Origin: Cyclobacteriaceae bacterium
Lineage (GTDB): Bacteria; Bacteroidota; Bacteroidia; Cytophagales; Cyclobacteriaceae
Length of the DNA stretch: 47,549 nt
Direction of reading: 5' to 3'
NCBI GenBank assembly: GCA_022842845.1
Contig: JALHOT010000021.1
Span: 1 to 47,549 of the forward strand
The notes beneath the pieces are model-generated. The model ran no database searches. It saw nothing but the letters and a program-made list of their open reading frames with translations, and was not told the DNA's origin. The translations under genes were made by a program, and so were the position numbers. Each line of letters opens with the position of its first letter. Position 1 is the first letter of the stretch. Of the stretch, positions 1 to 47,549 are shown piece after piece.

Positions 1-1959
1 CGTTTCGTCACATGTGGCATCTGGAAACCTGTAAGCTTACTTATTGAAACCGGAAATACGACTGCTATCCAACATCACTTCTATACTAGCACTATAACGG
101 ATCATGAAGCCACCGCAGTACTACAAAGCGATATGTCGGTGCATGCGGCTACACGCATTAAAATTTCGGTCCGTGATGAAGCAATAGGCACCTTGCTAGG
201 GACTTCCATCCACGATTTACGTAAAGACACGCTCATCCAAACACAGCTTCAATTCAACAATCCAAAAATATGGTGGTGTAATGGACATGGGGAAGCTTAT
301 CTCTATCAACTCAGTATTGAAATTGAGGATCTGACCAACAAACAAAAGCAAGTTTACCAGGAAGAGGTAGGTTTAAGAACAATTGAATTGATCCAGGAAG
401 CAGACAGCCTGGGTAAAAGTTTCTACTTTAAACTAAATGGTCGGGCGATTTTCAGCAAAGGAGCCAACTACATTCCCCCCGACAACTTCCTGCCACGCGT
501 AACCAATGATGACTACCAAAGACTTGTGCTAAAAGCCAAGGAAGCCAACATGAATATGCTGCGCGTATGGGGCGGTGGTGTGTATGCGGACGAGGCATTC
601 TACAAAGCCTGCGACCGTGCAGGCATATTAGTATGGCAAGACTTTATGTTCGCTTGCGCTATGTACCCGGGAGATACAGCTTTTATAAAAAATGTAAAAG
701 AAGAAGCAATACAACAGGTGAAACGATTGCGTAATCATGCAAGTCTTGCCTTGTGGTGTGGTAACAATGAAGTGAGCGAAGGTTGGTACAATTGGGGCTG
801 GCAAAAGCAGTATGCCTATTCTAAAGAAGATTCCAGCAAAATATGGCATGACTATCTATTGCTCTTTGAATCAGTACTTCCATCAGTTGTTAAGCAGTAT
901 AACTCACAAAGCACCTACTGGCCCTCCTCTCCACAGCATGGTTGGGGCCGACAAAAAAGTTTAACCGAAGGCGATAGTCATTACTGGGGTGTTTGGTGGG
1001 GCATGCAGCCGTTCTCGATATACAACGAAAAGGTTGGCAGGTTCATGAGCGAATATGGCTTTCAAAGCATGCCTTCAAAGCAAGCCTATACAAGCATTAC
1101 ACAAGAGAAGACATTAAGCCTGCAATCTCCGGTAGTAAGACATCATCAAAAACATCCTACCGGTTTTGAGACGATAGACCATTATTTAAAACAGTCGTAT
1201 CAAGTACCTGCCACTTTTGATGATTATCTTTATGTATCACAGTTACTCCAAGCCGAAGGCATGAAGACTGCTATTGAAGCCCACCGAAGACATCAGCCCT
1301 TTTGCATGGGAAGTCTCTATTGGCAATTAAACGATTGCTGGCCTGTAACTTCCTGGAGTAGCATCGATTATACAAAGACTCCTAAAGCCTCTCACCATGT
1401 TATTACGCGAGCCTTTGCTACAACCATATCATCTGTAATCTTGGAAAACAGCAAGTATAACATCTATATCATCAATGATGAAGCTAAAAAACAATTTATA
1501 GAAGTGAACCTACAAACTTTATCGGGTAAGGAAATACTTAAGAAGACCATAACACACTCCTCTTCCAGCAACACAAGTATCATTGCATGGCAACTTGATT
1601 CCGCTGAGGTGCAACAAAACCCAGCTGACCTTGTATTGATCATTACTATTCTGGATGAGCAAAACCTGGTGATCGAGCGTAATTATTTTTACTTCACGGA
1701 AGTCAAAAATTTAGCATTGCAACCTGTCAATTTAAAAACACATATTAATAAAAAAGAAAAGACAGTAATCATCAAAAATGAAGGCACAATGGCTAAGAAT
1801 ATCTACCTGGCGGCCGGGCTGGGTGTGGATTTTCAGAACAACTTTTTCGATTTACCAGCGGGAGAATCTATTCGCGTTAACTTTAACGCAAACATTTCTG
1901 ACAGAAAAGTAAAACAGCGCCTACAAATAAAGACTTTGTATGACACCTACCATCATTAA
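1..1959 (+). CDS. Beta-mannosidase, glycoside hydrolase family 2 (5' end outside window)
   Basis: The frame is open from the first base, so the gene starts upstream; 652 residues are visible. It would hydrolyse terminal beta-1,4-mannosyl residues of mannans or N-glycan cores. The first residues (RFVTCGIWKPV) match the segment of GH2 beta-mannosidases just before the immunoglobulin-like domain. The acid/base glutamate is in WCGNNE (visible residue 257) and the nucleophile is in SEYGFQS (visible residue 351), both in the TIM-barrel. A beta-sandwich region follows to the C-terminus. An internal ATG at 133 is not the true start, because family sequence continues upstream of it. It is followed after 10 bases by a GH92 alpha-mannosidase, which suggests a shared glycan substrate and an operon. 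Family assignment is firm; exact substrate is inferred. Confidence 0.93.
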   Translation, partial: RFVTCGIWKPVSLLIETGNTTAIQHHFYTSTITDHEATAVLQSDMSVHAATRIKISVRDEAIGTLLGTSIHDLRKDTLIQTQLQFNNPKIWWCNGHGEAYLYQLSIEIEDLTNKQKQVYQEEVGLRTIELIQEADSLGKSFYFKLNGRAIFSKGANYIPPDNFLPRVTNDDYQRLVLKAKEANMNMLRVWGGGVYADEAFYKACDRAGILVWQDFMFACAMYPGDTAFIKNVKEEAIQQVKRLRNHASLALWCGNNEVSEGWYNWGWQKQYAYSKEDSSKIWHDYLLLFESVLPSVVKQYNSQSTYWPSSPQHGWGRQKSLTEGDSHYWGVWWGMQPFSIYNEKVGRFMSEYGFQSMPSKQAYTSITQEKTLSLQSPVVRHHQKHPTGFETIDHYLKQSYQVPATFDDYLYVSQLLQAEGMKTAIEAHRRHQPFCMGSLYWQLNDCWPVTSWSSIDYTKTPKASHHVITRAFATTISSVILENSKYNIYIINDEAKKQFIEVNLQTLSGKEILKKTITHSSSSNTSIIAWQLDSAEVQQNPADLVLIITILDEQNLVIERNYFYFTEVKNLALQPVNLKTHINKKEKTVIIKNEGTMAKNIYLAAGLGVDFQNNFFDLPAGESIRVNFNANISDRKVKQRLQIKTLYDTYHH

Positions 1960-1969
1960 GACAAGCCAT

Positions 1970-4891
1970 ATGAGAATAGCTACCTTGTTAATTGGACTGC
2001 TATGTACAAATACACTGGTGGCACAGAAAAACTGGGTACAATATGTAAACCCATTCATAGGCACAGGTGGTCATGGTCATACTTTTCCCGGTGTTACCGT
2101 TCCTTTTGGTATGGTACAGTTATCACCTGATACACGGATTGATGGTAGTTGGGATGGTTGCTCAGGTTATCACTACTCGGACAGTATCATCTATGGTTTT
2201 TCACACACGCACTTGAGTGGTACCGGTATCAGCGATTATGGTGATATCATGCTCATGCCTACCCTCGGCAAGGCAAAATACACACCCAAAACTTATTCTC
2301 AGGGTTTTAAACATCAAAATGAAAAAGCAGAAGCAGGATATTATAGTGTTGTCCTTGATAATAAGGTTAAGGTTGAGTTAAGTAGCAGTACACGTGTGGG
2401 AATACACCAATATACTTTCCCTAAAACAGACAGTGCCAACTTAATACTCGACTTAATGCACCGGGATCTGTGCACGGATGCCCTTGTTGTTATTCAAAGC
2501 AATTCCAGAATAGTGGGTTATCGAAAAAGTACTGCCTGGGCCACTGATCAATACATTGCCTTTGTGATGGAGTTTTCGCAAGCCTTCGAAGATTTTACGG
2601 TAGCCGATGGAGCAGGAACAATCAACAGCATTCGATCCATCGCTGATCCAGCCTCCAAAATAAACCTGCGTTTTAAAAGCAATGGTAAACCAATCCTAGT
2701 TAAAGTGGCCTTGTCTTCTGTTGGTCCTGATGGCGCTCAAAAAAATATGGAAGCCGAAATGATGCATTGGAGCTTTAAAACTGTTAAAGAAAATGCCCAA
2801 GCCATCTGGAATCAGGAATTAAGCAAAATTGAAGTAGAAAGTACAAACAAAAACAACCTGATTAAATTTTACAGTGCTCTTTATCATTGTATGATTCATC
2901 CAAACACCATCAGTGATGTTGATGGTCGCTACCGAGGCATGGATAAGAAAATTTACACTGCCGAAGGTTATACTCATTACTCGGTATTTTCTTTATGGGA
3001 TACTTTTCGCGCCCTTCACCCACTCCTAACCATTATCGATCGCGAGCGAACGAGAAGTTTCATTCACTCCTTTCTACAGATGTATGAGCAAGGAGGACGA
3101 TTGCCTGTTTGGGAACTGGCTAGTAACGAAACAGACTGCATGATTGGATATCACAGCGTAAGTGTTATTGCTGACGCAGCAAGTAAAGGCATCACCGACT
3201 TTAATCAGGAGCTGGCATTAGATGCCATGGTAAAGAGTGCTACCTGGCAACATTTAGGCTTACCTGCCTATATGGCTAATGGTGTCATCAGCATTGATGA
3301 TGAACACGAGTCGGTCTCAAAAACACTAGAGTATGCCTATGATGACTGGTGCATCGCCCAGTTTGCCAAACAACTGGGAAAAATGGATACCTATCAACAT
3401 TTTCTACAACGCTCACTCAATTACAAAAACACCCTTGATCCAGAAAGCGGCTTAATGAGACCTCGCAAAAATGGTGGTTGGTTAACACCCTTCGAACCAA
3501 GAGAAGTCAACAATCATTTTACAGAAGCCAATGCCTGGCAGTATTCATTTTTTGTCCCACACGATATCAGTGGCCATATTAACCAGCTGGGAGGCAGTAA
3601 AAGATTTGAGCAATTGCTCGATCAACTTTTTACAGCATCAAGTAAAACGACAGGAAGAGATCAGGCTGACATTACAGGATTGATTGGCCAGTATGCGCAC
3701 GGCAATGAACCGAGTCATCATATGGCGTATTTGTACAATTACATTGGCAAACCAGAAAAAACACAACAGCGCATCAAACAAATACTTGATGACCTTTATC
3801 ATAATGCTCCTGATGGTCTATCGGGCAATGAAGATTGCGGGCAAATGAGTGCCTGGTTTGTGTTAAGTAGTCTGGGCATCTACCAGGTAAGTCCTGGTCA
3901 ACCAGATTTCGCCATCGGCTATCCGCTCTTTGATAAAAGCATCATCCATTTCGAAAATGGTAACACCTTTAGCATTAATAGAAGTGATGTGAGCCTTGGC
4001 ACCAATTACATTGGAAAGGCAGTCTTGAATAATAAGCCTTATGCCAAGAGCTTTTTACAGTACAACGATATGGCCATGGGCGGGGCAATAGATTTCATTA
4101 TGAGTAACCAAATATCGCCCACCTTTGGTAAAACGCAGAAAGACATGCCTTCCACTTCCGTTGAAACAATCACTTGGGTAAGCCTTCCAGTTATTCAGGC
4201 AGGTAGTAAAAGTTTTAAAGACAAGATGGAAATCAAACTAAGTGCCTCCCCTGATTGCCGCATCTATTATACAACAGATGGATCCATGCCAAGCAAGCAA
4301 GCTACACGCTATACTAAACCAATAGAAATTACACAAACAACATCAATTAAAGCAATCGCAGTGAATGAAGACGGGAAAGAGAGTGGTTCCATTCAAGGTG
4401 ATTTTTACAAAATGCCACCTAATAGAAAAGTGGTAATAAATGCTAAGTACAGTGCTCAGTATGCAGCCGGTGGAGATGAGGGAATTATCGATGGGATTAG
4501 GGGAAATGTTAATTGGCGCAAAGGAGAATGGCAGGGATACCAAAACCAAAACTTTGAAGCCATCGTGGATCTTGGCACTTCTCAGAACATCAAAGAAATA
4601 GGTGTAGGCTTTTTGCAAGACACAAGGGCCTGGATATTGATGCCAACAAAAGTTGAATTTTATATTTCAGATGATGGACAAAATTTTAAGAAAGTAGCTG
4701 AGGTGGCCAACCAAGTAAAAGCTGATGATTACACCATACAAACGCAGGATATAAGCGCGACACTAAAAAAAGTAAAAAGTCGATACGTAAAAGTAATTGC
4801 TTATAATTTCGGGAAGTTACCGGAGTGGCATTTAGGCTATCCTTTTTCCGGAGACGCCTATATTTTTACAGATGAAATTTTGATAAAATGA
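1970..4891 (+). CDS. Secreted GH92 alpha-1,2-mannosidase with C-terminal carbohydrate-binding modules
   Basis: About 973 residues. The ATG at 1970 is preferred over the in-frame ATG at 1940 because it begins directly with a signal peptide (MRIATLLIGLLCTNTLVAQ) and avoids overlapping the upstream gene. The core shows GH92 hallmarks: FIGTGGHGHTFPG near the N-terminus, SLWDTFRALHPL in the middle, GNEPSHHMAYLY and GNEDCGQMSAW near the catalytic centre. GH92 enzymes are calcium-dependent inverting alpha-mannosidases acting on N-glycans or yeast mannan. After the catalytic part come a chitobiase/hexosaminidase C-terminal-like module (YYTTDGSMPS) and a discoidin-like F5/8 type C module (VDLGTSQNIKEIGVG). 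These add-ons probably bind glycan. No T9SS sorting domain is seen, so a periplasmic location is likely. The stop lies four bases from the end of the convergent ald gene, with no clear terminator between. Confidence 0.93.
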   Translation: MRIATLLIGLLCTNTLVAQKNWVQYVNPFIGTGGHGHTFPGVTVPFGMVQLSPDTRIDGSWDGCSGYHYSDSIIYGFSHTHLSGTGISDYGDIMLMPTLGKAKYTPKTYSQGFKHQNEKAEAGYYSVVLDNKVKVELSSSTRVGIHQYTFPKTDSANLILDLMHRDLCTDALVVIQSNSRIVGYRKSTAWATDQYIAFVMEFSQAFEDFTVADGAGTINSIRSIADPASKINLRFKSNGKPILVKVALSSVGPDGAQKNMEAEMMHWSFKTVKENAQAIWNQELSKIEVESTNKNNLIKFYSALYHCMIHPNTISDVDGRYRGMDKKIYTAEGYTHYSVFSLWDTFRALHPLLTIIDRERTRSFIHSFLQMYEQGGRLPVWELASNETDCMIGYHSVSVIADAASKGITDFNQELALDAMVKSATWQHLGLPAYMANGVISIDDEHESVSKTLEYAYDDWCIAQFAKQLGKMDTYQHFLQRSLNYKNTLDPESGLMRPRKNGGWLTPFEPREVNNHFTEANAWQYSFFVPHDISGHINQLGGSKRFEQLLDQLFTASSKTTGRDQADITGLIGQYAHGNEPSHHMAYLYNYIGKPEKTQQRIKQILDDLYHNAPDGLSGNEDCGQMSAWFVLSSLGIYQVSPGQPDFAIGYPLFDKSIIHFENGNTFSINRSDVSLGTNYIGKAVLNNKPYAKSFLQYNDMAMGGAIDFIMSNQISPTFGKTQKDMPSTSVETITWVSLPVIQAGSKSFKDKMEIKLSASPDCRIYYTTDGSMPSKQATRYTKPIEITQTTSIKAIAVNEDGKESGSIQGDFYKMPPNRKVVINAKYSAQYAAGGDEGIIDGIRGNVNWRKGEWQGYQNQNFEAIVDLGTSQNIKEIGVGFLQDTRAWILMPTKVEFYISDDGQNFKKVAEVANQVKADDYTIQTQDISATLKKVKSRYVKVIAYNFGKLPEWHLGYPFSGDAYIFTDEILIK

Positions 4892-4895
4892 AATC

Positions 4896-6116
4896 CTAGA
4901 AGCGAGCGGCTATTAAAAGTTCAATATTCTTAAACTTAATGCCAAACTTTCTCGCCAGCGACTCATTGGTGAGGCCACCGGCATAAGTGTATACACCCTT
5001 CATAAATCCCTTATGAGAAAAAATCATCTTTTCCACTCCACCCTCTTCTGCAGCACGAAGGATAGTTGGCGTAAAAATATTACTTAAGGCGGTTGCGGCC
5101 GTGTGGGCCACACGCGAGGCAATGTTGGGTACACAGTAGTGTATCACATCATGTTTTTTAAAGATGGGTTTACCAAGTGTAGTAATCTCTGAAGTAGCTA
5201 TACAACCACCCTGATCTATACTCACATCAATAATGATGGAGTCTGCCTTCATACTGCTTACCATCTCTTCACTAACTACATGCCTTGTCCTGCCCTTCTC
5301 TGCACGTAAAGCACCAATGAGTACATCTGCATTTTTAAGTGTATCGCTGAGTGTTAACGTATCGATGGTGGAAGTATAAATCTGCTGTCCGAGCAATTGC
5401 TTAATTCTTCTAAGCTTATACAAATGATTATCAAATATCTGTACATCTGCTCCTAGTCCCAGTGCAGCACGCGCAGCATACTCCCCAACCGTGCCCGCTC
5501 CGATAATAACCACCTTTGTGGGAGGCACCCCAGTAATTCCTCCCAAAATAATGCCTCGTCCATTATTGGCAGTACTTAAATACTCAGAAGCAATTAACAT
5601 CACAGAACTACCGGCAATCTCACTCATCGCCCGGATGATGGGCATGCCACCTACCTTATCTTCAATAAACTCATAGGCCAGGGCTGTAACACGCTTTTTG
5701 AGCAAAGCCTGTATCGTGTCGGGTTTTAAATGACCTAATTGAAGAGCAGATATCAATGCTTGCCCCGGCCGCATCATCTCAATTTCTTCCAACGTAGGTG
5801 GTTCAATTTTGAGGATCACTTCCGCCTTGTAAACTTCTTGAGGTGAGTACATAATTTTCGCCCCGGCATCACTGAATTGCTTGTCGGTAAACTTTGAGCC
5901 CAATCCGGCCTTTGACTCTACCCAAACCTCATGCCCGTTGTTGACTAGCAATGCAACAGCATCCGGTGTCAGGCTAATTCTGTTTTCTTGTAAAGAAACC
6001 TCTTTGGGCAAGCCAATAAAGAAGGAATGATTACCACTCTTCACTGGCATGAGTTGTTCTTGCGTTGAAATGGCTGACTTCGCCAATGCTTCAAATCCGC
6101 TTTTCTTATCGGCCAT
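4896..6116 (-). CDS. ald: Alanine dehydrogenase
   Basis: 406 residues. Catalyses reversible NAD-dependent oxidative deamination of L-alanine to pyruvate and ammonia. The N-terminal half has GLPKEVSLQENRISLTPDAV, the substrate-binding AlaDH/PNT N-terminal domain. The Rossmann NAD-binding site is VVIIGAGTVGEYAARAALGL at about residues 210-230, and GALRAEKGRTRHVVSEEMV followed by IIDVSIDQGG is typical of the alanine dehydrogenase/transhydrogenase-alpha family. About 30 residues precede the usual family start, a variation common in Bacteroidota homologues. Its start overlaps the end of tsaE by 11 bases, so the two are co-transcribed with porX. A transhydrogenase alpha subunit is less likely because no pntAB partner is adjacent. 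Confidence 0.9.
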   Translation of the reverse strand: MADKKSGFEALAKSAISTQEQLMPVKSGNHSFFIGLPKEVSLQENRISLTPDAVALLVNNGHEVWVESKAGLGSKFTDKQFSDAGAKIMYSPQEVYKAEVILKIEPPTLEEIEMMRPGQALISALQLGHLKPDTIQALLKKRVTALAYEFIEDKVGGMPIIRAMSEIAGSSVMLIASEYLSTANNGRGIILGGITGVPPTKVVIIGAGTVGEYAARAALGLGADVQIFDNHLYKLRRIKQLLGQQIYTSTIDTLTLSDTLKNADVLIGALRAEKGRTRHVVSEEMVSSMKADSIIIDVSIDQGGCIATSEITTLGKPIFKKHDVIHYCVPNIASRVAHTAATALSNIFTPTILRAAEEGGVEKMIFSHKGFMKGVYTYAGGLTNESLARKFGIKFKNIELLIAARF

Positions 6117-6552
6117 GGATACTTAAAGATAAGGTTCTGGTATTTTGTGTCTTGGGGTGTATAGCAACAAGTACATGTCGCTCAGGTATCAAATTTTTAA
6201 CTCTTTCGCTCCACTCAATAAAACAATAAGCTCCTGAATAAAAGTAATCTTCAATGCCGATATCGATAGCCTCTCGCTCACTTTTTAGTCTGTAGAAATC
6301 AAAATGAAAAACATGCTTACTACCTGATGTCAGGTATTCATTTACAATTGAAAAAGTAGGACTGCTCATAGAATCGATAACCCCCAACTGCAAACACAAT
6401 GCCTTAATAAAAGTTGTTTTTCCTGCCCCCATCTCTCCTTCAATCAGCCATATTTGCTCATGGCCTGCTCTATCGATAAATTGGGCTGCCACCTCAGAAA
6501 GCTGGCTCAGGTGTACATCATCCTTCACCAAAGTCTCTTCACTCACTCGCAT
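6106..6552 (-). CDS. tsaE: tRNA threonylcarbamoyladenosine biosynthesis ATPase TsaE
   Basis: 148 residues, the normal family length. TsaE is the ATPase of the TsaBDE complex that makes N6-threonylcarbamoyladenosine at position 37 of ANN-decoding tRNAs. The Walker A motif GEMGAGKTT lies at residues 39-47, followed by the conserved SSPTFSIVNEY segment, HFDFYRLKSE, and IEWSERVKNLIP near the C-terminus. The gene overlaps porX upstream by 14 bases and the ald start by 11 bases, so it sits inside a tightly packed minus-strand operon. As far as I recall, tsaE next to porX is a recurrent arrangement in Bacteroidota; no functional link between them is known to me. Confidence 0.95.
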   Translation of the reverse strand: MRVSEETLVKDDVHLSQLSEVAAQFIDRAGHEQIWLIEGEMGAGKTTFIKALCLQLGVIDSMSSPTFSIVNEYLTSGSKHVFHFDFYRLKSEREAIDIGIEDYFYSGAYCFIEWSERVKNLIPERHVLVAIHPKTQNTRTLSLSIHGR

Positions 6553-8101
6553 TTTTCGAAGTTAAGAAAATTAAAGGAATGATCATTTCTTCCAAGCTCA
6601 CGCCACCATGTTGAAAAGTATCTTTATAAAAATTGACGTAGTAATTGTAATTGTTTGGATAAGCAAAAAACTGATCTTCAACAGCAAAAACATAGGAGGT
6701 AGACACATTAAGTTTTGGCAAGAATAAACGTTCAGGCTTACTGGCCACCATTACCTTATCGCCCTCGTAACCGAGGTTTTTTCCCTGCTTATAGCGCAGG
6801 TTACTATTCACGTTACGATCGCCAATAATTTTAAAGGGCTTTTTAACCCGTATCGTACCATGATCGGTAGTGATGATCACTTTTACTTTTTTCTCAGCCA
6901 CCTTTTTTAAAATTTCCAGCAGTGGAGAGTGCATGAACCAGGATTTTGTGATAGACCGGTAGGCCGATTCATCTGGTGCCAATTCACGAATCATCGCCAT
7001 GTCTGTACGCGCATGCGAAAGCATGTCTACAAAATTATAGACGATGACATTGAAATCATTTTTAAAAAGATTATTTACAGTATCAGCCAAATCACGCCCC
7101 TCCTCCAGGTTTTTGATTTTATGATACGAGTGCTTAATGTTTATATTATTCCTTCGCAGTTGCTTGTCTAAAAAATCATGTTCATGATTATTCTTCCCTT
7201 CTTCATCATCTTCGCCCACCCAAATATCGGGCTGTGATTTAGCCATTTCAGAGGGCATCATACCTGAAAAAATAGCATTGCGGGCATAGGCGGTGGTGGT
7301 AGGAAGTATAGAATAATAGCTTTCTTCAGATTCTATACTGAAGTATTCATTAATGATCGGCTCAAGTACCTTCCACTGATCAAAGCGAAGGTTATCAATT
7401 AAAAAAAGAAAGACAGGCTCCTTGCCAAGGATTGGGAAAACTTTGCGCTTGAGCACCTGGTGAGATAGCAAAGGTTTAGGTGCATTAGCATCGTTTAGCC
7501 ACTTCTCATAATTGCGCACTACATACTTACAGAAATTGGCATTGGCTTCGGTCTTTTGCATGGTTAAAACCTCCGACATGTCCTGGTTATCATTTTGGTC
7601 CATCTCCAGTTCCCAAAAGACTAACTTCTTGTAGACCTCCGCCCACTCATCGTGGTTAAGATCTCCCTGAAATGACATGCTGATGCGCTGAAAGTCCTGC
7701 TGATAGTTCAGGTTGGTTTTTTCAATGACAAGCCTTTTGTTATCCAATATTTTCTTAACGGAAAGTAAAATCTGACTGGGATTTAAAGGCTTAATGAGAT
7801 AATCGGCAATCTTAGACCCAATCGCCTCCTCCATAATCTGCTCCTCTTCATTTTTGGTGATCATCACCACAGGCAGATTGGGCTTGAGGTTTTTTATTTG
7901 ACTCAAAGCCTCGAGGCCCGACAAGCCGGGCATATTCTCATCTAAGAAAACAACGTCAAAGTTTTTATCTTCGCAAAGCTCAACTGCATCTGTACCATTA
8001 TTAACCGGTGTTATGTCGTAGCCCCTCTGCTCCAAGAAAAGGATGTGAGGCTTTAGTAAATCAATCTCATCATCTGCCCACAGGATCGTATATCTTTGCA
8101 T
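6539..8101 (-). CDS. porX: PorX-type response regulator with C-terminal PglZ (alkaline phosphatase-fold) domain
   Basis: 520 residues. The N-terminal receiver domain (about residues 1-120) has acidic residues D10 and D11, phospho-acceptor D54 in VVFLDENMPG, T82 and K104. The C-terminal PglZ domain (about residues 200-510) shows FLIDNLRFDQW, the nucleophile-like PTTTAYARN, TTDHGT and FQHGG, as in alkaline-phosphatase-fold metal sites. In Porphyromonas and Flavobacterium, PorX works with the sensor kinase PorY and controls production or energising of the type IX secretion system; its PglZ domain has been reported as a cyclic oligonucleotide phosphodiesterase. A T9SS cargo protein is encoded at 36255-43709 here, so the system is present. 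PorY is not in the window. The divergent HD gene starts only 38 bases away. Confidence 0.92.
   Translation of the reverse strand: MQRYTILWADDEIDLLKPHILFLEQRGYDITPVNNGTDAVELCEDKNFDVVFLDENMPGLSGLEALSQIKNLKPNLPVVMITKNEEEQIMEEAIGSKIADYLIKPLNPSQILLSVKKILDNKRLVIEKTNLNYQQDFQRISMSFQGDLNHDEWAEVYKKLVFWELEMDQNDNQDMSEVLTMQKTEANANFCKYVVRNYEKWLNDANAPKPLLSHQVLKRKVFPILGKEPVFLFLIDNLRFDQWKVLEPIINEYFSIESEESYYSILPTTTAYARNAIFSGMMPSEMAKSQPDIWVGEDDEEGKNNHEHDFLDKQLRRNNINIKHSYHKIKNLEEGRDLADTVNNLFKNDFNVIVYNFVDMLSHARTDMAMIRELAPDESAYRSITKSWFMHSPLLEILKKVAEKKVKVIITTDHGTIRVKKPFKIIGDRNVNSNLRYKQGKNLGYEGDKVMVASKPERLFLPKLNVSTSYVFAVEDQFFAYPNNYNYYVNFYKDTFQHGGVSLEEMIIPLIFLTSKNASE
8091..8098 (+). promoter_or_regulatory. Possible -7 element (TATCTTTG) for the HD phosphohydrolase gene
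   Basis: TATCTTTG fits the Bacteroidota -7 consensus TAnnTTTG and lies about 42 bases upstream of the GTG start at 8140, inside the first codons of the divergent porX. No good TTTG -33 box is seen at the usual 19-21 base spacing, so the call is tentative. Confidence 0.3.
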
Positions 8102-8139
8102 GAAAACGTTTTTCTACAAGTTACAAATTCCAACGCGAA

Positions 8140-9366
8140 GTGAATAAGAAAAAGATAATAAACGACCCCGTATATGGCTTTATTCACATACAGAGTGAGT
8201 TGATTTACGATATCATCCAGCACCCTTATTTTCAAAGACTCAGGCACATCAGGCAATTGGGCCTGGCCAACCTGGTGTATCCTGGCGCCATGCATACCCG
8301 TTTTCAGCATGCGTTGGGTGCCATGCACCTGATGGGCAGGGCGCTGGAGAATCTTCGCTATAAAAAGATAGAAATCAGTGAAGAGGAAATGGAAGCCGCC
8401 CAACTGGCTGTACTCTTACACGACATGGGGCATGGCCCCTTTTCTCATGCCCTTGAAGAAACACTTTTACCAGGCATCAAACACGAAAGCCTTTCTTACC
8501 TTTTCATGAATCAACTCAACAAAGAGTTTGGAGGTGCCCTCGACCTTACTTTAAAGATTTTCAGGAATAGCTATAAAAGAAAATTCTTTCACCAGTTGGT
8601 ATCCAGTCAGCTTGATATGGACAGATTAGATTACCTGAAACGCGATTGCTTTTTCACAGGGGTAGAAGAAGGCACCATTGGTGTTGATCGCATTATCGCC
8701 ATGCTCACTGTGTACCAAAATGAGTTAGTGGTAGAAGAGAAGGGAATTTACAGTATTGAAAACTTCATTACCGCCAGGCGACTGATGTATTGGCAGGTAT
8801 ACCTTCATAAAACCTCTGTAGCGGTGGAGCGGATGCTGGTCAACCTCATACACCGCGCCAAGTATCTGGCGCAATCAGGCCAACCCATTGCGGCCAGCAC
8901 ATCACTCAAAATCTTTTTGGAGAAACCCGCCAGCTTCGATGACTTCAAAGCAAATCCGAAACTGTTAAAACACTTCGGTAACCTTGACGATAACGACATC
9001 TGGGGCGCCATTAAATTCTGGCAAAATGATACTGACAAGATCTTGGCCAGTCTATCCAAAATGCTTGTGGAGCGCAAACTCTTTACCATCAAGTTTAGCA
9101 ATGCAGCCATCAAAAAAGAAGACATCAATTCGGTGAAAGATGCGATCTCTAGCCATTTTAAGGTATTAAGGGCAGAGACCCCTTATTTGTTTTCTTATGG
9201 ATCAGTGAGTAACGAGGCCTATACTGAAGGCCAAAAAATCAATATTTTGATGAAAAGCGGAGAAGTAGTAGATATCGCCAAAGCATCGGATTTACCCAGC
9301 ATCCAGGCACTTTCTAAAAGCGTGAAAAAAAACTATTTGTGCTGGCCCAAAAATGTATCTTTGTAA
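8140..9366 (+). CDS. HD-domain phosphohydrolase (dGTPase-like, COG1078 type)
   Basis: 408 residues with a GTG start; the first residues NKKKIINDPVYGFI are the usual N-terminus of this family, which supports that start. Metal-binding residues of the HD fold are visible: the first histidine in TRFQHALGAMH, the HD pair in LLHDMGHGPFSHALE, and SSQLDMDRLDYLKRD carrying the last aspartate. Members resemble dNTP triphosphohydrolases, but the substrate of this branch is generally not established. It lies divergent to porX and 107 bases upstream of lpxD on the same strand. It may contribute to dNTP or nucleotide signalling homeostasis (inference). Confidence 0.88.
   Translation: MNKKKIINDPVYGFIHIQSELIYDIIQHPYFQRLRHIRQLGLANLVYPGAMHTRFQHALGAMHLMGRALENLRYKKIEISEEEMEAAQLAVLLHDMGHGPFSHALEETLLPGIKHESLSYLFMNQLNKEFGGALDLTLKIFRNSYKRKFFHQLVSSQLDMDRLDYLKRDCFFTGVEEGTIGVDRIIAMLTVYQNELVVEEKGIYSIENFITARRLMYWQVYLHKTSVAVERMLVNLIHRAKYLAQSGQPIAASTSLKIFLEKPASFDDFKANPKLLKHFGNLDDNDIWGAIKFWQNDTDKILASLSKMLVERKLFTIKFSNAAIKKEDINSVKDAISSHFKVLRAETPYLFSYGSVSNEAYTEGQKINILMKSGEVVDIAKASDLPSIQALSKSVKKNYLCWPKNVSL
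9356..9363 (+). promoter_or_regulatory. Possible -7 element for lpxD inside a small inverted repeat
   Basis: TATCTTTG fits TAnnTTTG and covers the last codons of the HD gene. It is the left part of an inverted repeat, TATCTT-TGT-AAGATA, ending at 9370. A TTTG is present upstream at 9336-9339, but the 16-base spacing is shorter than the usual 19-21. The remaining intergenic stretch to lpxD holds a split ATAGTTAT/ATAACTAT inverted repeat (about 9374 and 9432) and nothing else I can name. Confidence 0.25.
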
Positions 9367-9473
9367 GATACCCTAATAGTTATCTGTTACCTGTTATCCA
9401 GAGCCGGCTGCTAATGCATCCATAACACACAAATAACTATAACGAATACTATTAACGGATGCTTTAATAAACT

Positions 9474-10532
9474 ATGGAATTTACCATACAGCAAATTGCC
9501 GCCATGCTTGGCGGTCAGATAAAAGGTAACGGACAAGCAAAAATCAATATGCTGGCCAAGATTCAGGATGCTAAGCCAGGCCAAATTGCTTTTCTATCGA
9601 ACCCCAAATACGAACAATACATCTACAGCACACAGGCCTCTGCTGTGATTGTAAAAAAAGATTTCTCCCCCAAGAAAGAGCTTGAAACAACCCTCATCCT
9701 GGTGGATGACCCTTATTCCAGTTTTACAGCCTTGCTGGAAGAGTATCACAAAATGATCAGCTTCCAAAAAGTGGGTGTAGAAGAACCTTGTTACATAGGC
9801 AGTGGCAGTACTTGTGGCAGTAATGTGTACCGTGGAGCCTTCTCTTACATTGGCAGCAATGTAAAAATTGGTGACAATGTTAAAATTCACCCCAACACTT
9901 TTGTGGGCGATAATTGTGTGATTGGCAATAACACCATCTTGCATGCAGGTGCGAAATTATACGCTGATTCAAAAGTGGGCAGTAACTGCGTTATTCACGC
10001 AGGAAGTGTGGTAGGAAGCGATGGTTTCGGTTTTGCCCCGCAACCCGATGGTACTTATAAAACCATCCCACAATTGGGCAATGTTATCCTGGAAGATAAT
10101 GTTGTGATTGGTGCGAATACTGTAATAGACTGTGCCACTCTTTTTGGTGACTCTACTATTATCCGCAAAGGCGTAAAACTCGATAACCTCATTCAAATTG
10201 CCCATAACGTAGAAATTGGTAAGAATACCGTTATGGCCGCGCAATCAGGCGTTTCTGGTTCTACCAAAGTAGGTGAAAACTGCATTATTGCTGGCCAGGT
10301 AGGTATTGCCGGGCATTTAGTTATTGCTAATAAAACAGGCATCGGAGCACAGGCGGGCATTTCCAAATCGGTAGAAGAAGAAGGAGAGAAAATCATGGGG
10401 TCACCGGCTTATGATGTAAAAGATTACTATAAATCTTATGCTGTTTTCAAAAAATTACCTGAATTGAACCAGCGCCTCCGAGAACTAGAGGAAAAGGTAC
10501 ATGCTTACAAAGCCAACGGGCAAAGCCACTGA
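9474..10532 (+). CDS. lpxD: UDP-3-O-(3-hydroxyacyl)glucosamine N-acyltransferase
   Basis: 352 residues, the normal LpxD length. Third step of lipid A synthesis: transfers a 3-hydroxyacyl chain from acyl-ACP to the 2-amino group of UDP-3-O-acyl-glucosamine. The N-terminal uridine-binding domain (residues 1-105) includes [16 protein letters not shown] left-handed beta-helix of hexapeptide repeats follows, with the catalytic histidine in [11 protein letters not shown] and the loop [13 protein letters not shown]. The C-terminal helix ends in [12 protein letters not shown]. It is followed by lpxC-fabZ and lpxA, so three early lipid A genes are contiguous, although lpxC-fabZ also has a promoter of its own. 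Confidence 0.97.
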
Positions 10533-10561
10533 AATCGTTTGAATTAGGCATAAAAGTCATT

Positions 10562-10594
10562 TTTGGAATATCCCGATAAATCGGGTTAACTTTG
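10562..10594 (+). promoter_or_regulatory. Bacteroidota-type promoter for lpxC-fabZ
   Basis: A TTTG -33 box at 10562-10565 and a perfect TAnnTTTG -7 box (TAACTTTG) at 10587-10594 are separated by 21 bases. The expected transcription start is near 10601, leaving a leader of about 16 bases before the ATG at 10617. lpxC-fabZ and lpxA can therefore be transcribed independently of lpxD. Confidence 0.7.
10572..10585. repeat. Perfect dyad CCCGAT-AA-ATCGGG in the promoter spacer
   Basis: A 6-bp inverted repeat with a two-base centre lies entirely between the -33 and -7 boxes of the lpxC-fabZ promoter. A dyad in that place could bind a regulator, or be the remnant of a weak terminator for lpxD. No T-tract follows, which argues against a terminator. 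Confidence 0.5.
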
Positions 10595-10616
10595 TCGACT
10601 TTGCAGGAACCAAACC

Positions 10617-12014
10617 ATGCTTAATATCAAACAACAGACTATTCAGAAGTCGGTAACCCTTTCAGGTGTAGGCCTTCACACAGGAGCCCCTACGAAAATG
10701 ACTTTCGTACCGGCAAAACCTAACCACGGCATCAAATTTCAAAGAATTGACCTACCGGGATCCCCCATTATTGACGCGGATTGCGACAATGTGGTAGACG
10801 TTTCCAGGGGTACTACCATCGAACAAAGTGGTGGTCGTGTGAGCACTATCGAGCATACCTTGGCCGCGCTGGTAGGATTGGAAATAGACAATGTTCTTAT
10901 ACAGCTTGATGGCCCTGAATGCCCCATTATGGATGGGAGCTCCATCGAGTTTGTTAATAAATTAAAGGAAGCTGGTACCGAAGAGCAGAATGCTTTACGT
11001 GATTTCTTCGATGTGCAGGAACCTCTCTTTTATAGAGAAGCCGCCAGAAATGTAGAAATAGCTGCCTTACCCTTAGATGATTACAGAGTAACCGTGATGG
11101 TTGATTACAACTCACCCGTATTGGGGAGCCAACATGCTTCTATCACTGACATCCGCCAGTTCGAAACAGAAATTGCTTCATGCCGCACTTTCTGTTTCTT
11201 GCATGAGCTTGAAATGCTCTATAAAAACAACCTGATCCGCGGTGGTGACTTGAACAATGCTATTGTTATTGTTGATAGAATTGTGCGCGAAGACGAACTC
11301 GCCAATATTGCCGAAATGCTCGGCAAACCGAAAGTTGAAGTAAAGCATGAAGGTATTTTGAATAATGTTGAACTACGTTATAAAAATGAACCGGCACGCC
11401 ACAAACTGCTGGATGTAGTAGGCGATCTGGCATTAGCCGGAAGACCACTCAAAGCGCAGGTATTAGCTGCACGCCCAGGCCATGCCGCCAATGTGGCCTT
11501 TGCGAAAAAGTTAAAAAAGGCCATGGCTGAGGCTGATAAGCAGGGACGCCCTAAATACAATCCCAACTTACCTCCGGTTATGGATATTAATAAGATAGCG
11601 GCAACCCTGCCACATCGATATCCATTCTTGTTAATCGACAAAATCATTTACCTCGATAACGAAAGCGTTGCCGGAGTAAAGAATGTTACCATGAATGAGC
11701 CCTTTTTCCAAGGTCACTTTCCCGGCAACCCAGTGATGCCGGGTGTGCTGCAAGTAGAAGCCATGGCGCAGATTGGTGGCATTTTGGTTTTAAACACAGT
11801 TCCAGATCCTGAAAATTACTGGACCTATTTTTTAGGTATAGAAAGTTTCCGTTTCAGAAAAATGGTATTACCTGGAGACACCCTCGTTATTCAGTGTGAT
11901 CTTCTCGCCCCTATCAAAAGAGGTATTGCTAAGATGACCGGCCGCGGTTATGTAGGCAACACCCTAGTTTGTGAAGGAACCATGACCGCCAGCATTGTCC
12001 GTAAAAATTCATGA
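10617..12014 (+). CDS. lpxC-fabZ: Bifunctional LpxC deacetylase / FabZ 3-hydroxyacyl-ACP dehydratase
   Basis: 465 residues made of two enzymes. LpxC (residues 1 to about 305) commits UDP-3-O-acyl-GlcNAc to lipid A; it begins QTIQKSVTLSGVGLHTG and has zinc-site segments STIEHTLAAL and RHKLLDVVGDLALAG. FabZ (from about residue 322) dehydrates 3-hydroxyacyl-ACP in fatty acid synthesis; it has LPHRYPFLLID and the catalytic His/Glu helix in GHFPGNPVMPGVLQVEAMAQ. This fusion is characteristic of Bacteroidota and some Chlorobi. Both activities use 3-hydroxyacyl-ACP-related pools, so fusion fixes the ratio between phospholipid and lipid A branches. The stop overlaps the lpxA start by four bases (ATGA). 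Confidence 0.97.
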   Translation: MLNIKQQTIQKSVTLSGVGLHTGAPTKMTFVPAKPNHGIKFQRIDLPGSPIIDADCDNVVDVSRGTTIEQSGGRVSTIEHTLAALVGLEIDNVLIQLDGPECPIMDGSSIEFVNKLKEAGTEEQNALRDFFDVQEPLFYREAARNVEIAALPLDDYRVTVMVDYNSPVLGSQHASITDIRQFETEIASCRTFCFLHELEMLYKNNLIRGGDLNNAIVIVDRIVREDELANIAEMLGKPKVEVKHEGILNNVELRYKNEPARHKLLDVVGDLALAGRPLKAQVLAARPGHAANVAFAKKLKKAMAEADKQGRPKYNPNLPPVMDINKIAATLPHRYPFLLIDKIIYLDNESVAGVKNVTMNEPFFQGHFPGNPVMPGVLQVEAMAQIGGILVLNTVPDPENYWTYFLGIESFRFRKMVLPGDTLVIQCDLLAPIKRGIAKMTGRGYVGNTLVCEGTMTASIVRKNS

Positions 12015-12793
12015 GCCAATATCCTTTAGCCAACGTTCATCCTGAAGCCAGGATCGGTAAAAACGTAGTCATTGAACCGTTCGCGACTGTACAAAAAGAT
12101 GTAGTCATTGATGATGGCACCTGGATTGGTCCCGGTGCTGTTATCTGGGATGGATCGCGCATAGGAAAGAATGTTAAAATTTACCCGGGAGCTTCTGTAT
12201 CTTCCATTCCGCAAGATTTGAAGTTTGCAGGCGAACAAACCCAGACCTTTATTGGCGACAATACCGTCATCCGTGAATACGTAACGATTAGCCGCGGCAC
12301 AACTGATAAGATGAAAACGGCCATCGGTAAAAACTGCTTATTGATGGCCTACGTGCATGTCGCCCACGACTGCATTATTGGCAATAACTGTATCCTTGTC
12401 AACACCGTACAGGTAGCAGGGCACGTAACCATTGAAGACTGGGCCATTATTGGTGGTGCCAGCGCATTGCACCAATTTGTAAAGGTGGGAGCCCATGTGA
12501 TGGTCTCCGGTGGTTCATTGGTGCGCAAGGACATTCCTCCTTTTACTAAAGCTGCGCGCGAGCCACTTACCTATGCAGGCATTAATGCGGTTGGCTTAAA
12601 ACGCAGAGGCTTTAGCACAGATAAAATCAATGAGATTCAGGAGATCTACCGCTACATCTTTATGCGCGGCTTGAATAATTCTAAAGCTATAGAGATGATC
12701 GAGGCAGAATTACCCGAAAGTGAGGAGAGAAATTTAATTCTGAACTTCATTAAAGAATCAGAACGGGGCATCATGAAAGGCTACGGCAATTAA
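12011..12793 (+). CDS. lpxA: UDP-N-acetylglucosamine O-acyltransferase
   Basis: 260 residues, normal length. First step of lipid A synthesis: acylates UDP-GlcNAc at the 3-hydroxyl from 3-hydroxyacyl-ACP. The N-terminal two thirds are hexapeptide repeats of a left-handed beta-helix; the catalytic histidine is in LLMAYVHVAHDCIIGNN. AREPLTYAGINAVGLKRRGF marks the junction to the C-terminal helical domain. Translation is coupled to lpxC-fabZ through an ATGA overlap. The single TAA stop is followed at once, in the same frame, by the ABC ATPase reading frame. Confidence 0.97.
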   Translation: MSQYPLANVHPEARIGKNVVIEPFATVQKDVVIDDGTWIGPGAVIWDGSRIGKNVKIYPGASVSSIPQDLKFAGEQTQTFIGDNTVIREYVTISRGTTDKMKTAIGKNCLLMAYVHVAHDCIIGNNCILVNTVQVAGHVTIEDWAIIGGASALHQFVKVGAHVMVSGGSLVRKDIPPFTKAAREPLTYAGINAVGLKRRGFSTDKINEIQEIYRYIFMRGLNNSKAIEMIEAELPESEERNLILNFIKESERGIMKGYGN

Positions 12794-13438
12794 TTGCCAA
12801 TAAATTTGGGGAATCCGACTACTTACTTAGAGGCGCAACAACTTGGGAAGCGTTTTAACCGCGAATGGATTTTTCGTGACCTGAGCCATCAATTTATCGC
12901 TGGCAATACCTACGCGATTATAGGTCCTAACGGGTCTGGTAAATCAACACTACTCCAGGTATTATGGGGCCAAGTCCCTGCCAGTGCAGGAATCGTTCAA
13001 TACCAGATCAATGGCCATCCGATGGCGATGGAGGACATATACCAATCTGTGAGCATCGCTACCCCTTACCTCGACTTAATCGAAGAATTTACTTTAGTAG
13101 AAATGCTTGCTTTTCATTTCAAAATGAGAAAACCCAGAGCAGGCTTTGCCACAAAAGACCTGGCCCGCATTTTTGAACTTGATCATGCAAAAGATAAATT
13201 GATTGGTCACTTTTCATCAGGCATGCGGCAGCGGCTGAAACTGGGGCTGGCCATTTATACCCAGGCCAGTTTCATCTTTTTGGACGAACCCTTCACCAAC
13301 CTGGATGAAAAAGCCATCAAATGGTATGAAAATCAATTGCAACAATTAAAGGATACCGTTGTTTTTATTGCCTCTAATGACCCAAGGGAATATGAAAATA
13401 GCCATGAGAAGATCAAACTCAGCAACTATAAATCATAG
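12794..13438 (+). CDS. ABC transporter ATP-binding protein (stand-alone, CcmA-like size)
   Basis: 214 residues. Walker A GPNGSGKST at residues 44-52, signature FSSGMRQRLKLG and Walker B FIFLDEPFTNLDE make it a competent ABC ATPase. No permease gene is adjacent, so its membrane partner must be elsewhere. The start is unusual: no ATG is available near the N-terminus, and the first possible starts are TTG at 12794, directly after the lpxA stop, or TTG at 12806. The domain begins near residue 12, so either works. The gene lies in the same frame as lpxA, separated by one TAA. It could be a cytochrome c maturation CcmA-type subunit or a general exporter ATPase; sequence alone does not decide. Confidence 0.85.
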   Translation: MPINLGNPTTYLEAQQLGKRFNREWIFRDLSHQFIAGNTYAIIGPNGSGKSTLLQVLWGQVPASAGIVQYQINGHPMAMEDIYQSVSIATPYLDLIEEFTLVEMLAFHFKMRKPRAGFATKDLARIFELDHAKDKLIGHFSSGMRQRLKLGLAIYTQASFIFLDEPFTNLDEKAIKWYENQLQQLKDTVVFIASNDPREYENSHEKIKLSNYKS

Positions 13439-13510
13439 GGGTTACTTGTTTGGGGCATAATCAATTTATAGCCTATAACTATAAAGCCTTTTATAAACCG
13501 ACATTTTCCT

Positions 13511-13518
13511 TATTTTTG
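13511..13518 (+). promoter_or_regulatory. -7 element (TATTTTTG) for the small lipoprotein gene
   Basis: TATTTTTG matches TAnnTTTG. Transcription should begin near 13525, which favours the ATG at 13538 over that at 13529 as the start. No convincing -33 TTG is seen at 19-21 bases. Confidence 0.4.
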
Positions 13519-13537
13519 ACTAATATTAATGATCCAC

Positions 13538-14026
13538 ATGAAGTTTTTAAGAATTAATCCCCTGCTTCTGGTTCTGGTAGCTGCCATGCTCGTTGTTAGC
13601 TGCAAACCCGGAAAAGATCCAGACCCATTTGAGAAAATCCAACTTGCCAAATTTGCTAAAACCTGGACTATCCAATCTGCCAAGCTTGACAACGTAACCC
13701 GTGATGATTTTAGCACGATTACTTTAGTATTGGCAGGGACTTTCAATAACAACTCACCAGAAGGGCCTTATCAATACACAGTTAACGGTACCAGACCCAA
13801 CCCAAGTCCATGGCCTGCCAGTGGTTCTTGGTCTTTTGCTGAAGGTGAAGGTGCCAAAACGGTTGTGATCAGAGATCCGGGTACAGACGATCTTCAAATG
13901 AACTACGCACTTTCTGCTGATGCAAAAACTTTAACCCTTACCTTCAATGTAACCGGACCAGGATGGGCCGGCTCTCGTACCAATGAAGTGGAAGGAAATT
14001 GGGAATTTGTGTTTACTACGAATTAA
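13538..14026 (+). CDS. Small lipoprotein, unrecognised family (homologue of the one at 43713)
   Basis: 162 residues from the ATG at 13538; an alternative ATG at 13529 adds three residues. The N-terminus is a lipoprotein signal with lipobox LVVSC and cysteine 22. The mature part looks like an all-beta, lipocalin-like small domain: a KTWTIQSAKLDN start, then NPSPWPASGSWSF, VVIRDPGTDDL, TLTLTFNVTGPGWAG and the final GNWEFVF. The same order of motifs occurs in the lipoprotein at 43713-44165. It has its own promoter and terminator and looks monocistronic. I do not recognise the family; lipocalin-like DUFs of Bacteroidota are the nearest in style. Function unknown; probably anchored in the outer membrane. 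Confidence 0.8.
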   Translation: MKFLRINPLLLVLVAAMLVVSCKPGKDPDPFEKIQLAKFAKTWTIQSAKLDNVTRDDFSTITLVLAGTFNNNSPEGPYQYTVNGTRPNPSPWPASGSWSFAEGEGAKTVVIRDPGTDDLQMNYALSADAKTLTLTFNVTGPGWAGSRTNEVEGNWEFVFTTN

Positions 14027-14046
14027 TCCTTAACCTAAGTTCAAAT

Positions 14047-14074
14047 AAAAAAAGCTCCTCTCGGAGCTTTTTTT
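14047..14074. terminator. Bidirectional intrinsic terminator
   Basis: A perfect 12-bp stem (seven A then GCTCC, loop TCTC, GGAGC then seven T) sits between the convergent lipoprotein and mutS2 genes. The A and T tracts let it work in both directions. It overlaps the mutS2 stop codon by two bases. Confidence 0.9.
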
Positions 14075-16439
14075 ATTTCAATACGACAATGGTGATCCCA
14101 TCTCCGCCTCTATCGGCATGCTCATCTTTAAAAGATGCTACCTGCTTATATTGTTTGAGCTTGTCCCGAATCACTTTTCGAAGTACTCCCTCTCCTTTGC
14201 CGTGCAAAATCCTCAACTCTCCGTGGCCTAAGAGAATGGCCGAATCCATGAAAGACTCCAATACAGGCATGAGCTCTTCCACACGCTTACCCCTTACATC
14301 TAAACTTGGATTAAAGGCTGCTTGCTTCTCATATAAGTTAATGCCGGCACTGCGAAGTTTTGTCGCCAGTTCTTTTTGAACTGCTCCCTCGACCTTCTCA
14401 AGCTTACTTAGGCTTACGGTTGTCTTTAATTCTCCGAATTGTACTAAAGCATTTTTACCTTGAAGAGATAAAATCAAACCGCTCCCCATCTGTCCGATAA
14501 TTCTCACCCTATCTCCTTCTTCAATTCTTTCGGCCTTTGGCACCGGTGCTTGTGGTAAGCCCTTGGCTACATTGTGTGATAGATCCTGCAAGGACTTCCT
14601 CACTTTTATGGTCTCTTTTTTCTCGGCCTTGTTCTCACGAATGTGCCTGATGGTTTTTTCGATCTCTCGGTTGGTTGTCTTTAACAAAGACATGGCCTCT
14701 TCCTTGGCCTTACCAATAATATCCTTTTTCTTACTCTCCAACTCGGTAGACAAACGCTGGTATTTTGCTAATGTCTCCTGCAATTCAACTTGAAGTTTTT
14801 CTACTTGCTTAGTTTTCTCCTCATGCTCTTTTCTTTCCAGTTCTAAGGCGCGCGATAATTTTTCGAAGCCGGCCAAATCTGTGCCTACCAGTTTCTCTGC
14901 TTCTTGCAGCGTCTTAGGCGAAAGCCCTGTCTTCCTGGCAATCTCTAATGCAAAAGAACTGCCTGGCTTTCCTATTTCCAGTTGATAAAGCGGTTGTAAT
15001 TGTTCCTCATCAAAACGCATAGCAGCATTCTGTATGCCTGCAGCCTGATCTGCGAACAACTTTAAATTATAATAATGCGTGGTAGCGAGGCCCCACACTT
15101 TTTTTTCGAGCAGCGAAGCCAGTATGGCCTGCGCAATAGCTCCTCCAAAATTTGGATCAGTACCTGAGCCAAGTTCATCCAGCAAAACCAAAGAATGCTC
15201 GTTGGCTTGCTGTAAGAAAACATTCATGTTCTTCAGGTGACTACTATAGGTGCTTAAATCATTTTCAAGCGACTGCTGATCGCCAATGTCTAAGAGTATA
15301 TCTTTAAATATGCCAACCTTTGAGTAATCAGCGAGTGGAATAAGTAAACCGCACTGAACCATGTACTGCAGGAGACCTACTGTTTTAAGACAGACAGATT
15401 TACCTCCGGCATTAGGCCCCGAAACCAACAAAACTTTGTTATGCTCATTAAGGCGTATGGTCAAAGGTACCACCTCTCTTTTGCCTTTGAAACTTAGCAT
15501 CAAAATGGGGTGCTTGGCTTGATACCAATCAATTTCAGGTTTATTATCCAAAACCGGCATGACAGCATCTAAGTCCCGCGCCAGTTTAGCTTTAGCTCTT
15601 ATAAAATCTATAGTAGCCTGAAAAGCATAGGCCGTTTTTAAAACAGGCAAATCGATACGTACACGAGAAGTTAAGGCTGTTAAAATGCGCACCACTTCTC
15701 TTCTCTCTGCATGTTCGAGATCTCGAATTTCATTATTGGTATCCAGCATTTCTGCCGGCTCCATAAACACAGTTTGGCCGGTAGCCGATTCATCCTGGAT
15801 GAAACCTTTCAACTTGCGCTTATGCTCTGCCAAAATCGGGATCACCACGCGCCCATCTCTAATGGTCGGTAAAGCCCCTTCTGGTACCCACTTCTCTTGC
15901 ACAGCCTGTCTGAAAATCTGATCAGCAATCTTTCTCAACCGAGCCTGCTCATCACGCAACTTTCTGCGAATAGCCTGCAGCTCAACGCTGGCATTATCCT
16001 TTACTTGTGCGGCATCATCGATTTTGCTTACGATTTCCTTCTGTAATTCCTGCGTACTCATCACAGGTGCCGAAAGCCTAAAAAGCTCAGGAAACTCTTC
16101 CTGATATTTAGTAAGAAAAGATTTACAAGCCTGTATACTTGTGAGCGAGTTTGACAAATCAAGAAAGTCGCGTTCATCTAAAAAATTACCTTCGATGGCT
16201 GCTTTACCAAACCAGTTTTCCGGATCAACAAAATGGCGGGAAGGAAAATCCAGGGAGCGCTCCTCAATGGATTTGAATTCTGACGTTTGCTTTAACTGAA
16301 GTGCAATAAAGGTAGCATTACTACTAAACTTCATAGAAGCCACCAACCGCTCTCCTGATGCCGAAAGACAATACTTATTCAGTCTTTGCCTGATCTGGTC
16401 AAACCCTAATTTAACTTCAAGATTATCGGGGTAAATCAT
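14073..16439 (-). CDS. mutS2: Endonuclease MutS2
   Basis: 788 residues, normal MutS2 length. A MutS-family ATPase with a C-terminal Smr nuclease domain, linked in other bacteria to suppression of recombination or rescue of collided ribosomes. Walker A GPNAGGKS lies near residue 340, Walker B in VLLDELGSGTD near residue 415, and the family signature ATTHYYNLK follows. A long charged coiled coil occupies about residues 510-630. The Smr domain begins near residue 710 with LDVRGKRVEE and has HGKGEGVLR. The mismatch-recognition domain of MutS is absent, as expected. Its start overlaps the DUF4296 gene stop by four bases, so the two are translationally coupled. Confidence 0.96.
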   Translation of the reverse strand: MIYPDNLEVKLGFDQIRQRLNKYCLSASGERLVASMKFSSNATFIALQLKQTSEFKSIEERSLDFPSRHFVDPENWFGKAAIEGNFLDERDFLDLSNSLTSIQACKSFLTKYQEEFPELFRLSAPVMSTQELQKEIVSKIDDAAQVKDNASVELQAIRRKLRDEQARLRKIADQIFRQAVQEKWVPEGALPTIRDGRVVIPILAEHKRKLKGFIQDESATGQTVFMEPAEMLDTNNEIRDLEHAERREVVRILTALTSRVRIDLPVLKTAYAFQATIDFIRAKAKLARDLDAVMPVLDNKPEIDWYQAKHPILMLSFKGKREVVPLTIRLNEHNKVLLVSGPNAGGKSVCLKTVGLLQYMVQCGLLIPLADYSKVGIFKDILLDIGDQQSLENDLSTYSSHLKNMNVFLQQANEHSLVLLDELGSGTDPNFGGAIAQAILASLLEKKVWGLATTHYYNLKLFADQAAGIQNAAMRFDEEQLQPLYQLEIGKPGSSFALEIARKTGLSPKTLQEAEKLVGTDLAGFEKLSRALELERKEHEEKTKQVEKLQVELQETLAKYQRLSTELESKKKDIIGKAKEEAMSLLKTTNREIEKTIRHIRENKAEKKETIKVRKSLQDLSHNVAKGLPQAPVPKAERIEEGDRVRIIGQMGSGLILSLQGKNALVQFGELKTTVSLSKLEKVEGAVQKELATKLRSAGINLYEKQAAFNPSLDVRGKRVEELMPVLESFMDSAILLGHGELRILHGKGEGVLRKVIRDKLKQYKQVASFKDEHADRGGDGITIVVLK

Positions 16440-16810
16440 TGTTGAGGTTGTGTTACTGTAAGCTTTTGCTCACGTAAATTGAGTGAATCAACAACAACAG
16501 CATAGATTTTGTCAAGGACAAGAGGCTGCGATACATAATAATCCATAGAGGCTTTAAATACTGTATCGTTTACACCTATGCGCTCAAAAATGATGGGGCG
16601 GGCTATTTCAAAAACCTTTTCAGCAGAATCGCGCCTCAAATTAAGTCGGTTGATCCGCTCTTCATTTTCATACAACTGTATTAGGACCCTAATCATTTCC
16701 TGCTCGTTTAAAACATTTTCTGGTTTTCTCTCCTGGGTACAAGCAAAAGCAAAAAAAGCAACCAACAGGCAAAAAAGCCCTTGAAAGAAAGAAAAGTACT
16801 GTCGTATCAT
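16436..16810 (-). CDS. DUF4296 family lipoprotein
   Basis: 124 residues. The signal peptide ends in a lipobox-like AFAC with cysteine 24. The mature part is helical: VLNEQEMIRVLIQLYENEER, then a segment ending ARPIIFERIGVNDTVFKASM and DYYVSQPLVLDKIYAVVVDSL. This arrangement is typical of the Bacteroidota-restricted DUF4296 family, whose function is unknown. It leads a two-gene operon with mutS2 (ATGA overlap). A good -7 element lies upstream at 16888-16895, in the divergent intergenic region shared with the DUF58 gene. Confidence 0.8.
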   Translation of the reverse strand: MIRQYFSFFQGLFCLLVAFFAFACTQERKPENVLNEQEMIRVLIQLYENEERINRLNLRRDSAEKVFEIARPIIFERIGVNDTVFKASMDYYVSQPLVLDKIYAVVVDSLNLREQKLTVTQPQQ

Positions 16811-16887
16811 AAAAACCGTTTAAATAGGGGCAATTACTTATTTTTGTTTCTTTAACCTTCAATTGGTTAAGTTGCCCAACACAGAAG

Positions 16888-16895
16888 CAAATATA
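16888..16895 (-). promoter_or_regulatory. -7 element (TATATTTG) for the DUF4296-mutS2 operon
   Basis: Read on the minus strand, TATATTTG is a perfect TAnnTTTG match about 78 bases upstream of the DUF4296 start. A TTTG at the -33 position is not evident. The same 99-base divergent region has an inverted repeat TTAACC-N7-GGTTAA at 16852-16870. Confidence 0.4.
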
Positions 16896-16909
16896 CTGCC
16901 TGATTGCAG

Positions 16910-17788
16910 ATGAAAGAGCTGTTAAAAAAGTTAAGGAGGTACGAAATCCAGATCCGCAAGGCAATCAATAGCCATATGATGGGCGATTTCCATTCAATCT
17001 TTAAGGGCTCGGGCCTGGAGTTTGACGATGTACGGCCCTACCAATATGGAGATGACATCAGGAGTATTGACTGGAATGTGTCGGCCAAGGGGCATGGGCT
17101 TTTTGTCAAGACCTTCAGAGAAGACAAAGAGCAAACCGTTTTCTTTATTCTGGATGTAAGTGCCTCGCAAAACATAGGCAACGAAGGACGGACCAAGAGC
17201 GATATAGGCAAAGAAATATGCGGTGTTCTGTCACTGGCAGCAACCAAAGAATCAAGCCACGTGGGACTCATCTGCTTTTCTGATAAAAATGAATTGTACC
17301 TCAAGCCGACCAAAGGCAACAGTCAGGCATATGAAATCATATCGGCCTTAACCAAGCTGCAACCCAAATCTAAAACCACCAACCTTGGCAAAGCCATTTC
17401 TTTTGCCGTCAATATCATTAAAAGAAGAAGTGTGATCATTATGATCTCTGACTTTATTGATAGCGGAGATTATTTTCACGACTTAAAAGCTCTTGCCAAC
17501 AGGCATGATCTGGTGCTGATTCACGTAAGTGATGCCCGCGAAACCAGTCTGCCAAAGCTGGGCATTATTCCGGTACAGGATAAAGAAAGCGGCAAGACTT
17601 TATGGATCAATACTTCTTTCGGAGACTTTCGTCAAAAAATATCCCATCAGGTAGAAAACAGAAAAGAAGAGCTGGCAAAATTCTCGCGCAAACACCAAAT
17701 CAATTTTATCTCACTCAGCACTTCAGAAGATTATGTGCCCAAATTGCTTCGCCTGTTTAAAGTACGTAACCGAACAATGAAAGTTTAA
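16910..17788 (+). CDS. DUF58 domain protein of a Bat-type cluster
   Basis: 292 residues from the ATG at 16910 (a TTG at 16904 is also in frame). The DUF58 core is clear: FKGSGLEFDDVRPYQYGDD, then IRSIDWNVSAK, followed by a von Willebrand factor A-like fold with VFFILDVSASQN (DxSxS-like) and IIMISDFIDSGDY. These proteins accompany MoxR AAA ATPases and BatA-type membrane proteins, thought to act as a chaperone or metal-insertion assembly at the cytoplasmic membrane. Here no moxR precedes it; the upstream neighbour is a divergent lipoprotein gene. The next gene starts two bases after the stop. Confidence 0.9.
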   Translation: MKELLKKLRRYEIQIRKAINSHMMGDFHSIFKGSGLEFDDVRPYQYGDDIRSIDWNVSAKGHGLFVKTFREDKEQTVFFILDVSASQNIGNEGRTKSDIGKEICGVLSLAATKESSHVGLICFSDKNELYLKPTKGNSQAYEIISALTKLQPKSKTTNLGKAISFAVNIIKRRSVIIMISDFIDSGDYFHDLKALANRHDLVLIHVSDARETSLPKLGIIPVQDKESGKTLWINTSFGDFRQKISHQVENRKEELAKFSRKHQINFISLSTSEDYVPKLLRLFKVRNRTMKV

Positions 17789-17790
17789 TC

Positions 17791-18705
17791 ATGAGTGCTT
17801 TTCCTATGTACTTTCGCTATCTTCTGGTTTTCCTGATTTGTCTAGTCACGCTGCCCTCTTGGAGTCAGGTAACAGTAAGGGCTGGCTTTGTGCCCGATAG
17901 TGTTATCATTGGTGATGAAGCTGCTTTTTACCTCACCGCCACCTACCCAAAGAAGCAACAGCTCATCTTTCCTGACTCAAGCTTTAATTACACACCTTTC
18001 GAATACATTAGAAAGCGGTACTTCACCACACAAACAAAAGATAGCCTTAGTTACGACAGCACCGTTTATGTGCTCAGTACTTTTGAAATAGAGCGTGTTC
18101 AAAAGCTCCAACTCCCGGTCTTCTTATTGCATCAACAAGATTGTACTACCTACCTCTCTCCCAAGGATAGTGTATTACTGAAAGAATTGGTTAATCCTGC
18201 CCCGCCTGACACGGTCAAAGCAGAAAATCTACCGTTGATTAGTAATACTGCTTATGAACCTGTCGCCTGGCTATTAAACTATCCACTACTTTTATACTTG
18301 GGGGGTGGTCTTATCATCCTGTCAATAAGTATCTGGATATTATTTGGAAAGAAAATTCGCAAACACTTTGCCGTGAAGCGCTTGATCAAGGATCATCAAA
18401 CATTTATAGATCGATACTCCAACTATAGTCAACAGCTGCAGCAAAGTTTTTCTACGCATCAAGCAGAACAGTTGTTGTTGTACTGGAAAAAATACATGGA
18501 GTTACTGGACACCAAGCCTTATACAAAATTAACAGCCAAAGAAACAGCAGTGCTACTCAATGATGTTGCGCTGGGAAATCAACTTCGCCTTGTTGACGCA
18601 GCCATTTATGGCAATAACCGACAAGTAGAGGCGCCCATTACTTTCTTAAAGGAACATGCTATCAGCACTTTTGAACAAAAACTAGCGCAGGTAAAACATG
18701 GATGA
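17791..18705 (+). CDS. Membrane protein of the Bat-type cluster, unrecognised family
   Basis: 304 residues. A signal peptide (residues 1 to about 25, ending LPSWSQ) leads into a periplasmic beta-rich domain of about 140 residues. A single transmembrane helix lies near residues 166-186 (YLGGGLIILSISIWILF), followed by a basic, helical cytoplasmic domain. This layout matches the BatD-like or DUF4381-like proteins usually found between DUF58 and BatA genes in Bacteroidota, but I do not recognise a named domain. It begins two bases after the DUF58 gene and overlaps batA by eight bases, so the three are one transcriptional unit and the proteins probably form one complex. Confidence 0.8.
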   Translation: MSAFPMYFRYLLVFLICLVTLPSWSQVTVRAGFVPDSVIIGDEAAFYLTATYPKKQQLIFPDSSFNYTPFEYIRKRYFTTQTKDSLSYDSTVYVLSTFEIERVQKLQLPVFLLHQQDCTTYLSPKDSVLLKELVNPAPPDTVKAENLPLISNTAYEPVAWLLNYPLLLYLGGGLIILSISIWILFGKKIRKHFAVKRLIKDHQTFIDRYSNYSQQLQQSFSTHQAEQLLLYWKKYMELLDTKPYTKLTAKETAVLLNDVALGNQLRLVDAAIYGNNRQVEAPITFLKEHAISTFEQKLAQVKHG

Positions 18706-19747
18706 TTTGAACACAATAGATCCCTGGTATTCGCTCACCTGGTTTTCACCTTCAACACTTTCTTCCTTTACCTGGGAGCAAGCACTGGTGCTATATGCAA
18801 TCCCCGGTATCCTGCTGCTCTTTGTCATAAGGTGGTTGATCCGCTTCCGTTTTAATCAAAAATTACCCATAGCCCTTGCTCAAAAAGATTTACACAGCAC
18901 AGCACTGGCATGGCTGCGTCTGGTACCCGAAGTGATTTTTATGATCATGATGGTTTTCTTATTAGTAGCCTTGGCAAGGCCACAAAAAACAAATGAGAAA
19001 GTGGAACAATTTACCGAAGGTATTGACATTATGCTAGCCTTGGATATTTCGCAATCCATGCAGATTGAAGATTTCACCCCTAATCGTTTGGCAGCCGCCA
19101 AGGAAGTGGCACATAACTTTGTAAGCGGAAGAAAACAAGACAGAATAGGGATTGTTGTATTCTCTGGAGATGCTTTTTCTCTTGCCCCACTTACCACCGA
19201 TTATGAATTACTCAAGAACTACTTTGATGAAATCAACTTCGACATGATTGAAAACCGAGGCACTGCTATCGGAAGTGCTTTGGGCGTAGTGACTAATCGC
19301 ATGCGCGAATCAGAATCAAAATCTAAAGTAGCCATACTCATCAGCGATGGTGATAACACCGCAGGCAATATTGACCCCATCACTGCGGCTGAATTGGCTG
19401 CAGCTTATGGCATTAAAATTTATACCATTATTGTAGGCAAAGAGGGTATGGTACCTTTTGGTAAAGATTTTTTTGGCCGCCCTAACATGGTGGAAAACAC
19501 CGTTGATGAAACCACCATGCGGAAAATTGCCGATATCGGTGGCGGTCAGTTTTTCAGGGTTACAGATAATGAAGCCCTGTCTACAGTATTTGCACAAATA
19601 GATGCCTTCGAAAAAGCCGAGATTAAAGAAACCCGCTTCAAAGACACCACTGACTATTACTATAATTATTTGATGTGGGGGATATTATTCTTTTTGCTTT
19701 GGCTCGCCTTGAAGTCGAGCTTTATGAGCAATATCCTGCAGGATTAA
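18698..19747 (+). CDS. batA: BatA-type von Willebrand factor A membrane protein
   Basis: 349 residues. Two transmembrane helices (about 28-47 and 79-93) precede a VWA domain, and a third (about 325-341) is at the C-terminus. The metal ion-dependent adhesion site is intact: D116-x-S118-x-S120 in LALDISQSM, a TAIGSALG threonine, and the SDGDN aspartate. BatA (Bacteroides aerotolerance) proteins have been tied to oxygen or stress tolerance, with mechanism unresolved. The usual downstream batB, batC and batD are missing: the next gene is convergent and its stop codon directly abuts this one with no intervening base. Confidence 0.9.
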   Translation: MDDLNTIDPWYSLTWFSPSTLSSFTWEQALVLYAIPGILLLFVIRWLIRFRFNQKLPIALAQKDLHSTALAWLRLVPEVIFMIMMVFLLVALARPQKTNEKVEQFTEGIDIMLALDISQSMQIEDFTPNRLAAAKEVAHNFVSGRKQDRIGIVVFSGDAFSLAPLTTDYELLKNYFDEINFDMIENRGTAIGSALGVVTNRMRESESKSKVAILISDGDNTAGNIDPITAAELAAAYGIKIYTIIVGKEGMVPFGKDFFGRPNMVENTVDETTMRKIADIGGGQFFRVTDNEALSTVFAQIDAFEKAEIKETRFKDTTDYYYNYLMWGILFFLLWLALKSSFMSNILQD

Positions 19748-20374
19748 TCAAGCGATTTTATCTGCATAGATAATTAAGCGGGCACCAAAAATCAGGAGTA
19801 CAATACCCAGCACGATGTTCAATCTTCTGATGGTTTGCCTGGTCATAACCAAACGAAGTCTATCTGCTAATTTCGCTTTCAGTAAGTCTGTAGCAAAAAC
19901 AGTAGCCACAATAGCCGAGAAGTAAGTGCCCACCTGCCAGCCTTCTACATACCCAAACTCAGTAGTGGCAAGCCCTACAGTACCAATCCAGAAAATTAAA
20001 ACCATCGGACTTAAACCGTTTATTAAAAAGCCTTTTGCTATTAAACGAAGGGGGCTTCTGTACTTGATATGTTCCGGATGAAATTCCTGCAACTTTCTAC
20101 TCTTAATAAACAGGTAGTAAAATCCGAAAACAAAAAGGATACCACCACCTACATAAGACAAATACAAACGTGAGGTTTCATTTTCGAAAAACTGGTAAAG
20201 ACCGAGGTAAGAAATTAAAATGTACAAGGCATCGCTCAGGGAAACACCTGCAGCTACCCATGCCCCACTCACAAAGCCACGTTCAATACTTGTTTGCAGA
20301 ATAGTGAAAAACACTGGTCCAATCAGAAATGCCAGCACCACTCCGGAAATCACCCCATTAAGAACGATTTCCAT
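19748..20374 (-). CDS. LysE/RhtB family amino acid exporter
   Basis: 208 residues with about six hydrophobic helices. The N-terminal GVVLAFLIGPVFFTILQTSIERGF is the typical LysE/RhtB signature, with the GP pair in helix 1; GFLINGLSPMVLIFWIG is the second conserved segment. Members export amino acids or derivatives by proton exchange. Its start overlaps the end of the GH3-type adenylating enzyme gene by 17 bases, so the two are co-expressed and perhaps handle the same compound (inference). Substrate cannot be told from sequence. Confidence 0.88.
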   Translation of the reverse strand: MEIVLNGVISGVVLAFLIGPVFFTILQTSIERGFVSGAWVAAGVSLSDALYILISYLGLYQFFENETSRLYLSYVGGGILFVFGFYYLFIKSRKLQEFHPEHIKYRSPLRLIAKGFLINGLSPMVLIFWIGTVGLATTEFGYVEGWQVGTYFSAIVATVFATDLLKAKLADRLRLVMTRQTIRRLNIVLGIVLLIFGARLIIYADKIA

Positions 20375-21914
20375 TGCTATGCGGTTGGATAAACGACTGC
20401 CAGTCCGCTAACTGGGTACTCTTCATAACACGCGGAAATTTGTTTTGCCCCCCCACTTTTCCTTTTGATTCCATCCAGGCATAGAAGGTTTTCAAAGGCA
20501 ATACTTCAACATGAATATCCTTCAATGCTGCACTTCTTTCTACCGCATAATCATCATTAAGTTCTTTTAAATGGCCGTCAATTTTTTCCTTCAGTAATTT
20601 TGCATCTACTTGATTGTCGGTACCAACATACCAATGGTGTGCGAATAAATTATCGTGCGGTATACCAGCCACCGTAAACTCAGGGATAGCCACGTTCAAT
20701 TCATTCGCCACCAATTCAATGGCTTTATTCATGTTATCCACTGATAAGTGTTCTCCACATAAACTTAAGAAGTGCTTTGTCCTGCCGGTAATAACAATCT
20801 CTGCTTCTTCTTTTGAAACAAATTTAATTGTATCGCCTATTAAGTATCGCCATGCTCCTGCACAGGTCGATAGCAGAATGGCATACTCTTTACCTTCCTC
20901 CACCTCATCAATCATTAATGTTTCTGCTTCGGGCAGTACATCTCCATTGGCATCGAAATTTTTTGATTCAAAAGGGATAAACTCGTAGAAGATTCCATTA
21001 TTTAAAACCAGCCGCATCGAACGCCTGTTGGGGTAAGCCTGAAAAGCGATAAAACCTTCAGAGGCCAGGTAAGTTTCGATATAATGAATAGGTCTTCCCA
21101 GTAGTTTTTCAAATCCCTTCCGGTAAGGATCGAATGACACACCACCATGTACATATACCAATAGATTGGGCCAAACATCATGTATTGTTTTAACCTTGTG
21201 GTAGTCGATAATTTTCTCCATTAAAATTTGTAACCATGCGGGTACCCCTACGATGATACCGATATCCCAATCTTTGGCATTGGCAGCAATCTCATCGAGT
21301 TTGGCATCCCAATTTCTGTTCTTGGCAATTTTTTTTCCAGGCTTATAAAAATGCTGAAACCAAAATGGCAAACGAGCTGCTTGTATACCACTTAAATCTC
21401 CCTCAAATACACTTCCTCTTTTGTTAAGATGGGTACTGCCACCAAGCATCATAATGCCGGAAGTAAAAACATGGGGTGGAAGATCGTATTTGGATAATGT
21501 CAGGATTTGGCGCACACTGGTTTTTTGAATGGCCTTCGTCATATCCTTGGTAACAGGGATATACTTGGACGAGGCCTCTGAAGTGCCTGAACTCAGTGCA
21601 AAATATTTAACACGACCCGGCCAGGTAATGTCTTTCTCTCCACGAAGTGACAGTTTCCACCAATCACTGTACATCTTATTGTAGGTATGCAACGGCACAG
21701 CGTTTTTATATTGGCGGTAATATTCGTGACCTCCTTTTCTAAAAGACTTGAGTATTGATGGAAAATGATAATGCTTGCCGAACTCAGTGCCGCTGGCTGT
21801 CATTAACAACTCCTTAAGCTCTTTTTTTTGCAAATCCCCTGGGGAGGTGTATTCCTCCTCAAGCATTTCGCGCAGGCGAATTCCTTTTTTCAATAAGGTT
21901 CCCAGTATGGCCAT
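20358..21914 (-). CDS. GH3 family acyl-adenylating enzyme (auxin-responsive GH3-like)
   Basis: 518 residues. GH3 proteins belong to the ANL superfamily and, in plants, join amino acids to jasmonate, auxin or benzoates through an acyl-AMP intermediate. ATP-binding motif 1 is seen as ALSSGTSEASSKYIPVTKDM, followed by a YLASEGFIAFQ segment and the hinge region LIGDTIKFVSKEEAEIVITGRTKHF. Bacterial members are frequent in Bacteroidota and their substrates are mostly unknown. The gene is first in a two-gene unit with a LysE-type exporter, overlapping by 17 bases, and it is divergent from yggS with 44 bases between. Confidence 0.88.
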   Translation of the reverse strand: MAILGTLLKKGIRLREMLEEEYTSPGDLQKKELKELLMTASGTEFGKHYHFPSILKSFRKGGHEYYRQYKNAVPLHTYNKMYSDWWKLSLRGEKDITWPGRVKYFALSSGTSEASSKYIPVTKDMTKAIQKTSVRQILTLSKYDLPPHVFTSGIMMLGGSTHLNKRGSVFEGDLSGIQAARLPFWFQHFYKPGKKIAKNRNWDAKLDEIAANAKDWDIGIIVGVPAWLQILMEKIIDYHKVKTIHDVWPNLLVYVHGGVSFDPYRKGFEKLLGRPIHYIETYLASEGFIAFQAYPNRRSMRLVLNNGIFYEFIPFESKNFDANGDVLPEAETLMIDEVEEGKEYAILLSTCAGAWRYLIGDTIKFVSKEEAEIVITGRTKHFLSLCGEHLSVDNMNKAIELVANELNVAIPEFTVAGIPHDNLFAHHWYVGTDNQVDAKLLKEKIDGHLKELNDDYAVERSAALKDIHVEVLPLKTFYAWMESKGKVGGQNKFPRVMKSTQLADWQSFIQPHSNGNRS

Positions 21915-21935
21915 CGTTAAATGAAGTTTACGCTG

Positions 21936-21943
21936 TACTTTTG
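21936..21943 (+). promoter_or_regulatory. -7 element (TACTTTTG) for yggS
   Basis: Perfect TAnnTTTG match 15 bases before the yggS ATG, implying a leader of only about 8-10 bases. The -33 region falls inside the divergent GH3 gene start and lacks a clear TTG. Confidence 0.45.
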
Positions 21944-21958
21944 AGTTGCTAAAAATAC

Positions 21959-22636
21959 ATGATTATCAAACAAAATTTAGAGGAAATACTTAAAACGGTC
22001 ACAAAAGGTTGCACCCTGATTGCCGTCAGTAAAACTCACCCGGCAGAAAAGGTATTGGAGGCCTACCAATGTGGACAGCGGGTATTTGGTGAAAATAAGG
22101 TGCAGGAGCTAGCGACCAAATACGAGGTTTTGCCAAAAGATATTCAATGGCATTTAATTGGCCATTTGCAAAGCAATAAGGTAAAATATATTGCTCCTTT
22201 CGTCCACCTCATCCACTCGATCGATAGCCTCAAACTTTTGCAAGAAGTTGATAAACAAGCCAAAAAAAATAACCGCATTATTGATTGTCTGCTGCAAATA
22301 CACATCGCCCAGGAAGAGACAAAATTTGGCTTTTCAGCCGATGAGGTAAGATCACTGATCGAAAGCGAAGCGGTAGTATCCTTAAACAATGTCCGCATCA
22401 TAGGGTTAATGGGCATGGCCACCTTTACTGACAATCAAGAGCAAGTAAGGGCTGAATTCAGATCACTTAAAGAGCTCTTCGAAGAATTAAAGCACATGTC
22501 TTTACCCATGAATATGGTAATGCTGGAATTATCTATGGGCATGAGCGGTGACTACACCATTGCTATGGAGGAAGGCAGCACTATGGTACGGGTCGGTTCT
22601 GCTATTTTTGGAAATAGAAATTATACGAATCCATGA
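21959..22636 (+). CDS. yggS: YggS/PROSC family pyridoxal phosphate homeostasis protein
   Basis: 225 residues, normal length. A single-domain TIM-barrel PLP-binding protein, related to the N-terminal domain of alanine racemase, that buffers free pyridoxal phosphate. The PLP lysine is K25 in IAVSKTHP. Other family motifs are VFGENKVQELATKY, WHLIGHLQSNKVKYI, LLQIHIAQEETKFGF, LGMSGDYTIAMEEGSTMVRV-like residues near the end (here SMGMSGDYTIAMEEGST) and GSAIFGNR at the C-terminus. The stop overlaps the DUF423 start by four bases. Confidence 0.95.
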   Translation: MIIKQNLEEILKTVTKGCTLIAVSKTHPAEKVLEAYQCGQRVFGENKVQELATKYEVLPKDIQWHLIGHLQSNKVKYIAPFVHLIHSIDSLKLLQEVDKQAKKNNRIIDCLLQIHIAQEETKFGFSADEVRSLIESEAVVSLNNVRIIGLMGMATFTDNQEQVRAEFRSLKELFEELKHMSLPMNMVMLELSMGMSGDYTIAMEEGSTMVRVGSAIFGNRNYTNP

Positions 22637-23004
22637 ATTCAAAACAACTATTGGTCGCAGCAGGGAGCCTGGGTTTGCTCAGCGTGGCCTTAGGGGCCTT
22701 TGGTGCCCATGCCTTGAAAGACCTCCTGAGCCAATATGGCCGATCCGACACTTTTGAATTGGGTGTTCGCTATCAAATGTACCATGCGTTGGTGCTGTTG
22801 TTTTTAGGGCTAGATAAAAGTCGCCAACACGGTAGAAGTGCTCTGCTTTTTTTAGTTGGAATTTTTCTCTTTAGCGGGAGTTTATATTTCTTGTCGCTCA
22901 CTAATTCTACAGCATTGGTACTCATAACCCCAATAGGCGGCACATTTTTAATTGCAGCCTGGGCTAGCGTAATAATAACCTTTTTAAAATCGGACAAGGC
23001 ATAA
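22633..23004 (+). CDS. DUF423 family small membrane protein
   Basis: 123 residues with four predicted transmembrane helices. The N-terminal LGLLSVALGAFGAHALKD and the GVRYQMYHALVLLFLGL segment are diagnostic of DUF423 (YgdD-like) proteins, and GSLYFLSLTN with ITPIGGTFLIAAW completes the family pattern. Function is not established. It is translationally coupled to yggS (ATGA) and closed by a strong palindromic terminator. Confidence 0.93.
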   Translation: MNSKQLLVAAGSLGLLSVALGAFGAHALKDLLSQYGRSDTFELGVRYQMYHALVLLFLGLDKSRQHGRSALLFLVGIFLFSGSLYFLSLTNSTALVLITPIGGTFLIAAWASVIITFLKSDKA

Positions 23005-23034
23005 AAAAACCTTGTGGCATGCCACAAGGTTTTT
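23005..23034. terminator. Bidirectional terminator, perfect 30-bp palindrome
   Basis: The element starts right after the DUF423 stop: five A, CCTTGTGGC, AT, then GCCACAAGG and five T. The sequence is its own reverse complement across all 30 bases. With A and T tracts on either side, it should terminate both DUF423 and the convergent DUF1573 gene. Confidence 0.9.
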
Positions 23035-23052
23035 CTTGAAGTTTGAATAAAA

Positions 23053-23457
23053 TTACTGTGGCTTCTTGTCAAGCACCACAGTGTTGAAAGTAAGTTTAGT
23101 ATCATTTACTGCGTTAGAAATAATAATAACTGGTTTGGTTTGTGCGCCCATTTTGCCTGTGCTATTAAAAGCAACCGTAAGCTCACCTGAACCACCTGGC
23201 ATCACTGGATCTCTGGGCCAACCTTTAGGCGTGGTACAACCACAGCTCACCTGTACGTTTGTAATAATCAAAGGCTCGGTACCTGTATTGGTGAATTTAA
23301 AGGTATGCTCCACCACATCGCCCTGCACAATGTTTCCAAAATCATGCGCATTCTTATCCCAAGTAATAACGGGGCCATTTTGTTTTGTGGTAGCGGCTTG
23401 TCCAAATACTGCACTGGCAGAAACCAGCAATACAGCGATCATCAATATTTTCTTCAT
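23053..23457 (-). CDS. DUF1573 domain secreted protein
   Basis: 134 residues. A signal peptide ends near ASAVFGQ. The mature part is one immunoglobulin-like DUF1573 domain: AHDFGNIVQGDVVEHTFKFT, then TGTEPLIITNVQVSCGCTTP, then MPGGSGELTVAFNSTGKMG. The paired cysteines in SCGCT are the family hallmark. DUF1573 proteins are abundant in Bacteroidota, periplasmic or surface-associated, function unknown. Monocistronic between a terminator and the divergent Nudix gene. Confidence 0.92.
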   Translation of the reverse strand: MKKILMIAVLLVSASAVFGQAATTKQNGPVITWDKNAHDFGNIVQGDVVEHTFKFTNTGTEPLIITNVQVSCGCTTPKGWPRDPVMPGGSGELTVAFNSTGKMGAQTKPVIIISNAVNDTKLTFNTVVLDKKPQ

Positions 23458-23474
23458 AGACTCAAAAATTTATT

Positions 23475-23482
23475 CAAATTTA
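23475..23482 (-). promoter_or_regulatory. -7 element (TAAATTTG) for the DUF1573 gene
   Basis: Read on the minus strand, TAAATTTG matches TAnnTTTG 17 bases upstream of the DUF1573 ATG. No TTTG is visible at the -33 position. Confidence 0.4.
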
Positions 23483-23580
23483 AACTTTCATTAAACAATA
23501 TTGCTGCCAGAAATACGGTTTTTTGACCATTAAAGTTCAATATGGGTTGATGTTTCTCGAAACCAGGAAGTAACCAACGG

Positions 23581-24054
23581 ATGCATAAGGAAATTGAACA
23601 GGTATACGGCCATAAAGTAAGGGTGCGAGTTTGCGGGCTCTGCTGGGAGGATGATAAGCTGTTGTTAATAGACCATCAGCATCTTGGCCCAGCCCATTTT
23701 TGGGCCACCCCCGGGGGCGGTATCGATTTTGGCGTAGATGCCATGGAGGCCCTAAAGCAGGAATTCTTGGAGGAGACCGGATTAAGCGTGTTTGTAGGAG
23801 ATTTTCTTTTCACAGCTGAATTAATCCGTCCCCCTTTTCATGCCATCGAACTTTTTTTTGAGGTCCGTCAGCTTTCAGGAAGTTTAACCCCTGGCCACGA
23901 TCCGGAAACAAGTATTCAGCTTATTAACCAACTAGGGTATAAATCATACGAGGACATCCTCGCTTTACCGCCCAACCAACGCCACGGTATTTTTAATCAT
24001 GCTTCTACACCATCAGACCTAAGAAAACTGCGTGGATATATCAGATTATTGTAA
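23581..24054 (+). CDS. Nudix hydrolase, substrate unknown
   Basis: 157 residues. The Nudix box runs GGGIDFGVDAMEALKQEFLE and continues ETGL. It departs from GX5EX7REUXEEXGU at two places: the first glutamate is aspartate and the arginine is glutamine, while the EExG metal-binding glutamates are kept. The N-terminus VRVCGLCWEDDKLLLIDHQH and the following WATPGGG are typical of ADP-ribose or nucleotide pyrophosphatase-like Nudix proteins. It is divergent from DUF1573. The next gene has its own promoter beginning at the end of this one. Confidence 0.88.
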   Translation: MHKEIEQVYGHKVRVRVCGLCWEDDKLLLIDHQHLGPAHFWATPGGGIDFGVDAMEALKQEFLEETGLSVFVGDFLFTAELIRPPFHAIELFFEVRQLSGSLTPGHDPETSIQLINQLGYKSYEDILALPPNQRHGIFNHASTPSDLRKLRGYIRLL

Positions 24055-24080
24055 TTTAGGCCCGAAAATTCCTATACTTG
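24049..24080 (+). promoter_or_regulatory. Bacteroidota-type promoter for the gene at 24099
   Basis: TTG at 24049-24051 and TATACTTG at 24073-24080 are spaced by 21 bases; the -7 box differs from TAnnTTTG at one position, as does the box of the iron operon. The expected transcription start is about 12 bases before the ATG. Confidence 0.5.
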
Positions 24081-24098
24081 TAGCTTAAACCGTTTACC

Positions 24099-24914
24099 AT
24101 GAACCTCACCAAAATTATAGCTTTTGTTCTACTGGCCATCAGCATTTTTCTGGCTTACTATCTCTACAACAGCATTGACACTACTATTAAAGAACGTGAG
24201 GCAATAGCCAATACCGAAGCACAAATCATTGATAAACTGAGCATTATTAGGGAAGCTGAAAAAGTATACCTGGAGCAGTATGGTAAATATACAAGCAGCT
24301 GGGATACGTTGATTAACTTCATCGAAAATGGCTCCGTACCCATTATAGAAAAGAAAGAAACCATTATCCCAAAAGGTTATGGGGTTGAAGAAGTTATTGT
24401 GAAAATTGATACGATTGGCTCTATCTCTGCTAAAGACAAGATATTCAAGAAAAACTATACTGTAACAGCAGCCGACAATGGAGAGCTTCGCGAAATCTAT
24501 GTTAAAGAGGGCGATGTAGTAGTGAAAGGCGCAAAATCTTACCGCATGAAGAAGGATGGTAATGAGAAATCAGACGAATACCCATTCATGGAAGCTGGTA
24601 ACATTAGTGCTGTTTCTCCACTCAAGCCAGGTGACAGGGTTTCAAAAGGAGATCTGTTGATCAGCTTCTGGAATTACGTGTTAAACCCTGATGTTGACAT
24701 TAAGAGCCTTTCTATCGTTCCTGGTTCAGGAGGTAAAACTTTTGATATTTTCGCTCAAGTGAAAGACAGGAATGGCGTGAAGGTTTCTGTCATTGAAGTG
24801 AAGGACCCTGCACCAACCAATCCTGAACGCAAAGAAAGCAATGAAGCGAAGAACAGAAAACCCCTTCGTTTTGGCTCACGTACTGATGTAAGCACAGCCG
24901 GAAACTGGGAATAA
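24099..24914 (+). CDS. Membrane-anchored protein with pseudopilin-like N-terminus, unrecognised
   Basis: 271 residues. One N-terminal transmembrane helix (residues 4-24) continues into a polar helix, then IREAEKVYLEQYGKYTSSWD and LINFIENGSVPI, a pattern seen in many Bacteroidota proteins of unknown role with pilin-like topology. A middle part has two short segments resembling a lipoyl or HlyD-type barrel-sandwich (LREIYVKEGDVVVKG and LKPGDRVSKGDLLISFW). The C-terminal tail is charged and probably disordered. The topology suggests a periplasm-facing, inner-membrane-anchored protein. It is followed after one base by a DUF3822 gene. I do not assign a function. Confidence 0.75.
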   Translation: MNLTKIIAFVLLAISIFLAYYLYNSIDTTIKEREAIANTEAQIIDKLSIIREAEKVYLEQYGKYTSSWDTLINFIENGSVPIIEKKETIIPKGYGVEEVIVKIDTIGSISAKDKIFKKNYTVTAADNGELREIYVKEGDVVVKGAKSYRMKKDGNEKSDEYPFMEAGNISAVSPLKPGDRVSKGDLLISFWNYVLNPDVDIKSLSIVPGSGGKTFDIFAQVKDRNGVKVSVIEVKDPAPTNPERKESNEAKNRKPLRFGSRTDVSTAGNWE

Positions 24915-24915
24915 A

Positions 24916-25803
24916 GTGCAGGTAAGAAAAGAAAATTATAGGTTACTCAAAAAAATTAAAGATGATCGGTTTGATGAAGAGGCCCTTCACCAATACCAAC
25001 TGATCCTCCATATCGGAGTACGTGATTTTCAAGTGCTTGTGATCTCTGAGGACAACAGAGTACTTTTACTTGAAGATTACGTATTACCGGAAATCACTTC
25101 TCCCAGTGCATTACTGGATACCCTAAAGGAAATTTTTGAAGCGCATGGCGTTTTAAGTGCGGGCTTTTGGAGAAACATCAAAGTTTCCTTTAAGACCCAG
25201 AAATTTGTTCAGGTACCTGCTGCCTTGTTTAACGAGGAATCTATGCGAGAGTATCTCCTCTTCAATGCACAGGTTGATGAACTTACTGAAACTGTGCTAA
25301 AAGCACAGCATTTTAATCAAGATACAGTCACTGTCTTTGCGGTACACACCAATTTATTAGAGTGGCTAAATGGCTTATATCCGAACCGTAAGCCTATCAT
25401 TTTACACCAGTCTGCAGCCTTGATTGAAGGTGTTATTGCAGCTTCCGGCAAGCATAAGAACAATCCGCTTTACGTCTATATCGATCGATTCAAATTACAC
25501 ATCATTGCTTGTAATAAAGGCAAGCTGGTGTATTACAACCAATTTGTCATCGGTCAGTTTCAGGACTATGTGCGCTACATTATGTTGGTGATGAAGTCCT
25601 TGAAAATGGATCAGCGCACGAGTGAAGTTATACTATGGGGATACATAGGCAAAAACTCGCCTCACTATCATGAGTTCTATAAATTCATCCAAAATGTAAG
25701 TTTTGGCAACAGGTCTGAGACATTAAAGTTTGGCTATTTGTTTGACGAGTTACAAGAACACAACTTCTTCGATCTGTATAGTGTACAATTGCTGGGTCAG
25801 TAA
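24916..25803 (+). CDS. DUF3822 family protein (possible actin-like fold)
   Basis: 295 residues from a GTG start one base after the preceding stop. Segments YQLILHIGVRDFQVLVIS, LLFNAQVDELTETVLKAQHF, NPLYVYIDRFKLHIIAC and VILWGYIGKNSPHYHEFYKF fit the Bacteroidota family DUF3822. The repeated beta-hairpin pattern (LxIGxxxxxxLVI, then YVYIDxxxLHIIA) resembles the two halves of actin/PilM-like ATPases; this structural idea is my inference and no clear ATP phosphate loop is seen. It usually sits beside coaD in this phylum, as it does here, nine bases upstream. Function unknown. Confidence 0.78.
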   Translation: MQVRKENYRLLKKIKDDRFDEEALHQYQLILHIGVRDFQVLVISEDNRVLLLEDYVLPEITSPSALLDTLKEIFEAHGVLSAGFWRNIKVSFKTQKFVQVPAALFNEESMREYLLFNAQVDELTETVLKAQHFNQDTVTVFAVHTNLLEWLNGLYPNRKPIILHQSAALIEGVIAASGKHKNNPLYVYIDRFKLHIIACNKGKLVYYNQFVIGQFQDYVRYIMLVMKSLKMDQRTSEVILWGYIGKNSPHYHEFYKFIQNVSFGNRSETLKFGYLFDELQEHNFFDLYSVQLLGQ

Positions 25804-25812
25804 ACATAGTGC

Positions 25813-26268
25813 ATGAAAAGAATTGCTCTCTTCCCGGGGTCCTTTGATCCATTTACCAAAGGTCATGAAGATATTGTTTTGCGTGGTCTCCACATCTTTG
25901 ATGAGATCATCATAGCTATTGGCTACAACAGTGCCAAGAGTAATCGCTATTTTGATGTAAAGCTGATGGTGGAAAAGATCCAGGAAACCTTCAGCCAATA
26001 TTCATCTATCAAAGTAGAAACATATGCAGAGCTAACTGCTGAGTTTGCCAGAAAGCATGACGCTAAATATTTATTAAGAGGTTTGCGCAACACTACAGAT
26101 TTCGAATACGAAAACAGCATTGCTCAAATCAACCGTAAATTGTATGGTGAGCTGGAATCAGTATTCCTTATTACTTCACCGGAATTTGCCTGGATTAACT
26201 CATCTATCATTCGCGAAGTGCATAAGTACAAGGGAGACGTGACGCAATTTCTGCCTTATACACTTTGA
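25813..26268 (+). CDS. coaD: Pantetheine-phosphate adenylyltransferase
   Basis: 151 residues, normal length. Penultimate step of coenzyme A synthesis: 4'-phosphopantetheine plus ATP gives dephospho-CoA. The nucleotidyltransferase signature is GSFDPFTKGHEDIV (the TxGH motif), with LLRGLRNTTDFEYENSIAQ and SSIIREV (the ISSTxxR equivalent). It is co-directional with DUF3822 and ends 25 bases from the convergent TonB receptor gene; no strong terminator is visible in that gap. Confidence 0.97.
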   Translation: MKRIALFPGSFDPFTKGHEDIVLRGLHIFDEIIIAIGYNSAKSNRYFDVKLMVEKIQETFSQYSSIKVETYAELTAEFARKHDAKYLLRGLRNTTDFEYENSIAQINRKLYGELESVFLITSPEFAWINSSIIREVHKYKGDVTQFLPYTL

Positions 26269-26293
26269 TATAATCCTTGTCTTTTAAAGAATT

Positions 26294-28717
26294 TTATAAT
26301 TTAAGCTGAAGGGTAGTATAGAAAGATCTGCCATCGGAAGGTATGATACCTGGCCCTGGATAGGCATCAGCTCTTCTTGTAAAGTAAGATTGATTTAATA
26401 AATTGTTACAGCTTACTTCAATTGTCCATTTCGAATATTTGTAAGCACAAGAAAAATCCATTACTACGTAAGATGGAATAGCTCCTTCTACTGCTGTGGA
26501 AGATCTTTGAGCATTTGTCGCATCTGAATAATGCTTGTCCACCCAAGAACTCTGTAGACTAAAAGAAAAAGACTTTATAAGTGCCTGCGACCCCATTCTT
26601 AGAATTACCGGTGGCACTAGCTCTACTTTCTTATTAGCTATAGCGCTTTCCTGACTATTAATATAACGTGCATTCAACACTGTTGTATTCAGAAAAGCTG
26701 TCCATTTAAGCATTTTAAAATTGAACATTTCAGCCAACTTAACCTCCGCAAAAGACTCTACACCAATAGTCTGTGCATCAGAAATATTACCCCTAAAGCG
26801 ATAATCGTTGAAAAGTGGGGGTTGGTCAGATCTTAAAACTTGGCCAATTTTTCCATTATAACGCATATAAAATAAAGTAGCCTCTGCAGAAACATACTTC
26901 CACTGTTTGCGTGAACCAATATCTGCTGTGTAGCCGTACTCATCACGTATATTGGGATCGACTACAAGATTAGGATTAACTATACGAAGATCAGAAAAAT
27001 TGATGGCCCTATAGTTCTGTGAAAAATTTGCGTACCACTCGGTAGTCGAGGACGGTTTAAAACTTACGCCAAGCCCTGCAATCACAAAATTTCTCTCCCG
27101 AAGTGAACTATCGGCTACCTTATTTTCTACCACAATATTCCCAGCAGCGTCCAATACTCTTTGTTTATAATACCCTTGTGATCTGGTTCGAATATGTTCA
27201 AAGCGCAAGCCTGGTGTAACACTCCATTTATCAGATAAATTAAAAACATTTTCAACGAAGGCAGCATAATTTCTATTGGGGAACTGATAATCAGAATTTT
27301 CAACATTACCAGGGTTTAGAAAGTAAAAATCAGGACCAGCCTCAGCATTAGCATCTCCTTGTTTTGCTACAGTTGTACCTTCATACAAACGTATACCACC
27401 TAATAAAGCGCTGGTCGATTTACCAAGCTGATAACGATGCAATAGCCTAAGTTCATGCCCAATATTATTGAACTCACCATTGATAAGAGATCTGTTCTCA
27501 CCAAAATCCAACACATTAATACGTTCAAGATTACCGAGGGCCTGACGTTGAGCCATTAAGGTATAAAGCCTGTAGTTTAGTTCTGTGCTTGAAGAGATTT
27601 TATATGTTGACTTCAGTGCTATTAAATTCCAATCAACTTCAAACCAATTTCTATTTCTAAATGACTGACTAGGATTTTGAGAAAACTGCCTGTCAGTTAA
27701 TCCACCTGGTTGTTGTGCCAGGTAATACATTTTTGTGATGTCAAACTGTATATTAAGCCTTTCAAAGGGTGTATAAATAAGTGAAGCATAGGCATTGTAA
27801 TAATCAAAGCCAGCATTTTCCCGGTAGCCATCTCCCTTCTTAATTTGGGCGTATGCATAATAGTTCAATTTACCCTTTCCTATAGTGCCGCCAACAGAAT
27901 TAAAGCTATTGATAAAAGCCCAAGAGCCTAAGGTATTACGACTTGTCCACTCAAACTTCTTCTCTTCATTTCCCTTCTTAAAAATAAAATTGACCAGCCC
28001 GCCAAATTGCGTTCCATATTGTAACGAGGCAGCTCCCCTTACTACTTCAATTCTTTCTAATGCTTCAATGGGTGGTGTATAGTAACTTTCTGGATAACCA
28101 AGTACATCTGCGCTGATATCATAACCGTTTTGGCGCGTGGAGAAATTCGAGGATCGGTTGGGGCTGAGACCACGACCGCCAATACCTAATTGTAATCCAG
28201 CACCATCACTTTCCCAAATATTCAGACCAGTAATCTTTCCAAAAACCTGTCGAGTATTATTAGTAGCAAGGTTAGCTGTCAGATCGTTAATTTGTATTAC
28301 TTCATTTTTTTTTCCTTCATAAATACCAAAATCATGGATAGTATTCAATCTATCTAAACCAAGTACTTTGGTCCTTTCTCCTTTAATTGCTACCTCAGTT
28401 AATGTTGTGGTAAGCGGCTCAAGTTGAAATGATAACGCCACCACTGATTTATCCACAATAACAATTTGTTGTATTGATGCCATATCCTCCAGAAATACGA
28501 TCAAAGTGTATTTTCCGTAGGGTAACATGGGTATTTGAAAAAATCCATTAACATCAGACTCAACAGAAATATTTTGATCGCGAAGTACGATACTTACACC
28601 CGCCAATGCTGTAAGAGATTCTGCATGGGTTACTGTACCTTGAATGCGCCCCACTTGACCATAACAAAAAAGGTGAGTAGAAAATAAAAAAAATAATATC
28701 AAAAAAGTAACACGCAT
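26294..28717 (-). CDS. FecA-like TonB-dependent outer-membrane receptor
   Basis: 807 residues. Signal peptide (to about residue 20), then a carboxypeptidase-regulatory-like domain (GRIQGTVTHAESLTALAGVS) that precedes many Bacteroidota receptors. The plug domain contains RQVFGKITGLNIWES, GIGGRGLSPNRSSNFSTRQN and ERIEVVRGAASLQYGTQFGG, close to ferric dicitrate-type FecA plugs. A 22-strand barrel ends in the aromatic-rich YTTLQLKL. It lacks a SusD partner, so carbohydrate uptake is unlikely. It is last in an operon with an HTTM/VKGC-like membrane enzyme nine bases upstream, an imelysin and a DUF4856 lipoprotein, which points to uptake of iron or an iron complex. Ligand not determined. Confidence 0.92.
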   Translation of the reverse strand: MRVTFLILFFLFSTHLFCYGQVGRIQGTVTHAESLTALAGVSIVLRDQNISVESDVNGFFQIPMLPYGKYTLIVFLEDMASIQQIVIVDKSVVALSFQLEPLTTTLTEVAIKGERTKVLGLDRLNTIHDFGIYEGKKNEVIQINDLTANLATNNTRQVFGKITGLNIWESDGAGLQLGIGGRGLSPNRSSNFSTRQNGYDISADVLGYPESYYTPPIEALERIEVVRGAASLQYGTQFGGLVNFIFKKGNEEKKFEWTSRNTLGSWAFINSFNSVGGTIGKGKLNYYAYAQIKKGDGYRENAGFDYYNAYASLIYTPFERLNIQFDITKMYYLAQQPGGLTDRQFSQNPSQSFRNRNWFEVDWNLIALKSTYKISSSTELNYRLYTLMAQRQALGNLERINVLDFGENRSLINGEFNNIGHELRLLHRYQLGKSTSALLGGIRLYEGTTVAKQGDANAEAGPDFYFLNPGNVENSDYQFPNRNYAAFVENVFNLSDKWSVTPGLRFEHIRTRSQGYYKQRVLDAAGNIVVENKVADSSLRERNFVIAGLGVSFKPSSTTEWYANFSQNYRAINFSDLRIVNPNLVVDPNIRDEYGYTADIGSRKQWKYVSAEATLFYMRYNGKIGQVLRSDQPPLFNDYRFRGNISDAQTIGVESFAEVKLAEMFNFKMLKWTAFLNTTVLNARYINSQESAIANKKVELVPPVILRMGSQALIKSFSFSLQSSWVDKHYSDATNAQRSSTAVEGAIPSYVVMDFSCAYKYSKWTIEVSCNNLLNQSYFTRRADAYPGPGIIPSDGRSFYTTLQLKL

Positions 28718-28726
28718 TTGTAGCTA

Positions 28727-30049
28727 TTAAGGCATTATCCAGTTTTTAGTTTTCCAAGTATCTTCCAATGCGGCAATATTTACTGTTGGATCAATCAAGA
28801 GCCTGCTAGGGGCCCCATTCAATGTTACATACACTTCTGCTCTTACCAATGGATCATTCAGACCACGCTTGATAAATTCGGCTCTCAGAAATTTCGCATA
28901 TTGGAGTATCATATCTGGTTGCATAGCCATCTGTTTTTCCTGATGACTATTCAGGAATTCCGAATTATCAACTACTCCTTCCCTATTTGTAAGCGAATCT
29001 TTAACATAGAATGTTGCTGTACCTGCCTTTTCCATCAACATTACTCTCCATGAAAATCTGTACCCCTCTTCGGTCCAAAAAATATTGCCAGGGTATAGGA
29101 TGTATCTCCACGGAAAAAGCAGATGAAAAACAACAAAACAGATCAAAACCACTTTAACAAAAGTGGGTGTAGTATACGAATGGTTAAAGACAGTAGAGTT
29201 ACCAACATATCCGATTAACTTCTGAATACTCAATAAAAGCTTGTGATGCCATTCAGGAGAAAAAAAGATCAGGCTTGCACTGATCATAACGACAGGAAAA
29301 ACGCCAATCTGAAATAAAACGCCTGTAATAGCATGAAAGAAAACTAACGTAATCCAGGCAAAAATTCTTGTTGGCTTATATAACAAAAGAAAAAAAACGG
29401 AACAATCGAATAACATACCAGCCCAGCTGAAAGCATAAGCAATCCATTCTTGACTTAGTAAGTTTCCAACGACAGGTAAGTGATGATGGGCAGGCAACCA
29501 TATTTTTAATGGCATCGCTTCCATAAGCCAATGATCATTAATCTTAGCAAGGCCGGCAAAGGTATAAACCAGCGCAATCATGAATTGCAGCACCGCTATG
29601 GTCCACCAAGGAGTAAAATTCTCAGAAGGTACGCTCTTTCGCCAAACATCGTAAGAAAAGTACCGATTGGCAGGAAGGAGAATTAACAAGAGGGAAACCC
29701 AACTAACAAAGTAATAATGGTTTAGGTAATATGTAATATCGATTAGTTCTACGTAAGTAAACGAAAGAAAAAATACGATTGCCGATAGTCGATAAAAAGC
29801 ACCAAGCATAATACCTAATGCAGCAAAGAGCATCAAGGCATGTAGTGTATACATGAGCCAAGGTGGCCCCACCTTAATCCAAGAAAAACCATAATAAGTA
29901 AAATGTATGATTGGATCTATGTAATGGTCGTCAATCCAACCAAGGGATATAAATCGAATGGTACTGAGTAGCATTACCAATCCGAATAGAATCCTGAATG
30001 TAACTAAAGGGTAAACAAGTACTGGTGTATCTAATTTTGCTAGCCGCAT
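28727..30049 (-). CDS. HTTM protein, full-length homologue of vitamin K-dependent gamma-glutamyl carboxylase
   Basis: 440 residues with about eight transmembrane helices in the first 330. Two segments line up, from memory, with the active site of human gamma-glutamyl carboxylase: NHYYFVSWVSLLLILLPAN with H111 (human H160 region) and AGLAKINDHW with K169 (human AGVKKLDADW, catalytic base K218). The soluble C-terminal part also matches the human enzyme (EGYRFSWRVM, DMILQYAKFL, LIDPTVNI), so this is more than a generic HTTM fold. The human enzyme carboxylates glutamates using reduced vitamin K; Bacteroidota normally make menaquinone, a possible cofactor. A Leptospira homologue is reported to have altered activity, so carboxylation here is unproven. 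It lies between imelysin (two-base gap) and TonB receptor genes. Confidence 0.87.
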   Translation of the reverse strand: MRLAKLDTPVLVYPLVTFRILFGLVMLLSTIRFISLGWIDDHYIDPIIHFTYYGFSWIKVGPPWLMYTLHALMLFAALGIMLGAFYRLSAIVFFLSFTYVELIDITYYLNHYYFVSWVSLLLILLPANRYFSYDVWRKSVPSENFTPWWTIAVLQFMIALVYTFAGLAKINDHWLMEAMPLKIWLPAHHHLPVVGNLLSQEWIAYAFSWAGMLFDCSVFFLLLYKPTRIFAWITLVFFHAITGVLFQIGVFPVVMISASLIFFSPEWHHKLLLSIQKLIGYVGNSTVFNHSYTTPTFVKVVLICFVVFHLLFPWRYILYPGNIFWTEEGYRFSWRVMLMEKAGTATFYVKDSLTNREGVVDNSEFLNSHQEKQMAMQPDMILQYAKFLRAEFIKRGLNDPLVRAEVYVTLNGAPSRLLIDPTVNIAALEDTWKTKNWIMP

Positions 30050-30051
30050 AA

Positions 30052-31143
30052 TTAATCACCATCACCGCTTGCAAAAGTAATTGCAATCCCCAAAAGTGAT
30101 GACAGATCACTTTTGAAATATCTTGTTTGTTTTTGCAATTCAATACTCAAAATATCAAGTGATTGCTTGTTTGTAGTAATTTGTTGAGAGAAACTTGGTA
30201 GATTGGGTAAATTGATAATAGTATTGTCGACCATCGTCATTTGTTGCTCAGTTGCTTTTATCAACTCCTTCCCACCTGAAACATTTTCCAGGTATTCATA
30301 GAAACCTACTCCCGCTTCGCCATGTCTACTTGTGCCATACCAAATCGATTTCATGGCCATCCAATGTTGCTGGATACCTAATAAAGATCTGCCGCTATAG
30401 TAGGCCTCTACCTTTGCAGGTTCTGATTGTGTCTGCCCTGCTCTCAATCCTAAAGGAAGTGTAACTTTAAAGTTCTTTAATGCCTCAAAACTTTTTACAA
30501 ATTCGTTATACAACTCTGAGGTTGAAGAGCCAGCATCGGTACAAAAAAAAGCAATAAAAGCAGGCTTGTACACCCCTCCCCATTCGGAAAGTACAGATTG
30601 CACTTTTGATCTTATGTTTTGAAGTAGTGCCAATGAGAATTTCTTTCTATTCTCACTTGCCATTGATGCTACAAGTGCCTGCTGATTATTATCTACTCTG
30701 AATAATAAATATTCTAAGGCAAAAATACCTCTGGCATCCCGGTTGAAGTCATTAAGATTAAATGTGCCACTTTGGAGTATCCCCTCCACTTTTGTTTCGC
30801 TTACCGGAAACGTTCCAATTTCTTCAGTCAGACTTTTTTCCAAACCGTCCTCACCAGCGGGTCCAAAGTTAAAGGCAGTTGCCCATTGCCAATCTGTGTA
30901 CAAAACAACCCAGTCTTGCTGCGCTAGTATGAGAGTTTCAATGGTGGGATTATTGGTAAAATTTCTAAGTGACGATTCGAGTTTGGCGGAAGAATTATCC
31001 AACTGTTGATAAGATGGAATAATAAGATTATCTGCTATCTCTGTAAGCAATAATGTTCTGTTAAAAGAATCACCAACATTTTCACTTCCATTACAAGCAA
31101 CTAATCCAAATGCAAATACCAATACAATGAATCTATTCTTCAT
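30052..31143 (-). CDS. Imelysin (peptidase M75) family lipoprotein
   Basis: 363 residues from the ATG at 31143; a TTG six bases earlier is also in frame. Lipoprotein signal with cysteine 17 in GLVAC. The imelysin fold is two helical bundles; the conserved segment RGIFALEYLLFR corresponds to the family's ALEYLLF core, and the N-terminal half has FNFGPAGEDGLEKSLTEEIG. The GxHxxE motif of classic imelysins is not evident. Imelysin-like proteins are iron-regulated and thought to bind iron or haem rather than act as peptidases. Here it is anchored in a membrane by lipid and co-transcribed with an outer-membrane receptor, which supports capture of iron. Confidence 0.88.
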   Translation of the reverse strand: MKNRFIVLVFAFGLVACNGSENVGDSFNRTLLLTEIADNLIIPSYQQLDNSSAKLESSLRNFTNNPTIETLILAQQDWVVLYTDWQWATAFNFGPAGEDGLEKSLTEEIGTFPVSETKVEGILQSGTFNLNDFNRDARGIFALEYLLFRVDNNQQALVASMASENRKKFSLALLQNIRSKVQSVLSEWGGVYKPAFIAFFCTDAGSSTSELYNEFVKSFEALKNFKVTLPLGLRAGQTQSEPAKVEAYYSGRSLLGIQQHWMAMKSIWYGTSRHGEAGVGFYEYLENVSGGKELIKATEQQMTMVDNTIINLPNLPSFSQQITTNKQSLDILSIELQKQTRYFKSDLSSLLGIAITFASGDGD

Positions 31144-31234
31144 ATCCAAAAATCAACTTTGACTCACTTGATACCAAACTTTTTTTAAGCAGTCTTGAAG
31201 GTTACATCTACATGCTCAATACAATAACGAATAA

Positions 31235-32350
31235 TTATCTTTGTTGTTCGCTTACCCAGTTTTTCTTAAAATCCTCGATCTGTTGATCAGTAAATCCGTA
31301 AATTCCTTTAAGCTTAGTAATTACCTGTTGCAGCTTTGGTAATTGGTTAACGGGATCTGTGATAAACAAATAAGACGTTGGTGTTGCATTGTATGGTGCA
31401 TTTAATAGAACCAATATTTCATCAATCTCAGCATCAGTAATTATTTTATGTTGTTGCGGTATTGTACGCCATCCATGCGTAAAGCCAACAGCCTCGCCAT
31501 AAGCATGCAATGCATTAGCTTTTTGTACCACGGTTGGAGAGGTAGCACTCATAATTGATATCACAGCATGGCAATAGTTAATGATCGTTGCTGCATTCAC
31601 TTTTTCCCACGTTTCTTTGATGGATTCCGCTGCCTGCTGTTGTTCAACTTCATATTCATTACCAGCCTTTACAGCAGCCTGCAATTTGATAAAGTCATTT
31701 TTCAATTGTGTGTAAAAACCATTTCCATCATTTTTATCTCTTCGGGCAGCATAAACTGCTGCTAATTTATCTGGTTGAGTATGCTTTGTTGCATCACTGC
31801 TGCTTGGAAAAGATGGATTAGCGCCAAAGATGGCTAATACTTTATCGGAAGTACTATTATCTAACGGTCCACTTAATAAGTTTATGGCATGATGGTAGAG
31901 TAAAGAACCAAACTGTCCCTTTTCTATGAGTTGCTCTAATTCAAGTCCGTTTTCATCGAATAAATAACCTCCGTAAACACCACCTTGTGCTACAGGTGTA
32001 CCTGGTGTATACGTAGTACCACTAGCCTTGCTCAATTCGTTAAAAAAACCATTCGTTCCCTCTAATCTTCCAGCATAATATGCTGTGTTTAAAGATTTGA
32101 TTGTTGGGTTGCCCGCATTGTATAATTCAAGCAGTGTTGCATTATTAACGATCGTTCCTGAAACACGTGCTTTTTTAGTCTCGTTAACCAAAGCAATGAG
32201 TTGGTTCGTCACTGCTAGTTCAGTGCTGGCGTTTGTTATAAAATCTACTCCATTGTATTCGCTTGGAATGATAAGCGGATCTTTTTCTGATTCGCAGGCA
32301 GTAGATAAACCTGCCATGATGATAGTGAGTACAAAAGTAAGTTTTCTCAT
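31235..32350 (-). CDS. DUF4856 family lipoprotein, first gene of the iron-type operon
   Basis: 371 residues. Lipoprotein signal with lipobox LSTAC, cysteine 19, followed by acidic residues (CESEKDP), a composition that in Bacteroidota can direct lipoproteins to the cell surface. SEYNGVDFITNAS opens the mature domain and GLELEQLIEKGQFGSLLYHH with a downstream helical region fits DUF4856, which often neighbours imelysin genes. Function is unknown; association suggests a surface partner in metal capture. It follows the promoter directly, and a DtxR-like palindrome lies just 5-24 bases before its ATG. An 91-base gap to the imelysin gene holds no clear extra promoter. Confidence 0.75.
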   Translation of the reverse strand: MRKLTFVLTIIMAGLSTACESEKDPLIIPSEYNGVDFITNASTELAVTNQLIALVNETKKARVSGTIVNNATLLELYNAGNPTIKSLNTAYYAGRLEGTNGFFNELSKASGTTYTPGTPVAQGGVYGGYLFDENGLELEQLIEKGQFGSLLYHHAINLLSGPLDNSTSDKVLAIFGANPSFPSSSDATKHTQPDKLAAVYAARRDKNDGNGFYTQLKNDFIKLQAAVKAGNEYEVEQQQAAESIKETWEKVNAATIINYCHAVISIMSATSPTVVQKANALHAYGEAVGFTHGWRTIPQQHKIITDAEIDEILVLLNAPYNATPTSYLFITDPVNQLPKLQQVITKLKGIYGFTDQQIEDFKKNWVSEQQR

Positions 32351-32355
32351 AATTC

Positions 32356-32374
32356 TTAGTTAGACTAATTCTAA
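32356..32374. promoter_or_regulatory. DtxR/IdeR-like operator before the DUF4856-imelysin-HTTM-TonB operon
   Basis: The 19-mer TTAGTTAGACTAATTCTAA has outer TTAG and CTAA arms 11 bases apart and an inner TTAG-A-CTAA palindrome. The known DtxR/IdeR consensus has the same 19-bp length and the same TTAG/CTAA ends. It lies directly downstream of the -7 box, covering the likely transcription start, an expected place for a repressor. No Fur-type box was seen. Confidence 0.5.
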
Positions 32375-32382
32375 ATATGCTG

Positions 32383-32414
32383 CAAGTATAGAGCCTGTTT
32401 AGAATTATTCCAAA
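32383..32414 (-). promoter_or_regulatory. Bacteroidota-type promoter of the iron-type operon
   Basis: On the minus strand, TTTG (32414-32411) and TATACTTG (32390-32383) are separated by exactly 20 bases. The -7 box differs from TAnnTTTG at one base. The -33 box touches the stop codon of the upstream Nudix gene. Transcription should begin near 32376, next to the palindromic operator. Confidence 0.68.
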
Positions 32415-33059
32415 TTAAGAATGAGGAAATTCAACTTCTTGTAAAATAAATCGTAACTCATTGATAATCATTGCCGTAGCCCCCCACACAATCTGATTTT
32501 CAACCTCAAAATGAGGGGCCAACATTTTATAACGGCCAGCAGCTAGAATTTCCTTTTCTCGGATAGCACTTTCTTGGAGCAAAGCCTTGAGATCACCTTT
32601 TAGGATACTTTCTACTTCGTGCTGATCAGCGACAAATTGAGGTTGCCTGGAGGCGAAAGCCACAACAGGCGTTACCATAAAATTACTGGGCATTACAAAA
32701 AACTCGCTCAAAGCCCCGATCACTTCTATTTCTGCTCGAATCACACCAATCTCTTCCTCACCTTCGCGCAAAGCTGTTTCGATCAAAGTCTCACCTGGTT
32801 CAGCTTTTCCTCCTGGTAAACTTACCTGACCACTATGCGCCCCCAGGTATTCTGGCCTTTTAATTAATGGGAATTTAATAAGACCTTCCTCTTCATATAA
32901 GAGAATAAGCACGCTGCCGGGCTTTGGTGGAATTTTGTGTGTAAAATCAGGAATCAAGGAACCGCTGGGCCTGGCGCGCAGCGGTTCATGGGCAATGGCT
33001 GCCGGCAAAGGTTCCTTCAGCCTTTGTTGTAAATAGGTTACAAGCTTTTCTAGTTTCAT
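32415..33059 (-). CDS. CoA pyrophosphatase-type Nudix hydrolase
   Basis: 214 residues. The Nudix box GGKAEPGETLIETALREGEE continues EIGV and is complete. It is preceded by the HSGQVSLPGG segment and KRPEYLGAH, which match the UPF0035 motif of NudL/YeaB-type CoA diphosphatases that cleave CoA into 3',5'-ADP and phosphopantetheine. The start overlaps the end of the upstream TPR lipoprotein gene by four bases. Substrate assignment is from family motif, not tested. Confidence 0.88.
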   Translation of the reverse strand: MKLEKLVTYLQQRLKEPLPAAIAHEPLRARPSGSLIPDFTHKIPPKPGSVLILLYEEEGLIKFPLIKRPEYLGAHSGQVSLPGGKAEPGETLIETALREGEEEIGVIRAEIEVIGALSEFFVMPSNFMVTPVVAFASRQPQFVADQHEVESILKGDLKALLQESAIREKEILAAGRYKMLAPHFEVENQIVWGATAMIINELRFILQEVEFPHS

Positions 33060-34003
33060 TTGCCAGCTAAACCCTTTTGAGCTTCTATGAGGTACAGATC
33101 TAAACCCTCTACAAAGTCGTCCATGCGTTGCGATTGTTGTAATAATCGTAAAGCATTTTCGTAGTCCTTTAGTTTCAAATAATAAATTCCTTTGTTGCGA
33201 TACGCCCAGGCATTATTGGGATCTAGAAAAATACTTTGATTAATATCCGTCAATGCCTCATCTAAATTTCCTTCCAATAGATGAATGTAGCCTCTGTTAT
33301 TAAGTGCATAGGCATCATCTTTATCAAGCGATAGGGCAGTATTAAGGGCCGACATGGCATCGGCTCTGTTGTTTAAAGCTAATTCAACAAGTGCCAGGGT
33401 ATTATAAGCATTTATAATGGAATCATCTTTTTGAATAGATACTTCCAATAAATGTTTTGCACTATCATATCGCTGTTGATAGTAAGCAACCGTTGCCAGA
33501 TTTACCATTACCTCTACATTATCTGATGAAGCGCGAAAAGCCTTCTCGAAACTTTTTTTTGCTTTATCAAAACTGCGCAGTTTGGTATAGATCAGGCCCT
33601 CTGTAAAGTGTAAAGGAAAAGTATCAGGCTTTACTGACCTCACTTTATTCAAATCCTGTAAAGCACTGAAATATTCTTTGAGTTCATAGTAAGTATTAGC
33701 CCTGTTAAAATAAACGGGCAGGTAATCTGGTTGGCAATTAACTACGGCAGAATAATAGTCGAGCGCCTGCGGAAATCGATTTTGATTAAAATAGATGGTG
33801 CCACTATTATTCAAAGCATCCACAAAGCAGGAGTCGAGCTTGAGAGATTGTTCAAAGTAATACAAAGCCTGTTGACTGTTACCTTTGATTAAGGCTTCGT
33901 TACCTTTCAGCAAAAAGCGCTGTAACTTAGTTTCGGTAGATTCAAGGCAACTAACAAGGAGCCATGAGCTAAGAATAATAAGGAGTATGCCTTTAAATTT
34001 CAT
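33056..34003 (-). CDS. TPR-repeat lipoprotein
   Basis: 315 residues from the ATG at 34003, chosen because it opens a lipoprotein signal (MKFKGILLIILSSWLLVSC, cysteine 19); in-frame codons further upstream would run into the divergent gene. The rest is about seven tetratricopeptide repeats, for example ALDYYSAVVNCQPDYLPVYF, AWAYRNKGIYYLKLKDYENA and ALNNRGYIHLLEGNLDEALT. TPR lipoproteins act as scaffolds for protein assemblies, and some in this phylum assist T9SS or outer-membrane functions. Translationally coupled to the Nudix gene (ATGA). A -7 box is present upstream at 34023-34030. Confidence 0.88.
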   Translation of the reverse strand: MKFKGILLIILSSWLLVSCLESTETKLQRFLLKGNEALIKGNSQQALYYFEQSLKLDSCFVDALNNSGTIYFNQNRFPQALDYYSAVVNCQPDYLPVYFNRANTYYELKEYFSALQDLNKVRSVKPDTFPLHFTEGLIYTKLRSFDKAKKSFEKAFRASSDNVEVMVNLATVAYYQQRYDSAKHLLEVSIQKDDSIINAYNTLALVELALNNRADAMSALNTALSLDKDDAYALNNRGYIHLLEGNLDEALTDINQSIFLDPNNAWAYRNKGIYYLKLKDYENALRLLQQSQRMDDFVEGLDLYLIEAQKGLAGK

Positions 34004-34022
34004 GCTGAAGAATAATCGATTA

Positions 34023-34030
34023 CAAAAATA
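34023..34030 (-). promoter_or_regulatory. -7 element (TATTTTTG) for the TPR lipoprotein gene
   Basis: On the minus strand this is a perfect TAnnTTTG match about 20 bases before the ATG at 34003. No -33 TTG at the usual spacing. Confidence 0.4.
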
Positions 34031-34103
34031 CGTCTTAGTCCTGTTAATTTGAGCGTTACAACACCTTTGTTTGATAGGCATATTTAGATTAAGTTGCCAT
34101 GGT

Positions 34104-35762
34104 ATGAAAAGTAGTAGAGTCAACAAGAAACAACCCCAAATTGTTTGGCTGATTGCCTTTCTATTAGTGTACCTGGGTATATCAGGTCAACCAAGAGCTC
34201 AAGACGTCATTAAGTTGGACAGTCTTCAAGGTATTCTGAATACTGCCAAACAAGATACCATTCGATATAAAACCCTCATGGCCATTGCCGAACTCTACAA
34301 CGGTATTGACTATGAAAAATCCCTTTCCCTTGTTCGCCAGGCAAGAGAACTGGCGGTGGAAAATGATTGGAAAAAGCATATTGCAAGGGGTGATGTTGCT
34401 ATTGGTAACATCTGCATATTTAAAGGTGATTACAAAAGTGCAGCTACCCACTTTTTTGAGGCATTAAAGTATTATGAATCTGTTGATGATAAGGATGGAC
34501 TCGCTTCTATCAACAATAACCTGGGAGCTACCTTTGATCGACTGCAGGAATTTGACAAGGCACTTGAGTACTACTTTAAATCGCAAAATTTAATTAATCA
34601 GTACGGTACAAATAAGCGAAAAAGTGAAGTATTACCATCCTTGTATAACAATATCGCTAACATCTATCAAAGCAAAGCAGATCCGGTTTCTGCACTCCAG
34701 TACTACGAAAAAGCTTTAGCGCTTACAGCAACCTCGCAATCTATAAGAGATAAAACCACACAAGGTAAAGTACTTAATAACATTGGTAAACTTTACCTGA
34801 ATGATTTGAAGCAGCCTGAAAAAGCCATCAGCTACTTAGAAAAAGGATTAAAAGTAAGAGAGGAATTGGGTGATTCTGGGGAGGTAGCAAGGTCTCTCAT
34901 TTTTTTATCAGATTTCTTTCTTCAAACCAAACAATATGAAAAAAGCAGGGCGCATGTATTACGTGCACTTGAAATTGGGAAAGAAATTGGTTCTTTAGAT
35001 GTGCTCAAACATGCCAGCGATTGTCATTGGCAATTGGAAAATACCATGGGGCGCTATAGAGAAGCGCTAGTGGCTCATCAGTTTCATAAAAAAATAACTG
35101 ATAGCATACAAAATCAGCAAGCCACCAGCGAAATCACAAAATTGCAACTGCAATACGATTTTGAAAAAGCAGAGAAGGCCAGAGAACTGAAATCTGAACA
35201 GTCGCGATTTCGTTACCTCACCACCATTGTGATTTTATCATCGTTGTTGGTGGTGGCCGTGTTGCTTACGCTATTCATCAGAACCAAAGCCAGACAAACA
35301 GAGTTAAAGCGCAAAAACCTGGCACAGGATATCGAAATAAAAAATAAGGAACTCACCACCAATGTTATGTACTTGGTGCGCAAAAATGAGTTGATCAACA
35401 GTGTGGCTGAGCGATTGCTGCCTTTACAGCGAAATACCAGCAGCGAGAACAAGAAAATCATTCAGGACATTATCATTGACCTTCAAAGAGAAGGTGATAA
35501 CGATAGCTGGAAAGAATTTGAGTTACGCTTTAATCAGGTGCATAGTGAGTTCTACTCCACCCTCAGAAAGCTTTATCCGGATTTATCTCCGGCTGATGAA
35601 AAATTGTGTGCCTTTTTAAGACTCAATATGAGTTCAAAAGAAATTGCGGCCATAACGCAGCAAAGCATCAAGAGTGTTGAAGTAGCCCGTTCAAGGCTCA
35701 GAAAAAAACTTAATCTTACCAATACTAGTTCAAATCTGGTTACCCATTTGGCCAATTTATAG
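34104..35762 (+). CDS. TPR sensor protein with transmembrane helix and C-terminal LuxR-type HTH
   Basis: 552 residues from the ATG at 34104, the first ATG in frame; it begins a signal peptide ending SGQPRAQ. An exported TPR domain (about residues 40-350; for example FDKALEYYFKSQNLINQYG and AISYLEKGLKVREELG) is followed by a helix spanning the membrane (about residues 372-395), a cytoplasmic coiled coil and a helix-turn-helix (LSPADEKLCAFLRLNMSSKE, then IAAITQQSIKSVEVARSRLR). This one-component layout is common in Bacteroidota, where a periplasmic TPR sensor drives a membrane-bound transcription factor. It lies upstream of the giant T9SS protease on the same strand and may regulate it (inference). 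Confidence 0.9.
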   Translation: MKSSRVNKKQPQIVWLIAFLLVYLGISGQPRAQDVIKLDSLQGILNTAKQDTIRYKTLMAIAELYNGIDYEKSLSLVRQARELAVENDWKKHIARGDVAIGNICIFKGDYKSAATHFFEALKYYESVDDKDGLASINNNLGATFDRLQEFDKALEYYFKSQNLINQYGTNKRKSEVLPSLYNNIANIYQSKADPVSALQYYEKALALTATSQSIRDKTTQGKVLNNIGKLYLNDLKQPEKAISYLEKGLKVREELGDSGEVARSLIFLSDFFLQTKQYEKSRAHVLRALEIGKEIGSLDVLKHASDCHWQLENTMGRYREALVAHQFHKKITDSIQNQQATSEITKLQLQYDFEKAEKARELKSEQSRFRYLTTIVILSSLLVVAVLLTLFIRTKARQTELKRKNLAQDIEIKNKELTTNVMYLVRKNELINSVAERLLPLQRNTSSENKKIIQDIIIDLQREGDNDSWKEFELRFNQVHSEFYSTLRKLYPDLSPADEKLCAFLRLNMSSKEIAAITQQSIKSVEVARSRLRKKLNLTNTSSNLVTHLANL

Positions 35763-35993
35763 CCTATAGATCTTTCAGTAGCTTTCTTTTAGTTCAAAAC
35801 TACCTTCGATTTAAATAACTGAATAACAGGATCTTATTACATCCTGTAGTGTATTGTTATGGCCTTTGTTTCTTACAGAGTGTAAATTCTAAGGCACAAT
35901 GCCTGCCTGTAGTATTTATTCCATGGTTGATTTCTTGTAGAGCCATTTATTCAAAACTTCCTTTGGTCATCATCTGAAAAGGCCAACATCTCT
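35763..35993. other. Intergenic stretch with no clear gene
   Basis: Part of a 492-base gap between two large genes. It has the inverted repeat at 35826-35847 and a CCTTTG at 35961-35966 that could be part of a weak -7 box for what follows, but no full promoter can be assigned. I see no RNA gene. Confidence 0.5.
35826..35847. repeat. Inverted repeat ACAGGAT-N8-ATCCTGT
   Basis: A perfect 7-bp dyad with an 8-base centre, 64 bases after the TPR/HTH gene. No T-tract follows, so it is either a weak transcript end or a regulator site. The nearby HTH protein would be a natural candidate binder, but that is a guess. Confidence 0.45.
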
Positions 35994-36149
35994 ATGGAAG
36001 AAAATAGTAAAAGCGAAGAATTTATTGATCTAATGATCAGAAAGCGGAAGGAAGAGAATGAAGCATTCTTAAGGCTATTGGAGGCTATGAACCAGAAAAA
36101 TGCCCTTAACCAGAAGAAGAAGAAAACACCAAAAAGTAAGAGTGAATAG
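35994..36149 (+). CDS. Possible 51-residue charged helical protein
   Basis: An ATG-initiated frame of 51 codons ending TAG. The product is strongly charged and would form one long helix (EEFIDLMIRKRKEENEAFLR) with a lysine-rich tail. It has no signal peptide. It shares the codon style of its neighbours and is followed by a second very small frame two bases later and by the giant protease. No family is recognised. Length alone does not prove it is coding. Confidence 0.4.
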   Translation: MEENSKSEEFIDLMIRKRKEENEAFLRLLEAMNQKNALNQKKKKTPKSKSE

Positions 36150-36151
36150 TC

Positions 36152-36232
36152 ATGAAAAAGAGTAGATGGATAAGTCTGATGATGACGCTAATGACTTTAA
36201 TGAAAATGTTAACCAATCCACATTTTAAATAA
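36152..36232 (+). CDS. Possible 26-residue methionine-rich hydrophobic peptide
   Basis: An ATG-started frame of 26 codons two bases after the preceding small frame. The product begins with a basic KKSRW and continues as a methionine- and leucine-rich stretch (ISLMMTLMTLMKMLTNP), like a tiny membrane peptide. It ends 22 bases before the giant protease start, so it could be a leader frame that couples translation. Weak evidence; may be chance. Confidence 0.22.
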   Translation: MKKSRWISLMMTLMTLMKMLTNPHFK

Positions 36233-36254
36233 CTACTAACCTAAACCAAATTCT

Positions 36255-39200
36255 ATGAATCATTCTCTACGAACTGTTTTCAGAAGGGTTATGGTAGCCG
36301 GATTACTCAGTTTGTGCGCCTTGTACGCAAGTGCACAGCTTCAGTACTCCAACGGCTACCGAAAGGGTGTTGTCAAGGTAAAGTTTGCCCCTACCATGAC
36401 TACTACGCTTTCAACCATTACTGTAAATGCAAGAAGCGGTCATTTATCAACCGGCATCAGCAGCTTTGATGCTGTCTCAAAAAATACTGGTGCAAGCAAT
36501 ATGTACCGACTTTTCCCCTATGATCCAGCCAATGAAAATAAATTACGTAAGCACGGACTACATTTATGGTATGTAGTTGAAGTTGACGAGAACCTTGATC
36601 CTAAGCTGGTAGCAACTCAATATCAACAATTAAAAGAAGTGGCCATTGCAGAAGTGGATCGTGAGAAAAAACTGGCACCCTATCAGGTAAAAGCTTATTC
36701 AAACACACCTGGCATTTCATCCACTATGCCGTTTAACGATCCCTTGCTGAAAGATCAATGGCATTACAATAACACAGGTCAAACAGGGTATGCGGGCGCT
36801 GACATCAATCTTTTCCAAGCCTGGACTGCAACAACAGGCGCTAGCAACATTATTGTTTCCGTACACGATGAAGGTGTTGATGTAAAGCATGAAGACCTTA
36901 GAGCCAACATCTGGATAAATACGCTTGAACAAAATGGACAAGCAGGTATTGATGATGACGGGAATGGTTATGTGGATGATATCAATGGCTACAACTTCGA
37001 TAAAAGAAATGGTAGCATTGATGCCCAGTACCACGGAACACACGTGGCTGGTACCATTGCCGCTGTAAATAATAACGGTAAAGGAGTGGCCGGAGTCGCT
37101 GGTGGTAACGGAAGTGGTAATGGTGTCAAAATCATGTCACTTCAAATCATGGGCGGAGGCTCTATCGAAAAATCTTATGTCTACGCTGCCAACAATGGTG
37201 CAGTCATATCTCAAAACAGTTGGGGTTATTCTAACCCTGGCGGTTTCGAACAATCCGTTTTAGATGCTATCGATTATTTTATTGAAGAAGCAGGTGATTA
37301 CCAGGGCAGCCCTATGAAGGGAGGCATAGTAATTTTTGCAGCAGGAAACTCAAATTACGATGGTGCATGGTACCCTGGTTATTATGAAAAAACAATGGCG
37401 GTAGCATCGTTGGGACCTGAGTGGAAAAAAGCAGGATACTCCAACTTCGGTGCATGGATTGAACTCTCTGCTCCGGGTGGTGATATAGAATACGGCAATA
37501 AGAATGGCGTACTTAGCACGATTCCTAAAAATCAATATGCTTACTTAGAAGGAACCTCTATGGCTTGCCCTCATGTGTCGGGTATTGCTGCATTGGTATT
37601 AGCCAACAGAACGCAACAACTTACTAATAGTGCGGTTTGGAATAAACTGCTGACTGGTACTGTAAACATCGATACTTACAACCTAAACTACCTGGGCCAA
37701 CTAGGTACTGGAGCCATCGATGCCTCTCTGGCTATTCAAAACGATATGGGTAAAGCACCTGCAGCCATCAGTAACCTTACTATTGCCGGCATTGCTCAGG
37801 AGTTTGCAACATTGCATTGGTCAGTACCTGCCGATGAGGATGATGGTAAGCCCACTGAATTCAATTTGTATTTCCACACGCAATCTATTACAGCAGGCAA
37901 TCTTGCTTCGGCTACAAAAGTTGTCATTAAAAACATAGAAGTGGCTGGAAGCAAAGTTACTTACGAAGTAGCAGGCTTGTTAGGTCTTACCACTTACCAC
38001 TTCATGATTACTTCTATTGATCGTTGGGGTAATGTGTCGGTATTCTCCAACGCAGTGTCTGCCACTACCAACTCCGGGCCTTCAATATCGGTTGATGCCA
38101 ACAGTCAAAACATTAATCTAACCATTGATGCAAGTATCGAAACAAGTACAACTCACCCTCTTACCATCATCAATGGTGCTGAAGGTATTTTGCGTTGGAG
38201 TCATTTTACAAGACACAAAAGTACAGCACTTGCTTTCAATGCTTCTTCCTTGAACTACCCAATCGTTCCTACCAAAAAAGGAAGTGGCGTCATCAGAACA
38301 CAAAGTGTATCAAATAAACAGTCAGTGTTAAAGAGCAATCAAGCTATTACCACTGCCTTCACCCCAATAGAGAAAACACTTTCCTATTGGCCAACCAATA
38401 TTGTAGGTGAAACCGATACATCACTGCCCAATTCAGCAGCTGCTAAATTTACTGTTACCGAGGCTGAAGGTTTCAACCTTACCCAAGTGAGTATGTATTT
38501 GAAGCATGACCCTGCCAAAGGCCCTGTTATTGTAGAGGTGTACAAAGGCACTACTCCAAGCAAAGCCAACCTTGTGTATGCACAAGAGCATAATAACTAC
38601 AGCCCCGCTGAGGCAACCGCCAACATAAACCTTAATGAACAACTTTACTTTGAGTCTGGTGAAACATTCTGGGTGGCCTTCCATGTGCCTGCCGGCAATC
38701 TTTTTCCGCTCGGTATAGGATTTGAAGCTGATCAAAGTGCATCACGAAACTGTTTCATTTCATTTAATGTAGGCAATACCTGGCAAGCACTCGAAGATGC
38801 TCTGGAAAGCGATGATTTCGCATGGTCAATGAAAGCTGCCAGCTATAACGCACACCTCGGCACTTATATAACGCTAGCGCCTGGTTCGGGTGATGTAGCC
38901 GGTAATGAAGAAATACTTACCACCCTAACGGCCAATGCATCAAGTCTGGTCAATGGAGATTACAGCGCCAACCTGGTGATTGCCTCAAATGACGCCAATC
39001 AACGCGAATTACGTGTACCTGTTAACTTAACTGTTAGCGGTCATTTACCTGATATTAAACACATCGATATCGCTGATTTCGGAAGTGTTTTTGTAGGAGA
39101 AGAAAAAACACTGGAACTTGAGCTTGATAACAGAGGATATGGGAATTTTAATAGTCCTGATTTCACCTTTGGTGGTTCTTCTTTCGAAATTGATGGGTAT

Positions 39201-42200
39201 GCACCATGGCAAATCAAAGCGCAAGAGCAGGTAATTCTGAAAATTAAATTTAAGCCTACCGCTCCTGGTAACACTAATGACTTGTTAACCTTTACCAATG
39301 GTTCACAAACATACCAAATAGCGCTTTTTGGAGTTGGTGCAGAAACAGCAGAAATACTGGTAAGCCCAACTACACAAACAATCAATAACATTACCATTGG
39401 CGATGTAGTCTCTTCCCAGCTAACAGTAGAAAATACTGGTGCTTATCCACTCAAGTATTTCATACCTGGTTTTGATGAAAAAGGAATCAGTGAAAACTGG
39501 CCATCAGATTATCATAACTATGGCTATAAAGTTCGAAGCAATTATGTATCTGAAACGGAACCTATTACTTTCGATTTTCAGGATATTGCTGCTACTGGCA
39601 CGAACATCACCGATTTTCTAATTGATACTTACACGTACCATGAAGTAGATCTAGGTTTTGAGTTTCCTTATTACGGAGAAAATCAAACAAAAATATACAT
39701 TGCGCAAAAAGGATTCACCACCTTTGATAAAAGTGTTAACCCTATAAATCCTCCGCAGTTTCCGGGCAATGGCTTTTCACCTAAAGGGATCATCACGCCT
39801 ATTGGTTCTTATTTAAGCTATCTGGTAAGTGGAGAAATTTATTATAAGAGAGAGGCTGATCGCTTCATCATTCAGTTTGATGATGTATGGGATGGTTACA
39901 ATGTAGGAGAAACCATCACAGCCCAAATGGTTCTTTATGCCAATGGAGACATTCGTTTCTTCTATGATGAAATCAATTTATCGGAAGCCAATAAAGGTTA
40001 TTTGAATATATTCATTGAAGACCTGGCACAACAAGATGGCGTACTTATTCAAAACTACAACAACCAGGTTGACCTTTACAGCGGGCTTGCTTTAGGATTT
40101 GATTATCCAGGTCCAAATATTATCAGCAGTATTGAAAACGGCTCTGGGATTTTAATGCCAGGAGCTTCAACAGTGGTAAACATAGAGTTGAATACAGCCA
40201 GTCTGGTTGAAGGAAACACCAAACGTTACATCAATTTTATTAGTAACGTTCCTTCATCTCCTGAAACGTATGCTTTGATAGATCTGGAAGTAACGCAAGG
40301 TGGTGTTGCCATGCCTGTTGTTTCAATAGACACAGTGCATTTTGGAAATGTTTTTCAAGGTGCCATAAAAGCAAAAGGCTTTACCATTAAAAATCCGGGC
40401 ACAGCTAGTGTTGATGTAAGCAGCATTGCTTTTGTTAATGGTGACTTTACATTCACTGGCGATCAGCCTACCACCATCAAGCCAGGCCTTTACAAAAACT
40501 ATTCAATTGAGGTTCCTACTGGCACACTCGCTTCATTGGAAGATTGGTTATCAATTAACTATGCTGACGGCACCCATGACACAGTTTATGTTACAGCTAC
40601 CGTTGTAGATGCCCCGGCAATTAATGTAGACCTGTCTCTTTTACAGGAAACAGTTGCTTACGGAGAGAAAACTTCCCGACCATTTACTGTAGAGAACACC
40701 GGACTTGCTAATCTTGAGTTTGCTGCTGTTGGTTCTCAATGGTTATCATTTACCACAAGCACCTTACCTTCTTCTACCGTGCAGGATTTTGGATATGCAG
40801 TAGAGAAACACAATAATGGTGATTACTATCAATGGATTGATATACGTAAAACCGGTCAACACTTACCATTCATTGATGTTGATGATTGGGCAGGTACTTA
40901 TTGGAGAGATTTAACTTTGCCTTTCCCTATTGAATTCTATGGCCAAACCTATAATTCATTCAAAATAGGAGACAACGGTATTATATCCTTCGGTGAAGAT
41001 CCTGAATTCAACTTCTTTACAGATAATATACCAACAGCGAATGTTACTGGACCATGCATTATGCCTTACTGGACCTTCAGTACCTTCTCGGATTACTTAT
41101 ACCCTAAAGAAGACATTGGAATCTTCTACCAGGCGTATGAAGACAAATTCATCATCACCTGGAGTTACTTCACAAACAACTTTGGAGGCATGGGCGATCC
41201 TGTTTCCGCTCAGATGATTTTCTACAAAAACGGAGTTATGAAATTCCAATACAAAACTGAAGAGGGTGGCGTAGATCTTACATCACAAGCATCAGTAGTT
41301 GGATTACAACGGAGCAGCACAGAAGGCATTTCAATTTCAGCTTACCAACCGCTGTTGCACGAGGATGGTTTGGCCTACATTGTTGTACCTACAAAACGCT
41401 ACACCATAACACCAGGCTCTGCTTTAGCTGGTAACATCAACCTGGATGCAACCAATATCTATGGTGGACAGTACAACCAGTCTTTGAAAATACAGACAAA
41501 CGTACCTAATCAAGAACAGCTTGAAAAACCAATTGAACTAACCGTTACTGGCGAGGCTACTTTATCAACCCCTGATTCAGTAAAGTTTGGCAGAAAACTC
41601 ATAGGGACAGATGGATGGTCTCCACTTACCTACACCGAAGAGTTTGAACTCAAAAACGAAGGTGCGGCTACGCTGGAGATTAGTTATGGTGCAATGGCCG
41701 ATGGTTCAAACCTTGGCTTGATGCTGCTGGTAGACGGATGGTTTGCCCCTGAGTGGACATTGATCTCTAACATTTGGTCACCATGGGCATGGGAAACTCC
41801 AGTGTATCGAATTAAACCAGGTGAGGCTTTAAAGGTAAGAGCTGCCTTCTTCCCTTCATTGGCGGGTGACTTTGCTGACGAAGTGATCTTAACTACCAAT
41901 ATAGGAGAGATACGTTTTGTGCTTACCGGCACAGGCTATGAACCTGCCGCGATACAGGTAGATACTACTCCTATTGAAGTAAGCATGAACACCCTTACTG
42001 AAACATTTACAAAACAGATTGCCTTCAACAATACTGATGGTAGGTCTGATTTAGAATACAATATCAGTATCGATTTTGGGCGTTCTACAGTAAGTACTAC
42101 TCAACATGAGGCAGTTGCCACAAGCATTAACCAAAGTGTTGTTCCCTCACAACAAACTGTTGCTGTAAGTGCTGTAGGCAGAAATGCGAATACGTATAAC

Positions 42201-43709
42201 AGAACAATTAATTATACCGAGAGTGAATCCACTACTATTTTTGCTGGTACTGGTGGCGCTGCTCCCTTTACCTTGGCTACTCGCTACAATGCAGGTCCTG
42301 AAGGCTTTAACATGTCTCATGTTGAATCATTCTTTACTATTGAATCACTTGCTTCAACAGTGGTTTCGGTAGAAGTGCGTGCCGGTGGAACCGATATCGC
42401 TTCTTCTAACTTGCTTGCAGAAGGAAGCCTGGAGATTAGTGGAAATGGTGGTGATGCTCAGTGGTACGCTATTGAATTGGATAAACCTGCTGGAATTTAT
42501 CCTAATGAAGACTTCTATGTAATCATTACTTATCCTTTAGGTATACAACGTCCGCAAGGCATTGTTACTGATCAAGAAACAGTACCGGGTCGTTACTACT
42601 ATTTCTCAGAAGGTTTATGGTATAATGTACAGGAGGTACCAACTTTTGAAACCGCTGGTTGGTTAATGTATGCGGCCGAAGAAAGCGCAGGCAACTTCAC
42701 CTGGCTAAGCATAACTTCTGAGCCTGTTGGTTCTATGGCTATGGGCGCGTCAGGAGAAGTATCTATTCTTATTGAAGGTGCTTATGCCACACGTGGCGAA
42801 CAAGTAGCAGACATTGTCTTTACATCTAACGACCCGGCAAAACCAGTTGTGCGTGTCCCGGTAAGTTTACATGTTAACGAAGCACCTCAGTTTGTAAATG
42901 CACCAACGGATATGGTAATTGCTGAAAATAATGCTAAAACAATTACTATTAGTGTAGTAGATGCAGAGGCCAACAGCTTTACAGTAGCACCTGCCAAAAG
43001 CTATAGCAAACTCACTCATACTTTTACTAACGGTTTGCTAACAATAACCTTGAGCCCTGCTTTTGGAGATGAAGGGAACTACGCTTATACCTTCATTGCA
43101 ACAGATGAGCACAATGCTATTAGTGAGATGACAATATCAGTTCAGGTTCTACACACCAATCAAGCACCTGGCTTCATTGGAGAACGGGATATCTTCACAT
43201 TCCATACACCTGAAAATATGCTTGAGTACGAATTGAAGCAATACTTCAGTGATGCAGATGGAGATGCCTTTACTTATTCTGTCTTAAGCGCTGATAAAAA
43301 TATTGCTCAAGTGTTCTCCTCTACGGATAAATTCATTGTGAAGACAACCGGTATAGGTGAAACAAATCTAAGTTTTACACTTACCGATGTAAATGGCGCT
43401 GTTAACACTGTGGTCTTACCTGTGAAAGTAGATGCTACTTTAGGATTGGAGGAGCTGGATCAGAACTTTAGCATGCTCCCTTACCCTAACCCAACTACCG
43501 GAAAAGTAAAGGTGATCATGAATGGCGAAGTGGGAGAATCGTACAACGTAGTACTGTACAATGGAATCGGACAGGCACTGGAATTACGTGAACAGGTCAG
43601 ATCAAACGCAACGCTTGAACTAGACCTAAGTCATCTTCCTAAAGGTATGTACCTGATCGAAGTGAAGAGCGAAAATGGTAAGAGTGTTCGTAGAATCATT
43701 AAAGAATAA
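36255..43709 (+). CDS. Giant multidomain subtilisin-like protease exported by T9SS
   Basis: 2484 residues. Signal peptide to about residue 28, then a propeptide region. Peptidase S8 catalytic residues are D205 (VHDEGVDV), H260 (YHGTHVAGT) and S435 (GTSMACPHVSG), with oxyanion asparagine in FAAGNSN. A fibronectin type III domain (about 500-605) follows. The long middle has internal duplications: a FETWVAF-like jelly-roll module near 706-830 and again near 1976-2145, and an EFYG/SFGEDP-type module near 1076-1286 and 1506-1709, separated by ASH-like choice-of-anchor domains. Cadherin-like domains (about 2209-2395) precede a type A T9SS sorting domain (about 2405-2484; PYPNPTTGKVKV, then PKGMYLIEVKS). 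It is probably surface-attached or released and degrades protein. Followed after three bases by a small lipoprotein gene. Confidence 0.95.
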   Translation: MNHSLRTVFRRVMVAGLLSLCALYASAQLQYSNGYRKGVVKVKFAPTMTTTLSTITVNARSGHLSTGISSFDAVSKNTGASNMYRLFPYDPANENKLRKHGLHLWYVVEVDENLDPKLVATQYQQLKEVAIAEVDREKKLAPYQVKAYSNTPGISSTMPFNDPLLKDQWHYNNTGQTGYAGADINLFQAWTATTGASNIIVSVHDEGVDVKHEDLRANIWINTLEQNGQAGIDDDGNGYVDDINGYNFDKRNGSIDAQYHGTHVAGTIAAVNNNGKGVAGVAGGNGSGNGVKIMSLQIMGGGSIEKSYVYAANNGAVISQNSWGYSNPGGFEQSVLDAIDYFIEEAGDYQGSPMKGGIVIFAAGNSNYDGAWYPGYYEKTMAVASLGPEWKKAGYSNFGAWIELSAPGGDIEYGNKNGVLSTIPKNQYAYLEGTSMACPHVSGIAALVLANRTQQLTNSAVWNKLLTGTVNIDTYNLNYLGQLGTGAIDASLAIQNDMGKAPAAISNLTIAGIAQEFATLHWSVPADEDDGKPTEFNLYFHTQSITAGNLASATKVVIKNIEVAGSKVTYEVAGLLGLTTYHFMITSIDRWGNVSVFSNAVSATTNSGPSISVDANSQNINLTIDASIETSTTHPLTIINGAEGILRWSHFTRHKSTALAFNASSLNYPIVPTKKGSGVIRTQSVSNKQSVLKSNQAITTAFTPIEKTLSYWPTNIVGETDTSLPNSAAAKFTVTEAEGFNLTQVSMYLKHDPAKGPVIVEVYKGTTPSKANLVYAQEHNNYSPAEATANINLNEQLYFESGETFWVAFHVPAGNLFPLGIGFEADQSASRNCFISFNVGNTWQALEDALESDDFAWSMKAASYNAHLGTYITLAPGSGDVAGNEEILTTLTANASSLVNGDYSANLVIASNDANQRELRVPVNLTVSGHLPDIKHIDIADFGSVFVGEEKTLELELDNRGYGNFNSPDFTFGGSSFEIDGYAPWQIKAQEQVILKIKFKPTAPGNTNDLLTFTNGSQTYQIALFGVGAETAEILVSPTTQTINNITIGDVVSSQLTVENTGAYPLKYFIPGFDEKGISENWPSDYHNYGYKVRSNYVSETEPITFDFQDIAATGTNITDFLIDTYTYHEVDLGFEFPYYGENQTKIYIAQKGFTTFDKSVNPINPPQFPGNGFSPKGIITPIGSYLSYLVSGEIYYKREADRFIIQFDDVWDGYNVGETITAQMVLYANGDIRFFYDEINLSEANKGYLNIFIEDLAQQDGVLIQNYNNQVDLYSGLALGFDYPGPNIISSIENGSGILMPGASTVVNIELNTASLVEGNTKRYINFISNVPSSPETYALIDLEVTQGGVAMPVVSIDTVHFGNVFQGAIKAKGFTIKNPGTASVDVSSIAFVNGDFTFTGDQPTTIKPGLYKNYSIEVPTGTLASLEDWLSINYADGTHDTVYVTATVVDAPAINVDLSLLQETVAYGEKTSRPFTVENTGLANLEFAAVGSQWLSFTTSTLPSSTVQDFGYAVEKHNNGDYYQWIDIRKTGQHLPFIDVDDWAGTYWRDLTLPFPIEFYGQTYNSFKIGDNGIISFGEDPEFNFFTDNIPTANVTGPCIMPYWTFSTFSDYLYPKEDIGIFYQAYEDKFIITWSYFTNNFGGMGDPVSAQMIFYKNGVMKFQYKTEEGGVDLTSQASVVGLQRSSTEGISISAYQPLLHEDGLAYIVVPTKRYTITPGSALAGNINLDATNIYGGQYNQSLKIQTNVPNQEQLEKPIELTVTGEATLSTPDSVKFGRKLIGTDGWSPLTYTEEFELKNEGAATLEISYGAMADGSNLGLMLLVDGWFAPEWTLISNIWSPWAWETPVYRIKPGEALKVRAAFFPSLAGDFADEVILTTNIGEIRFVLTGTGYEPAAIQVDTTPIEVSMNTLTETFTKQIAFNNTDGRSDLEYNISIDFGRSTVSTTQHEAVATSINQSVVPSQQTVAVSAVGRNANTYNRTINYTESESTTIFAGTGGAAPFTLATRYNAGPEGFNMSHVESFFTIESLASTVVSVEVRAGGTDIASSNLLAEGSLEISGNGGDAQWYAIELDKPAGIYPNEDFYVIITYPLGIQRPQGIVTDQETVPGRYYYFSEGLWYNVQEVPTFETAGWLMYAAEESAGNFTWLSITSEPVGSMAMGASGEVSILIEGAYATRGEQVADIVFTSNDPAKPVVRVPVSLHVNEAPQFVNAPTDMVIAENNAKTITISVVDAEANSFTVAPAKSYSKLTHTFTNGLLTITLSPAFGDEGNYAYTFIATDEHNAISEMTISVQVLHTNQAPGFIGERDIFTFHTPENMLEYELKQYFSDADGDAFTYSVLSADKNIAQVFSSTDKFIVKTTGIGETNLSFTLTDVNGAVNTVVLPVKVDATLGLEELDQNFSMLPYPNPTTGKVKVIMNGEVGESYNVVLYNGIGQALELREQVRSNATLELDLSHLPKGMYLIEVKSENGKSVRRIIKE

Positions 43710-43712
43710 CTT

Positions 43713-44165
43713 ATGCGTAAAATATATAATCTTACACTGATGCTGGGAGTACTTATTGTACTCTCAGCATGCAAAGAAGATAAGCCTAGCGAAGAAAGCA
43801 TAGCGCTGTCAAAACTATCTTCTACCTGGAACACCATGTCAGTTACGAAAGATGGTGTGATGATGAGTGGTTATGAAGATTTCAGTCTAACACTATCTGG
43901 TTCCACCCTGGCAAGCACTTTTGCCTACGCCACTTTGGGCCGGCCTGCGCTCAGTCCATGGCCCTCAGGTGGCAGCTGGACATTCGGAGCCAACATACCA
44001 TCACAAATTATCAGAGATGCTGGCAGCATTCATGAATTAGTGGTGAATTATACGCTTGTTGACAAACAACTCACACTCGAGTTTAACTTTAGTGGTACAG
44101 GTTACAGCAAAGGTCGGATGAATAGCCCTGCAGGAAGTTGGAAGTTTATTTTTTCTAAGCAATAA
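43713..44165 (+). CDS. Small lipoprotein, homologue of the one at 13538
   Basis: 150 residues. Lipoprotein signal with cysteine 20 in LSAC, then acidic and lysine residues (KEDKPSEES). The domain follows the same motif order as the protein at 13538: STWNTMSVTKDG, SPWPSGGSWTFG, QIIRDAGSIHEL, NYTLVDKQLTLEFNFSGTGY and GSWKFIF. It begins three bases after the giant protease stop and ends at a terminator, so it is co-transcribed with the protease and may be its partner, inhibitor or anchor (inference). No known family recognised. Confidence 0.82.
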   Translation: MRKIYNLTLMLGVLIVLSACKEDKPSEESIALSKLSSTWNTMSVTKDGVMMSGYEDFSLTLSGSTLASTFAYATLGRPALSPWPSGGSWTFGANIPSQIIRDAGSIHELVVNYTLVDKQLTLEFNFSGTGYSKGRMNSPAGSWKFIFSKQ

Positions 44166-44191
44166 CAGCTGGGGTGTTATTGTATTTAGGT

Positions 44192-44227
44192 GGGGTTTCT
44201 GAGCAATCGGAGGCCCCTATTTTTTTT
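44192..44227 (+). terminator. Intrinsic terminator after the protease-lipoprotein pair
   Basis: An 8-bp stem GGGGTTTC / GAGGCCCC (two G-T pairs) with a 10-base loop is followed by TAT and seven T. A second, smaller inverted repeat (AATAACA-N7-TGTTATT) at 44161-44181 overlaps the lipoprotein stop codon. Confidence 0.75.
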
Positions 44228-45260
44228 AGTAACTCATCTCATCAAGTTTTACTTTGCCCTTAAAAGTCCAAAAGACAAAAGTGGTATAGGCCAATACCAA
44301 AGGAACACCAATACCTGCGACCAACAGCAAAATGCTTAATGACTTCTCGGATGCACTGGCATTGTAAATCGAAAGACTGTAAGCTGGATCAAGGGTTGAA
44401 TACAATAATGTAGGATAAAGCTCAACAGCCACAATAACCAATAGCATACTCATCGAAAAAGCTGAGGATAGAAATGCCCACATGTAGTTCTTTTTACTAA
44501 TCTGTCTGGTAATATTGGCAACAGCCAACACCATGGCTACTGGTAGCGGAAATAACCAGGGATCTTGTTTGATATGCTCGCTCAAGCGAGGGATATAGAG
44601 CAGCGTATAGAAACTAAGCATAATGATGCTTACCACAAAAAAAATGGTGGTTCTCCTTACCATTCTAGTCAGGCGATCGTAAAGCTTATCTTCAGTTTTC
44701 ATGACCAGGTAAATGGCCCCGTGCATAGAAAATAATGCCAGGGTTGTGATGCCCAGCATTATAGAATAAGGGTTTAATAATTGTACCCAGCTACCTATAA
44801 AATTACCTTCACTATCAAGGGGTAAGCCCAGTAAAACATTGCCTAAGACAATGCCTAATATTATAGCTATTAAACTGCTGGAGATGGCATAAGAAATATC
44901 CCACATCTTACGCCACCATAACATGGGTTCTTTACTTCTGAATTCTATCGAAACCGCCCTGAAAATGAGAAGCACTAAGAACAACATGATGGGAATATAA
45001 AAGGCAGAAAACAAAGTGGCATATACCGGAGGGAAACCAGCGAACAGGGCACCCCCGCCTATTACTAACCACACTTCATTACCATCCCACACCGGGCCGA
45101 TTGCATTTAAGGCAATTCGTCTGTCTTTTTCCTGTTTAAAAAATAAATGGAGTGAACCTGCCCCTAAATCAAAACCATCGAGAATAGCATAACCGGTAAA
45201 CACACCTCCGATCACTAAAAACCACCAGGTAGGATAATCGATACCAAGGAATGTTCCCAT
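44226..45260 (-). CDS. cydB: Cytochrome bd ubiquinol/menaquinol oxidase subunit II
   Basis: 344 residues with about eight to nine transmembrane helices. The N-terminus (DYPTWWFLVIGGVFTGYAIL, then DGFDLGAG) and the conserved GPVWDGNEVWLVIGGGALFA are diagnostic of CydB; FRAVSIEFRSK follows. It pairs with CydA to form the high-affinity terminal oxidase that reduces oxygen without pumping protons and supports growth at low oxygen. The gene lies five bases after cydA. No small cydX-type frame is obvious after it; the convergent terminator region begins directly. Confidence 0.96.
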   Translation of the reverse strand: MGTFLGIDYPTWWFLVIGGVFTGYAILDGFDLGAGSLHLFFKQEKDRRIALNAIGPVWDGNEVWLVIGGGALFAGFPPVYATLFSAFYIPIMLFLVLLIFRAVSIEFRSKEPMLWWRKMWDISYAISSSLIAIILGIVLGNVLLGLPLDSEGNFIGSWVQLLNPYSIMLGITTLALFSMHGAIYLVMKTEDKLYDRLTRMVRRTTIFFVVSIIMLSFYTLLYIPRLSEHIKQDPWLFPLPVAMVLAVANITRQISKKNYMWAFLSSAFSMSMLLVIVAVELYPTLLYSTLDPAYSLSIYNASASEKSLSILLLVAGIGVPLVLAYTTFVFWTFKGKVKLDEMSY

Positions 45261-45265
45261 AGGCT

Positions 45266-46639
45266 TTACAATAGATTGGCAATATCTTGTTGATGAGGAC
45301 TGTGTTGTATATCCGCAGCGGTATGTGAAGGTCCCTGCTTGATTTTCTTATTCAGCATATAGATAAACAGTGCGAACAATACCGCATAAACCAAAGTGAA
45401 CAGGATTAAGGAAAATAACACTTGGTTGGCTGTCACCATTTTTGATAGTGCGTCTGACGTACGTAAAAGTCCGTACACCACCCATGGTTGTCTGCCTGTC
45501 TCTGCAGCATACCAACCTAACTGATTAGCGAGTTGCGGCAACAACACAGCCCATACACTAACCCACAACACCCAACGCTTATCAAATAATTGTTTTCGCC
45601 ACCACAGCCATAGTAAATACAAAGACCAAATAATCAGAAACATACCAATCGCCACCATGGCATGATAGGTTTGAAAAACAAAATTGACCATGCCCGGTCT
45701 ATCTTGCTCTGGGTAACTACGAAGTCCTCTGATGGGAGTGGTAAAATCCTGGTGCACCAGAAAAGTAAGACCCTTTGGGATTTTTATACCATACACTTTT
45801 TCTGCTTCCTTATCTACCCAGCCAAACAAGTACATATCGGCTACAGCAAGACTATCAAAGTGACCTTCCATAGCTGCGAGCTTGGCAGGTTGGTGTTTGG
45901 CTACAATATCTGCAGATCGGTGCCCTGTAAAGAGTTGAGATAAAGAAGCTATAGAAGCTACGCTTAATGCTATGGTAAAAGATCTTTTTGCAAATTCAAG
46001 ATGTTTACCGTGTAAAAGATACCAGGCGCTGATGCTCATGACTAAAAAAGCACCAGCCAGAAAAGACCCTATCCACACGTGCATAACGCGATCTACCGAT
46101 GACGGATTCAATACCATGGCCCAGAAATCAGTGATCTCTGCCCTCGCATGTATGCCCTCCCCTACAACATGATAACCACTGGGTGTTTGTTGCCATGAAT
46201 TAGCCACCACAATCCAAATAGCAGAAAACATAGATCCTAACAATACCATGAAGCTGGCAAAGAAATGAGTTTTAGGCCCTACCTTATTCCAACCAAAAAG
46301 CAATACTCCTAAAAATCCCGATTCCAAAGCAAAGGCAAAAATACCTTCGGCCGCTAATGCACTCCCAAATACATCGCCAACAAATTTTGAGTATGTTGCC
46401 CAGTTGGTACCAAACTCAAACTCCATGACAATGCCAGTAGCCACTCCGATACCAAAAGTAAGGGCAAATATCTTTGTATAGAAGCGCGCCATCTGCTCGT
46501 AGAGCTTATTGCCTGTACGCAGGTATTGTCCTTCCATCAACACCATGATTAAACCAAGACCTATACTTAATGGCGGATAGATGTAATGAAAGGATACTGT
46601 AAAAGCAAACTGTATTCTAGAAAGTACTTCTACATTCAT
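45266..46639 (-). CDS. cydA: Cytochrome bd oxidase subunit I, short Q-loop type
   Basis: 457 residues. Haem ligands are placed by motif: H18 in [10 protein letters not shown] (b595), H187 in [10 protein letters not shown] and M329 in [10 protein letters not shown] (b558). Conserved glutamates E99 and E106 lie in [20 protein letters not shown], and GRQPWVVYG is near residue 400. The protein is about 65 residues shorter than the E. coli subunit, mainly in the Q-loop, placing it in the short Q-loop group. Menaquinol is the likely electron donor in this phylum (inference). It overlaps the upstream methyltransferase-like gene by four bases and cydB follows after five bases, so all three form an operon. 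Confidence 0.96.
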
Positions 46640-47259
46640 ACAAAGTATCGTCTAATAAAAAAGGATGGAATAAAACGAGGTACTTGTTGCTGATATCGCC
46701 TATATGGTGTACCAAATTGTTGCAACATTTTGGCCTCTTCCCAATAAGAACCTATGACAAAATAAACAGAGGTAAGTATAGTAAAAACAAGGGCATGCCA
46801 GTACATAGTGGGACTCGCCCAAAGAAAAAGCATGCTAAAGAAATAAAGTGGATGACGACACAAACCAAATACACCAGTGGTCACCAAAGCATCAGATAGT
46901 TGAATCGCCTGCCTGCCGTGTTGTACCTTCAATTGGCGAATACCCAAAAAATGCAAACCATCGATTTGCCAAATGGAATAAAGAAATCCTATACTTGCCA
47001 ACCCCTTGATAAAATAAAGTACAAATGCTAACCAGGCAGGTGCTGACCATATAAGGGAAGAATCGGTAAAAAGAAAGTAAATGACGGGCACAATACTTAC
47101 CATACTGAGTATTGTATACACTAAGCGATAGTACTTATTGTAACAGTTCAATCCACACCACCTGGTAAAAAATCCCTTTAGGTAAGTAGCCGCCATTAAA
47201 CTATGCAGCAGGGCAAAGAATATGAAAGAAAGTAAAAGGTATAGGACTTCTTCACTCAT
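46636..47259 (-). CDS. NnrU/isoprenylcysteine methyltransferase-like membrane protein
   Basis: 207 residues with about five transmembrane helices. The C-terminal part has CRHPLYFFSMLFLWASP and YWEEAKMLQQFGTPYRRYQQ, the RHP and EE motifs of the isoprenylcysteine carboxyl methyltransferase / PEMT superfamily that bind S-adenosylmethionine; the N-terminal LLHSLMAATYLKG resembles NnrU. NnrU genes occur near denitrification or oxidase genes with unclear roles. Here it overlaps cydA by four bases (ATGA), so it is probably co-expressed with the oxidase and could modify a lipid or quinone, which is not established. Confidence 0.8.
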   Translation of the reverse strand: MSEEVLYLLLSFIFFALLHSLMAATYLKGFFTRWCGLNCYNKYYRLVYTILSMVSIVPVIYFLFTDSSLIWSAPAWLAFVLYFIKGLASIGFLYSIWQIDGLHFLGIRQLKVQHGRQAIQLSDALVTTGVFGLCRHPLYFFSMLFLWASPTMYWHALVFTILTSVYFVIGSYWEEAKMLQQFGTPYRRYQQQVPRFIPSFFIRRYFV

Positions 47260-47340
47260 ACAAAATAGTATATAGGTGCTGGATTAAAGTACCCGATTAT
47301 TACTTCATGATTCCCAATGCTACTTGTATATCGAAAACGA

Positions 47341-47549
47341 TTAGGATCCAGATAATAACAATTTTATTTTCCCTGGCGCCCAGCTGATCTGATCTACGTG
47401 CCCCATCATTGTATGATCTGATGTTAGCAGGTGCATATGCATATTTGAATCATGATGTGTAAAAATTCCTTTATGCTTTTTTGAGAAAAAACCAAGTACA
47501 GTGACTTGCTGCCTGATTACACTATAGTTTTGCTGACCTTGGTGTGCAT
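47341..47549 (-). CDS. Acetolactate decarboxylase-like protein, 3' end only
   Basis: The last 68 codons of a gene entering from the right edge on the minus strand, ending TAA. The visible part reads VTVLGFFSKKHKGIFTHHDS then NMHMHLLTSDHTMMGHVDQ and ends GKIKLLLSGS. The spacing H-x-H then H eleven residues later matches the three zinc ligands of acetolactate decarboxylases (BudA/AlsD), which convert 2-acetolactate to acetoin. The HHD-NMHMHL variant belongs to a branch annotated as acetolactate decarboxylase without much biochemical work. The start and catalytic N-terminal part lie outside the window. The 81 bases before the next gene hold nothing clear. Confidence 0.72.
   Translation of the reverse strand, partial: AHQGQQNYSVIRQQVTVLGFFSKKHKGIFTHHDSNMHMHLLTSDHTMMGHVDQISWAPGKIKLLLSGS

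Follow-up and report, generated by a model that had tools for sequence, protein, structure and literature searches.

The window, a stretch of 47,549 nucleotides from a Cyclobacteriaceae bacterium, contains a compact operon in which a homologue of the vitamin-K-dependent gamma-carboxylase (VKGC) is encoded together with an imelysin-like lipoprotein, a DUF4856 lipoprotein and a TonB-dependent receptor (Table 1). The order of the four genes recurs in other genomes, the genes share a common predicted operator, and the VKGC has the predicted fold of human GGCX with invariant catalytic residues. This is an iron-starvation operon that is likely repressed by Fur. We give an even chance to the proposal that the VKGC carboxylates glutamate on an exported partner and thereby helps iron capture.

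Table 1. Features of the four-gene operon, in window coordinates.
Feature	Position	Strand	Basis
TonB-dependent outer-membrane receptor, FecA-like, 807 aa, N-terminal CarbopepD_reg_2	26294..28717	-	Pfam
VKGC homologue, 440 aa, HTTM and VKGC lumenal domain	28727..30049	-	Pfam
Trp174 codon, equivalent of GGCX Trp223, vitamin K pocket	29528..29530	-	226/226 distinct aligned VKGCs
Lys169 codon, equivalent of GGCX Lys218	29543..29545	-	Alignment; 226/226 distinct aligned VKGCs
Asn110-His111 codons, equivalent of GGCX Asn159-His160, Glu pocket	29717..29722	-	226/226 distinct aligned VKGCs
Imelysin-like lipoprotein, 363 aa, IPPA/PA4372 type	30052..31143	-	Pfam, motif, C-terminal DGD
Imelysin C-terminal Asp-Gly-Asp codons	30055..30063	-	168/173 distinct VKGC-linked imelysins end DGD
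DUF4856 lipoprotein, 371 aa	31235..32350	-	Pfam, structure model
Predicted Fur operator ATATTTAGAATTAGTCTAACTAA (minus-strand reading)	32356..32378	.	16/18 consensus, 17/19 published Fur box
Possible Bacteroidota-type promoter: TTTG (32414-32411), 20 bases, TATACTTG (32390-32383)	32383..32414	-	By eye, unscored

Gene order

ORF calling in the window found four minus-strand genes in the order DUF4856, imelysin, VKGC and receptor, separated by gaps of 91, 2 and 9 bases. This is the layout given by a sequence-only reading of the window, and each of its four gene names was backed by Pfam matches. Loci elsewhere were equally compact, with median gaps of 53, 3 and -20 bases (162 loci, longest ORF starts). 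The comparison of neighbourhoods that the reading had called for revealed conserved linkage: the same four-gene order was found at 153 of 230 distinct VKGC genes, across many Bacteroidota, and with this recurrence the arrangement is not due to chance.

VKGC relatives were encoded at 570 or more places in one bacterial species collection, and gene order was examined in the best 80. Strains in this collection with VKGC loci include Flavobacterium gillisiae DSM 22376 and Pontibacter ruber JC213. The VKGC searches gave 202 distinct matches, from which 160 neighbourhood loci were taken; stand-alone copies are under-sampled because the loci of family f1 were mostly around better-scoring matches. The coordinate test of linkage used all 202 matches; on the DUF4856 side, second pieces of a gene (G027, G411) and rows listed twice were removed. 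The ORF caller returned no VKGC in 3 of 240 loci (L123, L131 and L233). Identical VKGCs, from genomes sampled twice, formed eleven groups that were merged to give the 230 distinct VKGCs; the non-distinct counts (177 receptors, 184 imelysins and 162 loci) still include duplicate genomes.

Probable control by iron

A possible promoter, read against the Bacteroidota consensus (TTTG / TAnnTTTG), lies directly after the NUDIX stop codon, and the predicted Fur operator stands 6 bases before the DUF4856 start. The 18-position consensus for the operator came from the very promoters in which matches to it were then counted. An independent check is the published Fur box ATTTAGAATTATTCTAAAT (PMC5609570), which was read after the consensus had been derived and was matched at 17 of 19 positions by the predicted site near the start codon.

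Sites with at most three mismatches numbered nine in the window's own genome and four in a reversed-pattern control, with two mismatches at hemA, two at the four-gene operon and three at feoA. A third own-genome site, before a gene called sdhC by eye, was rejected, Pfam finding no family in its product. Twenty-six sites were found in other genomes, and the loci cut for 18 of them held iron-type genes as well as unrelated or unassigned neighbours (L311, L314, L315, L320, L322 and L324). Where loci had imelysin and receptor genes without DUF4856, the operator stood before the imelysin gene in 6 of 17.

In Riemerella anatipestifer, four genes (RAYM_09779-09794) are iron- and Fur-controlled (PMC5609570, Table 4). 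Iron restriction raises them in the fur mutant too (2.70-3.07), so Fur is not the sole iron response in Riemerella (PMC5609570). RAYM_09794 and RAYM_09784 are each named once in the main text, in Table 4, and therefore have no Fur box listed there. Iron and Fur control of the operon is supported by the predicted operator, the sites in other genomes and the Riemerella genes, and the operator supports what had been a guess that the genes are metal-regulated.

The carboxylase homologue

The window VKGC scored 248.9 bits against PF05090 and 181.4 bits against the VKGC lumenal domain PF22777, and its predicted fold spans the whole GGCX core. In an alignment of 226 of the 230 distinct proteins (length cut >350 aa), six of the main catalytic and quinone-pocket residues were invariant in all 226; the VKGCs of operon members share about 50% identity on average. 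The invariant positions include the equivalents of GGCX Lys218, which acts as the base in deprotonating vitamin K hydroquinone, and of N159 and H160 in the Glu pocket (PMC12589487).

Compared with human GGCX (PDB 9wfc, 9bvk and others), the vitamin K and Glu pockets are intact, and by alignment and predicted fold the window VKGC is a full-core GGCX homologue. Its last residue pairs with human residue 504; the remaining lumenal domain, part of the propeptide groove and the arch are therefore absent, and the protein lacks a complete animal-type propeptide-binding domain with arch. Operon members have Ala, Ser, Trp or Phe at the position of human K217; Val replaces M401, Gln replaces R436, and the propeptide contact Y425 is unconserved. 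Because both pockets are intact, carboxylation of glutamates with menaquinol, as suggested in the sequence-only reading, is chemically plausible, but the choice of the two lipoproteins as its specific substrates found no support.

VKOR is the epoxide-recycling enzyme of animals. The search of the window's own genome found none, and a partnership of VKOR with VKGC was rejected for lack of association, VKOR occurring in 18 of 82 VKGC genomes and in 74 of 313 others.

Partner proteins as candidate substrates

The imelysin reached 100.1 bits with PF09375 (cut-off 23.5). It starts with ATG at 31143, with a TTG at 31149 as another possible start in the same frame; residue numbers in the linked alignments run from the TTG, and subtracting 2 gives ATG numbering. 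Its motif GIFALE has the GxxxxE form, in place of GxHxxE, that is described for the IPPA family (PMC3143127), and the protein falls within that family. At the equivalent motif of 184 linked imelysins, Gly was present in all, the His position was mostly Pro (117), and the motif ended with Asp in 117 proteins and with Glu in 51. The C-terminal DGD of linked imelysins was rejected as a mark of VKGC; the Psychrobacter IPPA structure 3pf0 ends in DGD too and IPPA is the PA4372 equivalent in a similar operon (PMC3143127), which makes the tail look like a trait of this imelysin family. By script count, 6 of 22 unlinked imelysins end in DGD, and one of these six (L233) sits by a VKGC missed by the ORF caller. 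Imelysin E248 aligns with Glu in a B. ovatus imelysin. A protein search with the imelysin alignment gave 1892 proteins; organism names among the best 120 were of the Bacteroidota group, and these 120 yielded no VKGC-less comparison set.

The DUF4856 protein passed the gathering score of PF16148 (31.2 bits, cut-off 22.3). Its model is all-helical (pLDDT 94.9) and gave no clear match among solved structures. E286 was kept in 158 of 158 distinct linked members and in two of four VKGC-less homologues. With no conserved Glu specific to VKGC-linked members in either lipoprotein, the earlier suggestion that these two in particular are the substrates is unsupported.

The receptor contains the TonB receptor barrel, plug and CarbopepD_reg_2 domains of Pfam. 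The name FecA-like is fair in that FecA chains were the only solved structures matched at E <= 1e-10 (nearest FecA, E 3e-15); against this, the NCBIfam FecA equivalog scored 94.2 bits, far under the 1100 required. Linked receptor orthologues were highly conserved (177 aligned, 168 distinct). Eight Glu were conserved at 95% or more, and all except E593 were kept in four VKGC-less homologues, with E139 being Asp in one of the four. E593 was present in 177 of 177 linked receptors and was Ala in all four VKGC-less close homologues; it was rejected as a Gla site, since FecA has Glu at the aligned position.

Mirror-tree partial correlations (133 dereplicated of 154 loci) were 0.485 for VKGC and receptor (5-95% 0.423-0.543), 0.349 for VKGC and imelysin, and 0.221 for VKGC and DUF4856. 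They are weak evidence that, in evolutionary distance, VKGC follows the receptor more closely than it does the lipoproteins, and the ranking of partners is weak because conserved proteins give cleaner distances. The tight correlation with the receptor would also suit a non-catalytic VKGC that acts as a membrane scaffold or chaperone in receptor or lipoprotein assembly; we consider this very improbable given that six of the main catalytic and quinone-pocket residues are invariant at an average identity of about 50%.

The partner predicted to be carboxylated is likely the imelysin or the receptor. It is unlikely that the VKGC instead modifies Glu of a substrate outside the operon, either another protein that is exported or an iron ligand resembling a peptide, and shares only Fur control with its neighbours. 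No Glu of a partner proved VKGC-specific, and stand-alone paralogues, one of them between ribF and serS, keep the main active-site residues N159, H160, K218 and W223 in 40 of 40, so a VKGC needs no partners nearby. In five rows, operon-clade VKGCs are also retained with no partner gene next to them. The gene order is nevertheless near-strict over the phylum, and all five orphan-VKGC genomes have an imelysin match elsewhere, one of them a fragment.

Proposed function

In the mechanism that we favour, low iron would cause Fur to leave its operator, and the two lipoproteins and the receptor would be exported. The inner-membrane VKGC, which presumably faces the periplasm, would use menaquinol from the respiratory pool, oxygen and CO2 to modify Glu on a partner crossing the periplasm. 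TonB-driven import of an iron chelate would fall to the receptor, imelysin and DUF4856 would serve as binding proteins at the cell surface or in the periplasm, and the Gla product would bind iron.

We infer that Glu carboxylation, and not menaquinol oxidation alone, is the reaction of the VKGC. A role without Glu carboxylation, as an oxygenase or reductase that is driven by menaquinol and acts on iron or its ligand in the manner of a di-haem oxidoreductase (DHOR) or EfeB, seems improbable. In imelysin loci elsewhere, an enzyme of the EfeB/DUF1111 type does accompany the imelysin (PMC3143127), and variant loci combine DHOR, imelysin, VKGC and receptor. In these variants, however, DHOR occurs next to VKGC and not in its place (all loci were chosen for VKGC), and the Glu-pocket residue N159, invariant in 226 of 226, is not one of the residues that PMC12589487 lists as contacting vitamin K.

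The window VKGC keeps nearly all of the GGCX core, including the main catalytic residues, and is encoded in a compact operon preceded by a predicted iron operator. The operon points to three specific proteins as candidate substrates of a bacterial VKGC and to a growth condition, which makes the role of prokaryotic VKGC homologues directly testable. Most of what is known of Gla formation comes from animals. We suggest, tentatively and as somewhat doubtful, that Bacteroidota may use a Fur-controlled, menaquinol-dependent gamma-carboxylation to form Gla residues on an iron-uptake protein at the cell surface. This would be a bacterial counterpart of blood-clotting chemistry, and possibly an earlier use of it, with iron in place of calcium. 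If true, iron uptake in bacteria would involve a new post-translational modification.

Relation to known iron-uptake operons

The operon resembles that of the iron transporter EfeUOB, which also encodes an imelysin-like domain (PMC3143127). It differs in that Pfam found no EfeU-like gene and no cupredoxin domain among the four window genes, the imelysin matching PF09375 without the cupredoxin-like N-terminal domain of EfeO, and in that its enzyme is a VKGC and not a peroxidase.

Among the literature matches listed, one paper named imelysin and this carboxylase together (PMC5609570), and others may exist; the passages of PMC9478572 and PMC5561996 that mention imelysins do so without VKGC, and PMC4555120 served as background only. 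The Riemerella genes RAYM_09779-09794 have consecutive locus tags and are annotated as TonB receptor, VKGC, imelysin and hypothetical protein (PMC5609570). The comparison was by annotation, and RAYM_09794 is presumably the DUF4856 gene. PMC5609570 lists these genes among Fur targets, in passages that do not discuss a function for the carboxylase.

With the IPPA/PA4372-type operon, the window operon shares a GxxxxE imelysin (PMC3143127), the C-terminal DGD and Fur control. It has VKGC and receptor in place of the EfeB-like enzyme and DUF4856 in place of the GxHxxE imelysin. ORFs and Pfam showed neither a GxHxxE imelysin nor an EfeB-like/DUF1111 gene in the window operon; variant loci, L180 and L078 among them, have both, and some Bacteroidota loci additionally hold DHOR and a second imelysin.

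Operon organization and distribution

The four minus-strand genes grouped by the sequence-only reading, DUF4856, imelysin, the vitamin-K-dependent gamma-carboxylase homologue (VKGC) and a TonB-dependent receptor, were confirmed as open reading frames (ORFs) separated by 91, 2 and 9 bases, and all four names were backed by Pfam. The genome contains only one HTTM match. A NUDIX gene lies 64 bases upstream on the same strand; a possible operon promoter (32383-32414) begins directly past its stop codon, and the operon transcript therefore does not have to include the NUDIX gene. Downstream of the receptor, on the opposite strand, are a CTP_transf_like gene, presumably coaD (assigned by eye), and a DUF3822 gene.

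Coordinates of the operon genes and predicted operator in the window
Feature	Position	Strand	Basis
DUF4856	32350-31235	minus	ORF + Pfam
Imelysin	31143-30052	minus	ORF + Pfam
VKGC	30049-28727	minus	ORF + Pfam
TonB-dependent receptor	28717-26294	minus	ORF + Pfam
Predicted operator	32356-32378		16/18 positions

The VKGC lumenal domain was detected in 78 of 148 family genomes and 82 of 395 phylum genomes, DUF4856 in 56 of the 148 and 58 of the 395, and a same-strand VKGC lay no more than 6 kb downstream of 103 of the 115 DUF4856 matches. Neighbourhoods were compared at 160 loci from whole genomes and 80 named ones, the latter being the best 80 of at least 570 confirmed VKGC relatives, whose titles name Bacteroidota-group organisms ranging from Flavobacterium and Pontibacter to Fodinibius and Candidatus Kapaibacterium (apart from two titled just "bacterium"). 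The linkage proposed for comparison proved to be conserved, the full order DUF4856-imelysin-VKGC-receptor being present at 153 of 230 distinct VKGC genes. Partial operons occurred at 33 (17 close to contig ends) and no operon partners at 44. VKGC was not found in the three congeneric genomes sampled. A quick tree built from 100 rows placed the operon VKGCs in one well-supported group; stand-alone VKGCs made up a second group. The phylum-wide spread of the operon, with an intact active site, is what this analysis adds.

Several loci departed from this layout. In L121 (6206-9858), a stand-alone VKGC paralogue with its main catalytic residues intact lies between ribF and serS, with neither imelysin nor receptor; L126, L130, L138, L139 and L145 resemble this locus by ORF lengths, Pfam assignments covering L121 only. 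VKGC matches fell in two neighbouring ORFs in L171 and L194, either as tandem copies or as one gene that is split. DUF4856 genes lacking a VKGC were adjoined only by imelysin in L331, alone in L329 and L330, and among other genes with lipoprotein-like starts in L328.

Predicted Fur operator and iron response

The operator pattern TTATTTAGA-N5-TCTAAATAA came from a dyad search that did not draw on the Riemerella anatipestifer Fur study (PMC5609570). At 15 or more of 18 positions it matched in 115 of 131 dereplicated operons vs. 58 of 1444 other upstream regions (17 of the 58 being an operon's own site), 0 of 131 shuffles and 0 of 44 stand-alone VKGCs. Where imelysin, VKGC and receptor occurred but DUF4856 was absent (17 loci), 6 had the site before the imelysin gene. 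The Riemerella Fur box ATTTAGAATTATTCTAAAT, reported along with gel shifts on other promoters (PMC5609570), is the core of this palindrome, and the window site agrees with it at 17 of 19 positions.

The expression table of that study lists RAYM_09779 (TonB receptor), 09784 (vitamin K-dependent gamma-carboxylase), 09789 (imelysin) and 09794 (hypothetical) as increased under iron restriction (2.11-3.07, table's units) and, when iron was present, by deletion of fur (1.36-1.93), so that an actual response to iron is on record for a relative. Together with the operator frequency, these data support the proposed metal regulation, and an iron role of the operon is strongly supported. Two points speak against a simple control by Fur only: the four genes still rose under iron restriction in the fur mutant (2.70-3.07) and the main text gives no Fur box for RAYM_09794 or 09784 (PMC5609570). 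A fuller account of the operon was not found among the literature matches listed.

Elsewhere in the genome, the stretch separating hemA from a divergently oriented gene contains a Fur-type operator with two mismatches (L301, contig C3, 174713-174735), which suggests iron control of haem synthesis; a site before feoA-feoB had three mismatches, close to the control rate. An operator-like site inside an ORF of at least 842 aa starting MKKILGLDLGTTSIGWAL (L305, contig C7, ~157 kb), which resembles a Cas9 by motif, is probably due to chance. Among 12 other genomes scanned, 11 had a site, and 18 of 26 sites were readable. These lay at operon promoters (L310, with a divergent ferritin gene, L317 and L318), by flavodoxin (L312 and L321), by TonB-receptor plug-domain genes (L313, L316, L319, L323 and L327) and by solute-binding proteins, presumably iron-type (L325 and L326); the rest were by unrelated genes or ones without assignment.

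Partner proteins and possible function

Most simply, the four genes can be read as an uptake operon under Fur repression, whose menaquinol-dependent carboxylase, placed in the inner membrane, would modify glutamates of a protein exported alongside. The intact glutamate pocket, the constant presence of exported neighbours and the menaquinone genes in the genome favor carboxylation. Against it are the stand-alone VKGC copies, the lack of co-occurrence with VKOR (the animal vitamin K epoxide-recycling enzyme) across the genomes examined, and comparisons of DUF4856, imelysin and receptor that found no conserved glutamate dependent on VKGC. The main rival is a redox role of VKGC on iron, in the manner of di-haem oxidoreductases (DHOR) or EfeB. 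The predicted carboxylation of glutamate to Gla is plausible. Imelysin and receptor would be the likeliest substrates, because each accompanies 177 of 230 distinct VKGCs vs. 159 for DUF4856 and a distance test weakly favors the receptor as partner.

DUF4856 was modeled confidently as all-helical (pLDDT 94.9), with no clear match among solved structures. An acidic stretch past the lipobox cysteine is typical of surface-exported Bacteroidota lipoproteins, and that of DUF4856 appears similar, averaging 2.6 D/E per seven residues (lipobox recognized in 156 of 168); imelysin averaged 1.8 (175 of 188).

Relation to known systems

The nearest solved relative of the receptor is FecA. The receptor is very conserved, and its 114 columns at 97% or greater conservation (177 sequences) suggest one common ligand; close receptors also occurred in 7 of 20 VKGC-less genomes (nine matches with E <= 1e-100 that spanned most of the protein). 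The imelysin is of the IPPA/PA4372 type, with a GxxxxE motif and a C-terminal DGD common to it and Psychrobacter IPPA. At some loci without DUF4856, a second imelysin and a DHOR (PF06537) adjoin imelysin, VKGC and receptor. L078, L180, L193, L218, L228 and L230 are extended loci that combine a DHOR-length ORF, Pfam-confirmed for L078 and L180, with a second imelysin, VKGC and receptor. Loci with DHOR and two imelysins recall the Fur-regulated imelysin operon described in Pseudomonas (PMC3143127).
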